Positions 1 through 64,000 of a stretch of DNA of 64,000 nt are shown piece by piece. The first letter of the stretch is position 1. The number at the start of each line of letters is the position of its first letter. The position numbers and the translations under genes are program-made. The stretch spans positions 558,001 through 622,000 of the forward strand of contig NZ_JAUHQA010000001.1 of assembly GCF_030418295.1 (NCBI RefSeq), written 5' to 3'. The notes under the pieces were generated by a model. The model made no database searches. It saw only the letters and a list, made by a program, of their open reading frames with translations, and was not told the DNA's origin. This DNA comes from Demequina muriae (GTDB lineage Bacteria > Actinomycetota > Actinomycetes > Actinomycetales > Demequinaceae).

Positions 1-1369
1 ACGGCAGGTATGCGGCGGCCTCGAGGGCGCGCGGCTGCCACGGCGGCTGCGACCAGTTCTGGCCGTGCTGGTTGTACATGTCCGGCGGGGCTCCCACGTT
101 CATGCCCGTCGCGAGCACGCGGCCCAGCGACCAGGAGTCGGCGCCGTGCGGGTGCACGCCCACCGCGAGGTCCGTCATGATGCCGATCGACATGCCGGCC
201 TCGACCGCATCGGCCTGCGCGCGCGCCAGCTGCTCGTCGGCGACCCACTGCAGCCACGCGTAGAACAGCACGCGCTCGCTGTTCTCCTCGCGCCACGCCT
301 CGATGGCTGGCGAACGGGGGTTCGAGAACTCCTCCGGCCACGGCAGTCCCTTGTGCGCCTCGGAGATCGCGCACCAGGTGGCGAACTCCTCCAGGGCGGC
401 GCCCTCGCGCAGGCAGAAGGCCTCGAAGCGGGCCTGACGGGCCGCCGACCGCGGCGCCTCGAACACCTTCTCGAGTGCCGGAGCCTTGGCACGCCACGAC
501 GCGTCGCGGTCCAACAGGTCCACCTCGGTGTTGGCGCGGCGCGGCCGCTCGGACTCCCACTCGATGACGGCGCGCTGCTGCGACGGCACGTACGCCACCT
601 CGGGGATGTCCTCGATGCGGATGTAGAGGGGGTTCAGGAATCGGCGCGACGTGGGCAGGTACGGGGACGGCTCCATCGGTGGCACCGGCTCGCTGGCGTG
701 CAGCGGGTTGATGAGCATGAAGTCGGCGCCCTCGCGGATGGCCGCGAGCGCGCACAGGTCGCCCAGGTCGGCGAAGTCGCCGATGCCCCAGGAGCGCTCG
801 GAGCGCACCGAGTACAGCTGGGCCGCGAGACCCCACGGCCGATCGCGTCGGATCTGGTCGGGAACGGAGATGCGCTCGGGGGTGACCACGACCCAGCCAC
901 GGGCGCGCTTGCCCGTGGTGCCCGCGTGAAGCCGGTGCCACCCGAGCGGCAGGTCAGCGGGAATCTGCACGGTCGCGCGGCCCACGTCGCGGTGGTCGAT
1001 CCGTCGGGGCGGGGTGTAGACGTCGAGCTGCGCGACCTCGCGGGCCTCGCCGCTCTCGAGGACGAGGCTGGCAGTCACGGGCTCGCCATGGGGCACGTGC
1101 ACCGGGACCTGCACGCTCTGACCCTCGATCACTACGGTGATGGGCGGCACCATGCGCCGCCACGGCAGGTCCTCGAGATCCGCGAGCGAACGCTCGCACG
1201 TGTCGTCGTCGCGCGCGTCGACCCCCATGGACGCAAGCGCCGCGCGGATCGCTGCGGGCGAGCACGGCACGCGGTAGCCGTTCCACGCCGTGTAGTCGAC
1301 CGAGACCCCGCAGGCGCGCGCGAGCGCTGAGAGGGCGGGCGTGGGCAGCGGTCGGTCGGCGTCAGTCAC
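1..1369 (-). CDS. malQ: 4-alpha-glucanotransferase (GH77), 3' part cut by window edge
   Basis: Amylomaltase, which moves alpha-1,4-glucan segments between maltodextrins in the cytoplasm. The 456 visible residues run from a GTG start at 1369 and remain open at position 1. MalQ signatures are a GLAAQLYSVRS segment, WGIGDFADL, INPLHA with SPYLPTSRRF just after it, and the pre-catalytic SIGIMTDLAVGVHPHGADSW stretch followed by MNVGAPPD. The catalytic Asp/Glu residues further downstream lie outside the window. An N-terminal extension of about 150 residues before the GH77 barrel is usual for actinobacterial MalQ. Transcribed away from the mscS gene. A CAGGAT hexamer ends 6 nt before the GTG, suggesting a leaderless transcript. 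Family call is firm; the start is likely. Confidence 0.93.
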   Translation of the reverse strand, partial: MTDADRPLPTPALSALARACGVSVDYTAWNGYRVPCSPAAIRAALASMGVDARDDDTCERSLADLEDLPWRRMVPPITVVIEGQSVQVPVHVPHGEPVTASLVLESGEAREVAQLDVYTPPRRIDHRDVGRATVQIPADLPLGWHRLHAGTTGKRARGWVVVTPERISVPDQIRRDRPWGLAAQLYSVRSERSWGIGDFADLGDLCALAAIREGADFMLINPLHASEPVPPMEPSPYLPTSRRFLNPLYIRIEDIPEVAYVPSQQRAVIEWESERPRRANTEVDLLDRDASWRAKAPALEKVFEAPRSAARQARFEAFCLREGAALEEFATWCAISEAHKGLPWPEEFSNPRSPAIEAWREENSERVLFYAWLQWVADEQLARAQADAVEAGMSIGIMTDLAVGVHPHGADSWSLGRVLATGMNVGAPPDMYNQHGQNWSQPPWQPRALEAAAYLP

Positions 1370-1448
1370 GTGCCCATCCTGCCAGGTTGCGCCGCACGCT
1401 CGAAAGGCACAGCACGGCCGATGCGCGGACCACGGCCCGCGCGATGGT

Positions 1449-1454
1449 TACCCT
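1449..1454 (+). promoter_or_regulatory. -10 hexamer TACCCT, leaderless promoter of the mscS-type gene
   Basis: TACCCT followed by 7 nt and the GTG at 1462. A transcript starting 7 nt after the -10 box would begin with the start codon. This decides the start of the channel gene. Inferred from sequence only. Confidence 0.5.
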
Positions 1455-1461
1455 GGGAGGC

Positions 1462-2547
1462 GTGCTGCATCTGACGACCGACCCCGACACGACGACCGCC
1501 CCTGGTGATGACCTGCCCACGGGCGAGGAACTGGGGGAATGGCTGAGCGACGTGTCACAGAACCTGATCGGCTTCGGCATCATGCTGGTAGTGGTCCTCG
1601 TCCTGTGGTTCGTGGGACGCGCCGCGATCAACGGGTTCACCCGAGCGATGGAGCGCGGGGCGCCGCTGACCGACGCCCGTGCCCGCCGGGCGCTGTCGAA
1701 GGCGCGCATCAAGCTTCCGGATCCTGACACGATCGAGGAGCGGCTGGAGGCCGAGCGGCGTCGACAGCGCGCCGGCACTCTGCGCAGGGTGCTCAAGTCC
1801 GCACTCGCTGTCGTTCTCATTCTGCTCGTGCTGATGACCGGACTGGCCGTGGTGGGCGTGCCCGTGGGGCCGATGCTCGCATCGGCCGGAATCCTCGGCG
1901 TCGCGCTCGGCTTCGGAGCCCAGTCGCTGGTCAAGGACATCCTCTCCGGCACCTTCATGCTGATGGAGGACCAGTACGGCGTGGGCGACGTGGTGGACCT
2001 GGGCGAGGCGACCGGCGCGGTCGAAGAGGTGGGACTGCGGTGCACGCGGCTCCGATCGCTCGACGGCACCGTCTGGTACGTCCCCAACGGCGAGATCCGT
2101 CGCGTCGGCAACATGACTCGCATGTGGAGCCGCGCCATGATCGAGGTGCGCTTCGCCTACGACACGGACGTCGAGGCCGCACGTCAGGCCATGATCGACG
2201 CCGTCCTGGCCGCCAAGCGGGAGCGCGAGGAGGTCGCCGCGGCGTTGTTGGGCGAGCCCGAGGTCGCGGGCATCGAGTCGCTGGAGTACAACGCGATCAT
2301 GCTGCGCCTCATGTGCCAGGTGAACCCCGCCACCCAGTGGGACGTGCAGCGCGAGGTGCACCGCCAGATGCGCAGGCTGTTCGCCGAGCGCGGGATCTCG
2401 CTCGCGGTGCCCGGCGAGGCGATGATGTTCGACTCGAAGGCCAACCCGGACAAGGTGCTACTGCACGACTCCGCTCGTCCGGGGTCCGACACCGCCCCCA
2501 AGGGCGAGGACGGCCGCCCGCTTCCCCCCTCGAATGACGAGGACTGA
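1462..2547 (+). CDS. MscS-family mechanosensitive ion channel
   Basis: Small-conductance mechanosensitive channel that vents solutes on hypo-osmotic shock. With the GTG start at 1462 the protein has 361 residues: an acidic N-terminus, TM1 near residues 35-55, a charged linker rich in Arg/Glu, TM2 near 112-133 and the pore helix TM3 with the Gly/Ala pattern [20 protein letters not shown], followed by the beta domain ([20 protein letters not shown]) and a C-terminal alpha/beta domain. The start is chosen because TACCCT (1449-1454) stands 7 nt upstream, the leaderless geometry used elsewhere in this window. ATG codons at 1444 and 1387 are in frame but have no ribosome binding site. The stop lies next to the globin start (operon). 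A role in osmotic relief fits the nearby betaine importer. Confidence 0.9.
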
Positions 2548-2548
2548 C

Positions 2549-3004
2549 ATGACCACGCCAGGAATGAACGTCGGGGCCGGCGCGCCCCAGGCCGAGGGCC
2601 AGAGCTTCTACGACGCCGTGGGCGGCCACGCGACCTTCGAGCGGATCGTCCGCCGCTTCTACGCGGGAGTCGCCGAGGACCCGGTGCTGGCGCCCATGTA
2701 CCCCACAGACGACATGGAGGGCGCGACCCAGCGGCTCACGATGTTCCTCGAGCAGTACTGGGGCGGCCCCACCACCTACTCGGACCAACGCGGCCACCCC
2801 CGCCTTCGCATGCGGCACCAGCCCTTCCACGTCAACCCCGAGGCGCGCGACCACTGGATCGCGCTCATGCGGGACGCCGTCGCATCGGCCGACCTCGCGC
2901 CGTTGCACGCGGTCACGCTGATGGACTACCTCGAGCGGGCCGCCCACTCGATGATCAACACGTTCGAGCCCACGCCGGCCCCCGAGTCCGGCCAGCACGA
3001 CTAG
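2549..3004 (+). CDS. glbO: Group II truncated haemoglobin (trHbO)
   Basis: Haem-binding 2/2 globin of 151 residues, expected to bind O2 or react with NO/peroxide in the cytosol. It shows the trHb2 pattern: [19 protein letters not shown] at the N-terminus, [15 protein letters not shown], the proximal His in [10 protein letters not shown], and the Trp of the G helix in RDHWIALM that is typical of group II. Acidic/Pro-rich short C-terminal tail. GAGG at 2539-2542 lies 6 nt before the ATG at 2549, so this start is preferred over an ATG at 2534 that overlaps the channel gene. Co-transcribed with the upstream channel and probably with the downstream thioesterase, 25 nt away. Confidence 0.93.
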
Positions 3005-3029
3005 TCGAAACCGAATCTGAGGAGCACTG

Positions 3030-3908
3030 ATGGACCACGTCGAGGACATCTGGGCCAAGGAGGCCGTCGCATCCGGGATGGCCGTGCTCGACCTCCGCAG
3101 GCTGGGCGAGACCGAGTTCGAGGGCGACTCGCTGCCGATGCCCGGCGGTCGCGCGTACGGCGGGCAGGTGCTCGCGCAGGCGCTCCTGGCCGCCGGTCAC
3201 ACCGTCGACGACGCGCGGCCGATGCACTCGATGCACGGATACTTCCTGCGACCCGGCGACGCGTCGCGCCCCATCACCTTCGAGGTGGAGAACCTGCGCG
3301 ACGGCCGCTCCTTCTCGGCTCGGCGCACCCACGCCTTCCAGGACGGGAAGCCGATCCTGTCGATGATCGCCTCGTTCCAGCTGCCCCAGCACGGGCCAGA
3401 GCACGCCGTGAGCATGCCCGAGGTGCCGGGGCCCGATGCGGTGGTCTCGTCCGTCGACATCCTCGCGCCCTTCGTCGGCGACGCACGGGCGGACTACTGG
3501 CTCAAGCGCACGCCGTTCGACCTGCGCCACGTCGAGGGCTCGCTGCTGCTCCAGCCGGACAAGCGACCCAAGCAGTACCAGACCACCTGGATCCGGCTGC
3601 GCCGGCCGATCGAGGGCTCGGACCTGCTGCACCGCGCGCTGCTGGCGTTCCAGTGCGACCAGGTGATGCTCGAGCCGCTGCTGCGCCGCCACGGCGCGTC
3701 GTGGATGACGCCTGGCCTGAACTTTGCGAGCCTGGACCACGCGATGTGGTGGCACCGCCCCGCTCGCGCCGATGAGTGGCTGCTGTACGTGCAGGACGCT
3801 CCGACGGCCCAGGGTGGCCGCGGTCTCGGCGGCACATGGGTGTTCTCTGAGGACGGACGCCTCGTGGCGTCGGCGTCGCAGGAGGGCATGATCCGCATGC
3901 CGGAGTGA
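3030..3908 (+). CDS. tesB: Acyl-CoA thioesterase II
   Basis: Double-hotdog thioesterase that hydrolyses medium and long acyl-CoA to free acid and CoA. The 292 residues match TesB length. Seen: GGRAYGGQVLAQAL and HSMHGYFLRPGD in the first hotdog; NFASLDHAMWWHRPARADEW with the conserved Asp, then QGGRGLGGTW and a C-terminal ASASQEGMIR in the second. GAGGAG lies 8 nt before the ATG. Third gene of the channel-globin-thioesterase run. Family assignment is firm; physiological substrate unknown. Confidence 0.94.
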   Translation: MDHVEDIWAKEAVASGMAVLDLRRLGETEFEGDSLPMPGGRAYGGQVLAQALLAAGHTVDDARPMHSMHGYFLRPGDASRPITFEVENLRDGRSFSARRTHAFQDGKPILSMIASFQLPQHGPEHAVSMPEVPGPDAVVSSVDILAPFVGDARADYWLKRTPFDLRHVEGSLLLQPDKRPKQYQTTWIRLRRPIEGSDLLHRALLAFQCDQVMLEPLLRRHGASWMTPGLNFASLDHAMWWHRPARADEWLLYVQDAPTAQGGRGLGGTWVFSEDGRLVASASQEGMIRMPE

Positions 3909-4328
3909 CGCCTCCGGAAGGCCTCGTGGCGCGGTGGAGCGACACGGACCGGACTTTTCCGACTCGATCTCAACCCTTTACCAAAACGTGACCATGACCG
4001 ACCGAGGCCATGTTTAGCAGGCATGTTGCCGCCGTACTCAGCCCGCGCATCGGCCCTCCTCCGCCCCACCGTTTGAGATTCCCCCCGCGGGGTTGATAGC
4101 GTCGAGTAGCCGTTTCGGGGTCCGCGTCAGTCGCGACCGAAGCGCCAATGACCAGCCCAGGCCTCATGGCTGCGCCCGAACGTGGAGCGCGCCCTGGCGG
4201 CGAGCGATGGCGACGGCACCACGTCGTTGCCACGCGGGCCCGTGACTGCCGTACGACGGCTGCGAGTCCCCTCGTCCCACCGAGTCCTCCAACGACGCCC
4301 GTGTCACCACGGGGAGCTGAGGTAACGA
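3909..4328 (+). promoter_or_regulatory. 420-base gap upstream of proVWX with candidate promoter
   Basis: No credible gene. A TTGAGA (4073-4078) and TAGCGT (4097-4102) pair with an 18-nt spacer is a plausible sigma-A-like promoter for proV; a CCCCGCGGGG palindrome sits in the spacer. One copy of the GCGCATCGGC motif is at 4045-4054. The long leader (about 220 nt) before the proV start leaves room for RNA-level control, but I recognise no riboswitch. Confidence 0.35.
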
Positions 4329-5603
4329 GTGAACGACAGCATCGCCTTGCGCGCTGACGGACTGTACAAGGTCTTCGGGAAGCATCCCGACGACGCCGTG
4401 CGGCGCCTTCGTGACGGCGCCTCGCGAGACGACCTCGGCGGCGCCACCGCCGCCGTGATCGACGCCTCCTTCGAGGTCAAGCGCGGCGAGATCTTCGTCG
4501 TCATGGGCCTCTCCGGCTCCGGAAAGTCGACCCTGATCCGCACGCTCAACGGCCTTCAGCCGGCGACCGCGGGCACCGTCCAGATCGGCGACGACTCCAT
4601 CACCGACGCGAGCACGTCGCACCTGCGGGACCTGCGGCGCCACCGGGTGTCGATGGTGTTCCAGCACTTCGCGCTGCTCCCCCACCGCACCGTGATCGAC
4701 AACGTCGCGTACGGCCTCGAGATCCAGGGCAAGTCGCGCGACGAGCGCCTGCGTCGGGCCCGCCAGGTCACCGACATCGTGGGCCTGGCCGGCTGGGAGG
4801 AGAAGTTCCCCTCGCAGCTGTCCGGTGGAATGCAGCAGCGCGTGGGCCTCGCCCGGGCGCTCGCCGCGGACACCGACGTGCTGCTCATGGACGAGGCGTT
4901 CTCCGCTCTCGACCCGTTGATCCGGCGCGAGATGCAGGATCAGCTCCTGGAGCTCCAGTCCGAGCTGAACAAGACCATCGTGTTCATCACCCACGACCTC
5001 AACGAGGCCATGTACATCGGCGACCGGATCGCGGTCATGCGTGACGGCCGCATCGTGCAGATCGGCTCGCCCGAGGACATCCTCACCAACCCGGCGAACG
5101 ACTACGTCGAGCAGTTCGTGCAGGACGTGGACCGCACCAAGGTGCTGACCGCCGAGTCGGTCATGCGCAAGCCCCGCGTGGTCATCCACGAGAGCGGAGG
5201 CCCGCACGCCGCCCTCGCCACCATGCGCGACGAGCAGATGTCCGCGGCCTACGTCACCAAGCGCGACCGGACCCTCGTGGGCTGGGTGCGCGACCGCGAC
5301 GTCCTGGACCTGGTGCGCAGCGGCGAGAAGTCGCTCACCCCCGCGATCAAGACCGACCACGGCGCCGTCGGGACGGACACCCCGCTGGCCGACCTGTTCA
5401 TCCCGTCGCTCGAGGCCGCGCTTCCGCTCGGCGTCGCCGACGACCGCGGCCGCCTGGTGGGGGTCATCCCCCGCGTGACCCTGCTCGCCACTCTGGGCGG
5501 TGAGCCCGAGGCCGCATCGTCCGCGATTCCGCGCGTCGACCCGCTGCCCACCTCGGTGGTCGACAAAGTGCTCGGCTCCACCACGACGAAGGGAGGCGTG
5601 TGA
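4329..5603 (+). CDS. proV: Glycine betaine/L-proline ABC importer, ATP-binding protein with CBS domains
   Basis: ATPase that powers uptake of glycine betaine/proline. 424 residues. Walker A GLSGSGKST, Q-loop QHFALLPHRTV, signature LSGGMQQRVGLARAL, Walker B VLLMDEAFSALDP and H-loop ITHDLNEA are all intact. After the nucleotide domain come two CBS repeats (about residues 280-400), the regulatory module used in this family to sense ionic strength or c-di-AMP; which applies here is unknown. GTG start at 4329 with GAGG 6 nt upstream. The stop TGA overlaps the proW ATG by one base, so translation is coupled. Confidence 0.95.
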   Translation: MNDSIALRADGLYKVFGKHPDDAVRRLRDGASRDDLGGATAAVIDASFEVKRGEIFVVMGLSGSGKSTLIRTLNGLQPATAGTVQIGDDSITDASTSHLRDLRRHRVSMVFQHFALLPHRTVIDNVAYGLEIQGKSRDERLRRARQVTDIVGLAGWEEKFPSQLSGGMQQRVGLARALAADTDVLLMDEAFSALDPLIRREMQDQLLELQSELNKTIVFITHDLNEAMYIGDRIAVMRDGRIVQIGSPEDILTNPANDYVEQFVQDVDRTKVLTAESVMRKPRVVIHESGGPHAALATMRDEQMSAAYVTKRDRTLVGWVRDRDVLDLVRSGEKSLTPAIKTDHGAVGTDTPLADLFIPSLEAALPLGVADDRGRLVGVIPRVTLLATLGGEPEAASSAIPRVDPLPTSVVDKVLGSTTTKGGV

Positions 5604-6547
5604 TGGACTTCCGCATCCCCGTCGGCAACTGGATCAATGAGGGTCTCGAGTGGATCGAGATCAACCTCGAAGTCTTCTTCGAAGGCATGCGCTCCACCTT
5701 CAAGGGCATGTATGACGGCATGGACTGGCTGTTCTCCTCGCCGCCTACTCTCGCCATCATCGCGGTTCTCGCGCTCGCGGGATTGTTCGCACGCGGCTGG
5801 AAGTTCGCGATCGGCGTCACCGTGGGCCTGCTGTTCATCGTGAGCGTCGGCCAGTGGGACAACGCGGTCGACACGCTCGCGCTGGTGATCGTCGCCGCGT
5901 TCATCGCCATCGCCCTCTCGATTCCGCTGGGCATCTGGGCCGCGCGCAACGACACCGTGTCCGCGATCCTCAAACCCATCATGGACTTCCTGCAGACGAT
6001 GCCCGCTTTCGTCTACCTCATGCCGGCGCTCGCGCTGCTGCGGGTGGGCGTCGCTCCTGGCATCTTCGCGACCATCCTGTTCGCGATGGCGCCGGGCGTG
6101 CGGCTCACCGAGCTGGGCATCCGTGGCGTGGACAAGGAAGTGGTCGAGGCCGGTCAGGCCTTCGGCGCCTCCCCGCGTCGCATCCTCCGCCAGATCCAGC
6201 TGCCCCTCGCGATGCCGTCGATCATGGCCGGCATCAACCAGATCATCATGCTGTCGCTCTCGATGGTCGTCATCGCCGGCCTCGTCGGCGCGGGCGGCCT
6301 GGGTGGCGACGTCGTGCGGTCGCTGAGCTCGCTCGACTACCCGCTCGGCTTCGAGGCCGGTCTCGCAGTCGTCGTGCTCGCCATCATCCTCGACCGCTTC
6401 ACCGGCTCGTTCGGTCAGGGACTCGGCATGTACGCGTGGCTGCGCAACCGCCACAGTGCGAAGAAGACCGAGGACGAGCTGGCTCGCCTCGAGGCGATGG
6501 CCGCCCAGGACGACGAGCCGCACCTGATGACTGGCGCGAAGGCCTGA
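5603..6547 (+). CDS. proW: Glycine betaine/proline ABC importer, permease
   Basis: Inner-membrane permease of 314 residues. Several hydrophobic segments (first near residues 47-85, a cluster across 85-270) surround the EAA-type coupling loop VVEAGQAFGASPRRILRQIQ that contacts ProV. The N-terminus has a long amphipathic stretch before TM1, as in ProW/OpuAB. Start ATG 5603 has GGGAGG 6 nt upstream and overlaps the proV stop. The binding-protein gene follows after 143 nt containing two hairpins. Confidence 0.94.
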   Translation: MDFRIPVGNWINEGLEWIEINLEVFFEGMRSTFKGMYDGMDWLFSSPPTLAIIAVLALAGLFARGWKFAIGVTVGLLFIVSVGQWDNAVDTLALVIVAAFIAIALSIPLGIWAARNDTVSAILKPIMDFLQTMPAFVYLMPALALLRVGVAPGIFATILFAMAPGVRLTELGIRGVDKEVVEAGQAFGASPRRILRQIQLPLAMPSIMAGINQIIMLSLSMVVIAGLVGAGGLGGDVVRSLSSLDYPLGFEAGLAVVVLAIILDRFTGSFGQGLGMYAWLRNRHSAKKTEDELARLEAMAAQDDEPHLMTGAKA

Positions 6548-6556
6548 CCCCACCCC

Positions 6557-6579
6557 CGCATCGGCGTGATGCCGACGCG
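6557..6579 (+). other. Imperfect hairpin between proW and proX
   Basis: CGCATCGGC and GCCGACGCG form a 9-bp stem with one A/C mismatch around a 5-nt loop. It sits 10 nt after the proW stop and carries the dispersed CGCATCGGC motif. It may act as a partial terminator or mRNA stabiliser that lets proX be expressed at a level different from proVW. Confidence 0.4.
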
Positions 6580-6625
6580 ACCACCACAGACCTCGCGGCC
6601 GTTCCCCCAACGGTCGCGCGCATCG

Positions 6626-6642
6626 GGCCGTACGACACGGCC
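6626..6642 (+). other. Perfect 6-bp hairpin upstream of proX
   Basis: GGCCGT, loop ACGAC, ACGGCC. Second hairpin of the proW-proX gap, about 50 nt before the proX start. Confidence 0.35.
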
Positions 6643-6690
6643 AGGGATGCTCACGGCGGCGGAGATTCCGCACGCTGGGAAAGGAAACAT

Positions 6691-7614
6691 ATGTTCAAGC
6701 GCACTGCCACCGTTTTCGCGGTGACTGCAGCTTCGGGCCTCGTTCTCGCCGGCTGCTCGTCGGCCGATGACGACGCCGCCGAGGAGACCACCGACGGCTC
6801 GACCGCTGCGGGCGAAGAGACTGACGCCGCCGCGGGCGGCGACCTCACGCTGGCCGTCTTCAACGGCTGGGACGAGTCCGTCGCCACCTCCCTCCTGTGG
6901 GAGGCCGTGCTCGAGGAGCAGGGCTACAACGTCGAGCTCGAGTACGCCGACCCGGCCCCGGTCTTCCAGGGCGTGGCGGACGGCGACTACGACATCGTCA
7001 CCGACGTCTGGCTGCCGCTCACGCACGAGTCCTACGTCGAGGAGTTCGGCGACGACATGGAGGAGCTGGGTGCATGGTTCGACTCGGCCGCCCTCACCAT
7101 CGCCGTGAACTCCGATGCTCCCGTCGACACCATCGCGGAGCTCGCTGACAGCGCCGACGAGTTCGACAACCGCATCGTCGGCATCGAGCCCGGTGCCGGC
7201 CTGACCGCCGCCACCGAGGGCGCCATCGAGACCTATGGCCTGGAGGGCATGGAGTTCATCACCTCCTCGACCCCCGCCATGCTGCAGGAGCTCGACACCG
7301 CCACGTCGAACGGCGAGAACATCGTCGTGACGCTGTGGGAGCCGCACTGGGCCTACGGCGCGTACGACATCAAGAACCTCGAGGACCCCGAGGGCGCCAT
7401 GGGCGAGGCCGAGGAGATCGTGACCTACGGTCGCACCGGCATCACCGAGGAGTTCCCTGACGTCGCCGAGTGGTTCAGCAACTTCACGATGGACGCAGAG
7501 CTGCTCTACGACCTCGAGAACAAGCTGAACGACGCCGACGAGTCCGAGTTCGAGACCGTCGTCGCCGACTGGATCGCTGAGAACCAGGAGTGGGTCGACT
7601 CGCTCACCGCGTAA
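6691..7614 (+). CDS. proX: Glycine betaine/proline-binding lipoprotein
   Basis: Solute receptor of the proVWX importer, anchored outside the membrane as a lipoprotein. 307 residues with a signal peptide ending in lipobox LVLAGC (Cys22), an acidic Asp/Glu/Thr linker, then the OpuAC fold. Trp60 (FNGWDES), Trp107 (DVWLPLTHES) and the Trp pair in LWEPHWAY are the expected aromatic cage for the quaternary ammonium group. ATG 6691 is preceded by AAGGA at 5 nt. A strong terminator follows. Order proV-proW-proX is standard. Confidence 0.95.
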   Translation: MFKRTATVFAVTAASGLVLAGCSSADDDAAEETTDGSTAAGEETDAAAGGDLTLAVFNGWDESVATSLLWEAVLEEQGYNVELEYADPAPVFQGVADGDYDIVTDVWLPLTHESYVEEFGDDMEELGAWFDSAALTIAVNSDAPVDTIAELADSADEFDNRIVGIEPGAGLTAATEGAIETYGLEGMEFITSSTPAMLQELDTATSNGENIVVTLWEPHWAYGAYDIKNLEDPEGAMGEAEEIVTYGRTGITEEFPDVAEWFSNFTMDAELLYDLENKLNDADESEFETVVADWIAENQEWVDSLTA

Positions 7615-7634
7615 GTCTCGCCTGCTTCATCGAG

Positions 7635-7668
7635 AGCGCCGGCTGCCCTTCGGGGTGGCCGGCGCTTT
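7635..7668 (+). terminator. Rho-independent terminator of proVWX
   Basis: 9-bp perfect stem AGCGCCGGC/GCCGGCGCT with inner GCCC/GGGG-type pairing around a TTCG loop, followed by TTT. Ends the proVWX operon. Confidence 0.75.
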
Positions 7669-7682
7669 CGCGTTCCCCACTC

Positions 7683-7746
7683 CCCTGTCCGGCACTCATT
7701 GTCGGGTCTGGCCCGTGGCGACGCTCTGTCCGGCACTCACCGTCGC
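7683..7746 (-). repeat. Two copies of the TGAGTGCCGGACAG dispersed repeat
   Basis: Copies at 7683-7705 and 7724-7746, both minus-oriented (seen as CTGTCCGGCACTCA on the plus strand), each followed by a GTCG block that corresponds to the CGAC half of the element. They lie between the proX terminator and the convergent thioesterase gene. Weaker TGAGTGTCGC partial copies are at about 7792 and 7829. Confidence 0.7.
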
Positions 7747-7871
7747 ACCACCCCCGCGCCATCCCCGCCTTGGCGCCCCAGCGGGCGCTGAGTGTCGCTG
7801 TGAGGCGATCCGCGGATCGTTCAGGACCGTGAGTGTCGCCCGACTCCCCGACCACCGGCCGATGCGCGGGC

Positions 7872-8351
7872 TCAGCGCTTGCGGAACTGCACCGGGTCCT
7901 CGACGTGCGGCCCCCAGGCGGCGCGCTCGTCCTCCGTCAGCCGGCGCGGGCGCTGCGACTCCGCGTCGATCAGCACCAGCGTGGTCGACGCGCGCGCGAA
8001 GATCTGCTGCTCCTCCGCCCCGATCGGCGAGCACACCTCGTAGCAGATCTCGATGCTGGCTCCGCCGAGCCGACCGATCCACAGCTGGACATCGAGGGGA
8101 CGGCGCAGAAACGGCACAGGCGCGAGGTACTCGATCTGCAGGCCGGCGATGAGGGTAATGGTGTCCGCTCCAGGACCGCCATCGATCACCGCAGTGGAGG
8201 TGATATCCCCGCCTTCCCCAGCCCCCGCATCGGCCCAGAAGACCCGAATGCGCGCTTCCTCGAGCAGCCGTAGCATCTCGGCGTTGTTCACGTGGCCGTA
8301 GGCGTCGAGATCGGACCAGCGCAGCGAGATGGGGACGTGGATGCGGCTCAT
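7872..8351 (-). CDS. 4-hydroxybenzoyl-CoA-type (hotdog) acyl-CoA thioesterase
   Basis: Single hotdog-fold thioesterase, 159 residues, probably cleaving acyl-CoA. The N-terminal motif WSDLDAYGHVNNAEMLRLLE carries the catalytic Asp and the GHVNN turn of the YbgC/FadM group. The rest (RPLDVQLWIGRLG, STTLVLID) fits the central helix and sheet. ATG at 8351 is used because ACGGTA on the plus strand (TACCGT on this strand) is 6 nt upstream, a leaderless layout. Downstream of ettA in the same direction but separated by 228 nt and a hairpin. Substrate unknown. Confidence 0.88.
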   Translation of the reverse strand: MSRIHVPISLRWSDLDAYGHVNNAEMLRLLEEARIRVFWADAGAGEGGDITSTAVIDGGPGADTITLIAGLQIEYLAPVPFLRRPLDVQLWIGRLGGASIEICYEVCSPIGAEEQQIFARASTTLVLIDAESQRPRRLTEDERAAWGPHVEDPVQFRKR

Positions 8352-8357
8352 GGCGTC

Positions 8358-8363
8358 ACGGTA
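8358..8363 (-). promoter_or_regulatory. -10 hexamer TACCGT, leaderless promoter of the thioesterase gene
   Basis: TACCGT on the minus strand, 6 nt before the ATG at 8351. Confidence 0.5.
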
Positions 8364-8370
8364 GCGGCCC

Positions 8371-8529
8371 GACGACACTGAGTGCCCGCCAGGATGTCGC
8401 GAGCCGCGAGAACCGACGCACACCGTCCTCTACCGCGCTCAGGAAGAGACGGGCGGCGCGGCCTAGGCGACAGTCAGTGCCGGATAGGGCGTCGCCACGC
8501 CCCACAGGCGACCATGAGTGCCGGACAGG
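8371..8529 (+). repeat. Three plus-oriented copies of the TGAGTGCCGGACAGG repeat
   Basis: Copies at 8371-8393 (diverged), 8466-8489 and 8507-8529. The last two share a GGCGAC block 2-3 nt before the core and are direct repeats about 41 nt apart. They fill the gap between the ettA 3' end and the thioesterase promoter. Confidence 0.65.
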
Positions 8530-8539
8530 AGACGACGAC

Positions 8540-8567
8540 GCCCCCGGCACCTCGCGGCACCGGGGGC
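8540..8567 (-). terminator. Hairpin after ettA
   Basis: 8-bp stem GCCCCCGG/CCGGGGGC with a 12-nt loop, beginning 13 nt beyond the ettA stop. No U-tract, so a GC-rich stall hairpin rather than a textbook terminator. Confidence 0.5.
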
Positions 8568-8579
8568 TGTCGAATCGCG

Positions 8580-10262
8580 TCAGTCGCGCGTGAGCTTGCG
8601 GTAGGTCACGCGGTGCGGGCGGGCCGCATCGGCACCCAGACGCTCGACCTTGTTCTCCTCATACGCCTCGAAGTTGCCCTCGAACCAGTACCAGTTGGCC
8701 GGGTTCTCGTCGGTGCCCTCGTAGGCGAGGATGTGGGTCGCGACGCGGTCGAGGAACCACCGGTCGTGAGAGACCACCACGGCGCAGCCGGGGAACTCGA
8801 GGAGCGCGTTCTCGAGCGAGCCGAGCGTCTCGACGTCCAGGTCGTTGGTGGGCTCGTCGAGGAGCAGGACGTTGCCGCCCTCCTTGAGCGTGAGCGCGAG
8901 GTTCAGACGGTTGCGCTCTCCACCGGACAGCACGCCGGCGGCCTTCTGCTGGTCGGGCCCCTTGAATCCGAACGCGCCCACGTAGGCACGCGACGGCATC
9001 TCGACGTTGCCCACCTTGATGAAGTCCAGACCGTCGGAGACGACCTCGAACAGCGACTTCTTGGGGTCGATGCCGCCGCGGCTCTGGTCGACGTAGCTGA
9101 CCTTGACGGTCTCGCCGATCTTGAGGTCGCCGCCGTCGAGCGGCTCCAGGCCGACGATGGTCTTGAACAGCGTGGTCTTGCCCACGCCGTTGGGGCCGAT
9201 CACGCCGACGATGCCGTTGCGCGGCAGCGAGAAGGACAGGCCGTCGATGAGCGTGCGGTCGCCGAACCCCTTGTTGAGGTCCTTGGCCTCCAGCACCAGC
9301 GAGCCCAGACGCGGGCCCGGCGGGATCTGAATCTCTTCGAAGTCGAGCTTCTTGGTGCGCTCGGCCTCGGCGGCCATCTCCTCGTAGCGACCCAGGCGGG
9401 CCTTGGACTTGGTGCGCTTGCCCTTCGCGTTGGAGCGCACCCACTCGAGCTCCTCCTTGAGGCGCTTGGACAGCTTGGCGTCCTTCTTGCCCTGAACGGC
9501 CAGGCGCTCCTGCTTCTTCTCGAGGTACGTCGAGTAGTTGCCCTCGTAGGGGTAGAGGTGGCCGCGGTCGACCTCGCAGATCCACTGCGCGACGTGGTCC
9601 AGGAAGTACCGGTCGTGAGTGACGGCCAGCACCGCGCCGGAGTACTTCGCGAGGTGCTGCTCGAGCCACAGCACGGACTCGGCGTCAAGGTGGTTGGTGG
9701 GCTCGTCGAGCAGCAGGAGGTCGGGCTTCTCGAGCAGCAGCTTGCACAGCGCCACGCGCCTGCGCTCACCACCGGACAGCACCGAGACGTCGGCGTCCGC
9801 TGGCGGGCACCGGAGTGCATCCATCGCCTGCTCGAGCTGGCTGTCGAGGTCCCACGCGTCGGCGTGGTCGAGCTCCTCCTGCAGAGTGCCCATCTCGGCC
9901 AGCAGCGTGTCGTAGTCCGCGTCGGGGTTCGCCATCTCCTCGGAGATCTGGTTGAACCGGTCGAGCTTGCCCTTGATCTCGGCCACGCCCTCTTCGACAT
10001 TGCCGAGGACGGTCTTCTCTTCGTTCAGCGGCGGCTCCTGGAGGAGGATGCCCACCGTGTACCCGTCGCTGAGTCGGGCCTCGCCATTGGACGGCTGCTC
10101 GAGCCCCGCCATGATCTTGAGGATCGTCGACTTTCCGGCTCCGTTGGGGCCGACCATGCCGATCTTCGCGCCTGGGTAGAACGACATCGTGACGTCATCG
10201 AGGATGACCTTGTCGCCGTGCGCCTTGCGCGTCTTGTACATCGAGTAGATGAACTCTGCCAC
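8580..10262 (-). CDS. ettA: ABC-F ribosome-associated ATPase, energy-dependent translational throttle EttA
   Basis: Soluble twin-ATPase ABC-F protein (560 residues) that binds the ribosomal E site and gates early elongation according to ATP/ADP in E. coli EttA. Both ATPase domains are intact: Walker A GPNGAGKST and GPNGVGKTT, signatures VLSGGERRRVAL and VLSGGERNRLNL, Walker B LLLLDEPTNHLDAES and VLLLDEPTNDLDVET. An arm insertion between the Q-loop and signature of domain 1 (FNQISEEMANPDADYDTL region) and a basic linker rich in Lys/Arg distinguish EttA from resistance ABC-Fs. GTG start at 10262 with GGAG 5 nt upstream; the open frame extends further 5' but without family similarity. Confidence 0.95.
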   Translation of the reverse strand: MAEFIYSMYKTRKAHGDKVILDDVTMSFYPGAKIGMVGPNGAGKSTILKIMAGLEQPSNGEARLSDGYTVGILLQEPPLNEEKTVLGNVEEGVAEIKGKLDRFNQISEEMANPDADYDTLLAEMGTLQEELDHADAWDLDSQLEQAMDALRCPPADADVSVLSGGERRRVALCKLLLEKPDLLLLDEPTNHLDAESVLWLEQHLAKYSGAVLAVTHDRYFLDHVAQWICEVDRGHLYPYEGNYSTYLEKKQERLAVQGKKDAKLSKRLKEELEWVRSNAKGKRTKSKARLGRYEEMAAEAERTKKLDFEEIQIPPGPRLGSLVLEAKDLNKGFGDRTLIDGLSFSLPRNGIVGVIGPNGVGKTTLFKTIVGLEPLDGGDLKIGETVKVSYVDQSRGGIDPKKSLFEVVSDGLDFIKVGNVEMPSRAYVGAFGFKGPDQQKAAGVLSGGERNRLNLALTLKEGGNVLLLDEPTNDLDVETLGSLENALLEFPGCAVVVSHDRWFLDRVATHILAYEGTDENPANWYWFEGNFEAYEENKVERLGADAARPHRVTYRKLTRD

Positions 10263-10411
10263 TGCAACTCCGTGAGATCTTTGGGTGGCGCCGATGCGCC
10301 TGCTGACATGCCTCCACCAGCCTACGCGGTCTGCGCTCACCGCCTCACGGGAGCAGGGGACGGCGGAGCCCCGCGCGCCGACGAGGGGTTGTCGACGCGC
10401 GGGGAGTCTGG

Positions 10412-10921
10412 TCACACCAGTGCCGCTGGTCGCCCGTCGACCTCCTCCTCGGCATCCTCACTGTCCTGCGCCGGGTCCGCGATCGTCTCCGTGTCGTCGT
10501 CGGGAATCGAGTCGACCGGCTCCTCCTCCGGCGCCTCGTCCTCGCCGCCGGAGACGACCGCGCGCGTGAAGGTCGCGAGGCCCTTGGTGAGGTCGTGGCC
10601 CACGCACGTGGCGTCGAGCTGCAGGCCCCAGTGCGTCACCTTCTGCGCATCGGTCCACTCGTTCGTGCGCAGCCGTCCCTCGACGATCACCGGCTGTCCC
10701 GTGCGGACCGACTCCGCGACGAGCCGCGCGCTGTCGCGGAACACCCGCACCGTGAACCACTCCGTGTTGCCGTCGGTCCACTTGTCGGTGCTGCGGTCGA
10801 AGTACCGCGCCGTCTGCGCGAGCCTGAACGTGCACATGGGCGGCCCCTCCCCGTCCCGCGTCACCACCAGCCGCGGGTCGGTGGCGACCCACCCGGTCAC
10901 CGTCATGGTCAGATCCTTCAT
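10412..10921 (-). CDS. ssb: Single-stranded DNA-binding protein paralogue (OB fold)
   Basis: 169-residue OB-fold protein. The first 120 residues carry the SSB pattern MTVTGWVATDPRLVVTRDG, FRLAQTARYFDR, TEWFTVRVFRDSARLVAESV and GQPVIVEGRLRTNEW. The C-terminal 50 residues are very acidic (EDEAPEEEPVDS, DDDTETIADP), yet the protein ends in GRPAALV and lacks the terminal Asp-Asp-x-x-Pro-Phe tip through which housekeeping SSB recruits partners. It is therefore likely an auxiliary SSB, as found beside the main replicative copy in other actinomycetes. Lies between proC and ettA on the same strand. Confidence 0.9.
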   Translation of the reverse strand: MKDLTMTVTGWVATDPRLVVTRDGEGPPMCTFRLAQTARYFDRSTDKWTDGNTEWFTVRVFRDSARLVAESVRTGQPVIVEGRLRTNEWTDAQKVTHWGLQLDATCVGHDLTKGLATFTRAVVSGGEDEAPEEEPVDSIPDDDTETIADPAQDSEDAEEEVDGRPAALV

Positions 10922-11106
10922 GCTGCCTCCTCGACTCGTGCCGCTGTCTGCGGCTGATCCCAGGCTGACCCGATGCGGCGTCGGCGCGCCTCGGCACGAG
11001 GCGAATGTGGTGGAGGGTGCGCGCGCACGCGGACGTGTGGACAGCGCGCGCCAAGCACGGCGGGCAGATCCACGGTGGCCGCGGCAGCGGCCGAGAAGCG
11101 GACGGC

Positions 11107-11934
11107 TCAGCCGCGACCGAGCTCGCGAGCACGCGCGGTCGCGGCGCCCACCCCCGCGGCGAGCGCCTCGGCCAGCCCGTGCTCCACGAAGGCCCCCAGC
11201 GCGGCGGCGGTCGATCCCCCCGGGCTCGTGACCTCGACTCGCAGGTCGCCGGGCTCACGGCCGGTCGACTCGAGGTACGCCACCGCTCCCCCGATCATCG
11301 CGGGCACCATGCGCGCCGCCTGCTCGGGCGACAGCCCCTGCGAGACCGCGGCCTCCCTCATCGCCTCGATCACGGCGTACACATAGGCGGGACCCGAGCC
11401 GACCACGGCGGAGAAGGCGTCGATGAGGTCTTCGTCCAGCTCCTCGACAGCGCCCGTCGGCGCGAACAACTCGTGCACCCGCGCGTTCGTCCCCGCTGGC
11501 GCCCCGGGCGCGACCGCGAACGCCGTCACCCCACGCCCCACCGCCACAGGCGTGTTCGGCATCGTCCGCACCAGCGCGGCGCCCGCGGGAAGCACCGACG
11601 CCAGGTCCGCGAGCCGCACACCGCCCGCGACGGACACGACGAGCGCGCCCGGCGCGAGTGCATCGGCGATCTCCCCCGCCAGTGCCACGATCGCGTGGGG
11701 CTTGACTCCCAGCACCACCACGTCGGCCTCGGCGACGGCGTCCACATTCGCGGACGGCACGTCAGCGACGGGGACATGCGAGACGTGCGTGAGCCCGTCC
11801 GCCCACGCGGGACGGGAGGAACCCGTGGTGAGTCGCAGCTCCGGTGCGGGGTCGAGCGACGCCCATCGCTGCGCCAACGCGCCGGCCATGTTCCCGGCCC
11901 CCAGCACCGCGATCACGCGGTGGTGCGAGCTCAC
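11107..11934 (-). CDS. proC: Pyrroline-5-carboxylate reductase
   Basis: Last step of proline synthesis: reduction of pyrroline-5-carboxylate with NAD(P)H. 275 residues. N-terminal Rossmann motif VLGAGNMAGALA; VVLGVKPHAI; VVSVAGGVRLADL; MPNTPVAVGRG; and the C-terminal dimer signature VGSGPAYVYAVIEAMREAAVSQGL followed by VTSPGGSTAAAL (cited here in parts). GTG start at 11934 overlaps the stop of the upstream GTPase gene by GTGA. Sitting behind two dynamin-like GTPases may simply reflect a shared promoter; proline is also an osmolyte. Confidence 0.95.
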   Translation of the reverse strand: MSSHHRVIAVLGAGNMAGALAQRWASLDPAPELRLTTGSSRPAWADGLTHVSHVPVADVPSANVDAVAEADVVVLGVKPHAIVALAGEIADALAPGALVVSVAGGVRLADLASVLPAGAALVRTMPNTPVAVGRGVTAFAVAPGAPAGTNARVHELFAPTGAVEELDEDLIDAFSAVVGSGPAYVYAVIEAMREAAVSQGLSPEQAARMVPAMIGGAVAYLESTGREPGDLRVEVTSPGGSTAAALGAFVEHGLAEALAAGVGAATARARELGRG

Positions 11935-13277
11935 GCGGCGCCCTCCTGGTCGAGCTCGGTGAGCTCATCGAGCGCCCGGTACGCCTGGTGAATGGTCTCG
12001 GTGGGCTCCAGCACGGCGGGCAGCACCTCGCGCCTGACAGCGGCACGTCCCACCTCGAGCGTGCGCCTGCGCGCGGACGATGCGGCGGCGGCCTTCCCGA
12101 ACAGTGCTCGCCACCCATGCACCGGCTCGATCGTCGGCCAGTGCGCGTCCTCGAGCGACTCCTCGATGCGGCGCGCCAGGTCGGAGGCGCCCTCGACGGC
12201 CTCGGAGACCACCCGTCGCCACGCGACCGGGAGTCCTTCGGTCGCGGCGTCGATCCAGTCGAGACGCTCGCGCTCGACGGTGTGCACCGGCGCTCGCCAC
12301 GTGGTGCTCAGTTCTCCGTGAGCGCCTCGCGCCCGCGCGGCCGCAGCATCGGCCCTGGCATCGACGCCCGCGGCGCGAGCGAGCGCGGCGACCAGCTCGT
12401 CGACATCGGGCAGCTGCGGGTCGGCATCCTTCGCCAGCGCCCCCGCGAGCGAGCGACCGGCGCTGACCAGATCCGACCGCACCGCCTCGGCGGCGACGGT
12501 GCGCGCGGACACCGCGCCCGCCAGCTCGGCGCGCAGGATGTCCAGACCGTGCCCTGTGCGAGCGGACACCGGCATCACCGGCACCTGCGTCATGCCGTCA
12601 ACCGCGAGCAGGCGCTGCAGATCACGCGCCACGGCCCAGGCGTCCTCGGTGGACAGCCGGTCCACGTGATTCAGCACGACGAGGGACGGCCGGTCCCGTT
12701 CGGAGGCAGCCTTGAGATAGAACTGATGAAGCGCGTGGTCCGCGTACTTCTGCGGGTCGACCACCCACAGCAGCAGGTCAGCCATCGGCACGATGCGGTC
12801 CACGATCTCGCGGTTCGCCGCGTTGATCGAGTCGTGGTCGGGCAGGTCGAGCAGCACCATGCCGGACAGCGTCGCCTCGTCGTCGGAGTCGAGCTGGTCG
12901 ATCTCCCGCCCGAGCCGCCGATCAGGTGACACCTCGAGCCAATCGAGCAGCGCATCGGCCCTGTCCCCCCACACCGCCGCGCTCACGTGCGACGTGGTGG
13001 GGCGGGCGACGCCCGGCACAGCGAACTCGCGTCCGACGATCGCGTTGAACAGGCTGGACTTCCCCGACCCCGTGCCGCCGGCGAGCGCGACCACCGTGAA
13101 GTCGACTCCCATCGCGAGCCGCTGGTCGCACCGTTCGATGGTCGCGCGCACCTCCTCGCGCACACCGGAGGGAATCGCCTCGGACGCCCACTCCATCGAC
13201 GAGCGCAGCCGCGCCACCCGCTCGACGAGCACCGTCGTCTCGGAGGGCGGCTCGACGTGCTCGAACTGGATGCTCAC
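11931..13277 (-). CDS. Dynamin-like GTPase, second of a tandem pair
   Basis: 448-residue GTPase. P-loop GGTGSGKSS (67-75), switch I ARPTTSHV (91-98), G3 DLPDHDS (144-150) and G4 NHVD (203-206) are all present, so nucleotide binding is likely intact. The C-terminal half is helical, Ala/Arg/Glu rich, with no clear membrane helix. GTG start overlaps the stop of the upstream GTPase by four bases and the gene in turn overlaps proC, so the three are translationally coupled. Paired bacterial dynamins (for example Streptomyces DynA/DynB, established to act at sporulation septa) are the nearest functional precedent; equivalence is inference. Confidence 0.8.
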   Translation of the reverse strand: MSIQFEHVEPPSETTVLVERVARLRSSMEWASEAIPSGVREEVRATIERCDQRLAMGVDFTVVALAGGTGSGKSSLFNAIVGREFAVPGVARPTTSHVSAAVWGDRADALLDWLEVSPDRRLGREIDQLDSDDEATLSGMVLLDLPDHDSINAANREIVDRIVPMADLLLWVVDPQKYADHALHQFYLKAASERDRPSLVVLNHVDRLSTEDAWAVARDLQRLLAVDGMTQVPVMPVSARTGHGLDILRAELAGAVSARTVAAEAVRSDLVSAGRSLAGALAKDADPQLPDVDELVAALARAAGVDARADAAAARARGAHGELSTTWRAPVHTVERERLDWIDAATEGLPVAWRRVVSEAVEGASDLARRIEESLEDAHWPTIEPVHGWRALFGKAAAASSARRRTLEVGRAAVRREVLPAVLEPTETIHQAYRALDELTELDQEGAA

Positions 13278-14863
13278 ATCAGGCCCCTGAGCTCGGCGCG
13301 ACGCAGGCGCACCGAGGATGAGGCCTCGGGCAGCAGCGAGGTGACGTCGGTGGGACGCATCATGTCGAGCGCCTCGCGGTTGATGCAGTACCGGCGTGCG
13401 CCGGTGAGCTCCGCACGCGACAGATGGAGGACGTCGCCCAGGCTGGGGGTGACGAGGGTGCCCAGCAGCATGCGCGCCGGCTCGACGCCCAGCGCGGCCG
13501 ATGCGAGGGTTGCCGCGAGCCCGTCCTCACCGAGCACCTCGGCGCCTCGGGAGGCGCCCGGCAGGCGCATCACCTGCTCACGGATCTTGGACAGCCACGC
13601 GCGGGTCGCGTCGGCGGCGCGACGCTCGCGCATCACGCGTGCGTCGCGCGGGTCCCGCTGTGCCGCGAGCCACCGGCCGGGCGACTCGTCCCCATGAGTC
13701 AGCGCCGTGACCATGGCCTCGGACGCGGTGTCGGCGTCGCGGGCGAGGGTCGCCTCGACGGCCTCGATCACCTCGATCTCGATCACGCGCAGCGCCTCGT
13801 CGCGCAGCTCGCGGGCGCTGCGACGCTTCACCCAGGCGCTGTTGCGCAGCTTGTGAAGAGGCCCGCCCTCGGCGCACGCGGTGTCCCAGCGCGCCTCGAG
13901 AGAGCCGGTCGGGACGGCCTTGTACCAGGCGTCCCCGCCTGCGGCCTCGGCCCGGGCCGCGCATCGGCGCACCTCGGATCGGACCTCCTTGGCAGCCGCG
14001 GCCTGGTCGTCCATGCGCTCGGCGAGGGTCTCGAGCCACTCCTTGAGAGACTCGGTGGCGCCGTGCATGGTGCGCTCGACGATGGTCGCGGCCGAGGCTG
14101 CGGCGACGCCCTCGAGCCACCGGCCCAGGCCCCCCACGACGTCGTGGGGCAGGCGCGCGCCACCCTCGGTGTCCTCGGGGATCACGAACAGCGGCAGCGC
14201 CTCCAGCGACTCGCTCGCCAGCCGGTCCACGAGCTCGCGCCGCACCTGGGCCGCGACGTCGACCGTCACTCGGTTCAGCACCATGGCGATGGATGCGCCG
14301 CGCTCGGCGCCGCGGCGAAGCGCCTCCCACGGCACCGCGTCGCCGTAGCGGGCGGCGGTGGTGACGAAGATCCACAGGTCCGCGGCTTCGAGCAGCTGCT
14401 CGGCGACGAGGCGGTTCTCGCCGCGCACCGAATCAAGGTCGGGAGAGTCGATCAGCGCAAGCCCGCGAGGCACGGCCTCGGTCGCGATCACCTTGGCCTC
14501 GTGCGCGATCGAGCTCAGCACATCGGCGTCGAGGGGGTGGTGGAACACGTGCGGCACCTTGGTGGTCGGGCGCAGCACGCCCGACGCCGTGAGCTGCTCG
14601 TCGAGCAGCGCATTCACCACCGTGGACTTGCCGGCTCCGGTCGACCCTGCCACCACCACGATGGCGGGCGACGCCTCTTCACGCACGCGCGGGATGAGGT
14701 GGTGATCGAGCTGGTCGAGCATGTGCGCGCGCAGCTCACGGGTGCTCTCGGCGTCGCCCAGCGGGATCGGCAGCTCGATGCCCGCCACGACGTCGCGGGT
14801 GTCCACAAGAGCGTCGAGGAGCGCGCCGGGATGCGACCATGTCTTGATCGGCCGGATCGTCAT
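13274..14863 (-). CDS. Dynamin-like GTPase, first of a tandem pair
   Basis: 529-residue GTPase. P-loop AGSTGAGKST (72-81), switch I RPTTKVPHV (98-106) and G3 DSPDLDS (139-145) are clear. The G4 motif reads LNRVTVD instead of an [NT]KxD motif, so guanine specificity may be weakened. A long helical C-terminal half follows, with a weakly hydrophobic segment near residues 450-480 (TLASAALGV, MLLGTLVTP) that could insert shallowly in a membrane. ATG 14863 has GGAGGAGGGA about 10 nt upstream. First gene of a GTPase-GTPase-proC operon. Function unknown; membrane remodelling or division is a guess from family. Confidence 0.78.
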   Translation of the reverse strand: MTIRPIKTWSHPGALLDALVDTRDVVAGIELPIPLGDAESTRELRAHMLDQLDHHLIPRVREEASPAIVVVAGSTGAGKSTVVNALLDEQLTASGVLRPTTKVPHVFHHPLDADVLSSIAHEAKVIATEAVPRGLALIDSPDLDSVRGENRLVAEQLLEAADLWIFVTTAARYGDAVPWEALRRGAERGASIAMVLNRVTVDVAAQVRRELVDRLASESLEALPLFVIPEDTEGGARLPHDVVGGLGRWLEGVAAASAATIVERTMHGATESLKEWLETLAERMDDQAAAAKEVRSEVRRCAARAEAAGGDAWYKAVPTGSLEARWDTACAEGGPLHKLRNSAWVKRRSARELRDEALRVIEIEVIEAVEATLARDADTASEAMVTALTHGDESPGRWLAAQRDPRDARVMRERRAADATRAWLSKIREQVMRLPGASRGAEVLGEDGLAATLASAALGVEPARMLLGTLVTPSLGDVLHLSRAELTGARRYCINREALDMMRPTDVTSLLPEASSSVRLRRAELRGLM

Positions 14864-15064
14864 GCCGGTACGGTCCCTCCTCCTCGCGCAGGCGTGCCGC
14901 GAGCGCAGTGATCAGGTTACCGTGCCCACGTCCCGCGCCTCACATCGTCAGGCCTGGTTCCGCCCCATAACGCGAGCGCGGACGGCCGATGCGCGGGCGG
15001 GCCCGCTTTTCCGGGCGGCGAGGGTGCCAGTACGCTGGGGATTCGTGCCTCGCGCACGCCCGTC

Positions 15065-15137
<73 letters not shown>

Positions 15138-15161
15138 CCGTCGCTCTCCCCGTCCCCTTCC

Positions 15162-15225
15162 CCCTGTCCGGCGCTCATGGACCCCTGCCGCGCGCATCGG
15201 CCCCCTGTCCGGCAGTGGTGGTCGG
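15162..15225 (-). repeat. Two minus-oriented copies of the dispersed repeat after tRNA-Arg
   Basis: CCCTGTCCGGCGCTCATGG at 15162-15180 and CCCCTGTCCGGCAGTGGTGG at about 15202-15221. A GCGCATCGGC motif (15192-15201) lies between them. Confidence 0.6.
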
Positions 15226-15248
15226 GCCGTGGACGGAACGGTCCCGAC

Positions 15249-15722
15249 TCAGAGCCTGAGCTTGGCGAGCAGGTCCTGCAACAGTTCCAACTCGTCATCG
15301 GTCAACGACTGGATGGCGCCGTCGTCGGCCTCCAGCACCTTGTCCACCACCCGCTCCACCAAGGCGCGACCGGCAGGGGTGAGCGCCACCAGCACGGTGC
15401 GCCCCTGCTCCGCAGGACGCCGCCGCACCAGGTCGCTGCGCTCCGCTCGCGCGATGCGCTGGGAGATCGCCCCGGCCGAGACAAGCGTCTGCTCGGCGAG
15501 TTCGCGCGTGGAAAGGGTGTACCCAGGCCCCGACCGTCGCAGGGTGCTCAGCAGGTCCAACGTGGCGGCGTCGACGCCGAGCTCGTGGAGGACGCGCTCG
15601 CGTTCGCGTTGCAGCTGCCGCGCCGCGCGCTTGATCGCAGAGACCACCGTGATCGATCGAGTCGACGTCTCCGGACGCTCCTGCCGCCATGCTGCGGCGA
15701 TCTGATGCGGCGAGATTCCCAT
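15249..15722 (-). CDS. MarR-family transcriptional regulator
   Basis: Winged-helix regulator, 157 residues from ATG 15722 (GGGGAGGGGG lies about 6 nt upstream; the frame extends further 5' into the operator region, which is less likely). The wHTH core reads GVDAATLDLLSTLRR, YTLSTRELAEQTLVSAGAIS (recognition helix) and QRIARAERSDLVRRRPAEQG, then the wing RTVLVALTPAGRALVERVV. Divergent from the SDR gene across 78 nt that hold a perfect palindrome, so it probably represses that gene and itself. Ligand unknown. Confidence 0.9.
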   Translation of the reverse strand: MGISPHQIAAAWRQERPETSTRSITVVSAIKRAARQLQRERERVLHELGVDAATLDLLSTLRRSGPGYTLSTRELAEQTLVSAGAISQRIARAERSDLVRRRPAEQGRTVLVALTPAGRALVERVVDKVLEADDGAIQSLTDDELELLQDLLAKLRL

Positions 15723-15758
15723 CCTGACCCCCTCCCCTTGATCCTCGGAAGTTTCTAT

Positions 15759-15772
15759 GTTTAGGTCTAAAC
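15759..15772. promoter_or_regulatory. Palindromic MarR operator candidate
   Basis: GTTTAGGTCTAAAC, a perfect 6+2+6 palindrome in the MarR/SDR divergent gap. AT-rich against a GC-rich background. Size and position fit a MarR dimer site. Confidence 0.6.
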
Positions 15773-15800
15773 GTAACGCATCACGACGGAAGGACACACC

Positions 15801-16520
15801 ATGGGCAGGGAAGTACTGGTCACCGGCGGCAGCGGTGGGATCGGGTTCGCCATCGCGCAGGCATTCGCCGACTCAGGCGACGCCGTGACGATCACGGGTC
15901 GCGATCACGATCGGCTCCAGGCCGCAGGTGAGCGCATCGGCTCGCGCGTCGCCGTCGTCGATGCGGGCGATCCGGAGGACATCGCTTCGCTGCCTGGACT
16001 CTTCCCCGACGGCATCGACGTCATCGTGAACAATGCCGGAGGATTCGTAGGGTCGGCCGCGACGGCCACATCGTCGGTGCTCGATCACCAGCGACACTGG
16101 CTGGCGACCTTGAAGACCAACCTGCTGGGAGCGGTGCTCACCGTCATCTCCCTCGAGGAGAAGCTCCGCCGCGGTGGCTCGGTCGTGAGCATCGGATCGA
16201 TCGGCGCCGAGTATGCGGCCAACGCGTATTCCACGGCCAAGGCAGGACTCGCGGCCTGGAACGCCGGCGTATCCGAGCGTCTGGGTGCGCGAGACATCAC
16301 CGCGAACATCGTCTCGCCCGGCTTCATCGATGGCACCGACCTGTTCGGCGGACGGATGAGCGATGACCGACGCGCCCGACTCGTGGACCGCACGCACGTC
16401 AAGCGAGCCGGCCGCCCTGCCGATGTCGCCGCACTGGTGACCTTTCTCGCTTCGGAGCAGGCGCGCCACATCACGGGACAGACCCTTCATCTCAACGGTG
16501 GAGCCCACACCACCCGCTGA
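15801..16520 (+). CDS. Short-chain dehydrogenase/reductase
   Basis: NAD(P)-dependent oxidoreductase of the SDR superfamily, 239 residues. Cofactor motif TGGSGGIG near residue 8, NNAGG near 76, catalytic Ser in VSIGSIGAE and YSTAK (Tyr/Lys) about residues 137-141, then SPGFIDGT and a C-terminal ITGQTLHLNGG typical of the classical group. An Arg in ITGRDH after beta-2 suggests NADP preference. GGAAGGA is 7 nt before the ATG. Probably under control of the divergent MarR regulator. Substrate unknown. Confidence 0.9.
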   Translation: MGREVLVTGGSGGIGFAIAQAFADSGDAVTITGRDHDRLQAAGERIGSRVAVVDAGDPEDIASLPGLFPDGIDVIVNNAGGFVGSAATATSSVLDHQRHWLATLKTNLLGAVLTVISLEEKLRRGGSVVSIGSIGAEYAANAYSTAKAGLAAWNAGVSERLGARDITANIVSPGFIDGTDLFGGRMSDDRRARLVDRTHVKRAGRPADVAALVTFLASEQARHITGQTLHLNGGAHTTR

Positions 16521-16620
16521 GCGGATCGACTGCGCGCCGCGCGTCCAGGGGCGCCCTGCCTCGCTCTCGGCCGCCGACTGCGTGGGTGGCAGCTCCAGTC
16601 CGCTTCGCGCATCGGCCCTC

Positions 16621-16660
16621 TTGCGCTCTCGCTATTCAGCGTTACTATGTACTGGTAGTA
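16621..16660 (+). promoter_or_regulatory. Promoter and inverted repeat upstream of the PadR operon
   Basis: TTGCGC (16621-16626), 16-nt spacer, TACTAT (16643-16648). Inverted repeat TACTA (16643-16647)/TAGTA (16656-16660) overlaps the -10 box and a further AGTACT palindrome lies at 16671-16676. This is the likely PadR autoregulatory site. Confidence 0.5.
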
Positions 16661-16690
16661 AGCATCACTGAGTACTAGCGAGAGGCGGCC

Positions 16691-17020
16691 ATGGGCAAGC
16701 AGATGACGGAGATGCTCAAGGGCACTCTCGAGGGCCTCGTCCTCGCGATCCTGGCCGTGAACTCGGCGTACGGATACGAGATCACGGCACGGCTGCGGGA
16801 GCAGGGCTTCGCCGACATCGCTGAGGGAACCGTGTACGCCCTGCTCGTCAGGGTCGAGCAGCGCGGCCTCGTCGACGTCGAGAAGGTGCCGTCGGAGAAG
16901 GGTCCGCCGCGCAAGGTGTACTCACTCAACGCTCGAGGCGCCGAGTACCTCGACGACTTCTGGAGGACGTGGAGCTTCCTCTCGGATCGACTCGCACAGC
17001 TCCGCAACGAAGGGAAGTAG
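16691..17020 (+). CDS. PadR-family transcriptional regulator
   Basis: 109-residue winged-helix repressor of the short PadR-s2 type. MLKGTLEGLVLAILAV and YGYEITARLREQGFADIAEG lead into TVYALLVRVEQRGLVDVEK and the wing PPRKVYSLNARGAEYL. AGAGG stands 5 nt before the ATG. First gene of a four-gene operon (PadR, DUF1048, ABC ATPase, ABC permease); short PadR proteins in this arrangement usually sense the drug or lipid handled by the linked exporter. The ligand here is unknown. Confidence 0.92.
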   Translation: MGKQMTEMLKGTLEGLVLAILAVNSAYGYEITARLREQGFADIAEGTVYALLVRVEQRGLVDVEKVPSEKGPPRKVYSLNARGAEYLDDFWRTWSFLSDRLAQLRNEGK

Positions 17021-17022
17021 TC

Positions 17023-17387
17023 ATGGCCGCACGATGGATCGAGAAGGTCACCGGGGATCTCGGCGACAAGAAGCGCTACAAGGAGTACCGGAGCCGCATC
17101 ACGCAGCTGCCGGATGCCTACCGCCACACCGCCCTCGCGATCGAGCGGTACCTCATGAACATCGGCCCCACGGGCGATGGCAGGAGCCTCATCGCGATGC
17201 TTCACGACCTCGCCGACCTGCTCGAGCAGAGCGCGGCCGCGGGCACGCCGATCCGCGACCTCGTGGGTGCCGATCCCGTCGACTTCGTCGAGACCTTCAT
17301 GGAGAACTATGACGGCGGCAGCTGGATCCGCAAGGAGCGCACGCGCCTCGCTGACGCGATCGCACGCGCGGAGAAGGAGGAGCAGCC

Positions 17388-17391
<4 letters not shown>
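17023..17391 (+). CDS. DUF1048 family protein
   Basis: 122-residue soluble helical protein of the DUF1048 family, which in Firmicutes and Actinobacteria is commonly encoded directly after a PadR regulator and beside an ABC exporter. Recognised from the spacing KVTGDLGDKKRYKEYRSRI, LPDAYRHTALAIERYLMN and the C-terminal GGSWIRKERTRLADAI. ATG 17023 follows the padR stop by two nt (GGGAAG upstream). The end overlaps the ATPase start. No biochemical role is established. Confidence 0.88.
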
Positions 17392-18172
<781 letters not shown>

Positions 18173-18176
<4 letters not shown>

Positions 18177-18931
18177 CCGCCCTGGTGGCCGACACGTCCA
18201 CTCTCACCGGCCGATCGCTGCGTCATATCCTGCGCAGTCCCGACACCATCATCACGACGGCGGTCATGCCGATCGCGTTCATGCTGCTGTTCGTGTACGT
18301 GTTCGGCGGGGCGATTGACGCGGGGTCGGACTCCTACGTCGACTACCTCCTGCCCGGCATCCTGCTGATCACGATCGCGTCCGGAGTCTCCTACACGGCC
18401 TATCGGCTGTTCCTCGACGTCAAGGGCGGCATCGTCGAACGACTCCGGTCCATGCCGATCGCGCGATCGTCGCTGCTGTGGGCTCATGTGCTGACGTCGC
18501 TGGTGTCCACCCTCGTCTCGCTGACGGTCGTGGTGCTCGTCGCGCTCGGGATGGGCTTCCGTTCAGGAGCCGGGGTCCTGACGTGGCTGGCGGTGGCGGG
18601 CATCCTGATGCTGTTCACGCTCGCGCTGACGTGGCTCGCGGTCATCGCGGGACTGTCTGCCACCACTCAGGATGGCGCGATCGCGTTCTCGTACCCGCTG
18701 ATCTTCCTGCCGTTCATCAGCTCGGCGTTCGTCCCCACCGAGACCATGCCCGGTCCGGTGCGCGCCTTCGCGGAGCACCAGCCGGTGACGGCGATCGTGG
18801 ACGCCATCCGTGCTCTGCTCGCCGAGCAGCCGGTGGGCACCGACCTGTGGGTCGCACTCGGGTGGTGCCTCGGCATCCTCGTGGTCGCGGTGGTGGCCGC
18901 CAACGCGACCTACCGCCGCCGGTTCTCCTAG
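18173..18931 (+). CDS. ABC-2 type exporter permease (DrrB-like)
   Basis: 252-residue membrane protein with about six hydrophobic segments, first near residues 26-48 (TTAVMPIAFMLLFVYVFGG). The conserved ABC-2 stretch PLIFLPFISSAFVPTETMPG near 180-200 and the following HQPVTAIVDAIRALL are typical of DrrB. AAGGAG is 6 nt before the ATG at 18173. Last gene of the PadR operon; its TAG stop lies in the palindrome CTAG at 18928-18931, shared with the stop of the convergent flavoprotein gene. Confidence 0.92.
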
Positions 18932-20355
18932 CCGCAGCAGGCGTCCCGAGACGCGCCCAACGACTCGACCTGCAGGAGCGTCGCCGCGACCGGCACTGCC
19001 ACTCGGTCGGTCGCGAGCTCGCCGCTGCGGCCGTGCGCGAGTCCAGTCGCGAAGCCTGCGGGGACCCCGGGTGCGCTGACGCCGGGGGACGCGCAGCACA
19101 CGCCCGATTCGGGCAGCGCGAGCTCCACCCGGAGCGCGGCCTCGTGGTCGCCTGCGATCGCCGCCACCACGGAACGCACCTGCTCGTATCCGGTCGCGAG
19201 CAGGAACGTGGGCGCGCGTCCGTAGCTCTTCATGCCGACGATGAAGAAGTGCGACTCCGGGTGCGCCAGGACGTCGACCCCGTGCGGCGCGACCGTGCCG
19301 CAGCTGTGGAAGTTGGGGTCGATGAGGGGCGCGAGCCGGGACGGCGCTTCGGTCACGGGGTCGAGATCGAGGTGCAGCTCCCGGATGACGCCGAGGTCCG
19401 GCCGGAAACCGGTGGACGCCGCGATCGCATCGACCGTCACCGCCTGGGCGCCATCGGGCCCGCTCGCACTCACGGTGACACGGCCGTCGGCCGTCGGCTC
19501 GAGGGCCGTGATGGCGAAGCTGCGCAGCAGCGTGACGGCGCCCGAGTCCACGGCCTCCTTGAGACGGGTGCCCAACGCACCCCGCTCGGCGAGCTCGTCC
19601 GCCTCGCCGCCGCCGTACAGCCGCTGCGGCGAGTCACCGCGAATCGCCCAGACGATCTCGGTCCCCGGCGCCTCGGCCGCGAGATCGACGAGGGCGAGCA
19701 CCGTGTTCGCGGCCGAGTGCCCCAGTCCTGCCACGAGAGTGCGCTGACCCGCGAACCGGTGCCGGTCTTTGCCGCGCACGTCTGGCAGACCTCCCACCAG
19801 CCAGCGACCAGCATCGGCCTCTCCCGGAGCCGGAATGCCCATCGCCCCCAGCGGGTTCGGCGAGCGCCAGGTCCCGGACGCGTCGATGACCGCTGCCGCC
19901 GTGATGTCCTCGACACCGCCGTCCGTCTGCACACGCACCACGAGCGGGTGCTGCTCTCGTCCGATCGACCGAGTCTTGTCGATGCCCTCGCGCGAGACGC
20001 CGAGCACCTGCGCTCCGTAGCGGATGCGGCTCGCGAGCTCCGGCACACGGGACAGCGGTTCAAGGTAGCGCTCCACCAGGTCCGCGCCGGTGGGGATGCC
20101 GTCGCCATCGGGCTCCTGCCACCCGTCTCGCACGAGGAGGCGGCGGGAGGCCGCGTCGATGTCGAAGCTCCACGGCGAGAACAGCGAGATGTGCGCCCAC
20201 TCGCGCACCGCGGCCCCGGCCAGCTGCCCGCTCTCCAGGACGAGAGGTTCGAGGCCCCGCTCGACGGCGTGAGCCGCCGCAGCGAGGCCGACGGGGCCGG
20301 CGCCGATGATGATGACGGGAAGGCCCGTCTCCGGCAATGAACTCTGCGATCCCAT
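18928..20355 (-). CDS. FAD/NAD(P)-dependent flavin monooxygenase-like protein (ArsO-like)
   Basis: 475-residue flavoprotein. FAD Rossmann motif IIIGAGPVGLAAA (residues 15-27), second dinucleotide motif VAGLGHSAANT (208-218), and the ATG-type segment STGFRPDLG (314-322). Overall layout matches class B flavin monooxygenase-like proteins, of which ArsO is found in arsenic loci. The protein has Cys-Cys pairs at 420-421 and 473-474 (the very C-terminus), an unusual pattern that could bind a soft metal or metalloid. ATG 20355 is used because AAGGAGAG precedes it by 4 nt. Divergent from an ArsR regulator that also has two Cys-Cys pairs. Arsenic or thiol chemistry is inference; no arsB, arsC or acr3 gene is nearby. 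Confidence 0.75.
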   Translation of the reverse strand: MGSQSSLPETGLPVIIIGAGPVGLAAAAHAVERGLEPLVLESGQLAGAAVREWAHISLFSPWSFDIDAASRRLLVRDGWQEPDGDGIPTGADLVERYLEPLSRVPELASRIRYGAQVLGVSREGIDKTRSIGREQHPLVVRVQTDGGVEDITAAAVIDASGTWRSPNPLGAMGIPAPGEADAGRWLVGGLPDVRGKDRHRFAGQRTLVAGLGHSAANTVLALVDLAAEAPGTEIVWAIRGDSPQRLYGGGEADELAERGALGTRLKEAVDSGAVTLLRSFAITALEPTADGRVTVSASGPDGAQAVTVDAIAASTGFRPDLGVIRELHLDLDPVTEAPSRLAPLIDPNFHSCGTVAPHGVDVLAHPESHFFIVGMKSYGRAPTFLLATGYEQVRSVVAAIAGDHEAALRVELALPESGVCCASPGVSAPGVPAGFATGLAHGRSGELATDRVAVPVAATLLQVESLGASRDACCG

Positions 20356-20377
20356 GATTCTCTCCTTGGTGAGCACC

Positions 20378-20421
20378 AGCGCTATGAGTCGATAGCGCTA
20401 TTAATAACAGCAGTTGCTGTT
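20378..20421. promoter_or_regulatory. Two palindromes in the flavoprotein/ArsR divergent promoter
   Basis: AGCGCTAT-6 nt-ATAGCGCT (20378-20399), perfect 8-bp arms, and AACAGCA-2 nt-TGCTGTT (20406-20421), perfect 7-bp arms. GATAGC recurs at 20422. Likely ArsR operator(s) controlling both directions. Confidence 0.6.
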
Positions 20422-20452
20422 GATAGCAAGCCGAACGTGGCATACTTGCCTC

Positions 20453-20815
20453 ATGGATACGACCATCGGTGTGGCCCGTCAGGACTTGTCCCCATCCGAG
20501 AACCTCGTCGAGCGTGCTCAAGCGTTGGCGCCCGTGCTGCGCGCGCTCGGCGATCCGACGCGTCTCCAGCTCGCCCTCCTGCTCGCCGAAGGCCCGCACA
20601 CCGTCCGGGAGATGACCGATGCCACCGGCCTGCACCAGACCCTCGTGAGCCATCATCTGGCGCCGCTGCGCGAGAACGGGCTCGTCACCGTCACCCCGCG
20701 CGGTCGCTCCAACGTCTACACACTGTGCTGCGAGTCCGTGGCAGCTCCGGTGCAGCTGCTCGCCACGCTCGCGGCAAGTTCGCCCGAGGGCGCGGCTGCC
20801 TGCTGTGCCACGTGA
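20453..20815 (+). CDS. ArsR/SmtB-family transcriptional regulator
   Basis: 120-residue winged-helix sensor. Core: VLRALGDPTRLQLALLL, TVREMTDATGLHQTLVSHHL (recognition helix), PLRENGLVTVTPRGRSNVYTL (wing). Cys92-Cys93 follow the wing directly and Cys117-Cys118 lie at the C-terminus. A Cys pair after the wing resembles the As(III) site of the Acidithiobacillus ArsR (C95, C96, C102), so metalloid sensing is plausible. The start at 20453 has no Shine-Dalgarno site but CATACT stands 6 nt upstream (leaderless). Divergent from the flavoprotein gene. Confidence 0.88.
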   Translation: MDTTIGVARQDLSPSENLVERAQALAPVLRALGDPTRLQLALLLAEGPHTVREMTDATGLHQTLVSHHLAPLRENGLVTVTPRGRSNVYTLCCESVAAPVQLLATLAASSPEGAAACCAT

Positions 20816-20917
20816 GTCGCGCCGCGAGGTGCCAAGAGCGGGCACGCCTGCCAGGCGTCACGCGTTCACTGAGCAGCGCCGCGACCACACCGTGGATGCA
20901 GACTGGAGGCCACGTCC

Positions 20918-21697
20918 GTGCACCGCGAATCTGACATCGGCGAATCTGACATCGGCGCATCGACCGCCCCCGGACGAGATGCCGGTGAGGGTGACCCCGC
21001 CTCGGCCGTGAACGACGGAGCGCAGGCCACCAGGGAGGAGATCGCCCACATGCGCGATCTCTACCAGTTCGGCATCGACGAGGTCCTCACCAAGGTCGAC
21101 ATCCTGCGCCGAGAGTTCGAGCGCAGCCACGACTACAGCCCCATCGAGCACGTGCGGTCGCGGCTCAAGAGCGTGGACAGCATCATCGCGAAGGCCCACC
21201 GCATCGGCTGCGACCCGACCGTCGACGACGTGCGCGCGAGCATCGCCGACATCGCCGGGATACGGATCACGGCGACGTTCGTCTCCGACCTGTACTGGGT
21301 CGCCGACATGCTCGCGCAGCAGCCCGACCTCACCATCGTGACGGTCAAGGACTACGTCGCCGAGCCCAAGCCCAACGGCTACCGGTCGCTGCACCTGATC
21401 GTGAAGGTGCCGGTCTTCCTGTCCTCCACCACCGAGCACATCACCGTCGAGCTTCAGATCCGCACCATGGCGATGGACTTCTGGGCGAGCATCGAGCACA
21501 AGCTGTTCTACAAGTACCGCCACGACATGCCTGCGAACCTCGCGAGCGAGCTCGCCGATGCGGCCCGACTGGCGGCGACGCTCGACGAGCGCATGGGCAC
21601 CCTGAGGGACGAGGTGCGGCCGATGCCGGTGCAGCTCAGCGACGAGGCGACACTGAGCGCCGGACAGCGAGCGGTCGGAGCCTCCAGGGGGCAGTGA
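20918..21697 (+). CDS. Small alarmone synthetase (RelA/SpoT synthetase domain protein)
   Basis: 259-residue (p)ppGpp synthetase without hydrolase or regulatory domains, of the RelP/RelQ (GTP pyrophosphokinase) class. Synthetase landmarks: IEHVRSRLKSVDSIIAKAHR, ADIAGIRITATFVSD, EPKPNGYRSLHLIV and the ELQIRTMAMDFWASIEHKL signature. GTG start at 20918 with GGAGG 9 nt upstream. The first 15 residues contain the duplicated pentapeptide ESDIG from a 15-bp tandem repeat (20926-20955). The last 20 residues and the stop codon are encoded by two copies of the dispersed TGAGTGCCGGACAGG element, so the C-terminal tail is probably not conserved. Confidence 0.92.
   Translation: MHRESDIGESDIGASTAPGRDAGEGDPASAVNDGAQATREEIAHMRDLYQFGIDEVLTKVDILRREFERSHDYSPIEHVRSRLKSVDSIIAKAHRIGCDPTVDDVRASIADIAGIRITATFVSDLYWVADMLAQQPDLTIVTVKDYVAEPKPNGYRSLHLIVKVPVFLSSTTEHITVELQIRTMAMDFWASIEHKLFYKYRHDMPANLASELADAARLAATLDERMGTLRDEVRPMPVQLSDEATLSAGQRAVGASRGQ
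20926..20955 (+). repeat. 15-bp tandem duplication inside the alarmone synthetase start region
   Basis: CGAATCTGACATCGG repeated twice without a gap, in frame, encoding a duplicated ESDIG. Confidence 0.85.
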
Positions 21698-21710
21698 GTG
21701 CCGGACGGGG
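21645..21710 (+). repeat. Two copies of the dispersed repeat at the alarmone synthetase 3' end
   Basis: GGCGACACTGAGCGCCGGAC (from 21646) encodes part of the tail ATLSAGQR. The second copy, GTGAGTGCCGGACGGG (21694-21709), provides the TGA stop at 21695-21697. Confidence 0.7.
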
Positions 21711-21716
21711 GTCCGG

Positions 21717-22736
21717 TCAGCCGATCGTGAGCTCGCGAGTCGAGTCTCGCACCACCAGCTGAGTCGGCAGCGGCGTGTCGGCGGACTCGTTCTCGCCCTC
21801 CTCGAGCGCGACGAGCACCTTCTGCATCATCATCTGGCCGAGCGCCGCGAAGTCCTGACGCACCGTCGTCAACGGCGGGTACAGATAGGCCGCTTCCGGG
21901 ATGTCGTCGAAGCCGACGATGCTGACATCGTCCGGCACCAGCAGGTCGCGCCGCCGCAGGGCGGACATCAGGCCGATCGCCATCTGGTCGTTGCCGACGA
22001 ACACGCTTGTGCCGCGGGCGATCTCGAGGTCGGCACCGATCGCGAAGCCGGACTCGGCCGACCAGTCGCCGTGACGCGGCTCCGGTGCGACCAGGCGGCG
22101 GGCGGCCAACTCATCTCGCCACCCTCGCACCCGTTCGATCGCATCGGTCGACTGCTCGGGACCGGCGAGGTGCAGGATCTGGGTGTGGCCCAGCTCCGCG
22201 AGGTGCCGCACGGCCGCCCTGGCGCCACGGTACTGGTCGATCGCCACCAGCTGCGGGCCGCGCCGTGCGGTCGAGGCAGCCACGACGAGCGGCACTCCCA
22301 GGTCCAGCGCCCGGACCATCTCCAGCACCTCGGCATCGTTGACGACGATCACCACGGCGTCGACGCGCTGCCGCAGCAGACCCTCGACGGCTCTCTTGGC
22401 CGTCTCGGGGTCGCGCTCGCCGGTCGAGACGGTGTCCACGCTGTAGCGGGCGTCACGCGCGGCGCGGTTGAAGTGCATCGCGATCGAGCTCGGCCCGTAG
22501 TCCACGGAGCCGGAGGTGATGAGGCCGATGGTCCGAGTACGGCGAGTGACGAGCGCACGGGCCGCGGGAGAAGGGCTGTAGCGCAGCTGCTTCATGGCCT
22601 GCTCGACACGCTCTTTGGTGGCCGGCCGCACGTTGGGCAGACCGTTGATCACACGAGAGACGGTCTGGTGGGAGACGCCTGCGAGGCGCGCGACATCGAA
22701 GATGTTCGCCGCGCGAGCCGGCTTCTCTTGCGCCAC
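21717..22736 (-). CDS. LacI-family transcriptional repressor
   Basis: 339-residue sugar-responsive regulator. N-terminal HTH: NIFDVARLAGVSHQTVSRVI with hinge helix PSPAARALVTRRT, then a periplasmic-binding-like effector domain (IGLITSG, FVGNDQMAIGLMSAL, VSIVGFDDIPEAAYLYPPLT). GTG start with GAGGGGGA 4 nt upstream. It lies at the 3' end of the CUT2 importer operon, 10 nt after the last ATPase gene, and probably represses it through operators at 29157-29170 and nearby. Effector sugar unknown. Confidence 0.93.
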   Translation of the reverse strand: MAQEKPARAANIFDVARLAGVSHQTVSRVINGLPNVRPATKERVEQAMKQLRYSPSPAARALVTRRTRTIGLITSGSVDYGPSSIAMHFNRAARDARYSVDTVSTGERDPETAKRAVEGLLRQRVDAVVIVVNDAEVLEMVRALDLGVPLVVAASTARRGPQLVAIDQYRGARAAVRHLAELGHTQILHLAGPEQSTDAIERVRGWRDELAARRLVAPEPRHGDWSAESGFAIGADLEIARGTSVFVGNDQMAIGLMSALRRRDLLVPDDVSIVGFDDIPEAAYLYPPLTTVRQDFAALGQMMMQKVLVALEEGENESADTPLPTQLVVRDSTRELTIG

Positions 22737-22746
22737 GCAGTCCCCC

Positions 22747-24264
22747 TCAGGCTTCCGGCAGGTCCGGCTGCGCCACCAGAGCCAGCAATGTATCGGGATT
22801 CAGACTATCCGCCGCCAGCGTCTCCGCGACGCGCCCCTCACGCAGAATGGCCACCCGGTCGCCGACGCGCAGCACCTCCTCGAGCTCCGCGGAGATGAAG
22901 ATCACCGCGAGGCCGTTATCCGCGAGTTCACCGACAAGATTCTGGATCTCGACCTTCGCGCCCACGTCGATGCCGCGCGTCGGCTCGTCGAGCACCAGCA
23001 CTCGCGGGGACAGCGCGAGCAGGCGGGCCAGCATCACCTTCTGCTGATTGCCGCCGCTGAGAGTGCTGACCTTGCGATCCGGATCGGCCGGGCGGATGCC
23101 GAGGGCGTCGATCCAGCTCATCGCGAGCTCCCGCTGGCGCGCGAGGGGAATGCGGCGCATGGCCCCCTGCTGCGCCTGGACGGCGAGCACGATGTTCTCG
23201 AGAATCGACAGCTCCGGCAGCAGCCCTTCGGTCCGCCGGTTCTCGGACGAGTAGACGACGCCGATCTGCAGCGCGTGCCGGGGCGACTCGAGCTTCACGT
23301 CCCGTCGCTCGATGCGGATGACTCCGGATTGCGGACGATCGATCCCCGTCAGCGCCCGCGCCAGCTCCGTGCGGCCCGAGCCGAGGAGGCCCGCCAGGCC
23401 CAGCACCTCGCCCTCGGCGACGTCGATGTCCGCGTCCACGATCCCCGGCGCGCTGGTGATGCCGCGGGCGCTGAGGAAGGGGTCCGTCGGGAGGTCGGGC
23501 TCGATCACGCGCTCGCGAGTCGCGAACTCGGCGACGTCCCGACCCAGCATCTTTTGCACCAGGTCGATGCGGAGCAGCTCGGTGGTGAGGTACTCCCCCA
23601 CCAGCGCGCCGTCCCGGAGCACGGTGACGCGGTCGCAGATCTCATACACCTGGTCGAGGAAGTGGCTGACGAAGAGAATCGCGACGCCGCGCTGCTTGAG
23701 GTCGCGGATGACGCGGAACAGCTCCGCGACCTCGTCCGTGTCGAGGCTCGAGGTGGGCTCGTCGAGCACCAGCACTCGGAGATCGGTGGAGATCGCGCGC
23801 GCGATGGCAACCAGCTGCTGCACCGCGAGCGAGTGGCTGCCCAGGATCGACGCCGGGTCGATGTCGAGACCCAGCCCATCGAGGACCTCGCTCGCCTGAC
23901 GGCGCATGGCCGCGTTGTCGATGAGGCCGAAGCGCCGGGGCTCGCGGCCAAGCCAGATGTTCTCCGCCACCGAGAGGTTGGGGAGCAGGTCGACCTCTTG
24001 ATAGACCGTGGAGACGCCTGCCGCCTGCGCGGCGTGGGGCGTGGCGAACTGCACCGACTCGCCGGCCAGTGTCAGGGTGCCCTCGTCGAGCGGCAGCACG
24101 CCGGTGATCGCCTTGATCAGCGTGGACTTGCCTGCGCCGTTCTCCCCCATCAGAGAGTGCACCTCGCCGGGGTACATCCGGAAGTCGACGCCGTCGAGAG
24201 CGGTGAACGCGCCAAAGCGCACCGTCGCACCCTCCAGCTCCACGAGCGGCTCTGCCCCGTCCAC
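22747..24264 (-). CDS. CUT2 sugar ABC importer, second tandem ATP-binding protein
   Basis: 505-residue double ATPase of the RbsA/MglA type. Domain 1: Walker A GENGAGKST, signature SLAVQQLVAIARAI, Walker B VLVLDEPTSSLDTDE. Domain 2 has the usual degenerate P-loop GLLGSGRTEL, signature LSGGNQQKVMLARLL and VLVLDEPTRGIDVG. Start GTG 24264 has AGGA 7 nt upstream; a GTG at 24330 overlapping the permease stop (GTGA) is the alternative and would add 22 residues. It is the second such ATPase in one operon (the first is at 26398-27936), which is unusual because CUT2 systems need one. Confidence 0.92.
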   Translation of the reverse strand: MDGAEPLVELEGATVRFGAFTALDGVDFRMYPGEVHSLMGENGAGKSTLIKAITGVLPLDEGTLTLAGESVQFATPHAAQAAGVSTVYQEVDLLPNLSVAENIWLGREPRRFGLIDNAAMRRQASEVLDGLGLDIDPASILGSHSLAVQQLVAIARAISTDLRVLVLDEPTSSLDTDEVAELFRVIRDLKQRGVAILFVSHFLDQVYEICDRVTVLRDGALVGEYLTTELLRIDLVQKMLGRDVAEFATRERVIEPDLPTDPFLSARGITSAPGIVDADIDVAEGEVLGLAGLLGSGRTELARALTGIDRPQSGVIRIERRDVKLESPRHALQIGVVYSSENRRTEGLLPELSILENIVLAVQAQQGAMRRIPLARQRELAMSWIDALGIRPADPDRKVSTLSGGNQQKVMLARLLALSPRVLVLDEPTRGIDVGAKVEIQNLVGELADNGLAVIFISAELEEVLRVGDRVAILREGRVAETLAADSLNPDTLLALVAQPDLPEA

Positions 24265-24326
24265 GGAGCCATCCTGGCACGGTGGACGGGGCGAGACCAC
24301 ATCGCTGAGGAGAACGGGGCTCGCGG

Positions 24327-25358
24327 TCACCGAGATCTGTCGGAGCGCGCCACGATGGCGCGCTGGACCACGATGAACAGCAGCAGCAATGCACCCACGA
24401 TGATGTGGGTCCACGACTGCTCGGCCCCCATGAAGTTGATGATCGTCTTGATGGTGCCGAAGACGAACACGCCGATCATCGAGCCGAGCACGTAGCCACG
24501 CCCGCCGCTCAGCAGGGTGCCGCCGATCACGACGACCGCGATGACATCGAGCTCGGTGCCGATGCCGTTGCGCGGATAGCCAGATCCGGTGTAGGCCGTC
24601 AGCACCAGTCCGGCGAGTCCACCGCAGAGGCCGCTGATCACGTACACCATCACCTTGGTCCGGGCGACGTTCAGGCCCATGAGGCGAGCGGACTGCTCGG
24701 AGCCGCCGACCGCATAGACCGTGCGGCCGAACCGCGTGAAGTGCATGACGAGCGCGCCGATGATCACCGTGAGCAGAGCGATCACGCCGGTCGGCGCGAT
24801 GTAGAAGTCACCGAGCGTGAACCGGGTTGATCCCAGCCACGAGAGGACGGGGTCCTCGACACGGATCGACTGCAGGCTCACCACATACGCCAGGCCCCGC
24901 CCCAGGAACAGCCCGGCCAGCGACGCGATGAACGGCTGCACGTTGAAGTACTGCACGAGCACTCCGATGAGCAGCCCGATCGCGACGCCAGAGAGCAGCA
25001 TCACGGGTATCACGATCACGAACGGCACACCGCTCGCGAACAGGCTGGCTCCGAAGATGCCGGTGAAGGCCATCACGGAACCGACCGAGAGGTCGATGCC
25101 GGCGGTGACGATCACGAACGTCATGCCGACCGCCAGCACCATCAGGTACGCGTTGTCGAGCAGCAGTGCGGACATGTTGCGGCCGGTGAGGAAGTTGCCG
25201 AAGTAGATCTCGGCGCCCACCAGCAGTGCGATCAGGATCGTGATGGCCGCGAACGTGGGCAGCACCGAGGCGTAGCGACTCGTGAACGTGCCGATCATGC
25301 CCTTCGCGCCGGGTTCTGCCGCAGCGCTGCTCCTGGTCGTGGTGTCGGTGGCGCTCAT
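24327..25358 (-). CDS. yjfF: CUT2 sugar ABC importer permease, YjfF-like
   Basis: 343-residue permease with about eight to ten membrane segments. The strongest landmarks are LLLDNAYLMVLAVGMTFVIV, TAGIDLSVGSVMAFTG, LAGLFLGRGLAYVVS, the cytoplasmic coupling loop TRFGRTVYAVGGSEQSARLM and ELDVIAVVVIGGTLLSGG, all laid out as in E. coli YjfF, a galactofuranose importer subunit. Start overlaps the stop of the ytfT-like gene (ATGA) and its own stop overlaps the region before the second ATPase. Pairs with the next permease as a heterodimer. Confidence 0.9.
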   Translation of the reverse strand: MSATDTTTRSSAAAEPGAKGMIGTFTSRYASVLPTFAAITILIALLVGAEIYFGNFLTGRNMSALLLDNAYLMVLAVGMTFVIVTAGIDLSVGSVMAFTGIFGASLFASGVPFVIVIPVMLLSGVAIGLLIGVLVQYFNVQPFIASLAGLFLGRGLAYVVSLQSIRVEDPVLSWLGSTRFTLGDFYIAPTGVIALLTVIIGALVMHFTRFGRTVYAVGGSEQSARLMGLNVARTKVMVYVISGLCGGLAGLVLTAYTGSGYPRNGIGTELDVIAVVVIGGTLLSGGRGYVLGSMIGVFVFGTIKTIINFMGAEQSWTHIIVGALLLLFIVVQRAIVARSDRSR

Positions 25359-26401
25359 GCCGCCACCTCCTTCCGGTCATCGGTTCTCGGCTTGGCACCC
25401 ACGCCCATGCGGCGTCCCACTGCACGGCCCCAGGTGTGGACTCGGGGCGCCTGGAGAAGCACCACGACGACCACCACGACGGCGAAGAACACGGGGGCCT
25501 GCGCGGGCGGGACGCCGAGGAACAGGATCGCCTTCTCCAAGGCCTGCACGGTCATCACGCCGATGACGGTGCCGGCGATCGAGAACTTGCCGCCCATCAA
25601 CGAGGTGCCGCCGAGCACCACGGCAAGGATCGCGTACAGCTCGATGAGGTAGCCCGCCGAGTTGGCGTCCGCCGCCATCGTGTTGGACGCGTAGATCACG
25701 CCGGCGATGCCCGCAAGGATTCCTGAGGCGATGTACGCGCTCCAGATGATGCCGCGCGACCGCACCCCCGCCAGGCGACTGGCCTCCGGGTTGATGCCCA
25801 CCGACTCGGTGAGCATGCCCAGCGCGGTGCGCCGTTCGAGCATGCTGACCACCAGCACCGCCGCGACCCAGATGAAGAAGGCGATCGGCAGGATGATCAG
25901 ATATCCGCTGGCGATGAACTTGTACGGCGCGCTGTTGACGGTGGTGATCTGACCGCCGGTGATCAGCAGCGCGACGCCACGGCCGGCGAGCATAAGCACC
26001 AATGTCGCGATGATCGGTTGGATGCCGATCACGGAGACGAGGAACCCGTTCCACACGCCGAGCACCAGGCCCACGAGCACGGCGACGATGACCGCGACGA
26101 CCACCGTGCCGACGCTCCCTGGGTTGGGGGAGTCGTCGATGATCGTGAGCGCGACTGCGCCCGAGACGGCCATGATCGCGCCCACCGACAGGTCGATGCC
26201 GCGCGTGGCGATCACCAGAGTCATGCCGAGCGCCACCAGCATCAGCGGCGCGCTGTCGCGCAGGATCGTAATGGGGTTGCCGTACAGCTGGCCGTCGCGG
26301 ATGGTGACCCGTGCGAAGTTGGGGTTCGCGATCGTGTTGACGATGAGCAGGGTCACCAGCGCCGCGGCTGGCCAGAACAGGCGGTGTCTGAGGATTCTCA
26401 C
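25355..26401 (-). CDS. ytfT: CUT2 sugar ABC importer permease, YtfT-like
   Basis: 348-residue permease. Landmarks: GMTLVIATRGIDLSVGAIMA, IQPIIATLVLMLAGRGVALL, the coupling segment LGMLTESVGINPEASRLAGV and LYAILAVVLGGTSLMGGKFS, matching E. coli YtfT in order and spacing. The Lys/Arg-rich tail (RRMGVGAKPRTDDRKEVAA) is cytoplasmic. ATG/GTG start overlaps the stop of the ytfR-like ATPase and the stop overlaps the yjfF-like ATG, giving strict coupling. Confidence 0.9.
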   Translation of the reverse strand: MRILRHRLFWPAAALVTLLIVNTIANPNFARVTIRDGQLYGNPITILRDSAPLMLVALGMTLVIATRGIDLSVGAIMAVSGAVALTIIDDSPNPGSVGTVVVAVIVAVLVGLVLGVWNGFLVSVIGIQPIIATLVLMLAGRGVALLITGGQITTVNSAPYKFIASGYLIILPIAFFIWVAAVLVVSMLERRTALGMLTESVGINPEASRLAGVRSRGIIWSAYIASGILAGIAGVIYASNTMAADANSAGYLIELYAILAVVLGGTSLMGGKFSIAGTVIGVMTVQALEKAILFLGVPPAQAPVFFAVVVVVVVLLQAPRVHTWGRAVGRRMGVGAKPRTDDRKEVAA

Positions 26402-27936
26402 CGCGACACGCTCCCTTCTTCGGAGTGGGCGATGTAGTCCACGAGCCCGTCGAGGTCGACGTCGTGAGCGTCGAGCTCACCGACTGCCCGGCGGTCGCGC
26501 AGCACGATGACGCGCTGCGCGATGCGCAGCACCTCCTCGAGCTCGGAGGAGATGAAGATGACGGACAGCCCCTTCTCGGACAGCTCTGCGACCTTGCGCT
26601 GGATGTCCGCCTTGGCGCCGACGTCGATGCCGCGCGTCGGCTCGTCCAGGATCAGCAGTTCGGGAGCCGTGGCGAGCCAGCGGGCGAGGAGCACCTTCTG
26701 CTGGTTGCCGCCCGACAGGTTGCCGATCGGCACGTGGGGGTCCGCGGGGCGCACGCCGAGGGCTTCCATGTACTCGCCCACCACCGCGTCCTGCTCGGCC
26801 TTCGACACGCGGCGCAGCCACCCGCGCCGGGCCTGGATGCCGAGGATCATGTTCTCGGCGACCGTCAGGTCGGCGACCACTCCCTCGCCGCGGCGGTCCT
26901 CGGAGGAGAACGCGATGCCGTGGTCGATGGCGTGGCGTGGGCTGTGGATGCGGGCGGTCTTGCCGTCCACGGAGATCTCACCGGTCTCGGCGCGGTCGGC
27001 TCCGTACAGCAGCCGCACCAGTTCCGTGCGGCCGGATCCGAGCAGACCGGCCAGGCCCACGACTTCGCCGTCGTACACCTCGAGGTCCGCCGGCTCGAGC
27101 ATGCCGCGCTTGCCGAGGCCCGTGGCCTTGACCACAGGCGTTCCCGTGCGGTCGATCGCGCGGTCCGCACGATCCGAGATCGCGGCGAGGTCCTCGAGCT
27201 CCCGGCCGATCATCTCGGCCACCAGCGCGTCCTTGGGGAGGTCAGCGGCGAGGTGCTCGCCCACGAACCGGCCGTTGCGCAGCACCGTGATGCGGTCGGA
27301 GATCTCGTACACCTGCTCCAGGAAGTGGCTGACGAACAGAATGGCCACACCCGAGTCGCGCAGGTCGCGGATCACCGCGAACAACTGCTCGACCTCGCCG
27401 CGGTCCAGGCTCGAGGTGGGCTCGTCGAGGATCAGCACCTTCGCGTCGAGCACCATGGCGCGGGCGATCGCGACGAGCTGCTGAATGGCAATGGAGTGGC
27501 TGCCGAGTTCGGACCGCGAGTCGAGCCGAAGGCCCAGGCCCGCGAGGTGCCTCTCGGCCTCCGTGTGGGTGGCGCGCCAGTCGATTCCGGTGCGGCCACG
27601 CTTCTCGTGACCCAGCATGACGTTCTCGCCCACCGAGAGGTTCGCACACAGGTTGACCTCTTGGTACACGGTGGAGATGCCGGCGGCTTGGGCGTCGGCG
27701 GTGGACTCGAACCGCCGCTCGCTCCCTGCCACCGCAATGGTGCCGCTGTCGATCGCGTAGACGCCGGTGAGGGCCTTGATCAGCGTGGACTTGCCGGCGC
27801 CGTTCTCCCCCATCAGCGAGTGGATCTCGCCGGGAATGAGCCGGAAGTCGACGCGATCGAGCGCCAGGACTCCGGGGAAAGCGATGGTGATGCCGCGCAT
27901 CTCGACGATGGGCTGGACTTCGGTGTCCGCAGGCAT
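26398..27936 (-). CDS. ytfR: CUT2 sugar ABC importer ATP-binding protein, YtfR-like
   Basis: 512-residue double ATPase. Domain 1: Walker A GENGAGKST, signature SIAIQQLVAIARAM, Walker B VLILDEPTSSLDRGE, H-loop VSHFLEQVYEI. Domain 2: degenerate P-loop GLLGSGRTEL, signature LSGGNQQKVLLARWL, LLILDEPTRGIDVG. The nearest partner of the two permeases by gene order (binding protein, this ATPase, ytfT, yjfF is the E. coli order). Separated from the binding-protein gene by 123 nt with a very strong hairpin, which should lower its expression relative to the receptor. Confidence 0.92.
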   Translation of the reverse strand: MPADTEVQPIVEMRGITIAFPGVLALDRVDFRLIPGEIHSLMGENGAGKSTLIKALTGVYAIDSGTIAVAGSERRFESTADAQAAGISTVYQEVNLCANLSVGENVMLGHEKRGRTGIDWRATHTEAERHLAGLGLRLDSRSELGSHSIAIQQLVAIARAMVLDAKVLILDEPTSSLDRGEVEQLFAVIRDLRDSGVAILFVSHFLEQVYEISDRITVLRNGRFVGEHLAADLPKDALVAEMIGRELEDLAAISDRADRAIDRTGTPVVKATGLGKRGMLEPADLEVYDGEVVGLAGLLGSGRTELVRLLYGADRAETGEISVDGKTARIHSPRHAIDHGIAFSSEDRRGEGVVADLTVAENMILGIQARRGWLRRVSKAEQDAVVGEYMEALGVRPADPHVPIGNLSGGNQQKVLLARWLATAPELLILDEPTRGIDVGAKADIQRKVAELSEKGLSVIFISSELEEVLRIAQRVIVLRDRRAVGELDAHDVDLDGLVDYIAHSEEGSVSR

Positions 27937-27968
27937 GGGCGTTACGACCTCTTCGTCTCGTAGGTGGA

Positions 27969-28006
27969 CCCGTCGGGGGACCGGCGCGAGCCGGCCCCCC
28001 GACGGG
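27969..28006 (-). terminator. Strong hairpin between the sugar receptor and ATPase genes
   Basis: 16-nt arms (27969-27984 and 27991-28006) pair almost completely, CCCGTCGGGGG against CCCCCGACGGG plus a CCGG inner stem, loop CGCGAG. No U-tract. A partial terminator or 3' mRNA stabiliser that raises receptor levels over the membrane components is usual at this position. Confidence 0.65.
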
Positions 28007-28059
28007 GTTCACAGGATCATGCTGTCAGACGACCGGGGCCGTCAGACGGATTCCTGGGA

Positions 28060-29070
28060 TCAGTACGGACGAGAGTCGATGACCTCGGCGGCCTGCTCCT
28101 GCGTGAAGGACTGGTCCTCCACGAACTGGACCTTCTCGACGTCGTCGCCGTTCAGGACAGCCTTGACGAGCTCGGCAGCCTTCTCACCCAGCATCGGGTT
28201 GCACTCGACGATGAAGTTGATCTTGCCGTCGACGAGCGCCTGCATGCCGTCCTTGACCGCGTCGATGGTGACGATCTTGATGTCCTCGCCGGGCGTTCCG
28301 CCCGCCGCCTCGATCGCCTCGATCGCACCGAGACCCATGTCGTCGTTGTGTGCGTACACCAGGTCGATGCCCTCGATGCCGTAGTTGGCGATGTAGCCCT
28401 CCATGACGGACTTGCCGCCATCGCGAGTGAAGTCACCGGACTGCGAGTCGATGGTCTCGATGGCCGAGCCGGCGATGGCCTCGCTGAAGCCCTCCGCGCG
28501 GTCGTTGGCCGGAGCCGATCCCGTGGTGCCCTCGAGCACCACCATGTTGGTCGGCTCGTCGCCGAACTCCTGGACGGCCCACTCGCCGGCCTTGACGCCC
28601 TCAGCCTTGAAGTCGAGGCCGACCCATGCTGCGTAGAGGTCGTCGGGTGCCGTGACCGTGCGGTCCTCGAGGATCACCGGGATGCCGGCGTCCTGAGCTT
28701 CCTTGAGCACGTCGTCCCAGCCGTCCTCCACGACCGGGGCGATGACGATCGCGTCGACGCCCTGGTTGATGAAGTTGCGCACGGCGGAGATCTGCGCGGC
28801 GGGGTCGTTGTCGGCCGCGTTGAAGACGAGCTCGAAGCCGTTCTCCTCGGAGAACGCATTCTGCATGGACTCCGTGTTGGCCGAACGCCAGCCGGACTCG
28901 GCACCGGTCTGCGCGAAGCCGACGGTGATGGTCTCCGTGGTCTCGCTGCCTCCGGTGCTTCCGGTGGCTGCGTCGTCAGGCGTGTCGCCGTCTCCGTCGC
29001 TCGAGCAGCCCGCGATGGTCAGCGCTGCCGCTCCTGCAAGTGCAATGGTGGACAAGAACCTTTTCCTCAT
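28060..29070 (-). CDS. ytfQ: CUT2 sugar-binding lipoprotein, YtfQ-like
   Basis: 336-residue receptor. Signal peptide with lipobox LTIAGC (Cys22), Asp/Thr/Gly linker, then the ribose-type periplasmic-binding fold: ITVGFAQTGAESGWRSANTE, AADNDPAAQISAVRNFI, QGVDAIVIAPVVEDGWDDVL, GIPVILEDRTVTAP, a LVYAHNDDMGLGAIEAIEAA hinge and IVTIDAVKDGMQAL. The QTGAESGWR start and DRTV segment are as in E. coli YtfQ, which binds galactofuranose. First gene of the operon, led by LacI-type operators. Sugar specificity is inference. Confidence 0.9.
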   Translation of the reverse strand: MRKRFLSTIALAGAAALTIAGCSSDGDGDTPDDAATGSTGGSETTETITVGFAQTGAESGWRSANTESMQNAFSEENGFELVFNAADNDPAAQISAVRNFINQGVDAIVIAPVVEDGWDDVLKEAQDAGIPVILEDRTVTAPDDLYAAWVGLDFKAEGVKAGEWAVQEFGDEPTNMVVLEGTTGSAPANDRAEGFSEAIAGSAIETIDSQSGDFTRDGGKSVMEGYIANYGIEGIDLVYAHNDDMGLGAIEAIEAAGGTPGEDIKIVTIDAVKDGMQALVDGKINFIVECNPMLGEKAAELVKAVLNGDDVEKVQFVEDQSFTQEQAAEVIDSRPY

Positions 29071-29444
29071 ACCAAGAACCTCCTCGTTCTGGTCCGGCTG
29101 CGTTGCCGGGTGGGGGGTGGTTTCCCTCCGTGCCGCGATGCGGCCGGTGTCTGAATATTAGCGCTCACATTTGGGTCCACCGCAACCACAGCGCGGTCAC
29201 GATTGAGTAACGAAGACGGCCCCTCCCCCGTACAAACCGGGCATGCCAGCAGCGACAGCGCTTGCATCATGTGAAGGTTCACTTGGGAGCCCTCACATTC
29301 TGACCGCGCCGCGGCTCGAGGCGGGGGCCGCCCGCGCCCGCATCGGCCAACTGCGCAGGACGCGCCGTCCCGGCCGCGCCCTCCCGGAATCCGCGACGCT
29401 CCACGCGCGTTGTGCCGACGTCTGCTCCACACGAAAGGCCACCC
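29071..29444. promoter_or_regulatory. 374-base divergent control region, LacI operators
   Basis: Between the sugar receptor (minus) and the flavin oxidoreductase (plus). ATTAGCGCTCACAT (29157-29170) reads on the minus strand as ATGTGAGCGCTAAT, close to the LacI-family operator consensus with a central GC palindrome. A second AGCGCT centre is at 29257-29262 (CAGCGCTTG), and a perfect GTGAA-GG-TTCAC palindrome at 29271-29282. A CGCATCGGC motif is at 29339. No gene is seen here. Confidence 0.55.
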
Positions 29445-30539
29445 ATGACAACGCCCTCCCTGTTCTCGCCGCTCACCCTGCGCGGCACCACCTTCCGCAA
29501 CCGCCTGTGGGTCGCGCCGATGTGCCAGTACTCGGTCGAGGAGCGCGACGGCGTGCCCACCGATTGGCACCTCGTCCACCTGGGCGGCATGGCCCGCGGC
29601 GGCGCCGGACTCGTGATGGCCGAGGCGACGGGAGTCCTCCCCGAGGGGCGCATCTCCCCTTGGGACACGGGCCTGTGGAACGACGAGCAGCGCGATGCAT
29701 GGGCGCGCATCGTGACGTTCATTCACTCGCAGGGAGCCGCCGCCGGCATCCAGCTCGCTCACGCGGGGCGCAAGGCCTCGACTCACCGTGGCCGCGAGGG
29801 CCACGGCGCGGTGACTCTCGAGGAAGGCGGCTGGAGCCCGCTCGGCCCCTCCGACCTCCCGTTCTCAGGTCTCGCGGACCCACTCCCCATGACGCACGGA
29901 CAGATCGCCGATGCGGTCGCCGCCTTCGGCGCGGCTGCCCAGCGGGCGCTCGACGCCGGCTTCGATGTCCTCGAGGTGCACGCCGCGCACGGGTATCTGC
30001 TTCACGAGTTCCTGTCTCCGCTCAGCAACGACCGCACCGACGAGTACGGCGGGTCGCTCGAGAACCGCGCCCGCATCGTCCTCGAGGCTCTCGCCGAGGT
30101 CCGTCGGGTCGCGGGTGACGACGTGCCCGTGCTGGTCCGGCTGTCCGCGACGGACTGGATGGAGCCCGAGGGCCTGACTCTCGAGGACACGGTGACCGTG
30201 TCACGGTGGCTCCGCGAGGCCGGTGCCGACCTCATCGACATCTCCTCGGGCGGCAACGTCCCCGACGCCCGCATCACGGTCGGGCCGGGATACCAGGTGC
30301 CGTTCGCGGCCGAGGTGCGCGAGCGCGCGGACGTGCCGACCAGCGCAGTGGGACTCGTCACCGATCCTGAGCTCGCTCAGCACATCGTCGCGACCGGCCA
30401 GGCAGACGCGGTGATGGCAGGACGCGAGTTCATGCGGGATCCGCACTTCGCGCTGCGCGCCGCACACGAGCTCGGCGTGCCGGTCGACTACTGGCCCGAG
30501 CAGTACGAGCGCGGCACGTTCGCCTCACGCCCCAGCTGA
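29445..30539 (+). CDS. NADH:flavin oxidoreductase, Old Yellow Enzyme family (YqjM-like)
   Basis: 364-residue FMN-dependent ene-reductase. The N-terminal WVAPMCQYS motif (Cys27, Tyr29) is the thermophilic-like/YqjM signature that tunes the flavin. LAHAGRK and the VHAAHGYLLHEFLSPLSNDR motif hold substrate- and FMN-binding residues, and AVGLVTDPELA and GREFMRDPHFALRAA lie in the C-terminal barrel. ATG 29445 is preceded by AAAGG 6 nt upstream. Divergent from the sugar receptor gene; physiological substrate is unknown, alpha,beta-unsaturated carbonyls or nitro compounds being typical. Confidence 0.93.
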   Translation: MTTPSLFSPLTLRGTTFRNRLWVAPMCQYSVEERDGVPTDWHLVHLGGMARGGAGLVMAEATGVLPEGRISPWDTGLWNDEQRDAWARIVTFIHSQGAAAGIQLAHAGRKASTHRGREGHGAVTLEEGGWSPLGPSDLPFSGLADPLPMTHGQIADAVAAFGAAAQRALDAGFDVLEVHAAHGYLLHEFLSPLSNDRTDEYGGSLENRARIVLEALAEVRRVAGDDVPVLVRLSATDWMEPEGLTLEDTVTVSRWLREAGADLIDISSGGNVPDARITVGPGYQVPFAAEVRERADVPTSAVGLVTDPELAQHIVATGQADAVMAGREFMRDPHFALRAAHELGVPVDYWPEQYERGTFASRPS

Positions 30540-30551
30540 CCCACGCACACG

Positions 30552-30588
30552 TGAGCGCCCGGCGGTGATGGCGGCCGCCGGGCGCTCA
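30552..30588. terminator. Bidirectional terminator between convergent genes
   Basis: Perfect 14-bp stem TGAGCGCCCGGCGG/CCGCCGGGCGCTCA with a 9-nt loop, between the flavin oxidoreductase (plus) and FtsX-type permease (minus) genes. Confidence 0.8.
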
Positions 30589-30597
30589 GTGCAGGAT

Positions 30598-32790
30598 TCA
30601 TTCGAACCGCGTCGACTCGAGTTCCGTCGAGCGGCGCACCGATCCGAACGAGGCGGTGACGGACACGGCCGCGATGGCAAGCGCCGCCGCGATGGCCCAC
30701 CAGTACCGCGGGTCGGGCCAGTCCACGCTCAGCCCGTTGCCGAGCGTTTCGATCATCAGCCACGCGACGCCGAAGCCGAGCCCGGCTGAGGCCAGCAGCG
30801 TGGCCGCGAGCGGCACCGTCGCCTCGATCGAGACCGTCGAGCGCAGCTGACGCACGGGCATGCCGGCCAGACGCAGCAGACCGAACGTGCGCTTGCGGTC
30901 CAGCGCGGCGGCAGCCGTCGCGACCGCGAGCGACAAGGCGGAGATGCCGATCGCGATGCCCATGCCGAGGTAGGCCATGATGGCCAGCTCATTCGTGACC
31001 TCGGCCGTGCCCGCGTTGGCGTAGTCCGCCCGGGTGAGCGGAGCGAGATCCGGGTTCGCCGCTCCGAACAGGGCCGTGCGGGTGCGTTCGATCGAGGCCG
31101 TCTCGCCGTCCGTGACCGCGATCACATACGAGACGTCGCCCCGTACGGCAGTCGAGGCTTCTCGAGGCGGGTCGATGGAGATACCGCTCCCCTCACCGTT
31201 GTCCGCGAGCATGCCGAACACATCGATGATCGCTCCGTCCGAGGAAGGCAGGTCGGTGGCGCCGATGGCTCGCGCGTCGTCGCCGGACATCAGCGCACCG
31301 CCCGCGTCAGGGTCCTCGGGCCAATACCCGATGGCCACGTACTCGACCCCCTCGATGTCACCCACGACTGCCCGTGCTGCCTCCGCGTCGACGCCGGGGC
31401 CAGCGGAGGCCGCCACGGCATGCGGGTCGAGCAGTCCGGGCCGGTCCTTCGGCTCGATCAGGCCCTGGATGGCACTGGCAGATCCGGCGAATACGCTCAC
31501 GATGAACACGGCGACCACGAGCCCTGCGACGGACCGGAAGGTCGAGCGCGGGTGCCGTTCGAGCCTGCCGGCCGCGACGACCGCCGAGGCTCGAGAGGCG
31601 AACCGGCGCAGCGCCGCACTCGCGACCCGGGTCAGCCACGGGCCTGCGATGACGATGCCGAAGGCGATCAGCGCGAAGCCGAGGATGAACCCGTAGGACG
31701 CAAGATCCACCGGCCCCGTGCCGCTGCTCGCCATCCATGCGGCACCCACCATGAGCACGATGCCGAGGCCGAGGGTCAGCGCGCGCCACGCCGTGACTTG
31801 CTTCTCCGCACGCTCGCGCGTCGCGCCTGGCGCGCCCACGTCATCGCTGAACGCGCGCCACCATGCGGTCGCGGCACCCAGAGCGGTCACGCCCACGACC
31901 ATCGCTGCGGTCCAGGCGAGCGACGGGGAGAGATCGGCGGCGTAGGTGGTGGCGCCATTGAGCGTGAGACGAGTGGCGAGAGGCGTCAGTGCTGCCGCGA
32001 CGCCGATGCCGAGCACTGCTCCCACGGCGGACGCAGCCGCCATCTCCCACGCGGACAGCCACGCAACCGCGCGGCGCCCCGCGCCGATGAGCCGCACGGT
32101 CGCGAACCTGTCACGCCGCTCCGCGGCTCCGAGCTGCCCCACGATCGAGATCAGCAGGACGATCGGGACCAGGATCGCGATTGCGCCGATCGCCAGGATC
32201 ACCTGAAAGGTGGTCGATGCGCTGTACCGGGTCTCCGAGGGAAAGCCCTCGAACATCACGGCGCCAGCCCGGTTCGCGACGGCCTCCCACCCCGCGCCCA
32301 CGAGGATCGCTCGCTGGCTCGGGCCTTTGAGCATCTCTGCGGGCAGCTCTCCCAGCCGCTCGCCGTAGCGCTGCCCCAGCTGATCGGCAGGCGCCGCGTC
32401 GATGACGTCGATCATGGCGGGCGACGCGTAGTACTCGCCAGGCGCGGGCGGTGCCAGGTCGGTCGGAAGCGCGACATCGGTGTCAGCGGACGTCGCCATC
32501 CGCGTCACGGACATGGTCAAGCCGTCGAAGTAGTCCTGGGACGACTGCGCGAGGATGGCCGTGGAGGTCGCCGTAGGAACGATGACCTCGCCCTCCTCGG
32601 TGTACTCGAGCCATTCGCCCTTCGGATCGACCCACGCAGCGCGAGCGTCGCGGTCGGGCATGTGCAGGAACGCGCCCAGCAGGATCAGCAGCATCCCGAC
32701 GCCGAGTGCGACGCCCGCCACGATCCCGGCGAGCCTGCGGTAGGCCGCGCCGCCGTGGAGGACCAGGACGCGGGCGGCACCGGGCTTCAC
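30598..32790 (-). CDS. FtsX/MacB-type ABC transporter permease
   Basis: 730-residue membrane protein. One N-terminal TM (residues 18-42), an extracytoplasmic domain of about 160 residues, then TM clusters near 195-290 and 340-440, a second large extracellular domain (about 450-600) and a C-terminal TM group near 610-725, the duplicated FtsX layout. KRTFGLLRLAGMPVRQL and RDRFATVRLIGAGRRAV are the two cytoplasmic FtsX loops. GTG start overlaps the ATPase stop (GTGA). Forms a module with the next two genes. Substrate unknown; peptide or lipoprotein release and antibiotic sensing are common for the family. Confidence 0.88.
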   Translation of the reverse strand: MKPGAARVLVLHGGAAYRRLAGIVAGVALGVGMLLILLGAFLHMPDRDARAAWVDPKGEWLEYTEEGEVIVPTATSTAILAQSSQDYFDGLTMSVTRMATSADTDVALPTDLAPPAPGEYYASPAMIDVIDAAPADQLGQRYGERLGELPAEMLKGPSQRAILVGAGWEAVANRAGAVMFEGFPSETRYSASTTFQVILAIGAIAILVPIVLLISIVGQLGAAERRDRFATVRLIGAGRRAVAWLSAWEMAAASAVGAVLGIGVAAALTPLATRLTLNGATTYAADLSPSLAWTAAMVVGVTALGAATAWWRAFSDDVGAPGATRERAEKQVTAWRALTLGLGIVLMVGAAWMASSGTGPVDLASYGFILGFALIAFGIVIAGPWLTRVASAALRRFASRASAVVAAGRLERHPRSTFRSVAGLVVAVFIVSVFAGSASAIQGLIEPKDRPGLLDPHAVAASAGPGVDAEAARAVVGDIEGVEYVAIGYWPEDPDAGGALMSGDDARAIGATDLPSSDGAIIDVFGMLADNGEGSGISIDPPREASTAVRGDVSYVIAVTDGETASIERTRTALFGAANPDLAPLTRADYANAGTAEVTNELAIMAYLGMGIAIGISALSLAVATAAAALDRKRTFGLLRLAGMPVRQLRSTVSIEATVPLAATLLASAGLGFGVAWLMIETLGNGLSVDWPDPRYWWAIAAALAIAAVSVTASFGSVRRSTELESTRFE

Positions 32791-33473
32791 GCGGGCACCG
32801 ACGCATACGCGCCCGACAGCAGGCCGTCGCGCACGATGACCTCCCGGTCCGCGTACGCGGCGGTGCGGGCATCGTGGGTGATGAGCACCACGGTGGTGCC
32901 GGATTCGCGCACCACCTCGAGCATCGCGCCGAGCACGCTCTCCGAGCTGACCGAGTCGAGCGACCCGGTGGGCTCGTCCGCGAACAGGACGGCAGGACGG
33001 GTCACGAGGGCGCGAGCGATGGCCACTCGCTGCGCCTGCCCGCCCGACATCGATCCGGGAGACTTGTCGGCCTGATCGCCCAGCCCTAAGCGGTCGAGCC
33101 AGGCGATCGCCTGCGTGTTGGCGGCGCGACGGGAGCGCCCCGCCATCAGCAGCGGCAGCGCGACGTTGTCCGTGGCGGTGAGGTCCGGCAGCAGCTGGCC
33201 GAACTGGAACACGAAGCCGATGCGCTGCAGACGCACCTTCGCGCGCTGGTCCGGGCTCAGGGCCGTGAGGTCCGTGCCGTCCAGCACCACGCTGCCCGAA
33301 TCAGGCGAGATCACGCCTGCGAGGCAGTGCACCAGCGTGGACTTGCCGGACCCGGACGGCCCCATGACGGCGAGCACTTCGCCGCGCTCGACGGTGAGGT
33401 CGATCCCTCGCAGGGCCTGGGTGGGCCCAAAGGACTTGGTGAGTCCCGTGGCCGTGATGATGGGGTCAGCCAT
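32787..33473 (-). CDS. ABC transporter ATP-binding protein (MacB/LolD type)
   Basis: 228-residue ATPase. Walker A GPSGSGKST, Q-loop FVFQFGQLLPDLTATDNV, signature SMSGGQAQRVAIARALV, Walker B VLFADEPTGSLDSVS, H-loop ITHDARTAAYADRE. The ADEPTGSLD form and length are typical of the FtsX-permease partners. Start overlaps the PadR stop; end overlaps the permease start. Companion of the permease at 30598-32790. Confidence 0.94.
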   Translation of the reverse strand: MADPIITATGLTKSFGPTQALRGIDLTVERGEVLAVMGPSGSGKSTLVHCLAGVISPDSGSVVLDGTDLTALSPDQRAKVRLQRIGFVFQFGQLLPDLTATDNVALPLLMAGRSRRAANTQAIAWLDRLGLGDQADKSPGSMSGGQAQRVAIARALVTRPAVLFADEPTGSLDSVSSESVLGAMLEVVRESGTTVVLITHDARTAAYADREVIVRDGLLSGAYASVPA

Positions 33474-33996
33474 GGCGGCGGACCTCCTTTCGCATGTCGG
33501 TCAGGCGGGCGCTGGTCAGGTCGATCCAGCGCAGGTCGGCCTCGATCTGGAAGAGGGCGTGGTCGATGGCGAGGCGGTCGAGCAGCGGCGCGCCGGACTT
33601 GGCCGTGGTGAGCTCGCGCATGCGTGCCAGATGGGCGTGGCGCTGGATGTCGAGCAGCGCATCGGCATCGTCGTCGAGGACGAGCGCCAGGATCGTCTTG
33701 GCGAACAGATTCGATTGGAGCGTGGGCGACGGGGTGTCGGGCTCGCGCAGCCACTCGGCGAGCCGGGATCGGCCCGCTTCGGTCACGGCGTAGCGCTTGC
33801 GATCGGGGCCCGAGCCCGGCTCCTGACCGATCTGCTCGATCAGTCCGTCCCGGATCATCCGCGACAGCGTCGCGTAGATCTGGCCGAACGCGATGGCACG
33901 TGACGACCCGAAGATCGAGTCGTAGCGGGTCTTGAGGTCGTAGCCGTGCGTAGGCCCCGTGCTCATGAGTCCCAGCAGAGCGAGTGATCTGTCCAT
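33466..33996 (-). CDS. PadR-family regulator with C-terminal effector domain
   Basis: 176-residue PadR-s1 type repressor. wHTH: LLGLMSTGPTHGYDLKTRYD, GQIYATLSRMIRDGLIEQIG and the wing DRKRYAVTEAGRSRLAEWL, followed by a helical dimerisation domain (about 90-176) as in long PadR proteins. First gene of the PadR-ATPase-FtsX operon. ATG 33996 has TATAGT 6 nt upstream (leaderless) and that -10 box overlaps an inverted repeat, so the gene is probably autoregulated and induced by the exported compound. Confidence 0.92.
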   Translation of the reverse strand: MDRSLALLGLMSTGPTHGYDLKTRYDSIFGSSRAIAFGQIYATLSRMIRDGLIEQIGQEPGSGPDRKRYAVTEAGRSRLAEWLREPDTPSPTLQSNLFAKTILALVLDDDADALLDIQRHAHLARMRELTTAKSGAPLLDRLAIDHALFQIEADLRWIDLTSARLTDMRKEVRRHG

Positions 33997-34002
33997 AGAT
34001 CC

Positions 34003-34021
34003 ACTATACCTTGGGTGTATA
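34003..34021 (-). promoter_or_regulatory. -10 box and operator of the PadR-FtsX operon
   Basis: On the minus strand, TATAGT (plus 34003-34008) is 6 nt before the ATG. TATACC...GGTATA-type symmetry spans 34005-34021 (TATAC and GTATA on the plus strand) over the -10 region. TAGACA about 20 nt upstream is a weak -35. Confidence 0.55.
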
Positions 34022-34076
34022 CCCTGAGTGTCTATAGGGGATCACCCTGATTTGTTCCTCGGGGTCGCACAGCGAA

Positions 34077-34114
34077 ACGGCCGATGCGCACCCGGGCGGG
34101 TGCGCATCGGCCGT
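34077..34114. terminator. Long hairpin built from two GCCGATGCGC motifs
   Basis: ACGGCCGATGCGCACCCG (34077-34094), 3-4 nt loop, and its complement to 34114: about 17 bp. It terminates the minus-strand membrane-protein gene and lies just upstream of the divergent PadR control region. Confidence 0.75.
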
Positions 34115-34132
34115 CGTTGAAGCGCGTGAGGC

Positions 34133-34900
34133 CTAGCCGCGCGGCGTCGACCGGCGCAGGAACAGGTGACCGACCACACCGCACAGCACGGTGACGGGCA
34201 GCGTCCAGGCGGCGATCGCGACGAGCGATGTCTCGGTCAGGAACTCCCCCACCGTGGCCCACGAGTCCGTGGTCGTGATGAGCCACGCGGCCCCGACGAT
34301 GAGCACCGCGAGGCCGATGAAGAAGGCGTAGAGACCGTAGGGGCCCCAGCGCACCCATACCGTGGCCACCGCGGCTCCCAGGAAGAAGAACAGCAGCATC
34401 GCCATCAGGTACAAGAACCACACGGTCGTGAGCGGCTGGCCAGCCAAGCCCCACGGCGCGAAGAACGCCGCTCCCAGGCCCCACCCGTCGGTGGCCCGCT
34501 CCACCGCGGCGATCACGGTGATCCCCGCGGAGTACAGCAGCGCCAGCAGCACGAAGTACAGGACCGAGCCCAGGTAGTAGTCACGCCTCGTCACCGAGAA
34601 CCCGAGGGCGAACTTGAAGGTGAGGTTCATCGCCTGGACGGCGACCACCATCATGAACACGACGATCCACGAGATGCCGCCGTTGTACGCGAACGCGTCC
34701 GGCTCGAGGTTCTCGACCCCGCCTGCCGCGTTGGCGACCATCAGCCAGATGGCGAGATTGAGACCGAAGATGGCGAAGGTGATGAGCCACGGCACCACCA
34801 GCGTGGGGACGGGGTTCGCCACGTGCAGCCTGACGACGTCCCAGATGCGTGCCAGCGCGCCCGCGCCCGCCGGAGCGGGGGTCAGTGTGGTGGAGGTCAT
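34133..34900 (-). CDS. Membrane subunit of a GntR-linked ABC module
   Basis: 255-residue membrane protein with about six TM segments (near 34-55, 75-97, 108-130, 155-180, 190-210, 222-247) and a short Thr/Pro/Ala N-terminal tail. No residues identify a substrate. The order GntR, ATPase, membrane protein with ATGA overlaps is that of YtrA-type cell-envelope stress exporters. FSVTRRDYYLGSVLYFVLLA between TM segments resembles the ABC-2 permease coupling region. Confidence 0.75.
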   Translation of the reverse strand: MTSTTLTPAPAGAGALARIWDVVRLHVANPVPTLVVPWLITFAIFGLNLAIWLMVANAAGGVENLEPDAFAYNGGISWIVVFMMVVAVQAMNLTFKFALGFSVTRRDYYLGSVLYFVLLALLYSAGITVIAAVERATDGWGLGAAFFAPWGLAGQPLTTVWFLYLMAMLLFFFLGAAVATVWVRWGPYGLYAFFIGLAVLIVGAAWLITTTDSWATVGEFLTETSLVAIAAWTLPVTVLCGVVGHLFLRRSTPRG

Positions 34901-35802
34901 GCGCTCTTCTCCTTGTTCTTCGTCGCGTCGTCGTGCTCCACGCCGCCGGTGCGGCTGACGACGAGCCCCTGCAGTGACACCGGGCTCGCCTCGAGACCGG
35001 CCGATGCGGCGGCGCGGCGCTCCTCCGCGCTCAGCCCTGCGACGGTGATCGACGCGATCCCGCCGAGCGTGGTGCGGTCCAGCACCTCGCGACCGACGGC
35101 GTACGCCTCGACGTCAGCAGCGCGCCCCACCAGGGTGGTGGCGGTCGCCCGCAGCTCGTCGGCATCCGCATCGATGACGATCCTGCCGTCGTCGATCACC
35201 AGCACTCGCTGGAGCAGGTTGGCCGCCTCGTCGATGAGGTGCGTGGAGAGCACCACCGTGCGCGGGTGGGCCGTGTAGTCCTCGAGCAGCAGGTCATAGA
35301 AGCGCTGGCGAGCCACCGCGTCGAGCCCCGCGTACGGCTCGTCGAGAAAGGTGAGCTCTGCGCGGGACGCGAGCCCGACGATCACGCCGATCGCGCTGCG
35401 CTGACCGCGGGACATCTTCTTCATGGGGCGATCGAGCGGCGCGTTGAACGCGCGCACCAGACGCTCGGCGAATGCGGCGTCCCAGCGATCGAAGAACCAC
35501 GGGGCGGACCGCAGCACGTGCTTGCCCTTGAACCCGTCCGGGTAGACCTGAGACTCCTTGATGAAGCAGACCCGCCGGAGGGCGTGGGCGTTCTCCACGG
35601 GAGACTCCCCGAAGATACGAGCCTCCCCCTCGGTCGCGAACTCCTGCCCGGTGAGCAGCTGCATCATGGTCGTCTTGCCGGCGCCGTTGCGCCCGAGCAG
35701 TCCGTGGATGCCGCCCTCGTCGAGCGAGAACGTCGCGTCCTCGACCGCATGGACCCGCCCGAACCTCTTGGTGAGGCCCGTGGCCTCGACGATGGCTGTC
35801 AT
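34897..35802 (-). CDS. ABC transporter ATP-binding protein of the GntR module
   Basis: 301-residue ATPase of the ABC-2/YtrB group. Walker A GRNGAGKTT, Walker B ELTFLDEPYAGLDAVAR, H-loop VLSTHLIDEAANL. The signature is altered: KMSRGQRSAIGVIVG in place of LSGGQ, a substitution also seen in YtrB-like ATPases. ATG 35802 overlaps the GntR stop (ATGA). The C-terminal 90 residues vary in the family and end in a Lys/Glu tail (EHDDATKNKEKSA). Partner of the membrane protein at 34133-34900. Confidence 0.9.
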   Translation of the reverse strand: MTAIVEATGLTKRFGRVHAVEDATFSLDEGGIHGLLGRNGAGKTTMMQLLTGQEFATEGEARIFGESPVENAHALRRVCFIKESQVYPDGFKGKHVLRSAPWFFDRWDAAFAERLVRAFNAPLDRPMKKMSRGQRSAIGVIVGLASRAELTFLDEPYAGLDAVARQRFYDLLLEDYTAHPRTVVLSTHLIDEAANLLQRVLVIDDGRIVIDADADELRATATTLVGRAADVEAYAVGREVLDRTTLGGIASITVAGLSAEERRAAASAGLEASPVSLQGLVVSRTGGVEHDDATKNKEKSA

Positions 35803-36155
35803 CGCTCCATCTCCTTCCTGATCATGTCCTGTACGTCCTTCACCGTCATGCCGAGGCCCCGTGCACGTTCCGCCAATGGCCGCACGTGGAGCTCGGCGAA
35901 CTCTGCCCGCCGGTCCGCCAGCAGTCGTGACCGCGCGCCTTCCGCCACGAACATGCCGATTCCCCGGCGCTTGTAGAGGATCCCGGCATCGACCAGCAGG
36001 TTCACCCCTTTGAGGGCCGTCGCCGGGTTGATGCGGTGAAAGTGCGCGAGCTCGTTGATCGACGGCACCTGCGCCTCCTCCGGCATCGAGCCGTCGAGGA
36101 TCTGGCCCTCGAGGCTCTCTGCGATCTGCAGGAAGATCGGCCGTCCGTCGTCCAC
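35799..36155 (-). CDS. GntR-family regulator, YtrA subfamily
   Basis: 118-residue regulator: a GntR winged helix (IFLQIAESLEGQILDGSMPE, QVPSINELAHFHRINPATAL, GVNLLVDAGILYKRRGIGMF) followed by only about 45 residues that form the short YtrA dimerisation helices. GTG start at 36155 with AAGGG about 8 nt upstream. A perfect palindrome 34 nt upstream is the expected operator. In the YtrA subfamily the repressor controls its own ABC operon and responds to cell-wall-active compounds; the inducer here is unknown. Confidence 0.92.
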   Translation of the reverse strand: MDDGRPIFLQIAESLEGQILDGSMPEEAQVPSINELAHFHRINPATALKGVNLLVDAGILYKRRGIGMFVAEGARSRLLADRRAEFAELHVRPLAERARGLGMTVKDVQDMIRKEMER

Positions 36156-36188
36156 CGTTCACGCCCTTCGCATCACGTCGCGTCTACT

Positions 36189-36212
36189 GGTTAGTTACTT
36201 CACCAACTAACC
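36189..36212. promoter_or_regulatory. GntR/YtrA operator
   Basis: GGTTAGTT-8 nt-AACTAACC, perfect 8-bp inverted repeat, in the gap between the GntR gene and orn. A CCAGTAGAC sequence beside it may be the overlapping -10 region of the GntR operon. Confidence 0.65.
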
Positions 36213-36287
36213 AACCATGTAAGCCGCTGTCTGTCAACCCCTCGCCCCCGCATCGGCCGTCATGCCTGGTTCCTTGGGCTCGCGCCG

Positions 36288-36293
36288 TAGAGT
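36288..36293 (+). promoter_or_regulatory. -10 hexamer TAGAGT, leaderless promoter of orn
   Basis: TAGAGT with 7 nt to the ATG at 36301. A CGCATCGGC motif is about 30 nt further upstream (36249). Confidence 0.5.
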
Positions 36294-36300
36294 GGTCGCC

Positions 36301-36903
36301 ATGGCTGACTCTCCCCTCGTCTGGATCGACTGCGAGATGACCGGACTCGACACGACGGCCGACGCGCTCGTCGAGGTCGCCTGCCTGGTCACCGACGCAG
36401 AGCTCAACGTGCTCGGCGACGGCGTGCAGGTGGTGATCAAGCCCTCCGACGAGTCGCTCGCGCAGATGAACGACTTCGTGAGGAACATGCACGTCGAGTC
36501 CGGGCTGCTCCCCGAGTTGGCGGGCGGCACCACCATGGCGGAGGCGCAGCGCATGGTGCTCGAGTACGTGCGCGCCCACGTGCCCGCCGAGGGCAAGGCG
36601 CCGCTCGCCGGCAACACGGTCGGCATGGACCGCCAGTTCCTGGAGCGCGACATGCCCGAGCTCATGGCCCACCTCCACTACCGGGTGGTGGACGTCAGCT
36701 CCCTCAAGGAGCTGGTGCGCCGCTGGTACCCGCGCGTGTTCTTCAACTCTCCGCCCAAGACGGGCGGCCACCGGGCGCTCGGCGACATCCAGGACTCGAT
36801 CCGCGAGCTGCGGTACTACCGCGAGACCGTGCTGGTCCCGATGCCCGGCCCCGACTCCGACGCCGCCAAGGCCGCCGCAGCGCGGGTGGCGCCCCAGGAG
36901 TAG
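36301..36903 (+). CDS. orn: Oligoribonuclease
   Basis: 3'-5' exonuclease of the DEDDh family that degrades 2-5-nt RNAs, including linear products of c-di-GMP turnover. 200 residues. VWIDCEMTGLD holds the first Asp/Glu pair, NTVGMDRQFLERDMP the second Asp, and GGHRALGDIQDSIREL the catalytic His and last Asp. VDVSSLKELVRRWYP is diagnostic for Orn. ATG 36301 chosen from the leaderless promoter. Neighbour to tRNA-His, as in other actinomycetes. Confidence 0.96.
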   Translation: MADSPLVWIDCEMTGLDTTADALVEVACLVTDAELNVLGDGVQVVIKPSDESLAQMNDFVRNMHVESGLLPELAGGTTMAEAQRMVLEYVRAHVPAEGKAPLAGNTVGMDRQFLERDMPELMAHLHYRVVDVSSLKELVRRWYPRVFFNSPPKTGGHRALGDIQDSIRELRYYRETVLVPMPGPDSDAAKAAAARVAPQE

Positions 36904-36987
36904 GCCCCGCGTCGACTGAGGGCGCTGCGTCGACTGAAGGCGTTGCGGCAAGGTATGATCTTCGCTGGCTCGCTTTGGCGGGCCGAT

Positions 36988-37061
36988 GGTGGCTATAGCT
37001 CAGGTGGTAGAGCACCTCGTTGTGGTCGAGGGGGTCGCGGGTTCAAGTCCCGTTAGCCACC
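36988..37061 (+). tRNA. tRNA-His (anticodon GTG)
   Basis: Includes the extra 5' G(-1) paired to C73. Acceptor GTGGCTA/TAGCCAC, anticodon stem CCTCG/CGAGG with loop TTGTGGT (GTG), T arm GCGGG-TTCAAGT-CCCGT. CCA not encoded. Confidence 0.95.
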
Positions 37062-37069
37062 CGTCAGCC

Positions 37070-37101
37070 AGAAGGGCCGTCCCGCGAGGGGCGGCCCTTC
37101 T
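37070..37101 (+). terminator. Terminator after tRNA-His
   Basis: AGAAGGGCCG/CGGCCCTTCT, 10-bp core plus TCCC/GGGG pairing, followed by a short mixed T tract. Confidence 0.75.
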
Positions 37102-37196
37102 GCATTCTCTGCGCGGGCCCGCCCCACCCATCGCGACGGGCTATCGTTGAGCGATCACCTACCCGCGTCGGATCGGCGCGCGGATCGGAGGAATGG

Positions 37197-38051
37197 ATGC
37201 TCGCAGCACTCACCGGCGCAGGCCTGTCTGCGGCCGCTGGTCTCAACGCATTCATCCCGCTCGTGCTGGTGGGCGTGTTCGCCCGCTTCACCGAGTTCAT
37301 CCAGCTCCCCGCACACCTCGAGTGGCTCCAGTCGTGGCCGGCCATCATCATCTCGCTGGCGCTGCTGGTCGCAGAGCTGATCCTCGACAAGATCCCTGGC
37401 GTCGACCACGTCAACGACCTCATCCAGACCGCGGTCCGCCCCGTGGTGGGCGGCGTGATCTTCGCCGCCACCGCCGCGTCGACCGTGGTCGACCAGTCGA
37501 ACTTCTGGCAGGACAACCCGCTGATCGCAGGGTTGGTCGGTGCGGTCGTCGCGCTCGCCACCCACGTTGCGAAGGCGGCCTCCCGCCCCGCCGTGAACGC
37601 CACCACCGGCGGCACCGGCGCGCCTCTCGCGTCGTTCGCCGAGGACGCGATCGCGGTAGGACTGGTGCTGGTCGCGATCTTCGTGCCCGTGCTGGTGGTC
37701 TTCGTCTTCCTCTTCATGGGCATCGCCGTCTACCGCATCGTCACGACCGGCAGGCGACGGCGCCGCCATCGAGAGATGCGTCAGGCTGAGGAGCGCATGG
37801 AACGCGAGTCGCACGAGGCCGAAGGCGGCATGGTCGCCTGGTGGCGCTCCAAGTGGCGCGAGCCTCGACGGCTGTCGCGTTCGGCCCGCCACGCGTGGAT
37901 CGAGGGCAAGGACGGCGGCACCCCGACACCGCAGACGCCACCGTCGTCGCAGAGCCCGCCGACAACACAAAGCCCGCAGACGACACAGAGCGCCCAGACC
38001 ACGCAGAGCCCTCAGCCGACACAGAGCCCGCGCACACCCCAGTCCCCGTAG
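37197..38051 (+). CDS. DUF4126 domain membrane protein with Thr-Gln-Ser-Pro tail
   Basis: 284 residues. DUF4126 core of about 190 residues with four to five TM segments (first MLAALTGAGLSAAAGLNAFI, then 50-66, 85-105, 115-130, 155-185), Arg-rich cytoplasmic region (GRRRRRHREMRQAEERMERE), then a 45-residue low-complexity tail of imperfect TTQSPQ repeats. ATG 37197 is preceded by GGAGGA; an overlapping out-of-frame ATG at 37193 is not coding. Function of DUF4126 unknown. The tail is likely disordered and variable between strains. Confidence 0.85.
   Translation: MLAALTGAGLSAAAGLNAFIPLVLVGVFARFTEFIQLPAHLEWLQSWPAIIISLALLVAELILDKIPGVDHVNDLIQTAVRPVVGGVIFAATAASTVVDQSNFWQDNPLIAGLVGAVVALATHVAKAASRPAVNATTGGTGAPLASFAEDAIAVGLVLVAIFVPVLVVFVFLFMGIAVYRIVTTGRRRRRHREMRQAEERMERESHEAEGGMVAWWRSKWREPRRLSRSARHAWIEGKDGGTPTPQTPPSSQSPPTTQSPQTTQSAQTTQSPQPTQSPRTPQSP
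37921..38048 (+). repeat. Degenerate 15-bp repeats coding the TTQSPQ tail
   Basis: About seven imperfect units around ACACAGAGCCC within the DUF4126 gene. Confidence 0.65.
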
Positions 38052-38089
38052 TCCTGGCGCCGCAGGCGGGGCGCGCGCGACCTCTCCCT

Positions 38090-38106
38090 CGCATCGGGCC
38101 GATGCG
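38090..38106. terminator. Short hairpin from two inverted motif copies
   Basis: CGCATCG-GGC-CGATGCG between the convergent DUF4126 and osmolyte ATPase genes; the same motif forms the hairpins at 34077 and 57750. Confidence 0.55.
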
Positions 38107-38114
38107 GGCGCAAG

Positions 38115-38867
38115 CTAGTCCGCGATGGCGCCGAAGTCCGCCAGGAAGTCCTCGACGAAGTCGTTGGCGGGGCTCTTCGTGACCTCGTCGGGCGTGCCGA
38201 TCTGCTCGATCGCGCCGCCTTCGGAGAACACCGCGATGCGGTCCGCGAGGATCACGGCCTCGCGAATGTCGTGCGTCACCATCATGACAGTGAGGCCCAA
38301 CTGGCGCTGCAGGTCGCGGAACTCCTGCTGAAGGCTGCGGCGACGCTGGGGGTCGACCGCCCCGAAGGGCTCGTCCATCAACAGCACCGGCGGCTCGACC
38401 GCGAGCGCGCGCGCCACGCCCACCCGCTGCCGCTCTCCACCGGACAGCTCGTGGGGATACCGGGCGCCATACGTCGAGTGCGGGAGGCCCACCAGGTCCA
38501 ACAGCTCCTCGACCCGACGGTGCTTGCGCTCCTTGTCCCAGCGCAGCAGGCTCGGCACCGTGGCCACGTTCTGCGCGACCGTCCTGTGGGGGAACAGACC
38601 CACGTGCTGGATCATGTAGCCGATCGACCGCCGCAGCTGCACGGCGTCCTGACTCATGATGTCCGCACCGTCGACCGTGATCGTGCCCGACGTGGGCTCG
38701 ACCAGCCGGTTGACCATTCGGAGGGTGGTCGACTTGCCGCAGCCCGACGGCCCGACCAGGCACATGATCTCTCCGGGCGCGACGTCGAGGCTCAGGTCCT
38801 CGACCGCGACCGTGCCGTCGGGATACTCCTTGCGGACGTGATCGAAGGTGATGCCGGCGTGATCCAT
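38115..38867 (-). CDS. Quaternary ammonium (osmoprotectant) ABC importer ATP-binding protein, OpuBA/OsmV type
   Basis: 250-residue ATPase. Walker A GPSGCGKST, Q-loop MIQHVGLFPHRTVAQNV, signature LSGGERQRVGVARAL, Walker B VLLMDEPFGAVDPQRR, H-loop VTHDIREAVILAD. It lacks the CBS domains of the ProV protein in this window, so its regulation differs. Encoded divergently from its two permeases and receptor, an uncommon split. ATG 38867 has TAGCGT 6 nt upstream on its strand (leaderless). The permeases at 38990-40383 and the receptor at 40516 are its presumed partners. Confidence 0.93.
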   Translation of the reverse strand: MDHAGITFDHVRKEYPDGTVAVEDLSLDVAPGEIMCLVGPSGCGKSTTLRMVNRLVEPTSGTITVDGADIMSQDAVQLRRSIGYMIQHVGLFPHRTVAQNVATVPSLLRWDKERKHRRVEELLDLVGLPHSTYGARYPHELSGGERQRVGVARALAVEPPVLLMDEPFGAVDPQRRRSLQQEFRDLQRQLGLTVMMVTHDIREAVILADRIAVFSEGGAIEQIGTPDEVTKSPANDFVEDFLADFGAIAD

Positions 38868-38873
38868 CCCGTC

Positions 38874-38982
38874 ACGCTACCGTGCGGAGCCATCACCAGC
38901 GGGGCACGCACCACGAGGCCGCACCCCCTGCGCTGGATTCAGAGGTGCGGTGCTCGCCACCACCGTGTGCGCCCTGTAGCGT
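38874..38982. promoter_or_regulatory. Divergent leaderless promoters of the OpuB/OsmF system
   Basis: TAGCGT on the minus strand (plus 38874-38879) 6 nt before the ATPase ATG, and TAGCGT on the plus strand (38977-38982) 7 nt before the permease ATG at 38990. Identical -10 boxes face away from each other across about 100 nt, suggesting joint control. Confidence 0.55.
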
Positions 38983-38989
38983 CAGTGGA

Positions 38990-39655
38990 ATGGACGCGCC
39001 CGACAATCCGTGGCTCTCCCTGGATTACCTCGAGCGCAACTGGGACGAGGTGTCGGAGCAGCTCGTCATCCACACCACGCTGACGCTCCAGGCCCTCGCC
39101 ATCGCGTTCGCGATCGCGTTCCCGCTCGCGGTGATCGCCCGCCGCGCGCCACGCCTGTCCTCCCCCATCATGGGCGTGAGCGGGGTGCTCTACACGATCC
39201 CCTCGTTCGCGCTGTTCGGTCTGCTCGCGCCCTTCACCGGCATCGGTCGCACCACGGTGCTGATCGGTCTGGTGGCGTACGCGCTGCTCGTGCTGGTGCG
39301 CAACATCGTGGTGGGGCTGCAGGGGGTGGACCGGGACGTCACCGACGCGGCTCGCGGCATGGGATACACCCCGATGCGGCTGCTCCTGCAGGTGGAGCTC
39401 CCGAACGCGCTGCCGTCGATCATCGCGGGACTGCGCATCGCCGCCGTCAGCACCGTCGCGCTCGTGACCGTCGGCGTGGTCGTGGGCTACGGCGGGCTGG
39501 GCCAGCTGATGTTCCGCGGGCTCCAGTCCGACTACCGCGCGCAGATCATGACGGCGACCCTCCTGTGCCTCGCGCTCGCGCTGGTGCTCGACCTGCTGCT
39601 CGCACTCGCCGGACGGCTGGCGATGCCCTGGGCACGACGGAGGACCGCCGCATGA
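38990..39655 (+). CDS. Osmoprotectant ABC importer permease 1 (OpuBB type)
   Basis: 221-residue permease with about five TM segments (near 28-48, 60-85, 90-110, 150-175, 190-215). The EAA-type loop reads VDRDVTDAARGMGYTPMRLLLQVELP and contacts the ATPase. IPSFALFGLLAPFTGIG is the typical OpuBB/OsmW stretch. ATG 38990 is set by the leaderless promoter. Overlaps the next gene by ATGA. Confidence 0.92.
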   Translation: MDAPDNPWLSLDYLERNWDEVSEQLVIHTTLTLQALAIAFAIAFPLAVIARRAPRLSSPIMGVSGVLYTIPSFALFGLLAPFTGIGRTTVLIGLVAYALLVLVRNIVVGLQGVDRDVTDAARGMGYTPMRLLLQVELPNALPSIIAGLRIAAVSTVALVTVGVVVGYGGLGQLMFRGLQSDYRAQIMTATLLCLALALVLDLLLALAGRLAMPWARRRTAA

Positions 39656-40383
39656 GCACTCTCAGCGAGGCATGGGCCTACCTCACCACCGCCGAGAACT
39701 GGACCGGCGCCAATGGCATCACCACGCCGACGTTCGACGGCGGCTGGAGATTCGCGCAGGACTCGATCATCGCGCTCACCCTCGAACATCTGTGGATGAG
39801 CTTCGCGGCCGTCGCCCTGGCCGTCGTGGTCGCTCTTCCCCTGGGCGTGTTCCTCGGTCACGTCCGCAAGGGCGGCGCCGTCACCGTCGTGACGTCCAAC
39901 GTCAGCCGTGCCGTCCCCACGCTCGCGCTGCTCACGCTCTTCGCCGCGTCGGCCATCGGCTTCGGCAACAACGCCGTCATCCTCGCGGCCGCCATCTTCG
40001 CCTTCCCCCCGATCCTGTCGAACGCGTTCACCGGCATGGCGGACGTGGATCCCGACATCCGCGAGGCGGCGCTCGGCCAGGGCATGACCCGGTTCCAGGT
40101 GGCGACCCGCGTCGAGCTCCCGCTCGCGGTGCCGCTGATCGCCGCCGGGCTGCGGACCGCGGCCGTGCAGACCGTCGCGACGGTCCCGCTCGCGGCCCTC
40201 GTCGCCGGTGGCGGCATGGGCGTGATCATCAACACCGGTCTCGCCACGCAGCGCTACGGCCAGGTGCTCGCCGGGGCCGTGCTGGTCGCTGCGGTCGCGC
40301 TCGTGACCGATGGGGTCATGGCTCGGATCCAGCACGCTGCCACCGCCAAGCCACTGCGCGAAGCCGCCGCCGCGACCGCCTGA
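39652..40383 (+). CDS. Osmoprotectant ABC importer permease 2 (OpuBD type)
   Basis: 243-residue permease. N-terminal soluble segment of 40 residues (contains WTGANGITTPTFDGGW), then five TM segments. Coupling loop VDPDIREAALGQGMTRFQVATRVELP. Start overlaps permease 1 (ATGA). Together the two permeases form the heterodimeric channel used by OpuB/OpuC/OsmF-type systems. A 132-nt gap with promoter-like TAGCCT (40431) and a small hairpin separates it from the receptor gene. Confidence 0.92.
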   Translation: MSTLSEAWAYLTTAENWTGANGITTPTFDGGWRFAQDSIIALTLEHLWMSFAAVALAVVVALPLGVFLGHVRKGGAVTVVTSNVSRAVPTLALLTLFAASAIGFGNNAVILAAAIFAFPPILSNAFTGMADVDPDIREAALGQGMTRFQVATRVELPLAVPLIAAGLRTAAVQTVATVPLAALVAGGGMGVIINTGLATQRYGQVLAGAVLVAAVALVTDGVMARIQHAATAKPLREAAAATA

Positions 40384-40515
40384 CCCGCGCATCGGCCGCA
40401 CCGACCCTGGCACCAACGACCGACTGCGCTTAGCCTGGTAGAGACGTGGAGCCGGGAACAACCCGGGCGTCGCGTTGGTTGCTGACCCTGATTGACACCT
40501 AAACGAGGAGCTCTC
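40384..40515 (+). promoter_or_regulatory. Leader of the receptor gene
   Basis: GCGCATCGGC motif at 40387-40396, candidate -10 TAGCCT at 40431-40436, and a CCGGG-AACAA-CCCGG hairpin at 40452-40466. Leader RNA of about 75 nt. Too short for a complete c-di-AMP riboswitch and none is recognisable. Confidence 0.35.
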
Positions 40516-41517
40516 ATGCGCACCCGCAACGCCACCTTGGCGGCCCTGGCCGTCGCGTCCCTGACTCTCGCCGGTTGTAGTTCTGGCGGCAGTGACGACC
40601 CCACCCCTGACGACTCGACAGCCCCCACCACGGGTGCCTCCGAGCCGGCCACCGCCCAGGAATGCCTCCCGGTTCCCGGGGAGCAGCTCGTGGTGCTCGA
40701 GGACGACATGATGCTGCAGAACTCTGACAACATCATTCCCGCGCTCAACGCCGACGTCGCGACCGACGATGTGCTGGCGGCGCTGGATGCCGTGTCCGCC
40801 GCACTCGACACCGAGGGCCTCATCGAGCTCAACAAGGCCGTCGACATCGACCGCCAGACCTCCGAAGAGGTCGCCGAGGCATGGGTCGACGAGGCCGGGA
40901 TCTCCGTCGAGGAGACCGGAGACGGCTCGAGCATCACCGTGGGCGCCGCGAACTTCACGGAGAACATCACGCTCGCCGAGATCTACGCCGAGGTCCTCGA
41001 CGACGCCGGCTACGAGACCGAGGTGCGCGAGATCGGCAACCGCGAGACGTACCTGCCCGCCCTCACCGGCGGCGAGATCGACATCGTCCCCGAGTACGCC
41101 GCCACCTTCGCGGAGTTCCTCGACGGCGACATCGACAACGTGGTCGCCTCCGGCGACATCGCGGAGACGGTTGCGGCTCTCGAGCCCCTCGCCGAGGAGC
41201 AGGGCCTGGTCGTCGGCGCAGCGGCCGATGCGCAGGATCAGAACGCGTTCGCCGTCACCCAGGGCTTCATCGACGCCTACGGCGTCACCACGCTCTCGGA
41301 GCTCGCCGAATCGTGCGGCCCGATCGTGCTCGGTGGACCGCCCGAGTGCCCCGAGCGCCCGTTCTGCCAGCCGGGCCTCGAGAGCACGTACGGCCTCGAG
41401 GTGGCGGAGTTCCGCGCCCTCGACGCGGGCGGCCCGCTGAGCAAGACCGCGATCACCTCCGGCGAGGTGGCCGTGGGCCTGGTGTTCTCGTCGGACGGCG
41501 CCCTCGCGGCCGGCTGA
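40516..41517 (+). CDS. Osmoprotectant-binding lipoprotein (OsmF/OpuBC family) with permuted domain order
   Basis: 333 residues; lipobox LTLAGC (Cys21) and an Asp/Thr/Pro linker. Residues about 57-130 (LVVLEDDMMLQNSDNIIPAL, then LIELNKAVDIDRQTSEEVAE) look like the C-terminal end of an ordinary OsmF/OpuBC protein. Residues about 139-333 (ITVGAANFTENITLAEIYAE, ETYLPALTGGEIDIVPEYAA, PFCQPGLESTYGLEV, AVGLVFSSDGAL) look like its normal beginning and middle. The chain stops just where LVVLEDD would usually follow, so the order appears circularly permuted. GAGGAG is 5 nt before the ATG. Should serve the divergent ATPase and upstream permeases. The permutation is read by eye and needs structural comparison. 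Confidence 0.88.
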   Translation: MRTRNATLAALAVASLTLAGCSSGGSDDPTPDDSTAPTTGASEPATAQECLPVPGEQLVVLEDDMMLQNSDNIIPALNADVATDDVLAALDAVSAALDTEGLIELNKAVDIDRQTSEEVAEAWVDEAGISVEETGDGSSITVGAANFTENITLAEIYAEVLDDAGYETEVREIGNRETYLPALTGGEIDIVPEYAATFAEFLDGDIDNVVASGDIAETVAALEPLAEEQGLVVGAAADAQDQNAFAVTQGFIDAYGVTTLSELAESCGPIVLGGPPECPERPFCQPGLESTYGLEVAEFRALDAGGPLSKTAITSGEVAVGLVFSSDGALAAG

Positions 41518-41533
41518 CGCACCGCTGAACGAC

Positions 41534-41567
41534 AGAAGGCCCGGTCCCTCAGGGGACCGGGCCTTCT
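41534..41567. terminator. Strong bidirectional terminator
   Basis: AGAAGGCCCGGTCCC-TCAG-GGGACCGGGCCTTCT, perfect 15-bp stem, T-rich on the plus side. Separates the osmolyte receptor from tRNA-Lys. Confidence 0.85.
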
Positions 41568-41572
41568 GTGTG

Positions 41573-41648
<76 letters not shown>

Positions 41649-41734
41649 TCGCGATCGCGTGCTCCATGCCGCGCGGTGCGAAAGACAACATTAGCAGGAC
41701 CGGCCGGACGATGCGAAATCGCGCAGCCTCGACG

Positions 41735-44700
41735 TCAGCGCAGTTCCTTGATCCGCTCGAACCACGACGAGATCGCGAGCAGCAGGGTCCCCACCACCGC
41801 GAACGCGACGAGCCGCACCAGCAGGTTCGCCCCGACGACGATCTGCAGCACGGACACCACCACGGCGGTCACGGCGGTGCCCAGGATCGGGGCGAACCAG
41901 CGCAGCCTCACGCCCACGAGCGCCATGACGATCGTGGCGACCACCAGCCCCACGGTGCGTGCCAGCGCGTCAGGCTGGAGCGCGAGGGCGGCGTAGCTGG
42001 GGATCAGCGCGATGGCGAGCCCAGGCGCCAAGGCCGTCAGCGACCGCAGCTGCGGGCGTTCGCGCAGCCACTGGGCGCCGATCAGCAGCAGCGACGCCGC
42101 CGGCACTGCGGTGTACGCCTCGATCACCTGCACGTCGGCGCCCAAGAGAATCAGGGCGGTGCCGAGCGAGGCGGCGGCCGCGCACATCCACGTCGCCCAC
42201 CCGACTCCGACGGACCGCAGCCGCCACCAGCCCACGGCGGCCAGCAGCAGCGCGACGCCCGCCATCTCGACGGAGTCCGCGACCAGCGGGATGGCGACTG
42301 TGATCGCGACGGCGGTGACGGTCACGGTGTCCCGCAGCCGCGAGGCTCTGCCTTCCACGAGCAGCAGCAGCACGGCCATCGCCAGTCCCATCGCGACGGG
42401 AGCGTCGATCGTCTCCATGCCCAGCGCACGCGCACCGGACGCGCCCGCCACGGCGGCGGTGAACGGAGAGACGGCGGCGCCCCAAGTGCGCGCGGCCGTG
42501 CGCCAGCCACGGGCAATCGCGACGGCCACGATGGTGGCGCCCGCGGCGGTCCCCGCGAGTGCGACGTCGGATCCCACGGCCCACAGCAGGCCGATGCCCG
42601 ATGCGGTGACGGCGACGGCCGCTCCCGCACCCAGGCGCCGTCCCCACCACAGCAGCGCAGGTCCCGCGGCGCCGAGCACCGTTGCGGCCCACAGGGGTGG
42701 GAGGGCGGCGGTGCCGACCACCACGAGCGCGAGCGGCATCCAGCCGCGGAACCACGCGAGCTCGCGCCACGCGAGAGCGGTGACGCACGCCGTCGCGAAC
42801 GCACCCACGTGCCACCACGACAGTGCGGCGTCGAAGGTCTCGCCGGTGAGGTGCTCCACCACGGCGGCCCCCGACAGCACGACCGCCGCAATTGCCGCGA
42901 TCCCCACCGCCACGCCGGCAGGGCTCGCCCCGACCCAGAGGGCGGTTCGGACCGTCGCTTTCAGCCGTCGGCCCGCCCACGCCGTCGCCGCGACCAGGAC
43001 CCCCGCGACGCACGCCATTGCGAACGCCGATGCGCCGAGCGCGGGTCCCGCAGCGAACGGCGCCAGCGTCACGAGCGCCACCGCGGGCGGAATCACCTCG
43101 AGGGGCCACCGCCTCCACCCCATGCTCAGCGCCGCCGCCACGCCGATGACGACGAGGAGTCCGCTCACCCACGGAGCGCGCTCGACCCCGATCTGAATCT
43201 CAAGGGCAAAGGTGGACAGGACGGCCCACGCGATGGACCCGCGCCGGGCCGTGGCAGCCACCAGGGCATCGCCCTCCCGCAGCGACCACGCGACGGCGGC
43301 AGCGCCGAGCACAGTGGCGACCACGGGCGTCAGCGCCAGCCGCGTCCCCTCGCCGAGCTCCAGGGCGTCCACGACGACGGAGGTCGCCACGACGACGGCG
43401 GCCACCGTCGCGACCGCGCCCACGACCGCAGCGACACGAGTCTCAACCGAGCCCCGCAGGCACCTTCTCGCGCGGTCCGCCCCCACGATCAGGCCTGCCG
43501 TCAGCGCAAGGGCCCACCACGGCGCACTCAGGTCCAAGTCGGTGCGGCCACCCGCGAGGGACGACGCCGCCGCCACCGCGCCCACGACGGCCGTGCCCAC
43601 GAGTGCGGTCACGAGCGCTGGACTCGCGCCCACGACCGCGGGGAGCCGCCACCGGTCCGGCGCCCTCGTGAATGCCGTCAGCACGAGTGCGGCGCCCCAC
43701 GCCAGCAGCGCCGCGGCTGCGGTGATGCCCTGGTCCTCGCGCAGCGCGAGGGTGGGGCCGACCGCGGTGGCGAGTGCGACGGCCGGCGCCACGGCCGCGC
43801 GAGGCCACCAGCGTGCGGCCACCGCCAGCAGAGCGACCGCCCCAAGACTCAGCACGAGCCCAGGGACCAGCGGCTCGCTGTCATCCGCCAGGCGTCCGAG
43901 AGCGGCGATCCCTCCGAGGGTCACCAGCGCGACAGCGCTGACGCGGGTGAGCCGCCGGGCGAGTCGGTCACGCCACAGGGGCAGCGCCGCGGCGACGCCC
44001 ACTCCGCTCGCCACGACCACGCCGACGGTGGACCAGGGCTCGTCGAGGCGCGTCTGGTCTGCCAGCGCCGCGAGGGCGCCGGGCGCGGCCACGACGGTCA
44101 GCACGGTGCCGAACGGCTCAGCCCGCGCCGCATTGGCTCGCTCCGGTCCGGCGCGCACGGCGGCCAGCGCAAGGGCGGCCGCGAGCGCGGACGCCGCGAC
44201 CCATCCGTCGGGCGTCGCACTGGGCGAATCCACCCACTCGAGCGTCGCGAGGCCGCTCCACACTCCACTGATCGCGCCCCACGCGACGGCTGGCACGAGC
44301 CCGGCCAGCGCGGGCCGCTGCTGGAGCGCCGGGAGTCGTCGCACGAGCCACGCCGCACCGGCCGCGGCCGTGACGGCGATGGCCAGTGCCCCCGTGACGG
44401 ACGCGCCGAGCGCCACACCCAGGGCGGCGATCACCGCGGTCACGAACAGCGTCGCGAGTCCCGTCCCCTGCCACGGCTGCCGGCGGCCGTGCGCGGCGAG
44501 CACCGCCACGGGGACCAGCGCGGCCGCGAGCGACAGCGCCACCGGCAGCTCGACCATCTGGAGACCCCACACCCCGTGGCCCGCCGCCACGACCAGCAGC
44601 ACGATGCCGGCCCACGACGAGATTGCTCGCGCCGCAGGCACCTCCCACAGCCGTCGGGCCACGATGAGCGCGGCGCCGGCGATCGACAGCGCCACCGAGA

Positions 44701-46372
44701 CGGCCGCGTGGATGCTGCGGTCAGGCGTGAGCTCGGCGACGCCGGCGGCGATGACTCCTGCGCCGGTCGCCACCAGCACGGCCCCCACGATCGACGCGGC
44801 CCTGACGCTCCCCGCCAGCACACCGCTGGTCTCGAGCCGCCACAGGCGCAGCATCGCAAGCGACAGTCCGGCGACGAGAGCCGCCGCACCCGCCCACAGG
44901 TCGATGGGCGCGAACCCATCGCCCTGAACGGTGCGCGCCAGCACCACGGTGAGCGCATACCCGACGGTCGCGAGCGCCACCACGGCATAGCCGGGGACGA
45001 GACCGACGAACAGCGCCACCCGCGCAACAGTGCCCAGCCGCAGCCCGGCGATCACTGCGACCGCGCACACGACGGAGAGCACCGCGACCTGCTGCCATGG
45101 CGCTGCGCCCCACGTGAACGCGAGCGCAGGGGCGACCAGAGAGGCGACCACGGCGGTGGCGACGACCGCCGCGCGCGGCCACCAGCGGGCCAAGGCCACG
45201 AGCGCGACGAGCGGGACCAGGCCCGCCACCGCATCGGCCGTCGTGGCGTCGCTCGCCCACGTCCAGAGCGGGACCGAGGCGCCGAGCGCGCACGCCCAGC
45301 CGATCGCCGACCACCGGATGATCGACCGCGCCACGCTCCACGCCCACCACTGAGGCGTGAGCGCGAGCGCGACGGCCACCGCCGTGCCGGTCAAGGCCCA
45401 CGCCCACATGCTGGAGACGATGCTGCCCGCACCCGCATCGGCCGCCTGCGCGGAGGCGGCGATGGTGAGTCCGACGCCAGCCGCCACGAGCGCGAGCGCC
45501 GCGGCGGATCCCACCCACCTCAGCTGCCACCGTGACAGCACGACGCCAGCCCCGCTCGCCAAGAGCAGCGACAGCGGGAGGTCGAACGCGCCCGACGCCG
45601 CGGTGCCGCGCAGGAAGGAGATCCCCGCCGCGCCTGCGAACCCCATGGACACGATGCCGACGGCCCCGCTGGTGATCGGCAGGTGCATGCGACGCAACCA
45701 CACAGCGAGCGCCGCGACCGCGACGGACACGCCGAGCACCGCGAGGCCCCGGGCGAGCGGAGTGAAGGTGGTCCACGCGATCGCGACGAACACGATGGCC
45801 GCGGCGATCATGAGCGAGGCGCCGGCGATGCCGAGCAGCACCGGTGCCGTCAGGACCGCAGCGGCGCGGCTCGCGCGCCGATGCGGCGCGGCCTGCGGCT
45901 GCTGCGTGCGCGGCAGTTCAGAAGGTGGCGTCGCCTGGGCGACCGATGCGGGGGCGGGGCCAGTGCGCACGGTCGGGTCGGTCTCGCGATGGACGAACCC
46001 GGGTGCGTACTCTCGGGCGGCCGCAGGCGCCGGCTCGGCCGATGCGGCAGTGGGCTCGGGCGCAGCCGTGGGGGCGGTGAACGCGGAGGTCGGGATGGGA
46101 CTGACAACGGGCGGGCGCGGAGCGGGTGGTGGACGTTGCGCGACAAGCTGATCCGCGAGCGCCTCGCGGCGCTCGCCCCACTGGGTCCACGTCGAGGCGA
46201 GGGCGTCGTACGACCGCTGACATTGGCGCAGTGCCTCGTCGGCCGCGAGCAGGTCGTCGAACGTTGCCGATCGCAGCGGGACGGCGCACTGCGGGCACCA
46301 CTCCTGTCGCGTGCGATCGACCGGCGTGCCGCACAGTGGGCAGCGCACCGACTCGTGCCCCTCGCGACCCAT
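41735..46372 (-). CDS. Giant polytopic membrane protein, SCO7613 C-terminal domain type
   Basis: 1545 residues. N-terminal zinc ribbon CPLC (11-14) and CPQC (26-29), a helix with LLAADEALRQCQRSYDALA, a Pro/Ala-rich linker of about 90 residues, then some 1350 residues of almost continuous short hydrophobic segments (Ala/Val/Leu/Trp) with RWWPRAA-type cytoplasmic turns that repeat several times, giving probably more than 40 TM helices by internal duplication. Matches the actinobacterial family represented by SCO7613, for which no function is established. ATG 46372 has AGGGGGG 6 nt upstream; a TTG two codons earlier is less likely. The plus-strand frame of 1296 codons inside it is a composition artefact. 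Confidence 0.75.
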   Translation of the reverse strand: MGREGHESVRCPLCGTPVDRTRQEWCPQCAVPLRSATFDDLLAADEALRQCQRSYDALASTWTQWGERREALADQLVAQRPPPAPRPPVVSPIPTSAFTAPTAAPEPTAASAEPAPAAAREYAPGFVHRETDPTVRTGPAPASVAQATPPSELPRTQQPQAAPHRRASRAAAVLTAPVLLGIAGASLMIAAAIVFVAIAWTTFTPLARGLAVLGVSVAVAALAVWLRRMHLPITSGAVGIVSMGFAGAAGISFLRGTAASGAFDLPLSLLLASGAGVVLSRWQLRWVGSAAALALVAAGVGLTIAASAQAADAGAGSIVSSMWAWALTGTAVAVALALTPQWWAWSVARSIIRWSAIGWACALGASVPLWTWASDATTADAVAGLVPLVALVALARWWPRAAVVATAVVASLVAPALAFTWGAAPWQQVAVLSVVCAVAVIAGLRLGTVARVALFVGLVPGYAVVALATVGYALTVVLARTVQGDGFAPIDLWAGAAALVAGLSLAMLRLWRLETSGVLAGSVRAASIVGAVLVATGAGVIAAGVAELTPDRSIHAAVSVALSIAGAALIVARRLWEVPAARAISSWAGIVLLVVAAGHGVWGLQMVELPVALSLAAALVPVAVLAAHGRRQPWQGTGLATLFVTAVIAALGVALGASVTGALAIAVTAAAGAAWLVRRLPALQQRPALAGLVPAVAWGAISGVWSGLATLEWVDSPSATPDGWVAASALAAALALAAVRAGPERANAARAEPFGTVLTVVAAPGALAALADQTRLDEPWSTVGVVVASGVGVAAALPLWRDRLARRLTRVSAVALVTLGGIAALGRLADDSEPLVPGLVLSLGAVALLAVAARWWPRAAVAPAVALATAVGPTLALREDQGITAAAALLAWGAALVLTAFTRAPDRWRLPAVVGASPALVTALVGTAVVGAVAAASSLAGGRTDLDLSAPWWALALTAGLIVGADRARRCLRGSVETRVAAVVGAVATVAAVVVATSVVVDALELGEGTRLALTPVVATVLGAAAVAWSLREGDALVAATARRGSIAWAVLSTFALEIQIGVERAPWVSGLLVVIGVAAALSMGWRRWPLEVIPPAVALVTLAPFAAGPALGASAFAMACVAGVLVAATAWAGRRLKATVRTALWVGASPAGVAVGIAAIAAVVLSGAAVVEHLTGETFDAALSWWHVGAFATACVTALAWRELAWFRGWMPLALVVVGTAALPPLWAATVLGAAGPALLWWGRRLGAGAAVAVTASGIGLLWAVGSDVALAGTAAGATIVAVAIARGWRTAARTWGAAVSPFTAAVAGASGARALGMETIDAPVAMGLAMAVLLLLVEGRASRLRDTVTVTAVAITVAIPLVADSVEMAGVALLLAAVGWWRLRSVGVGWATWMCAAAASLGTALILLGADVQVIEAYTAVPAASLLLIGAQWLRERPQLRSLTALAPGLAIALIPSYAALALQPDALARTVGLVVATIVMALVGVRLRWFAPILGTAVTAVVVSVLQIVVGANLLVRLVAFAVVGTLLLAISSWFERIKELR

Positions 46373-46492
46373 GGCCAACCCCCCTGTTGTACCGCGAGGT
46401 TAGCCAGCGAGCGGCGTCACCACAACGGCCATGGGGATATCTCACCACAGCCACGCGGCCGAGGCGGGAATCCCCCACGCCTGCATCGGCGT

Positions 46493-46498
46493 TAGGTT
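46493..46498 (+). promoter_or_regulatory. -10 hexamer TAGGTT, leaderless promoter of bcp
   Basis: TAGGTT with 6 nt to the ATG. A GCATCGGC motif abuts it on the upstream side (46483-46490). Confidence 0.5.
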
Positions 46499-46504
46499 GG
46501 CATC

Positions 46505-46975
46505 ATGACTGAGAACAGACTCGCCGCAGGCGACACCGCTCCCGACTTCACCGCTCCCACGGACCAGGGTTCGTTCACGCTCTCCGAGCACCGCGACCGC
46601 AAGGTCATCCTGTACTTCTACCCGGCCGCGATGACGCCGGGCTGCACCACTGAGGCCTGCGATTTCCGCGACTCCCTCGACGCCCTCAACGCCGCCGGCT
46701 ACGAGGTCGTCGGCGTGTCCAAGGACGAGCCCGCGAAGCTGGCCGAGTTCCGCGAGCAGGAGGGGCTGACCTTCACGCTCGTGTCCGATCCGGACCGCGC
46801 TGTGCAGGATGCCTACGGCGCGTGGGGCATGAAGAAGCTGTACGGCAAGGAGGTCGAGGGCTCGATCCGCTCGACCGTGGTGATCGGCACCGATGGCACG
46901 GTCGAGCTCGCGCAGTACAACGTCAAGGCCACGGGCCACGTCGCGAAGCTGCGCCGGGACCTCGGGATCGACTGA
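46505..46975 (+). CDS. bcp: Thiol peroxidase, Bcp/PrxQ-type peroxiredoxin
   Basis: 156-residue thioredoxin-fold peroxidase that reduces H2O2 and organic peroxides. The active-site motif MTPGCTTEACDFRD gives peroxidatic Cys (PGC) and a resolving Cys five residues later, the atypical 2-Cys PrxQ pattern. Preceding VILYFYPAAMTPG and later VVGVSKDEPAKLAEF and RSTVVIGTDGTV fit the fold. The resolving thioredoxin could be the gene at 47650-48030, 700 nt downstream. Start set by the leaderless promoter. Confidence 0.96.
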   Translation: MTENRLAAGDTAPDFTAPTDQGSFTLSEHRDRKVILYFYPAAMTPGCTTEACDFRDSLDALNAAGYEVVGVSKDEPAKLAEFREQEGLTFTLVSDPDRAVQDAYGAWGMKKLYGKEVEGSIRSTVVIGTDGTVELAQYNVKATGHVAKLRRDLGID

Positions 46976-47030
46976 CGCTGCCCCTGGGCGATCGGGCGCG
47001 GGCGCGCTGCCCGCGTATCCTGGTGGCCGC

Positions 47031-47115
47031 GCGCGAGTGGCGGAATTGGCAGACGCGCTGGACTTAGGATCCAGTGTCTTAGGACGTGGGGGTTCAAGTC
47101 CCCCCTCGCGCACCA
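47031..47115 (+). tRNA. tRNA-Leu (anticodon TAG)
   Basis: Class II tRNA: acceptor GCGCGAG/CTCGCGC, anticodon stem CTGGA/TCCAG with loop CTTAGGA (TAG), a 13-nt variable arm, T arm GGGGG-TTCAAGT-CCCCC, A then encoded CCA. Confidence 0.95.
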
Positions 47116-47211
47116 CGAGAGCATGCCCCCACGCACGTGAGTGCGGCGGGAATGGCCGGGCGTGGCCCCGCTGGCGGGCACCCGGGCCGGGCTCGGCGCG
47201 GAGTCCCCGGC

Positions 47212-47217
47212 TACCCT
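47212..47217 (+). promoter_or_regulatory. -10 hexamer TACCCT, leaderless promoter of the DksA/TraR-type gene
   Basis: TACCCT with 6 nt to the ATG at 47224. Confidence 0.5.
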
Positions 47218-47223
47218 CACATC

Positions 47224-47568
47224 ATGGCGCCCGATGAGCGACAGCGAGCCCTGCTGGTCGAGCAGCAGGAGCGCATCCGCGCCCGCGTGGCGGAGCTCGA
47301 AGCGGAGATGGACGCCCTGACCCGTGCTCGCCGCGGCGAGTTCGACGACGACGAGCACGACCCCGAGGGAGCGACCCTGTCATCCCAGTGGTCGATGCTG
47401 GCCGGGCTGCTCGAGTCCGCCCGCGACGACGAGCGGCACGCCGCCGGTGCGGTCGAGCGTCTCGAGGCGGGCGAGTACGGCATCTGCGTGGCCTGTCAGC
47501 GCCCCATCCCGCCAGCGCAGCTCGAGGCGAGGCCCCTGCGGGAGCGCTGCGTGGCCTGCTCGGCCTGA
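47224..47568 (+). CDS. DksA/TraR C4-type zinc finger protein
   Basis: 114 residues. N-terminal coiled coil (LLVEQQERIRARVAELEAEM), an acidic DDDEHDPEGATLSSQ segment and a C-terminal zinc finger with Cys88, Cys91, Cys109, Cys112 (ICVACQRPIPPAQLEARPL then ERCVAC). Proteins of this fold bind the RNA polymerase secondary channel and can cooperate with ppGpp; whether actinobacterial members do so is open. A frame extension 5' overlaps tRNA-Leu and is not coding. Start set by the -10 box. Convergent with thioredoxin across a shared terminator. Confidence 0.92.
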   Translation: MAPDERQRALLVEQQERIRARVAELEAEMDALTRARRGEFDDDEHDPEGATLSSQWSMLAGLLESARDDERHAAGAVERLEAGEYGICVACQRPIPPAQLEARPLRERCVACSA

Positions 47569-47604
47569 TCGCGCATACCTGATCGCGCACGTCGGGTGGG
47601 AACG

Positions 47605-47642
47605 CGAAGAGCCCCGGACCCATCAGGGTCCGGGGCTCTTCG
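47605..47642. terminator. Bidirectional terminator
   Basis: CGAAGAGCCCCGGACCC-ATCA-GGGTCCGGGGCTCTTCG, perfect 17-bp stem between the zinc finger gene and thioredoxin. Confidence 0.88.
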
Positions 47643-47649
47643 GTACACG

Positions 47650-48030
47650 TCAGTGCGAGTGCTGCTCTTCCGACTGCTGCGCGGCGACGTCGGCACGGAC
47701 CTTGTCCATGTCGAGGTCCTCGACGGCCTTGACCAGATTCTGCAGGTCAGGTCCCGCCAGCGCGCCGGCCTGGTTGTAGACCATGATGCCGTCGCGGAAC
47801 GCCATCAGCGTGGGGATCGCAGTGATGCCGAACTGAGCACCGAGCGCCTGCTGGTCCTCGGTGTCGACCTTCGCGTGCGTGATCTCGGGCTTGTCATCGG
47901 AGGACTGCTCGAAGATCGGCGCGAAGCGCTTGCAGGGTCCACACCACTCAGCCCAGAAATCCACCAGGACGATGCCGTCCTTGGTGACAGTCTGCTCGAA
48001 GTTCTCGGTCGTCAATTCCACGGTTGCCAT
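47650..48030 (-). CDS. trxA: Thioredoxin
   Basis: 126-residue disulfide reductase. Active site FWAEWCGPCKRFAP, cis-Pro segment GITAIPTLMAFRDG, and C-terminal helix DLQNLVKAVEDLD followed by a His/Gln-rich tail (AAQQSEEQHSH). ATG 48030 with GAGGAAGGAA 4 nt upstream; the frame runs further 5' but without similarity. Likely recycles the peroxiredoxin Bcp and other thiol enzymes. Confidence 0.95.
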   Translation of the reverse strand: MATVELTTENFEQTVTKDGIVLVDFWAEWCGPCKRFAPIFEQSSDDKPEITHAKVDTEDQQALGAQFGITAIPTLMAFRDGIMVYNQAGALAGPDLQNLVKAVEDLDMDKVRADVAAQQSEEQHSH

Positions 48031-48160
48031 GGGGTTCCTTCCTCTGTCGATTCCCCGTACGCCCCCCGTAACGCGGCAACGCCGGGGGGTATTCCTGACC
48101 AGAATCCCACGCCTCGGCGCGCATGCGCACCATGCCACCCCGGCGCGGTAGAAAGGACTC

Positions 48161-48703
48161 ATGACTGACATGGCAGAGATGCCCTCCGAGCCTTCGGGGT
48201 GGCTGTCCGAACGCGAGCTCCAGCACGTCCGCCGAGAGCTGCCGCTGCTGTACATCAACGCGGTCCCGGTGCGCGTCGACGCCGCCGGCGAGGTGAGCGA
48301 GGTCGGCCTGCTGCTGCGCGCCGACGACGATGCGATCTCGCGTGCCCTCGTCGCCGGCCGGGTGCTGTTCCACGAGACCGTGCGCGATGCGCTGATCCGC
48401 AACCTCGAGAAGGACCTGGGCTCCGTCGCGATGCCGCGCATCCCCATCTCGCCCACCCCGTTCGCGGTGGCCGAGTACTTTCCGACGGAGGGGTACGGGG
48501 CGTTCCATGACTCGCGGCAGCACGCGGTCGCGCTGGCATTCGTGGTGGCGGTCGATGGCTCGTGCGAGCCCAGCCAGAACGCGCTCGACATCGTATGGCT
48601 CAGCCCCGAGGAGGCCGCCAGCGACGACGTCGCGCGCGACATGACGGGCGGGCAGCACAGTCTGCTCAGGCGGGCGCTCGCCCACTGCGGCGTGCTGCGC
48701 TGA
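48161..48703 (+). CDS. DUF4916 / Nudix-like protein
   Basis: 180-residue protein of the actinobacterial DUF4916 group, related to Nudix hydrolases. The segment GRVLFHETVRDALIRNLEKD (about 67-86) has the spacing of a Nudix box but with Asn and Lys in place of two of the metal-binding Glu residues, so diphosphate hydrolysis may be lost or altered. RRELPLLYINAVPVRVDAAG and FAVAEYFPTEGYGAFHDSRQ are family landmarks. ATG has AAAGGA 3-4 nt upstream. Convergent with rdgB. Confidence 0.8.
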   Translation: MTDMAEMPSEPSGWLSERELQHVRRELPLLYINAVPVRVDAAGEVSEVGLLLRADDDAISRALVAGRVLFHETVRDALIRNLEKDLGSVAMPRIPISPTPFAVAEYFPTEGYGAFHDSRQHAVALAFVVAVDGSCEPSQNALDIVWLSPEEAASDDVARDMTGGQHSLLRRALAHCGVLR

Positions 48704-48711
48704 ATACAGCG

Positions 48712-48742
48712 CCCCACCCAGGCGGCCGATGCGCGGGTGGGG
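48712..48742. terminator. Hairpin between convergent Nudix-like gene and rdgB
   Basis: CCCCACCC/GGGTGGGG stem (48712-48719, 48735-48742) with the GCCGATGCGC motif in its 15-nt loop. Confidence 0.5.
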
Positions 48743-48749
48743 GTGTGCG

Positions 48750-49370
48750 TCAGCGCTGCGGCTCGGCCAAGAAGGCGGCCACGTGCGGCGCCATGGCTCG
48801 GAAGGCCGCCCCTCGGTGGGACAGCGCGTTCTTACGCTCGGGCGACAGCTCCGCATTGGTGACGCTCTGGCCCTCTGCCACGAACGCGGGGTCGTAGCCG
48901 AACCCGCCCTCGCCGCGAGGTGCTCGTGCCACCGTGCCCTGCATGCGGCCCACCTCGACGAACTCGCGGCCATCGGGGGTCACGAACGCCGCGGCGCAGA
49001 TGAACGACGCCGCCCGGTGCTCGTCGGGGACGTCCGCGATCTGGTCGAGCAGCAGCGCGAGGTTCGCGGCATCGTCGCCGTGGGATCCCGCCCATCGCGC
49101 GGAGAACACCCCGGGCGCCCCGCCCATGACGTCGACGGCGATCCCCGAATCGTCGGCGAGCGCCGGCAGACCCGTCGACGCGGCCAAGGCACGCGCCTTG
49201 ATCAGCGCGTTGGTCTCGAAGGTGACGCCGTCCTCGACGGGCGACGGCGCATCGAGGTCCAGCGCCGAGGCGACGTCCTCGCGATGCACATGCGGCAGCA
49301 GCGGCGCGAGGATCGCCCAGATCTCGTCCACCTTGTGGGCGTTGCGTGTGGCGATCGCGAGGACGGCCAT
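48750..49370 (-). CDS. rdgB: Non-canonical purine NTP pyrophosphatase (HAM1/RdgB)
   Basis: 206-residue house-cleaning enzyme that hydrolyses dITP/XTP to monophosphates. MAVLAIATRNAHKVDEIWAI at the N-terminus, then TFETNALIKARALA, ALADDSGIAVDVMGGAPGVFSA, GFGYDPAFV and ELSPERKNALSHRGAA, all RdgB motifs. ATG 49370 follows the rph stop by one nt, so it is the second gene of an rph-rdgB operon, the usual bacterial pairing. Confidence 0.96.
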   Translation of the reverse strand: MAVLAIATRNAHKVDEIWAILAPLLPHVHREDVASALDLDAPSPVEDGVTFETNALIKARALAASTGLPALADDSGIAVDVMGGAPGVFSARWAGSHGDDAANLALLLDQIADVPDEHRAASFICAAAFVTPDGREFVEVGRMQGTVARAPRGEGGFGYDPAFVAEGQSVTNAELSPERKNALSHRGAAFRAMAPHVAAFLAEPQR

Positions 49371-49371
49371 G

Positions 49372-50121
49372 TCAGCTCGCCGCCTTCTCAACGTCCAGCG
49401 CCTGCGCCTGCAGGCGAGCGAGGTCGGCGTTGCCAGCGGTCGCGAGCGCGAGCAGCTCGTCGAGCTCGGCCTTGCTGAAGGTCTTGCCCTCGGCGGTCCC
49501 CTGCACCTCCACGAAGCCGCCGTCGCCGGTCATCACCACGTTCATGTCCGTCTCGGCCCGCACGTCCTCCTCGTAAGGAAGGTCGAGCATCGGCGTGCCG
49601 TCGATGATGCCCACCGAGATCGCGGAGACGGAGCCTGACAGCGGCTGAGCGCCGGCCTTGATGGCGCCGTGCGCGCGGCCCCAGGCCACCGCATCGGCCA
49701 GTGCGACGTAGGCGCCGGTAATCGCCGCGGTGCGGGTGCCGCCGTCGGCCTGCAGCACGTCGCAGTCGAGCACGATGGTGTTCTCGCCCAGGGCCTTGAC
49801 GTCGATCACGGCGCGCAGCGAACGGCCGATGAGCCGGCTGATCTCATGAGTGCGTCCGCCGATCTTGCCGCGCACCGACTCACGGTCGTTACGGGTGTTG
49901 GTCGAGCGGGGAAGCATCGCGTACTCGGCGGTGACCCATCCCTCGCCCGAGCCCTTCTTCCAGCGCGGAACGCCCGGGGTGAACGATGCGGCGCACAGCA
50001 CGCGGGTGCCGCCGAACGTCACGAGGCACGAGCCCTCGGCGGAGTCGAGCCACGAGCGCTCGAACGTCACGGGGCGGAGCTGGTCAGGAGTGCGCCCATC
50101 GGCGCGGGTGAGGGAGGTCAT
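49372..50121 (-). CDS. rph: Ribonuclease PH
   Basis: 249-residue phosphorolytic 3' exoribonuclease for tRNA maturation. [80 protein letters not shown] and [20 protein letters not shown] are all RNase PH signatures. ATG 50121 has TAGGCT 6 nt upstream on this strand (leaderless), so rph-rdgB has its own promoter 31 nt after the hydrolase gene. Confidence 0.97.
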
Positions 50122-50127
50122 GCCACG

Positions 50128-50133
50128 AGCCTA
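50128..50133 (-). promoter_or_regulatory. -10 hexamer TAGGCT, leaderless promoter of rph-rdgB
   Basis: AGCCTA on the plus strand; 6 nt to the ATG at 50121. Confidence 0.5.
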
Positions 50134-50152
50134 ACGGCGTCGCGAGCGCGGT

Positions 50153-50923
50153 TCAGAAGCCGTGCACGTGGCCGGGCTTGGCGAGGCACGCGAGCGGCAC
50201 ATGCCGTCGCACTGCGGCGAGGGTGGGGTGAGGGTCCATCCACGACGCGATGTGCGTGACGATGAGCGCCTCGACGCCAGCCTCGGCCGCCATGCGCCCC
50301 AGTTGATCGCCGTTCATGTGCACGCCTTCGGGGTTGACCTCCCGGTGCGCCCATCCGGCCTCCCCCAGGATGATCGACGCGCGCGCCGCGAGCGCGTCCA
50401 CCTCATCGCAGCGGTCGGTGTCGCCGGTGAACATCAGCCGCGAGTCGCCCACGGTCACGAGGTAGGCGAGCGCCGGCACGGGATGGCGGGCGCGCGCGGC
50501 CTCGATGACGAAGGGGCCGATGCGGGCTTCGTCACCGTGCGCGAGCGGGCGGTAGTCGTAGACGTCCATGTCGGAGCCGTCGGGGTCGCCGGCCACCTCT
50601 TCCACGCGCCGGTCGAGCCCCGGCGGGCCGAGCAGCGGGATGAGCGGCAGGCCCTCGTCACGCGCGGGGCCGTATCGACGCAGCACCGACAGCGCTCCCA
50701 GGTCCGCGCAGTGATCGGGGTGGCCGTGGGAGACGAGCACCCCGTCCACGCGTGCGGGATCGCAGTAGCGCTGCAGCGGGCCGATGGCCCCCGAGCCGAG
50801 GTCCATGATCACGCGCCACATGCGCCCCTCGTCGTCCTCCGCCTCGAGCAGGTAGCACGACGCCGGCGACTCGGGCCCGGCCGTGGACCCGGCGCACCCC
50901 ACGATCGTGAGTCGCATGCTCAT
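50153..50923 (-). CDS. MBL-fold metallo-hydrolase
   Basis: 256-residue metallo-beta-lactamase-fold protein. Metal motif [13 protein letters not shown] (HxHxDH form), later [28 protein letters not shown] (metal Asp) and [11 protein letters not shown] (His). The layout resembles RNase Z/phosphodiesterase-like hydrolases found between murI and rph in actinomycetes; the substrate may be a cyclic nucleotide (inference). ATG 50923 overlaps the murI stop (ATGA). Third or later gene of the clpS operon. Confidence 0.92.
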
Positions 50924-51720
50924 AGGCTCTCCACGCTCGTGACGACCGGGCCGAGGAACCGCTGGGCGAGCGCCTCGAACCGCTCCCGCTCCCCCGTCGC
51001 GGAGAAACGATGCACGGCCGCGGCGTCGCGGCTGCGCTCGAGGCCCGAGGCGGTAAGCGCCCGGTACACGTCGATCGCGGTCTCGGTGGCGGAGTCGACC
51101 AGGGTGACGTCGGGGCCCATCACGTAGCTGATTGCGCCCTGCAGCATCGGGTAGTGGGTGCAGCCGAGGATCAACGTGTCCACGTTCGCGTCCTGGAGCG
51201 GAGCCAGGTACTCGCGGGCGACGTCGATGACCTCGGGACCGGACGTGATGCCGTTCTCGACCAGCTCCACGAATCGGGGGCACGCCTGCGAGTGCACGGA
51301 GATGTCCGGCGCCGCCGCGAGCGCGTCGTCGTACGCCCCTGACGTGATGGTGGCCGTGGTGCCGATCACGCCGATGCGCCCGGACTTGGTGAGCGATGCC
51401 GCGCGCCGCACCGCGGGGACGATCACCTCGACCACCGGAACGCCGCGCTCGCGGGAGAACCGCTCGCGGGCATCGCGGAGCACGGCCGCTGAGGCCGTGT
51501 TGCATGCGATGACCAGCATCTTCACGCCGTCCGCGACCAGCGCGTCCATGATCGACAGCGCATGCTTGCGGACATCCGAGATCGGCAACGGTCCGTACGG
51601 GCCGTACTTGGTGTCCCCCACGTAGTGGATGGACTCGTGGGGCAGCTGGTCCATGATCGCGCGGGCGACCGTGAGACCTCCCACTCCCGAGTCGAACACC
51701 CCGATGGGCGCGTCACTCAC
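50920..51720 (-). CDS. murI: Glutamate racemase
   Basis: Supplies D-glutamate for peptidoglycan. 266 residues from GTG 51720. [48 protein letters not shown] (first catalytic Cys) and [13 protein letters not shown] (second catalytic Cys) are intact. GTG 51720 has GGAGG 6-7 nt upstream; an ATG at 51726 abuts the ribosome site and is less likely. Overlaps DUF2017 by 8 nt. Confidence 0.96.
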
Positions 51721-52354
51721 CTGCATCCTCCTCCATCGCGAACTGCACCAGCGACTCCTGCAGCCATGTCAGCGCCTGATAGAGCATCCCGAGCCAGACC
51801 CGCTCGGGGTCCACGTCCAGGTCATCCTCGGCATCGGTGGCGAGCACGTGCGTCGCCAGGTCGATCTCCGCATGAAGGCGCTCGGCATCCTCGTCGCTCG
51901 CGAGCCGGAGTCGCGAGGCCAGCACCAGCCTCACGTCCGTCAGGGCGGCCGCCGTCGACATCGCGTCGGCGGGCGCGACGGCCCAGTCGGGGCCGTCCTC
52001 GCTCAGCTGCGCCCACATGGTCCGCAGGCGCGCGACCTTGAGGTCGCGCAGGTCGTGCTCGGTGAGGCGGCGGAACTCGTCCGCGACGTCGCGGTCGTCC
52101 TTCGATGCCGAAGGCAGCAGGCGGAGCACCGCGGGGTCGTCCGGCTCCGCCAGGGACTCCTCGAGACCGCGCAGGTGGCGGAAGATCTCGTCCGCCTCGT
52201 CGGCGCCCGCGTCACGGTCGATGGGCGAGTCCATGCCGAACTGCTCGCCCCCGAGCAGCAGCCCCACGTCGGCGACGATGCGCGCGATCACCATGCGCTC
52301 CTCGTCGTCGAGCTCCGCGACCGCGGCGCCCTCGCGCGCGGTGAAGCCCTTCAC
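51713..52354 (-). CDS. DUF2017 family protein
   Basis: 213-residue protein of DUF2017, an actinobacterial family encoded directly after clpS. Helical and acidic: [40 protein letters not shown] and [23 protein letters not shown] 52354 overlaps the clpS stop (GTGA). No biochemical function is established; constant linkage to ClpS suggests a role in regulated proteolysis. Confidence 0.88.
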
Positions 52355-52638
52355 TCGCCGCTCCGCTGCAGGGTCGCCCACAGTCCGTAGCCATGCATGG
52401 CCTGCACGTCGACCTCCATCTTCTCGCGGCCGCCCGAGCTGACCACGGAGCGACCCTTCTCGTGTACCTCGCGCATGCGCGCCTCGGCGTCGTGGCGCGA
52501 GAACCCGAAGTACGTTTGGAACACGTGGGTGACGTAGCTCATGAGGTTGACGGGGTCATTCCACACGATGGTGACCCAGGCGTCGTCCGTGCGGGTCGCG
52601 ACAGCGCCTTCGCGCTCGAGCTCCTCCTGCGTGGACAC
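52351..52638 (-). CDS. clpS: ATP-dependent Clp protease adaptor ClpS
   Basis: 95-residue N-end-rule adaptor that delivers substrates to ClpC/Clp[21 protein letters not shown] contains the NDPVN motif of the N-degron pocket; [20 protein letters not shown] and HGYGLWATL close the fold. GTG 52638 has TAGGCT 6 nt upstream on this strand (leaderless). First gene of the clpS-DUF2017-murI-hydrolase operon. Confidence 0.96.
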
Positions 52639-52644
52639 GGCTCC

Positions 52645-52650
52645 AGCCTA
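52645..52650 (-). promoter_or_regulatory. -10 hexamer TAGGCT, leaderless promoter of clpS
   Basis: 6 nt to the GTG at 52638. A GCCGATGCGC motif (plus 52653-52662) lies directly upstream of the hexamer. Confidence 0.5.
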
Positions 52651-52711
52651 GGGCCGATGCGCGCGCGGGGTGGGGAGGCCGGGCGTCACCAGGGCGTGGT
52701 GCGCCTCGGGG

Positions 52712-52999
52712 TCAGTCGTCCCCGTCGTCGCTGCCGAACCGGCCGTCGATGATCTCCTTGCAGGCCGGGCACACCGGGAACTTGTTCGGGTCGCGGCCGG
52801 GAATCCACACCTTGCCGCACAGCGCGATCACAGGGTCGCCCGAGAGCGCGGACTCCATGATCTTCTCCTTGCGCACGTAGTGCGCGAAGCGCTCGGCATC
52901 GCCCGGCTCTGCCAGCTCGCGGGTGGTGACGCGCTCGATGGTCGCGGTGCCGCCCTGGGGGGCGCCGGGGTCCGACTGGGGGTCGAGGGTCTCGCTCAT
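52712..52999 (-). CDS. DUF3039 zinc-ribbon-like protein
   Basis: 95-residue actinobacterial protein. C-terminal half ALCGKVWIPGRDPNKFPVCP with ACKEI after it has three Cys in a partial zinc-ribbon arrangement; the N-terminus (TLDPQSDPGAPQGGT) is disordered. ATG 52999 is preferred because TAGGAT stands 7 nt upstream; an in-frame ATG at 53008 overlaps that hexamer. Function unknown. Confidence 0.87.
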   Translation of the reverse strand: MSETLDPQSDPGAPQGGTATIERVTTRELAEPGDAERFAHYVRKEKIMESALSGDPVIALCGKVWIPGRDPNKFPVCPACKEIIDGRFGSDDGDD

Positions 53000-53006
53000 G
53001 CCGCCC

Positions 53007-53012
53007 ATCCTA
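53007..53012 (-). promoter_or_regulatory. -10 hexamer TAGGAT, leaderless promoter of the DUF3039 gene
   Basis: 7 nt to the ATG at 52999; motif GCCGATGCGG at plus 53018-53027 is just upstream. Confidence 0.5.
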
Positions 53013-53059
53013 CGACGCCGATGCGGGCTCGCACAGGCCTGGTCGCGGCCGTCCCGCAG

Positions 53060-54643
53060 TCAGGAGACCGCGGCCAGCAGGCGCCCGGCGCGGCGGTCGT
53101 ACAGCGACCCCGCGGCGCGAACTCCGGCCACCGCTCCTGCCACGCCGAGCCCGACCCCGGCGACGAGGGCCAGCCAGCCCCACCGCGCATCGACTGTCAG
53201 CGAGAGCACGAACGCGACGGTCACGATCGGGAGCGCCGCGGCCATGGCGGCGCCCGACACCAGCTGTGCCACGAGGCTCGCGCCGACCGCGCCCACCTCG
53301 GCGCCGAACGGATTCTGACCCGGCTCGGGCGCGCGGTACGGCAGCAGCACCGACGTCACGGCCGAGATGCCCAGCGTGACGCCGAGAGCGCCCACGCACG
53401 CGCCGACGACTCCCGGGGCCGCCTCCCACAGCCCTGACCACGCAAGGACGGCGAGCGCGCCCGCCGCCACGAGCGGCACCGCCCAGACCAGCACCGCCTG
53501 GGTGCGCCCCGTCATGACTGCGCGGCCGACGCGTCCCGCGACGATGTCGAGGTGCAGCGCCGTCGAATCGTAGGCGACGTCGTTGTGGCGCCCCCAGCCG
53601 ATCGAGGCGGCGAGCATGACGGGCGCGGCGAAACCCCACCGCTGGTCCAGGCCCAGCACGGGCAGCGCGAGCCCGAAGAACACCAGAGGAACCGCGACGA
53701 CGCCGATGGCGCCCACGAGGTAACGGGGGTCGGTGCGCCAGTAGATGAGGGACCGCGCGCGGACGGCCGCCACGATGCCGTGCTCCCTCGAGCCCTGACG
53801 GGCGTCCAGGATGGCGTCCCCCCGGCGGCGCGTGCCCGCACCCCGGAATGTCGGGTGCACCAGGGTGTACGCGACATTCGCCTGCCAGGCGCGATGCACG
53901 ATCGCCACCGTCGCCGCCAGCAGGGCGAGTCGCCACACGGCGCCTGCCACATCGCCCAGTGCCAGTGACCCGGGGGCGGCCATGCCGGCGCCGACGGGCG
54001 TGCGGCCCAGCCACTCGAGGACCACGGGAATCTCGTAGGCCAACGCCGCGTCGATGCCGTCGCGGAACGTGAGCCAGGCGGCGGGAGCGAACAGCGCGGC
54101 CGCCACCGCGAGCCCTCCGAGTGCACTCAGCCGCGCACGGCGCGACGACAGCAGCCGCCCGGACCACGCCACCGCCACGCGAGCGGCCACGACCATCAGC
54201 GCCACCGTGAGCAGCCCGCCCACGGAGGCCACTGTCACCGCCGCCCAGCCCTCGTACCGCCACGACCGCGCCAGGATCAGGAAGACCGCGACGAAGAACA
54301 TGGTGGGCAGGGTCAGCACGGCGGCAATGGTGAGGCCCGGCATCAGGCGCCGTGCCTCCACCCCGAGGCTGGCGAACCGGCCCGGGTCGAGGGTGTCCTC
54401 CAGTCCGGTGACGAGCAGCGGCACCACGACCCAGCCAGCGACGCACACGGCGGCGAAGCCGACCAGCAGCGTCGCGCGCACGTCGGAGGTCTCGGTCGAC
54501 AGGTAGCGCTGCACCCAGAACGTCGCGGGGATCAGCGACAGCGACCACACCGCGCCGCCGACCAGCAGCAGCGCGCGCCACCATTCCCGCCGGAGCTGGT
54601 GGCGCACCACGCGGGCCTTGAGCCCTAGGACTGCCGCAACCAC
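53060..54643 (-). CDS. ABC transporter membrane protein (putative exporter permease)
   Basis: 527-residue membrane protein with roughly 12 TM segments, first near residues 24-43 (LLLVGGAVWSLSLIPATFWV). Cytoplasmic N-terminus VLGLKARVVRHQLRREWWRA and a central loop GRHNDVAYDSTALHLDIVAG are seen. GTG 54643 lies inside the ATPase gene end (19-nt overlap). Membrane half of the ATPase at 54625; no close named family recognised, substrate unknown. Confidence 0.78.
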   Translation of the reverse strand: MVAAVLGLKARVVRHQLRREWWRALLLVGGAVWSLSLIPATFWVQRYLSTETSDVRATLLVGFAAVCVAGWVVVPLLVTGLEDTLDPGRFASLGVEARRLMPGLTIAAVLTLPTMFFVAVFLILARSWRYEGWAAVTVASVGGLLTVALMVVAARVAVAWSGRLLSSRRARLSALGGLAVAAALFAPAAWLTFRDGIDAALAYEIPVVLEWLGRTPVGAGMAAPGSLALGDVAGAVWRLALLAATVAIVHRAWQANVAYTLVHPTFRGAGTRRRGDAILDARQGSREHGIVAAVRARSLIYWRTDPRYLVGAIGVVAVPLVFFGLALPVLGLDQRWGFAAPVMLAASIGWGRHNDVAYDSTALHLDIVAGRVGRAVMTGRTQAVLVWAVPLVAAGALAVLAWSGLWEAAPGVVGACVGALGVTLGISAVTSVLLPYRAPEPGQNPFGAEVGAVGASLVAQLVSGAAMAAALPIVTVAFVLSLTVDARWGWLALVAGVGLGVAGAVAGVRAAGSLYDRRAGRLLAAVS

Positions 54644-55398
54644 GTCAAGTCCCGCGCATCGGTCTCGCCGCCGACGAGCCCGACGAATCGCTCCTCGAGG
54701 TCCATTCCGCCACGGACGTCATCGACGGTGCCCGCCGCAAGGATGCGGCCGCCGCCCACCACCGCGACGTGATCGCACAGTCGCTCGACCAAGGCCATCA
54801 CGTGCGACGACAGCACCACGGTGCCACCGGTATCCACGAACGCGCGCAGGATGCGCCGAATCGCGCCGGCGCTGACGGGGTCGACGGCCTCGAACGGCTC
54901 GTCGAGGACCAGCACTCGGGGCGCGTGGACCAGCGCGCACGCCAGCCCGATCTTCTTGGTCATGCCCGCGGAGAAGTCGGTCACGAGGGTCGAGCCGGCG
55001 GACCCCAGGTCGAGCGCCGCCAGCAGATCGTCGCGACGCTCTCTCACCACGTCCCTGGGCATGCCGCGCAGCAGGCCCGCGTAGCTGATCAGCTCGGCTC
55101 CCGTGAGGCGGTCGAAGGTGTGCAGGCCGTCGGGCAGGACGCCGATCATGGGCTTCGCCTCGTCGGGACGCGACCAGAGGTCGATCCCGTGCACGGACAC
55201 TGCTCCCGCATCGGGCTCGAGCAGTCCCGTCGCCATCGACAGCGTGGTGGTCTTGCCTGCGCCGTTGGGCCCGACGACTCCGTAGAAGGTGTGGGTGGGG
55301 ATGTCGAGGTCGATGCCGTCCACCGCAAGGGTCGCCCCGAACCGCTTGGTCAGGCCGCGCAGCGAGAGGGCCGTGGCCCGCGCATCGGTGCCCGTCAT
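54625..55398 (-). CDS. ABC transporter ATP-binding protein
   Basis: 257-residue ATPase of the ABC-2 group. Walker A GPNGAGKTT, altered signature DFSAGMTKKIGLACALV (SAGM for SGGQ), Walker B VLVLDEPFEAVDPVS, H-loop LSSHVMALVERLCD. ATG 55398 overlaps the antiporter stop (ATGA) and the gene overlaps the following permease gene. Forms a three-gene operon with the antiporter and permease. Confidence 0.92.
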   Translation of the reverse strand: MTGTDARATALSLRGLTKRFGATLAVDGIDLDIPTHTFYGVVGPNGAGKTTTLSMATGLLEPDAGAVSVHGIDLWSRPDEAKPMIGVLPDGLHTFDRLTGAELISYAGLLRGMPRDVVRERRDDLLAALDLGSAGSTLVTDFSAGMTKKIGLACALVHAPRVLVLDEPFEAVDPVSAGAIRRILRAFVDTGGTVVLSSHVMALVERLCDHVAVVGGGRILAAGTVDDVRGGMDLEERFVGLVGGETDARDLTWLRQS

Positions 55399-56360
55399 GC
55401 GGGGTTCAGCACGAGATAGGCGGTGTAGCCGAGCCACAGCGCCACGAACACCGCCCCCTCGAGCCGGTTGATGCGACCGTTGCGCCGCAGCCGGAATCCG
55501 AAGGCGAGCAGCAGCACCGTCATGAGCATCACCATCGGGATGTCGCGGTACAGCAGGTCCGTCCCCACGGCCGCAGGAGCGATCAGGCCCGCGACGCCGA
55601 CGACGCCGAGCGTGTTGAAGAGGTTGGAGCCGATGATGTTGCCCAGCGCAAGGTCGTTCTCGCCCTTGCGCGCGGCCGCCAACGAGGATGCCAGCTCCGG
55701 TGCGGAGGTGCCGACGGCGACCACGGTCAGGCCGATGACGAGGTCCGACCAGCCGAGCTCCTGAGCGATCTCCGTCGCACCCCACACCAGCAGGCGGGAG
55801 GACAGGACCAGCAGCACCAGGCCCACCAGCAGCCAGATCCATGCGGCCTTGCGCGACAGTCCGCGCGCATCGGTCTCCTGGTCCACGTCGTGGGCGTAGT
55901 CCCCGTCGGTCTCCTGCTTGGACTGCATCACCGACCAGGTGAGCAGGACGATGAGGAGCAGCACTAGCACCGCGGCGTCGCCGCGCGACAGCTCGCCGTC
56001 GCTCAGCAGCAGCCACGCGACCAGGGTCACCACGATCAGCAGCGGCATCTCCTTGCGCAGGATGCCGCGCTTGACGATGATCGGCAGCGTGATGGCCGTC
56101 ACGCCGAGGATCAGGCCGATGTTCGCGATGTTGGAGCCGAAGGCGTTGCCGAGCGCGATCTCCGGGGTGCCCTGCGCGGCGGCGAAGGACGACACCACGA
56201 TCTCAGGCGCGGACGTGCCGAATCCGATCACGATCATGCCGATCAGCAGGGGTGCCATCCCCAGGAACCGCGCGACGGTCGCCGCGCCCATCACGAACTT
56301 CTCGGCGCTCCACGCAAGGATGGCGAGTCCGACCAGGGTGGCGATGACGGGGGCGACCAT
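55395..56360 (-). CDS. Calcium/sodium:proton-type antiporter (CaCA family, YrbG-like)
   Basis: 321-residue cation exchanger with about ten TM segments in two inverted halves. The duplicated alpha repeats are GFGTSAPEIVVSSFA with GNAFGSNIANIGL and AVGTSAPELASSLAA with GNIIGSNLFNTLG. An acidic loop (SKQETDGDYAHDVDQETDA) sits between halves. ATG 56360 has TACTCT 7 nt upstream on this strand (leaderless). Precedes an ABC exporter in one operon; ion specificity is not certain. Confidence 0.93.
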   Translation of the reverse strand: MVAPVIATLVGLAILAWSAEKFVMGAATVARFLGMAPLLIGMIVIGFGTSAPEIVVSSFAAAQGTPEIALGNAFGSNIANIGLILGVTAITLPIIVKRGILRKEMPLLIVVTLVAWLLLSDGELSRGDAAVLVLLLIVLLTWSVMQSKQETDGDYAHDVDQETDARGLSRKAAWIWLLVGLVLLVLSSRLLVWGATEIAQELGWSDLVIGLTVVAVGTSAPELASSLAAARKGENDLALGNIIGSNLFNTLGVVGVAGLIAPAAVGTDLLYRDIPMVMLMTVLLLAFGFRLRRNGRINRLEGAVFVALWLGYTAYLVLNPA

Positions 56361-56367
56361 GGGCACG

Positions 56368-56373
56368 AGAGTA
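56368..56373 (-). promoter_or_regulatory. -10 hexamer TACTCT, leaderless promoter of the antiporter operon
   Basis: AGAGTA on the plus strand; 7 nt to the ATG at 56360. Confidence 0.45.
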
Positions 56374-56403
56374 CCTGCGCTCTCACATTCCCTGGTGTGA
56401 GAT

Positions 56404-56447
56404 CCCCCGCGCGGGGGTGTGACAGTCAACCTACGGTCGCGTAGGGT
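56404..56447 (+). promoter_or_regulatory. Desaturase promoter with flanking palindrome
   Basis: GTGACA (56419-56424), 17-nt spacer, TAGGGT (56442-56447). A perfect CCCCCGCGCGGGGG palindrome (56404-56417) adjoins the -35 box and may be an operator or the antiporter leader structure. Leader of about 67 nt to the ATG. Confidence 0.5.
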
Positions 56448-56521
56448 AAGGCCATCAGTCCGACGAGTCCCCACTCGAGCTCGGCACCCACGCCGTACCG
56501 ACGACCCCCCTCTGGAGAGGC

Positions 56522-57598
56522 ATGACGCAAACGCCGCGCAAAGCGACCGCCCCGATGCCCAGCAACCCCATCACGCACCGCTTCGCAGAGATCGCTGCGA
56601 CCGTCCGCGACACCGGGCTCCTCGCCCGCGCGTATGGCTTCTACGCGATGTTCGGCGCTGGCCTGGCGCTCGCCCTGGGTGGAGTCATCACCGCCTTCAT
56701 CCTCGTGGGTGACTCGTGGTGGCAGCTGGTCGTGGCCGCCGCACTCGGCCTCGTCCTCACGCAGGTCGCGTTCCTCGGCCACGAGGCCTCGCACCGCGCG
56801 GTGTTCGTCTCCGGGCCCGCCAACGACCGCCTCGGACGCATCCTCAGCACGATCATCGTCGGCATCAGCCACCAGTGGTGGATGTCCAAGCACTCGCGCC
56901 ACCACGCGAACCCGAACAAGCGTGGTTCCGACCCTGACATCGAGCAGGACACGATCACGTTCGTGGAGGAGGACGCGGCCAAGACCAAGGGCGTCATCCG
57001 CTGGATCAACCAGCGCCAGGGGTGGCTGTTCTTCCCGCTCCTCACGTTCGAAGGCCTGAACCTGCACTACCGGTCCGTGGCCTCGCTGATCACGCAGGGC
57101 TCGCGTCGCCAGCGCTGGATGGAGCTGCCGATGATCGCGCTCCACTTCGGCCTCTACCTGGTGCCGCTGTTCCTCATGCTGCCGCTGGGCATGGCCTTCG
57201 CGTTCATCGGCGTGCAGATGGCCGTCTTCGGCGTCTACATGGGAGCCTCGTTCGCCCCCAACCACAAGGGCATGATGATCGTCCCCGACGACGTCAAGAT
57301 GGACTTCTTCTCCAAGCAGGTGCTCACCAGCCGCAACATCCGCGGCGGCTGGGGCATGAACATCTTCATGGGCGGGCTCAACTACCAGATCGAGCACCAC
57401 CTCTTCCCCAACATGTCGCGCCCCAACCTCGCCGCCACCCGCACCATCGTGCGCGAGTACTGCGAGCAGCACGACGTCCCGTACACGGAGACCTCGCTGC
57501 TCGAGTCGTACGGCATCGTCATCGCGTACCTCAACCGCGTGGGGCTGGCCGCTCGCGACCCGTTCGACTGCCCCGAGCGCACTGCGATGGGCCGCTAG
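56522..57598 (+). CDS. Membrane fatty acid desaturase
   Basis: 358-residue di-iron desaturase. Histidine boxes FLGHEASHR, SKHSRHHANPN and NYQIEHHLFPNM are complete. TM pairs near residues 40-85 and 200-245. The QIEHH form is that of acyl-CoA/acyl-lipid desaturases of the linoleoyl-CoA group, including actinobacterial DesA3-like enzymes; regiospecificity cannot be read from sequence alone. Uses O2 and an electron donor, adapting membrane fluidity. GGAGAGG precedes the ATG closely. Confidence 0.93.
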   Translation: MTQTPRKATAPMPSNPITHRFAEIAATVRDTGLLARAYGFYAMFGAGLALALGGVITAFILVGDSWWQLVVAAALGLVLTQVAFLGHEASHRAVFVSGPANDRLGRILSTIIVGISHQWWMSKHSRHHANPNKRGSDPDIEQDTITFVEEDAAKTKGVIRWINQRQGWLFFPLLTFEGLNLHYRSVASLITQGSRRQRWMELPMIALHFGLYLVPLFLMLPLGMAFAFIGVQMAVFGVYMGASFAPNHKGMMIVPDDVKMDFFSKQVLTSRNIRGGWGMNIFMGGLNYQIEHHLFPNMSRPNLAATRTIVREYCEQHDVPYTETSLLESYGIVIAYLNRVGLAARDPFDCPERTAMGR

Positions 57599-57612
57599 CC
57601 CCTTCTGGGTCG

Positions 57613-57672
57613 GCACCGCCTCACTGCAGCACCGCCTCACCGCCTCACCGCAGCACCACAGCACCACCTCAC
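57613..57672 (+). repeat. GCACCGCCTCAC microrepeats
   Basis: Copies at 57613-57624 and 57629-57640, a shorter CGCCTCAC at 57641, and diverged GCACCACCTCAC at 57661-57672, directly after the desaturase stop. Confidence 0.6.
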
Positions 57673-57749
57673 GGTGGAGCCGTGCCTGCGGCCGCCTCTG
57701 TCACCACCGAGCGAGAAGTGCCCCGTCTGCGCGACGGCCCCGGACACGC

Positions 57750-57795
57750 CAGTGGGGCCGATGCGCGGAGGAGGATTCGCGCATCGGCCCCACTG
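57750..57795. terminator. Bidirectional terminator made of inverted GCCGATGCGC motifs
   Basis: CAGTGGGGCCGATGCGCG (57750-57767) and its exact complement (57778-57795), 18-bp stem, 10-nt loop, between the convergent desaturase and the wall-anchored enzyme. Confidence 0.8.
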
Positions 57796-57802
57796 AGCCG
57801 GG

Positions 57803-60800
57803 TCAGCTCAGGTCAGGTCGGGGGGTGTCCCCCGAGACCGCCGTCGCAGGAGCGCGTCGTCGCGCCACGAGGGCGGCGCCGACGGCCACGAGCACGAGCG
57901 CCGCAAGCGCGCTGAGGTAGATGGACAGTCCTACGCCCGTGACCGACAACCCGTCATCGGATCCGTCCGGGCCCGCGCCGCCGTCCTCACTGTCCACGTC
58001 ACCGCCGTCGGTGCCGCCATCTCCGCCACCGCCGCCGTCGCCACCAGCGCCGTCCCCACCACTGCCCGCCGTGAGCCATGCGGCGCCGTAGACCGAGAAG
58101 TGACTCGTGGAGAACCGCAGCTCGCCGTCCACCTGGGCACTGGGCAGCGTCGTCACGACCAGGTCGTCGTCGACCGTCACCACCACCAGCGTGGCGAGTG
58201 TGGCCTCGTCAGGGATCGGCAGGTAGACGTCGACCTCGCCCGTGGGCTGCACCGGCTCGCCGTCCACCTCCAGCGTGATGTCGTACAGCACGGCGCCACC
58301 GTCCGGCATGGAACCGTGCAGCGCGCCGTAGGCGGGCCCCGACTCCAGCAGGGTCACGACCGCGACCGTGCCCTCCGCAAGGGTGTCCGTGGTCCCCACG
58401 ACTCTCACGCCGGTGGCCTCGTCGACCAGCTCGACGATGCTGGCCGCGGGCTCACTCACGGTCACCTCGAAGGTGGCCTCGGCAGTGACCCCGCCTTGGG
58501 TGTAGGCGAGCGTGACCGTCTGCGCCCCCACCTGCGAGGAGTCGAATCCGGTGACCGCGAGTGCCCCCGTGGGCACGGCTTCCGTGGCACCGTCGGCAAA
58601 GACGGCAGTAGCCTCCAGACCGTCGAGGTCGAGCGCATCGCCCTGCTCGTAGGCAGTGCGCGTGGGCTCGGCATCGATGCGCAGCGACTCCAGCGCGCTG
58701 TGGACTTGGGCGACACCGATCCACGACAGCACGGGCAGCTGAGTGCCCGAGGCCAGTGCCGAGGACACCGTGACCTCACCGGCCTCCTCCACCACGACCT
58801 GGATGGTCTCCGTCACGGCTGCGGAGCCTGACAGCTCCACCACCGCTCCGTCCGTGGTCGCACCATCGACCGTCACGGAGGGCTGAATGAACCTATTCAT
58901 GCCCCACCACTCGCGGTAGCCGAGCGACACGTCATACGTCCCCGGCTCGAGGCCGAAGGCGTAGTCGATGCTGTCGCCGCCCGTGCCGCCCAGCCACCAA
59001 CCGGTGGTGGACGTCTTGTCGTACGGCCCGGCGACGGCGCCCTTCGCCCCCACGTACGGCGCACCCGCACCGATGGGCTGCACCAGGCCCCAGCCGTCCT
59101 GCGCTGAGTACGGCTGGTCGGGAACCTCGTTGAGGAGCGACTCGCCGAGCAGGTCCACCATCGCCGCGTGCGCGGGCGAGTCAGTGGTCACGCTCGTGTC
59201 CGCACTGACGTAGCCCGCCGCGTCCACGAAGTACCGCAGCGACGCCGGCACCACCTCGACGTTCATCGTGACCACCGTGGTGCCCGCCTGACCGGTGACG
59301 GTCGCCGTGTCATACGGCGTCTGCACGGCCGATGCGGGCAACGCCTGCCAGTCGACCGGCACCTCGGAGACGTCTCCGCTGCTCGTCGCCAACCCGATCG
59401 TGTCTGGCAGGTCCGGCAGCACTCCGACGGGAGTGGCGATCCGGTAGTCCGACAAGGGCACGGAGGGCACCTCGACCAGAGCGTCCAACGCGTCCTGGAG
59501 CTGCGCGGCCGCATCATCGACCTCGCCCTGTGTCGCCTCGGGATCGTCGTGCACCTCCAGCGCGGCCAGCGCGACCGTGCGCAGCGCGAACCAGGATTCG
59601 GCGGTGTAGTCCGTGACGGAGGTGCCGCCTGCCTGGTCCAGGAGCGCGGCCAGCGTGCTGCGGTCCACGGGCTCCGTGGCCTCGTCCACCGTGTGCACTC
59701 CCAGCCAGCTCATGACGGGCGCCTCCGTGCCGCCGTTGCTGGCGACCGTGTAGGTGACGACAGTGTCGTGATCGAGAGAGAACTCGGCCCCCAACGTGGC
59801 CTGCGCTCCCGCGTTCTCGGCAGGGAACGCATATGTGCCCGCGTCGACGGTCACCTCCTCGCCCCCGGCGTCGGTGAAGCTCACGGTGGCGGCGCCGTTG
59901 CGAGAGGTGCCCGCTCCGGCGTTCCACCACTCGTGGTGCCCGGACGCGATCGCGTAGTCGCCCGCGGGCAGGGTCACGCGGTACGCCAATGGCGTGCCGG
60001 TGCCCGCCGTGTAGGCGCCCACCGTGGAGAACTTGTCGTAGGGCGGCGTGGCCACCCAGCCCTTGGTGGTGTAGGTCGCGGCGGCTCCCCAGCCCGTCGC
60101 CTCGCTGAAGGCGCCATCTGCCGCCTCGTTGAGAAGGGCGTCGCCCGCATCGGCCACCAGGGCGCCGATCGCGGGGTACGCCACCGCAGCCGGCGTGCCT
60201 GAGCCGGTGCCGCCGATGTCGATGAAGTAGCGCGCGCCGTGCGGCACCACCTCGACATACGCGGTCACGGTGAGGCTCGGATTGGCCGTGAACGTGCCCG
60301 TCACGGCCGCCATACGGTACGGAGTGTCGAAACCGTCGGTCGGCACCATCCACTCCACCTGCGCGTCGATCGAGGTGCCAGTGGCACTCGTCGCGGCAAG
60401 GGTCTCGGGCAGGGCCGGGGTCTCGCCCGCGAAGACGGCCAGCCGCTCGAGGGACTCATCGACGGAGACGGGGGTCTGCTCCGGAGGCACGGTCACGGGG
60501 TCGCCGCCGGTGAGGATGTCCACGCCATCCACCGTGTAGGTGCCCGACACCACGCGCACGTCGAGCGTGTGGCCATCCGACTCGGTCAGTCCGCGCACCC
60601 AGTAGGTGGCCTGACGGGAGCCGGAGCTCGGGATCGCCAGGGTGGTCTCGGGACCGCCGTCCACGGACACCGCGATGGTCGCCGCGGATGAGCCGCCGAA
60701 CAGCGTCAGCCCGGACCCCTCGAACGCGAGCGCCACGGAGTCACCCGCGCCCAATCGGTGCACGGTGCGGTTGAGCTCCGAGTAGCCGACCTGCGCGAAC

Positions 60801-63800
60801 TCCGCGCCGTCGTACTCGAAGATCGCGGTCGAGTCGTCATGCTTGACCGACTCCCAGGCCATACCCTCGACCGGGGTGATCTCGAGGTTGTCGAACTGGG
60901 TCTCGTAGAAGCCCGACCCGAGAGACACGCGGCCCGACAGCATCGGCACTCCCGAGGTGTCGGAGTACACGGCGAGCTCCTCGCCGTCGATCGACACGAC
61001 CATCGTGTTGTCGCGAGCGGACAGGCTGAGACGGTGCCATGTGGTCGGGTCCATCATGAACAGCGATCCGGAGTCCACCACGGTGGTGAGGCGGCGCAGC
61101 TCCCAGTCGCCGTCGACGTACAGCCGCAGCGAGTAGAAGCCGTTCGCGTGGTCGGGAGCTCGATGCTGGCGCACGCCGACGGACGCATAGTTGTCGAACG
61201 ACCCGTCACGGGTGAGGGAGTCGAACTTCACGTCGACGGACGCGGTGTAGTTGGCCCACGAGTGGTCGCCGACGATGGTGTACGGGCTCGCCGTTGACAT
61301 CACCGCCGGGTCGCCGTTGCCCCACACGTTCCAGGTGAAGGGGCGGTTGTCCGCGTGGATCTTCTGACGCAGGACGTTCCCGTTCTCGGCGTCGGCATCC
61401 GCCACCACCTCGAACGCGCCCTCCTGGTCGGCGAAGTAGCGCGGGTTGCCGCTGCGGCGCTCGACGTACGTCATTTCCTCCCCGCCGATGGTGGCGGTCG
61501 GGTAGCCGTCGTACTCGAAGTCGTCCGTGTACGGCAGTGCCATCGTGTCGTGCGACTTCGGCGACTCGTACTGGCCGGGCACGTACGCCTCCGTGTCGCC
61601 CCCGAGGCCGTTGGCCAGGGTGGAGACGGTGAGGATCGAGTACGGCTGGACGGTCACCTGGTACACCTCGTGGTCGACGCCGTCGATCGACTCGGTGCGG
61701 ACGGGCTCGATCGACCCCGTGGGCTGGAAGTGGCGAGAGTCGACCGCATCGCCCTGCTCCTCCGGGCCGATGGTCTCCCACAGGTGCAGCGGGCGCCCCT
61801 CCTCCTCGGACAGGTTCGCCACCTTGACCTCGAAGTGCCGCGTGGTCGCGGTGTTGTTGGCGTGAACCTGGGTGAACTCCGGCTCGCCGGCGTCCTCGGC
61901 CGGGCTCCGCAGCGTCAGGTAGCTGCGCGTTCCGGTGTCGACGTTGGTGCCGCCGTCGCCCAGGCTGCCGTTCGCCAACGATGCGCCCTCGATGTACTCC
62001 CACCCGGTGTCGATGAACTGGTGGAAGTGGCGCACCGTGCTGATCCCGATCCCGCCTTCGTAGTAGCCGGACCAGGGATCCGATGCCTGGACCAAGGATT
62101 TGGGCGTGTAGCGCACTCCCTCGTACATCGCGGAGCTCGCCGGCTGGAACAGGAACGCGGTCATGTGCGCGGGGTTGGACCCGGCTCCCGACCACCGGTA
62201 GGCGCCGATGAACCGGTCTGCGATGTCAGCGGCAGAGGTCGTGCCTCCCACTCCGCCGCGGGCGGGGTCGCCGAGGATCCGGTACTGCGGCTCGATCATG
62301 GGCGCGATGCCCTCGGAGTAGAGGATCTCCATCCCGAACTCCTTGTTCAGGCGCGTGAGGTTGGTGCCGCCCTCGAGCGTGTAGTGGTACCCGATGGCAT
62401 CGATCCAGTCCACCGCGTCCGCGTGGTTGATCACTCGCGTCGCCACGTTCTCGCCGTTGCGGTACGAGTCGAGGGCGACGATCTTGATGTCCGCGTAGTC
62501 GTAGCGCGCGTCCGCCGCGCCCGCCTCGTCCGCGATGCGCTTCGCGAACCACACGGTCCAGTCGAGCTCGTCGCTCATGTAGGCGTTGGACACCTCGTTC
62601 TGAGCAGGGCTGAAGTAGTCGAACTCGATCCCGAACACGTCGTACGCGGCCTCGATCGTCTCGAGGTACCAGTCGTAGCGCAGCTCGTAGTCGCCGTTCG
62701 TCCACGACGGCTCGGCCCAGCGCAGGGCCTCGAGCTTGATGTCGGGGTTGATGCTGAGCGCATCGGCTGCGAAGTGGAATCCTGCGCCGCGCAGCACGTC
62801 TGCGGGCTCGTCCGCCGAGCGCTTGGTCGCCGGCTCGGTGCCCGATGACGTATCCACGTCGCCGCCCAGCTCGAGCTTGATGTGGTTGAGGCCCGCTCCG
62901 GTGTCAGGGTCGAACAGGGACTCCATGATCGCCCAGTAGACGTCGGGGTGCTCCTCCTTGTAGTCCAGCAGCAGGTTGGAGGTGTTGTTCGCGGACACGG
63001 CGCCGAATCCACCGAAGTGGTTGAACGCCGCGCCGTCCCCATCGCGTTCGACGTCCTCGCCATCGACGATGATCTCGCTCCAGTCGATCGAGGGCCCACC
63101 CACGATCGCAGGAACGCCCATCATCTCGATCTCGGGGATCTCGAGCCATGAGCCGTTCACCTCGAAGGTGAGGCGAATGCCGGCGGCGTCCACCGGCGCG
63201 AACTCGAGCACGGATGGTTCGTCGTTGGTCACGGGGCCGAACTGCGCCGGCTCCGCGGCGCGCCACGTGTCATCGGCAGGGTCGAGATATTCGACCCCGA
63301 CGTCGTCGATCTGGCCCTCGGTGTTGGTGAACTCGACGGTGTCGACCTCCCACGCGCTGGCGAACTCGGCCGTGAAGCTGACCTCGGCAGGGCGGGTGGC
63401 CTGGGATGCCCACGTGCCCCACATCGTCGAGGTGTCGCCGTCGCATGCCTGTGCGGGGGGCAGCGTCTCGTACTGCGTCTGGTGCGTGGAGGCCGAGACC
63501 GTCGTGCCGGGGGCGACGCACACGTTGACAGGCTCCGCCGGGGGCACCTCGGTTCCGAGCACCGCGATCTCGCCGATCTTCAGGTACGACCCGTTGGTGT
63601 CGAACGTGACGCGCAGACCGGTGGCGTCCACGGGATCGATGTCGAGCTGCTGGCTCTCCCCCGTCACCACCGCGCCGAAGGTGGCGGGCGTGACGTCGCG
63701 CCACGTGCCGTCGGCGGGGTCTCGGTACTCGATGCTGCCGCCGTCGATGGTGCCCTCGTTGTTGGTGAACGCCACGCGCTCCACGCTCCAGGGGCGGGTG

Positions 63801-64000
63801 AACGAGGCGGTGAAGGTCGCCTGATCGGGCCGTTGGCCCTCCGACGCCCACGTCGACCACGGAGTACTGGTGTCGCCGTCGCATGCGTTCGCGGCGGGCA
63901 GCGTCTCGTACTGGGTCTGGTGGAAGGAGTCGCTCACCGTGGTGCCCGGCTGCGTGCACACGTTGAGCGGTCCCTCCACCACGAGCGTGGCCTGCACCAT
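57803..64000 (-). CDS. Wall-anchored GH59-like beta-galactosidase, multi-domain (5' end outside window)
   Basis: The last 2065 residues; no signal peptide is visible and the ATG at 64000 is chance, so the N-terminus lies beyond the edge. Order: two tandem F5/8-like sugar-binding modules (about 13-150 and 158-297), catalytic GH59 barrel (about 325-640) with acid/base Glu469 (PAQNEVSN) and nucleophile Glu563 (LYSEGIAP), matching galactocerebrosidase WNE and SED motifs, a beta domain and lectin-like domain (to about 1100), two long paired Ig-like plus EWW-type modules, an Ig-like module, an Asp/Gly linker, then LSVTG, a TM helix and RRR for sortase anchoring. Likely releases galactose from surface glycans. 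GH59 is inferred from motif order. Confidence 0.85.
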   Translation of the reverse strand: MVQATLVVEGPLNVCTQPGTTVSDSFHQTQYETLPAANACDGDTSTPWSTWASEGQRPDQATFTASFTRPWSVERVAFTNNEGTIDGGSIEYRDPADGTWRDVTPATFGAVVTGESQQLDIDPVDATGLRVTFDTNGSYLKIGEIAVLGTEVPPAEPVNVCVAPGTTVSASTHQTQYETLPPAQACDGDTSTMWGTWASQATRPAEVSFTAEFASAWEVDTVEFTNTEGQIDDVGVEYLDPADDTWRAAEPAQFGPVTNDEPSVLEFAPVDAAGIRLTFEVNGSWLEIPEIEMMGVPAIVGGPSIDWSEIIVDGEDVERDGDGAAFNHFGGFGAVSANNTSNLLLDYKEEHPDVYWAIMESLFDPDTGAGLNHIKLELGGDVDTSSGTEPATKRSADEPADVLRGAGFHFAADALSINPDIKLEALRWAEPSWTNGDYELRYDWYLETIEAAYDVFGIEFDYFSPAQNEVSNAYMSDELDWTVWFAKRIADEAGAADARYDYADIKIVALDSYRNGENVATRVINHADAVDWIDAIGYHYTLEGGTNLTRLNKEFGMEILYSEGIAPMIEPQYRILGDPARGGVGGTTSAADIADRFIGAYRWSGAGSNPAHMTAFLFQPASSAMYEGVRYTPKSLVQASDPWSGYYEGGIGISTVRHFHQFIDTGWEYIEGASLANGSLGDGGTNVDTGTRSYLTLRSPAEDAGEPEFTQVHANNTATTRHFEVKVANLSEEEGRPLHLWETIGPEEQGDAVDSRHFQPTGSIEPVRTESIDGVDHEVYQVTVQPYSILTVSTLANGLGGDTEAYVPGQYESPKSHDTMALPYTDDFEYDGYPTATIGGEEMTYVERRSGNPRYFADQEGAFEVVADADAENGNVLRQKIHADNRPFTWNVWGNGDPAVMSTASPYTIVGDHSWANYTASVDVKFDSLTRDGSFDNYASVGVRQHRAPDHANGFYSLRLYVDGDWELRRLTTVVDSGSLFMMDPTTWHRLSLSARDNTMVVSIDGEELAVYSDTSGVPMLSGRVSLGSGFYETQFDNLEITPVEGMAWESVKHDDSTAIFEYDGAEFAQVGYSELNRTVHRLGAGDSVALAFEGSGLTLFGGSSAATIAVSVDGGPETTLAIPSSGSRQATYWVRGLTESDGHTLDVRVVSGTYTVDGVDILTGGDPVTVPPEQTPVSVDESLERLAVFAGETPALPETLAATSATGTSIDAQVEWMVPTDGFDTPYRMAAVTGTFTANPSLTVTAYVEVVPHGARYFIDIGGTGSGTPAAVAYPAIGALVADAGDALLNEAADGAFSEATGWGAAATYTTKGWVATPPYDKFSTVGAYTAGTGTPLAYRVTLPAGDYAIASGHHEWWNAGAGTSRNGAATVSFTDAGGEEVTVDAGTYAFPAENAGAQATLGAEFSLDHDTVVTYTVASNGGTEAPVMSWLGVHTVDEATEPVDRSTLAALLDQAGGTSVTDYTAESWFALRTVALAALEVHDDPEATQGEVDDAAAQLQDALDALVEVPSVPLSDYRIATPVGVLPDLPDTIGLATSSGDVSEVPVDWQALPASAVQTPYDTATVTGQAGTTVVTMNVEVVPASLRYFVDAAGYVSADTSVTTDSPAHAAMVDLLGESLLNEVPDQPYSAQDGWGLVQPIGAGAPYVGAKGAVAGPYDKTSTTGWWLGGTGGDSIDYAFGLEPGTYDVSLGYREWWGMNRFIQPSVTVDGATTDGAVVELSGSAAVTETIQVVVEEAGEVTVSSALASGTQLPVLSWIGVAQVHSALESLRIDAEPTRTAYEQGDALDLDGLEATAVFADGATEAVPTGALAVTGFDSSQVGAQTVTLAYTQGGVTAEATFEVTVSEPAASIVELVDEATGVRVVGTTDTLAEGTVAVVTLLESGPAYGALHGSMPDGGAVLYDITLEVDGEPVQPTGEVDVYLPIPDEATLATLVVVTVDDDLVVTTLPSAQVDGELRFSTSHFSVYGAAWLTAGSGGDGAGGDGGGGGDGGTDGGDVDSEDGGAGPDGSDDGLSVTGVGLSIYLSALAALVLVAVGAALVARRRAPATAVSGDTPRPDLS

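Follow-up and report, generated by a model that had tools for sequence, protein, structure and literature searches.

The window, i.e., the whole stretch of 64,000 nucleotides of Demequina muriae DNA that was analysed, contains an ABC importer locus whose receptor gene encodes a protein with an unusual chain order. The genes of the importer and the parts of the receptor (P0001) are as follows:

38115..38867, minus strand: ABC ATPase of the importer, divergently transcribed (PF00005, layout)
38990..39655, plus strand: permease 1, BPD_transp_1 (PF00528, layout)
39652..40383, plus strand: permease 2, BPD_transp_1 (PF00528, layout)
40516..41517, plus strand: substrate-binding lipoprotein (333 aa) of an OsmF/OpuBC-like ABC importer, very probably permuted (profile, phmmer and Pfam matches)
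40516..40578, plus strand: lipoprotein signal peptide with lipobox LAGC and lipid-anchored Cys21 (sequence)
40663..40665, plus strand: codon of Cys50, invariant in the permuted proteins and proposed partner of Cys267 (putative disulfide)
40684..40905, plus strand: displaced segment (C-terminal in normal relatives), residues 57-130, LVVLEDD...EVAEAW, at the front of the mature chain (phmmer, profile, Pfam)
40906..40929, plus strand: linker, residues 131-138, connecting the former C- and N-termini (stretch left between the two profile hits)
40930..41514, plus strand: core, residues 139-333, SITVGAANFTEN...VFSSDGALAAG, equivalent to the N-terminal part of normal relatives (Pfam, phmmer, profile)
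41314..41316, plus strand: codon of Cys267, at the cut site used by a second permuted family, CsC (alignment)

The lipobox (LAGC at Cys21) is intact, as the original prediction had stated, and a cysteine at or near residue 21 is also present in permuted relatives. The matching permeases that had been noticed beside the gene are two BPD_transp_1 proteins, which together with the ATPase form the usual layout; lipobox and cognate permease and ATPase genes mark the product as the receptor of an ABC importer. The same arrangement, with the ATPase on the minus strand followed by two permeases and the receptor on the plus strand, surrounds 88 permuted and 21 normally ordered receptors, which suggests that in importers of this kind a normally ordered receptor was exchanged for the permuted one. 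Downstream lie a tRNA-Lys (41573-41648) and, adjoining it on the minus strand, the gene of a very hydrophobic, alanine/valine-rich protein of 1547 aa (41735-46378) with no Pfam match at E 0.001.

The reversed order of the receptor is documented by several comparisons. In phmmer searches against the PDB, positions 201-273 of AfProX correspond to residues 58-129 and positions 7-186 to residues 139-320. The Pfam OpuAC profile (PF04069), whose gathering cut-off of 21.2 bits is passed with 133 bits, is not matched in its own order: profile positions 2-184 are found in residues 139-331, and positions 187-257 in a piece upstream of them within the same 341-aa frame. The NCBIfam OsmF model also matches in two stretches. 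An unbiased test profile of 267 positions, based exclusively on 45 normally ordered actinobacterial relatives, aligned residues 55-124 with model positions 198-267 (E 2.5e-22) and residues 139-332 with positions 1-198 (E 1.7e-73), and its N-terminal match scored 76 bits, whereas none of 2000 shuffles exceeded 12.5 bits. Both pieces are present, complementary and swapped, and none is duplicated. This coverage from 198-267 to 1-198, with nothing lost or doubled, is the signature of a circular permutation, and we regard it as very probable that the Demequina receptor arose by such an event within the OsmF/OpuBC-like branch. The original prediction, according to which the usual last segment comes first (residues 57-130) and the normal start follows at residue 139, was correct to within a few residues by profile and phmmer. 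The chain, which ends with ...VGLVFSSDGALAAG, indeed stops where LVVLEDD would follow, and the normal-order profile detects no further copy of the segment in the core or elsewhere in the chain.

Since Pfam and phmmer report two separate stretches, residues 57-130 might instead be an extra N-terminal domain on a C-terminally truncated receptor. The complementary profile coverage rules against this very improbable reading: what lies at the N-terminus is precisely the segment that the C-terminus lacks, present in a single copy, and in the structural model segment and core align jointly with OpuAC. The designation as an OsmF/OpuBC-type osmolyte receptor, with which the protein was originally introduced, holds for the OsmF/OpuBC-like branch, but the score of 67 bits lies far below the curated cut-off of 400 bits of the OsmF equivalog NF049931, which two normally ordered actinobacterial relatives (93 and 79 bits) likewise miss, and the osmolyte ligand is only presumed.

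Normally ordered proteins such as OsmF/YehZ, AfProX (1SW1), OpuBC/OpuCC and EgtU (PF04069) share the sequence family, the predicted two-lobed fold and the operon partners with the Demequina receptor. Over the core, its identity to normal actinobacterial relatives, some of which are encoded in operons of this type, is 45-54%; they differ in chain order, and 46 of 47 lack Cys267.

The protein is not a single odd case; the segment-core order characterizes a widespread actinobacterial family, with 138 ORFs (123 distinct) among the loci examined. It occurs in most of the Demequina-group genomes searched, in Cellulomonas, Actinotalea, Oerskovia, Promicromonospora, Isoptericola, Myceligenerans and Luteimicrobium, and in Georgenia, Geodermatophilus, Blastococcus, Motilibacter, Micromonospora and Actinoplanes, with identities ranging from 98% to 43%. 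In further families of this order and class, the chain order is normal, with up to 54% identity over the core. We found no support for an assembly or annotation artefact, the probability of which is negligible, given that many genomes, assembled independently and some of them as single contigs, show the same order; an assembly error is thereby excluded. In a wider sample of the phylum, which was restricted to strong matches, no further permuted gene was detected outside the class. A permuted receptor on a contig filed under a Spirochaetaceae MAG (L143) was not counted as a spread beyond the phylum because its G+C content of 71.6% resembles that of the Demequina locus; the contig is probably a mis-binned actinobacterial one. 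In one Demequina genome (G027; L054, about 3825-4830) the permuted gene is frameshifted and split over two frames, and three genomes of the family showed no match to it, which together indicates that the gene is dispensable in some genomes.

In the phylogenetic tree, 20 of the 21 permuted sequences sampled form a clade with a support of 100/98. The divergent permuted sequence L156 branches outside this main clade in the free tree, but its placement is uncertain, and the AU test does not reject a topology that unites it with the other permuted sequences (p 0.758). Trees based on the core and on the segment alone recover the same grouping with the exception of L156. These trees also bear on the possibility that the gene is a fusion between the segment of one paralogue and the core of another. 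The sequences are old and the mechanism is not preserved, which leaves some room for such a scenario, but both parts unite the permuted proteins (apart from L156), and we consider a fusion unlikely; a close relationship between two donors would lie beyond the depth of the trees. The circular permutation of one receptor probably had a single origin in an ancestor of these actinobacteria, via duplication and fusion with subsequent trimming. A duplication intermediate with two segment copies in one receptor ORF was not present among the ORFs examined.

An AlphaFold2 model based on 40 permuted sequences folds as one receptor with good confidence (pLDDT 87.7, pTM 0.81). Sequential aligners restrict the match with OsmF-type structures to residues 138-332 (4nd9: Z 14.7, rmsd 2.3, 193 residues), because the remainder is out of order for these programs. 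The top VIA match is B. subtilis OpuAC (2B4L), a natural circular permutant of the same fold, which covers residues 47-265 in one superposition (Z 16.6, rmsd 4.7, 190 residues). This single superposition argues against a free domain, and the displaced segment appears to pack in the model against the first lobe as it does in OpuAC. The first rank of OpuAC might suggest that the Demequina receptor merely represents the permuted type already known from Bacillus. This is extremely improbable, since the cut points differ and residues 266-333 are left outside the alignment. The OpuAC chain starts with the latter half of lobe II, at the strand that comes after the position of residue 266/267 of the Demequina receptor, whereas the Demequina receptor begins with the C-terminal segment at LVVLEDD. 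Moreover, OpuAC belongs to a different lineage, as it is a glycine-betaine receptor permuted against ProU-type receptors; its residues 3-149 match residues 147-295 of the ProU-type receptor of the window in permuted order.

The OpuAC topology is found in a different set of proteins. A class-wide search revealed two proteins in a third order, with model positions 132-267 followed by 1-131, and this CsC order is represented by 13 distinct proteins from other actinobacteria in three family groups (f45, f49, f36):

L157, L158, L177-L186, L197 and L198: CsC loci encoding OsmF-type receptors

The CsC genes follow an ATPase and two permease genes, and their products resemble the Demequina receptor in their OsmF-type sequence, their lipoprotein nature and the ATPase-permease-permease-receptor operon. 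They differ from it in the cut site, the lack of the Cys50/Cys267 pair and their separate origin. In the best tree, they form one clade (100/100) inside the normal receptors, which is separated from the segment-core clade by a branch with 100/100 support. A single origin of both permutations was rejected, as forcing the two groups together was 125 log-likelihood units worse (AU p 8.7e-6); judged from the sequence trees, the CsC permutation is independent of the segment-core permutation. The CsC model aligns with B. subtilis OpuAC from end to end (247 residues aligned, target 268, Z 18.3, rmsd 3.6), and EgtU-type structures align on it over only about 126 residues. Given the low confidence of this model (pLDDT 68.5), the structural match was used only in combination with the sequence evidence, according to which CsC reproduces the OpuAC topology. 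OpuAC and CsC share the cut site but belong to separate lineages, and they therefore seem to have reached it independently. In L210 (4600-6480), one operon contains a CsC receptor gene and, immediately after it, the gene of a distantly related receptor with normal order. This neighbour was dismissed as the parent of CsC, because the tree identifies it as a distant paralogue.

Two cysteines recur in all 138 permuted ORFs: Cys50 lies in the short region that precedes the segment, and Cys267 lies where the helix in front of the LGG strand ends. Neither varies in the alignment of 40 sequences. At the Cys267 column, a cysteine is present in 123 of 123 distinct permuted proteins, compared with one of 47 normal and none of 13 CsC proteins. 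A second pair, Cys278/Cys284, also occurs in close normal relatives. It has been lost as a pair in L030 and L050, both of which kept Cys50 and Cys267, and this joint loss points to a pairing of 50 with 267 and of 278 with 284. The model shows isolated bridge residues at positions 48 and 267, each with an unspecified partner. Given the established topology of the fold, the cut lies at the return crossing between the lobes; a Cys50-Cys267 bond would thus restore a covalent link between them, which suggests that the putative disulfide replaces the severed inter-lobe peptide.

Our preferred reading, to which we assign a probability of about 0.9 as a whole, is that the locus encodes the lipid-anchored receptor of an OsmF/OpuBC-like ABC importer and that this receptor differs from the usual one by a natural circular permutation. 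A short linker (about residues 131-138) would join the old termini, and the new ones would have opened at the return inter-lobe crossing between ...SSDGAL and LVVLEDD. The receptor would still close on a small solute and dock to the permeases like its normal relatives, with the disulfide presumably tying the new N-terminal arm to the second lobe.

Six residues (Y194, N243, R281, Q68, D71, N72) are conserved in the permuted and normal groups alike, and since they are common to both, the permuted receptor likely binds a ligand of a type similar to that of its normal relatives. This ligand need not be glycine betaine, as the aromatic cage of AfProX is only partly kept. A separate ProU/OpuA-type system with normal order is located elsewhere in the window (4329-7614, plus strand):

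4329-5603, plus strand: ATPase
5600-6547, plus strand: permease
about 6691-7614, plus strand: receptor

Its receptor matches solved glycine-betaine-binding proteins, and this system would be the better glycine betaine candidate.

A 2008 paper (PMC2395249) had already described circular permutation among proteins that bind glycine betaine (2B4L, 1R9L, 1SW1), and the kind of event is hence known, even if the segment-core permutation appears undescribed. The proposal of a new natural permutation in the OsmF branch is consequently supported with respect to its placement in this branch, for which no earlier report was found, but not as a new kind of event. Our literature search, conducted mostly in openly accessible journals, yielded no paper on either of the two permutations in the OsmF branch.

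A more far-reaching proposal, which we offer tentatively and which may well prove wrong, is that this fold has been permuted repeatedly, with two new independent events in the OsmF branch, including one that arrived again at the cut site of OpuAC, and that the conserved Cys50-Cys267 disulfide replaces the severed strand, so that the coupling of the lobes, and perhaps uptake, would be redox-dependent.

Natural circular permutations are mostly seen between proteins that are too diverged to retain the steps. In the present case, the two chain orders occur in receptors with about 50% identity and the same operon, and two separate events with different cut points occurred in one family. Family profiles match the permuted receptors as two pieces and may therefore truncate or misjudge them. 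The permutation sites are natural guides for sensor design, and the family makes it possible to test the tolerance of a cut inter-lobe crossing, the compensation by a disulfide and the restriction of cut sites in a two-lobed receptor.
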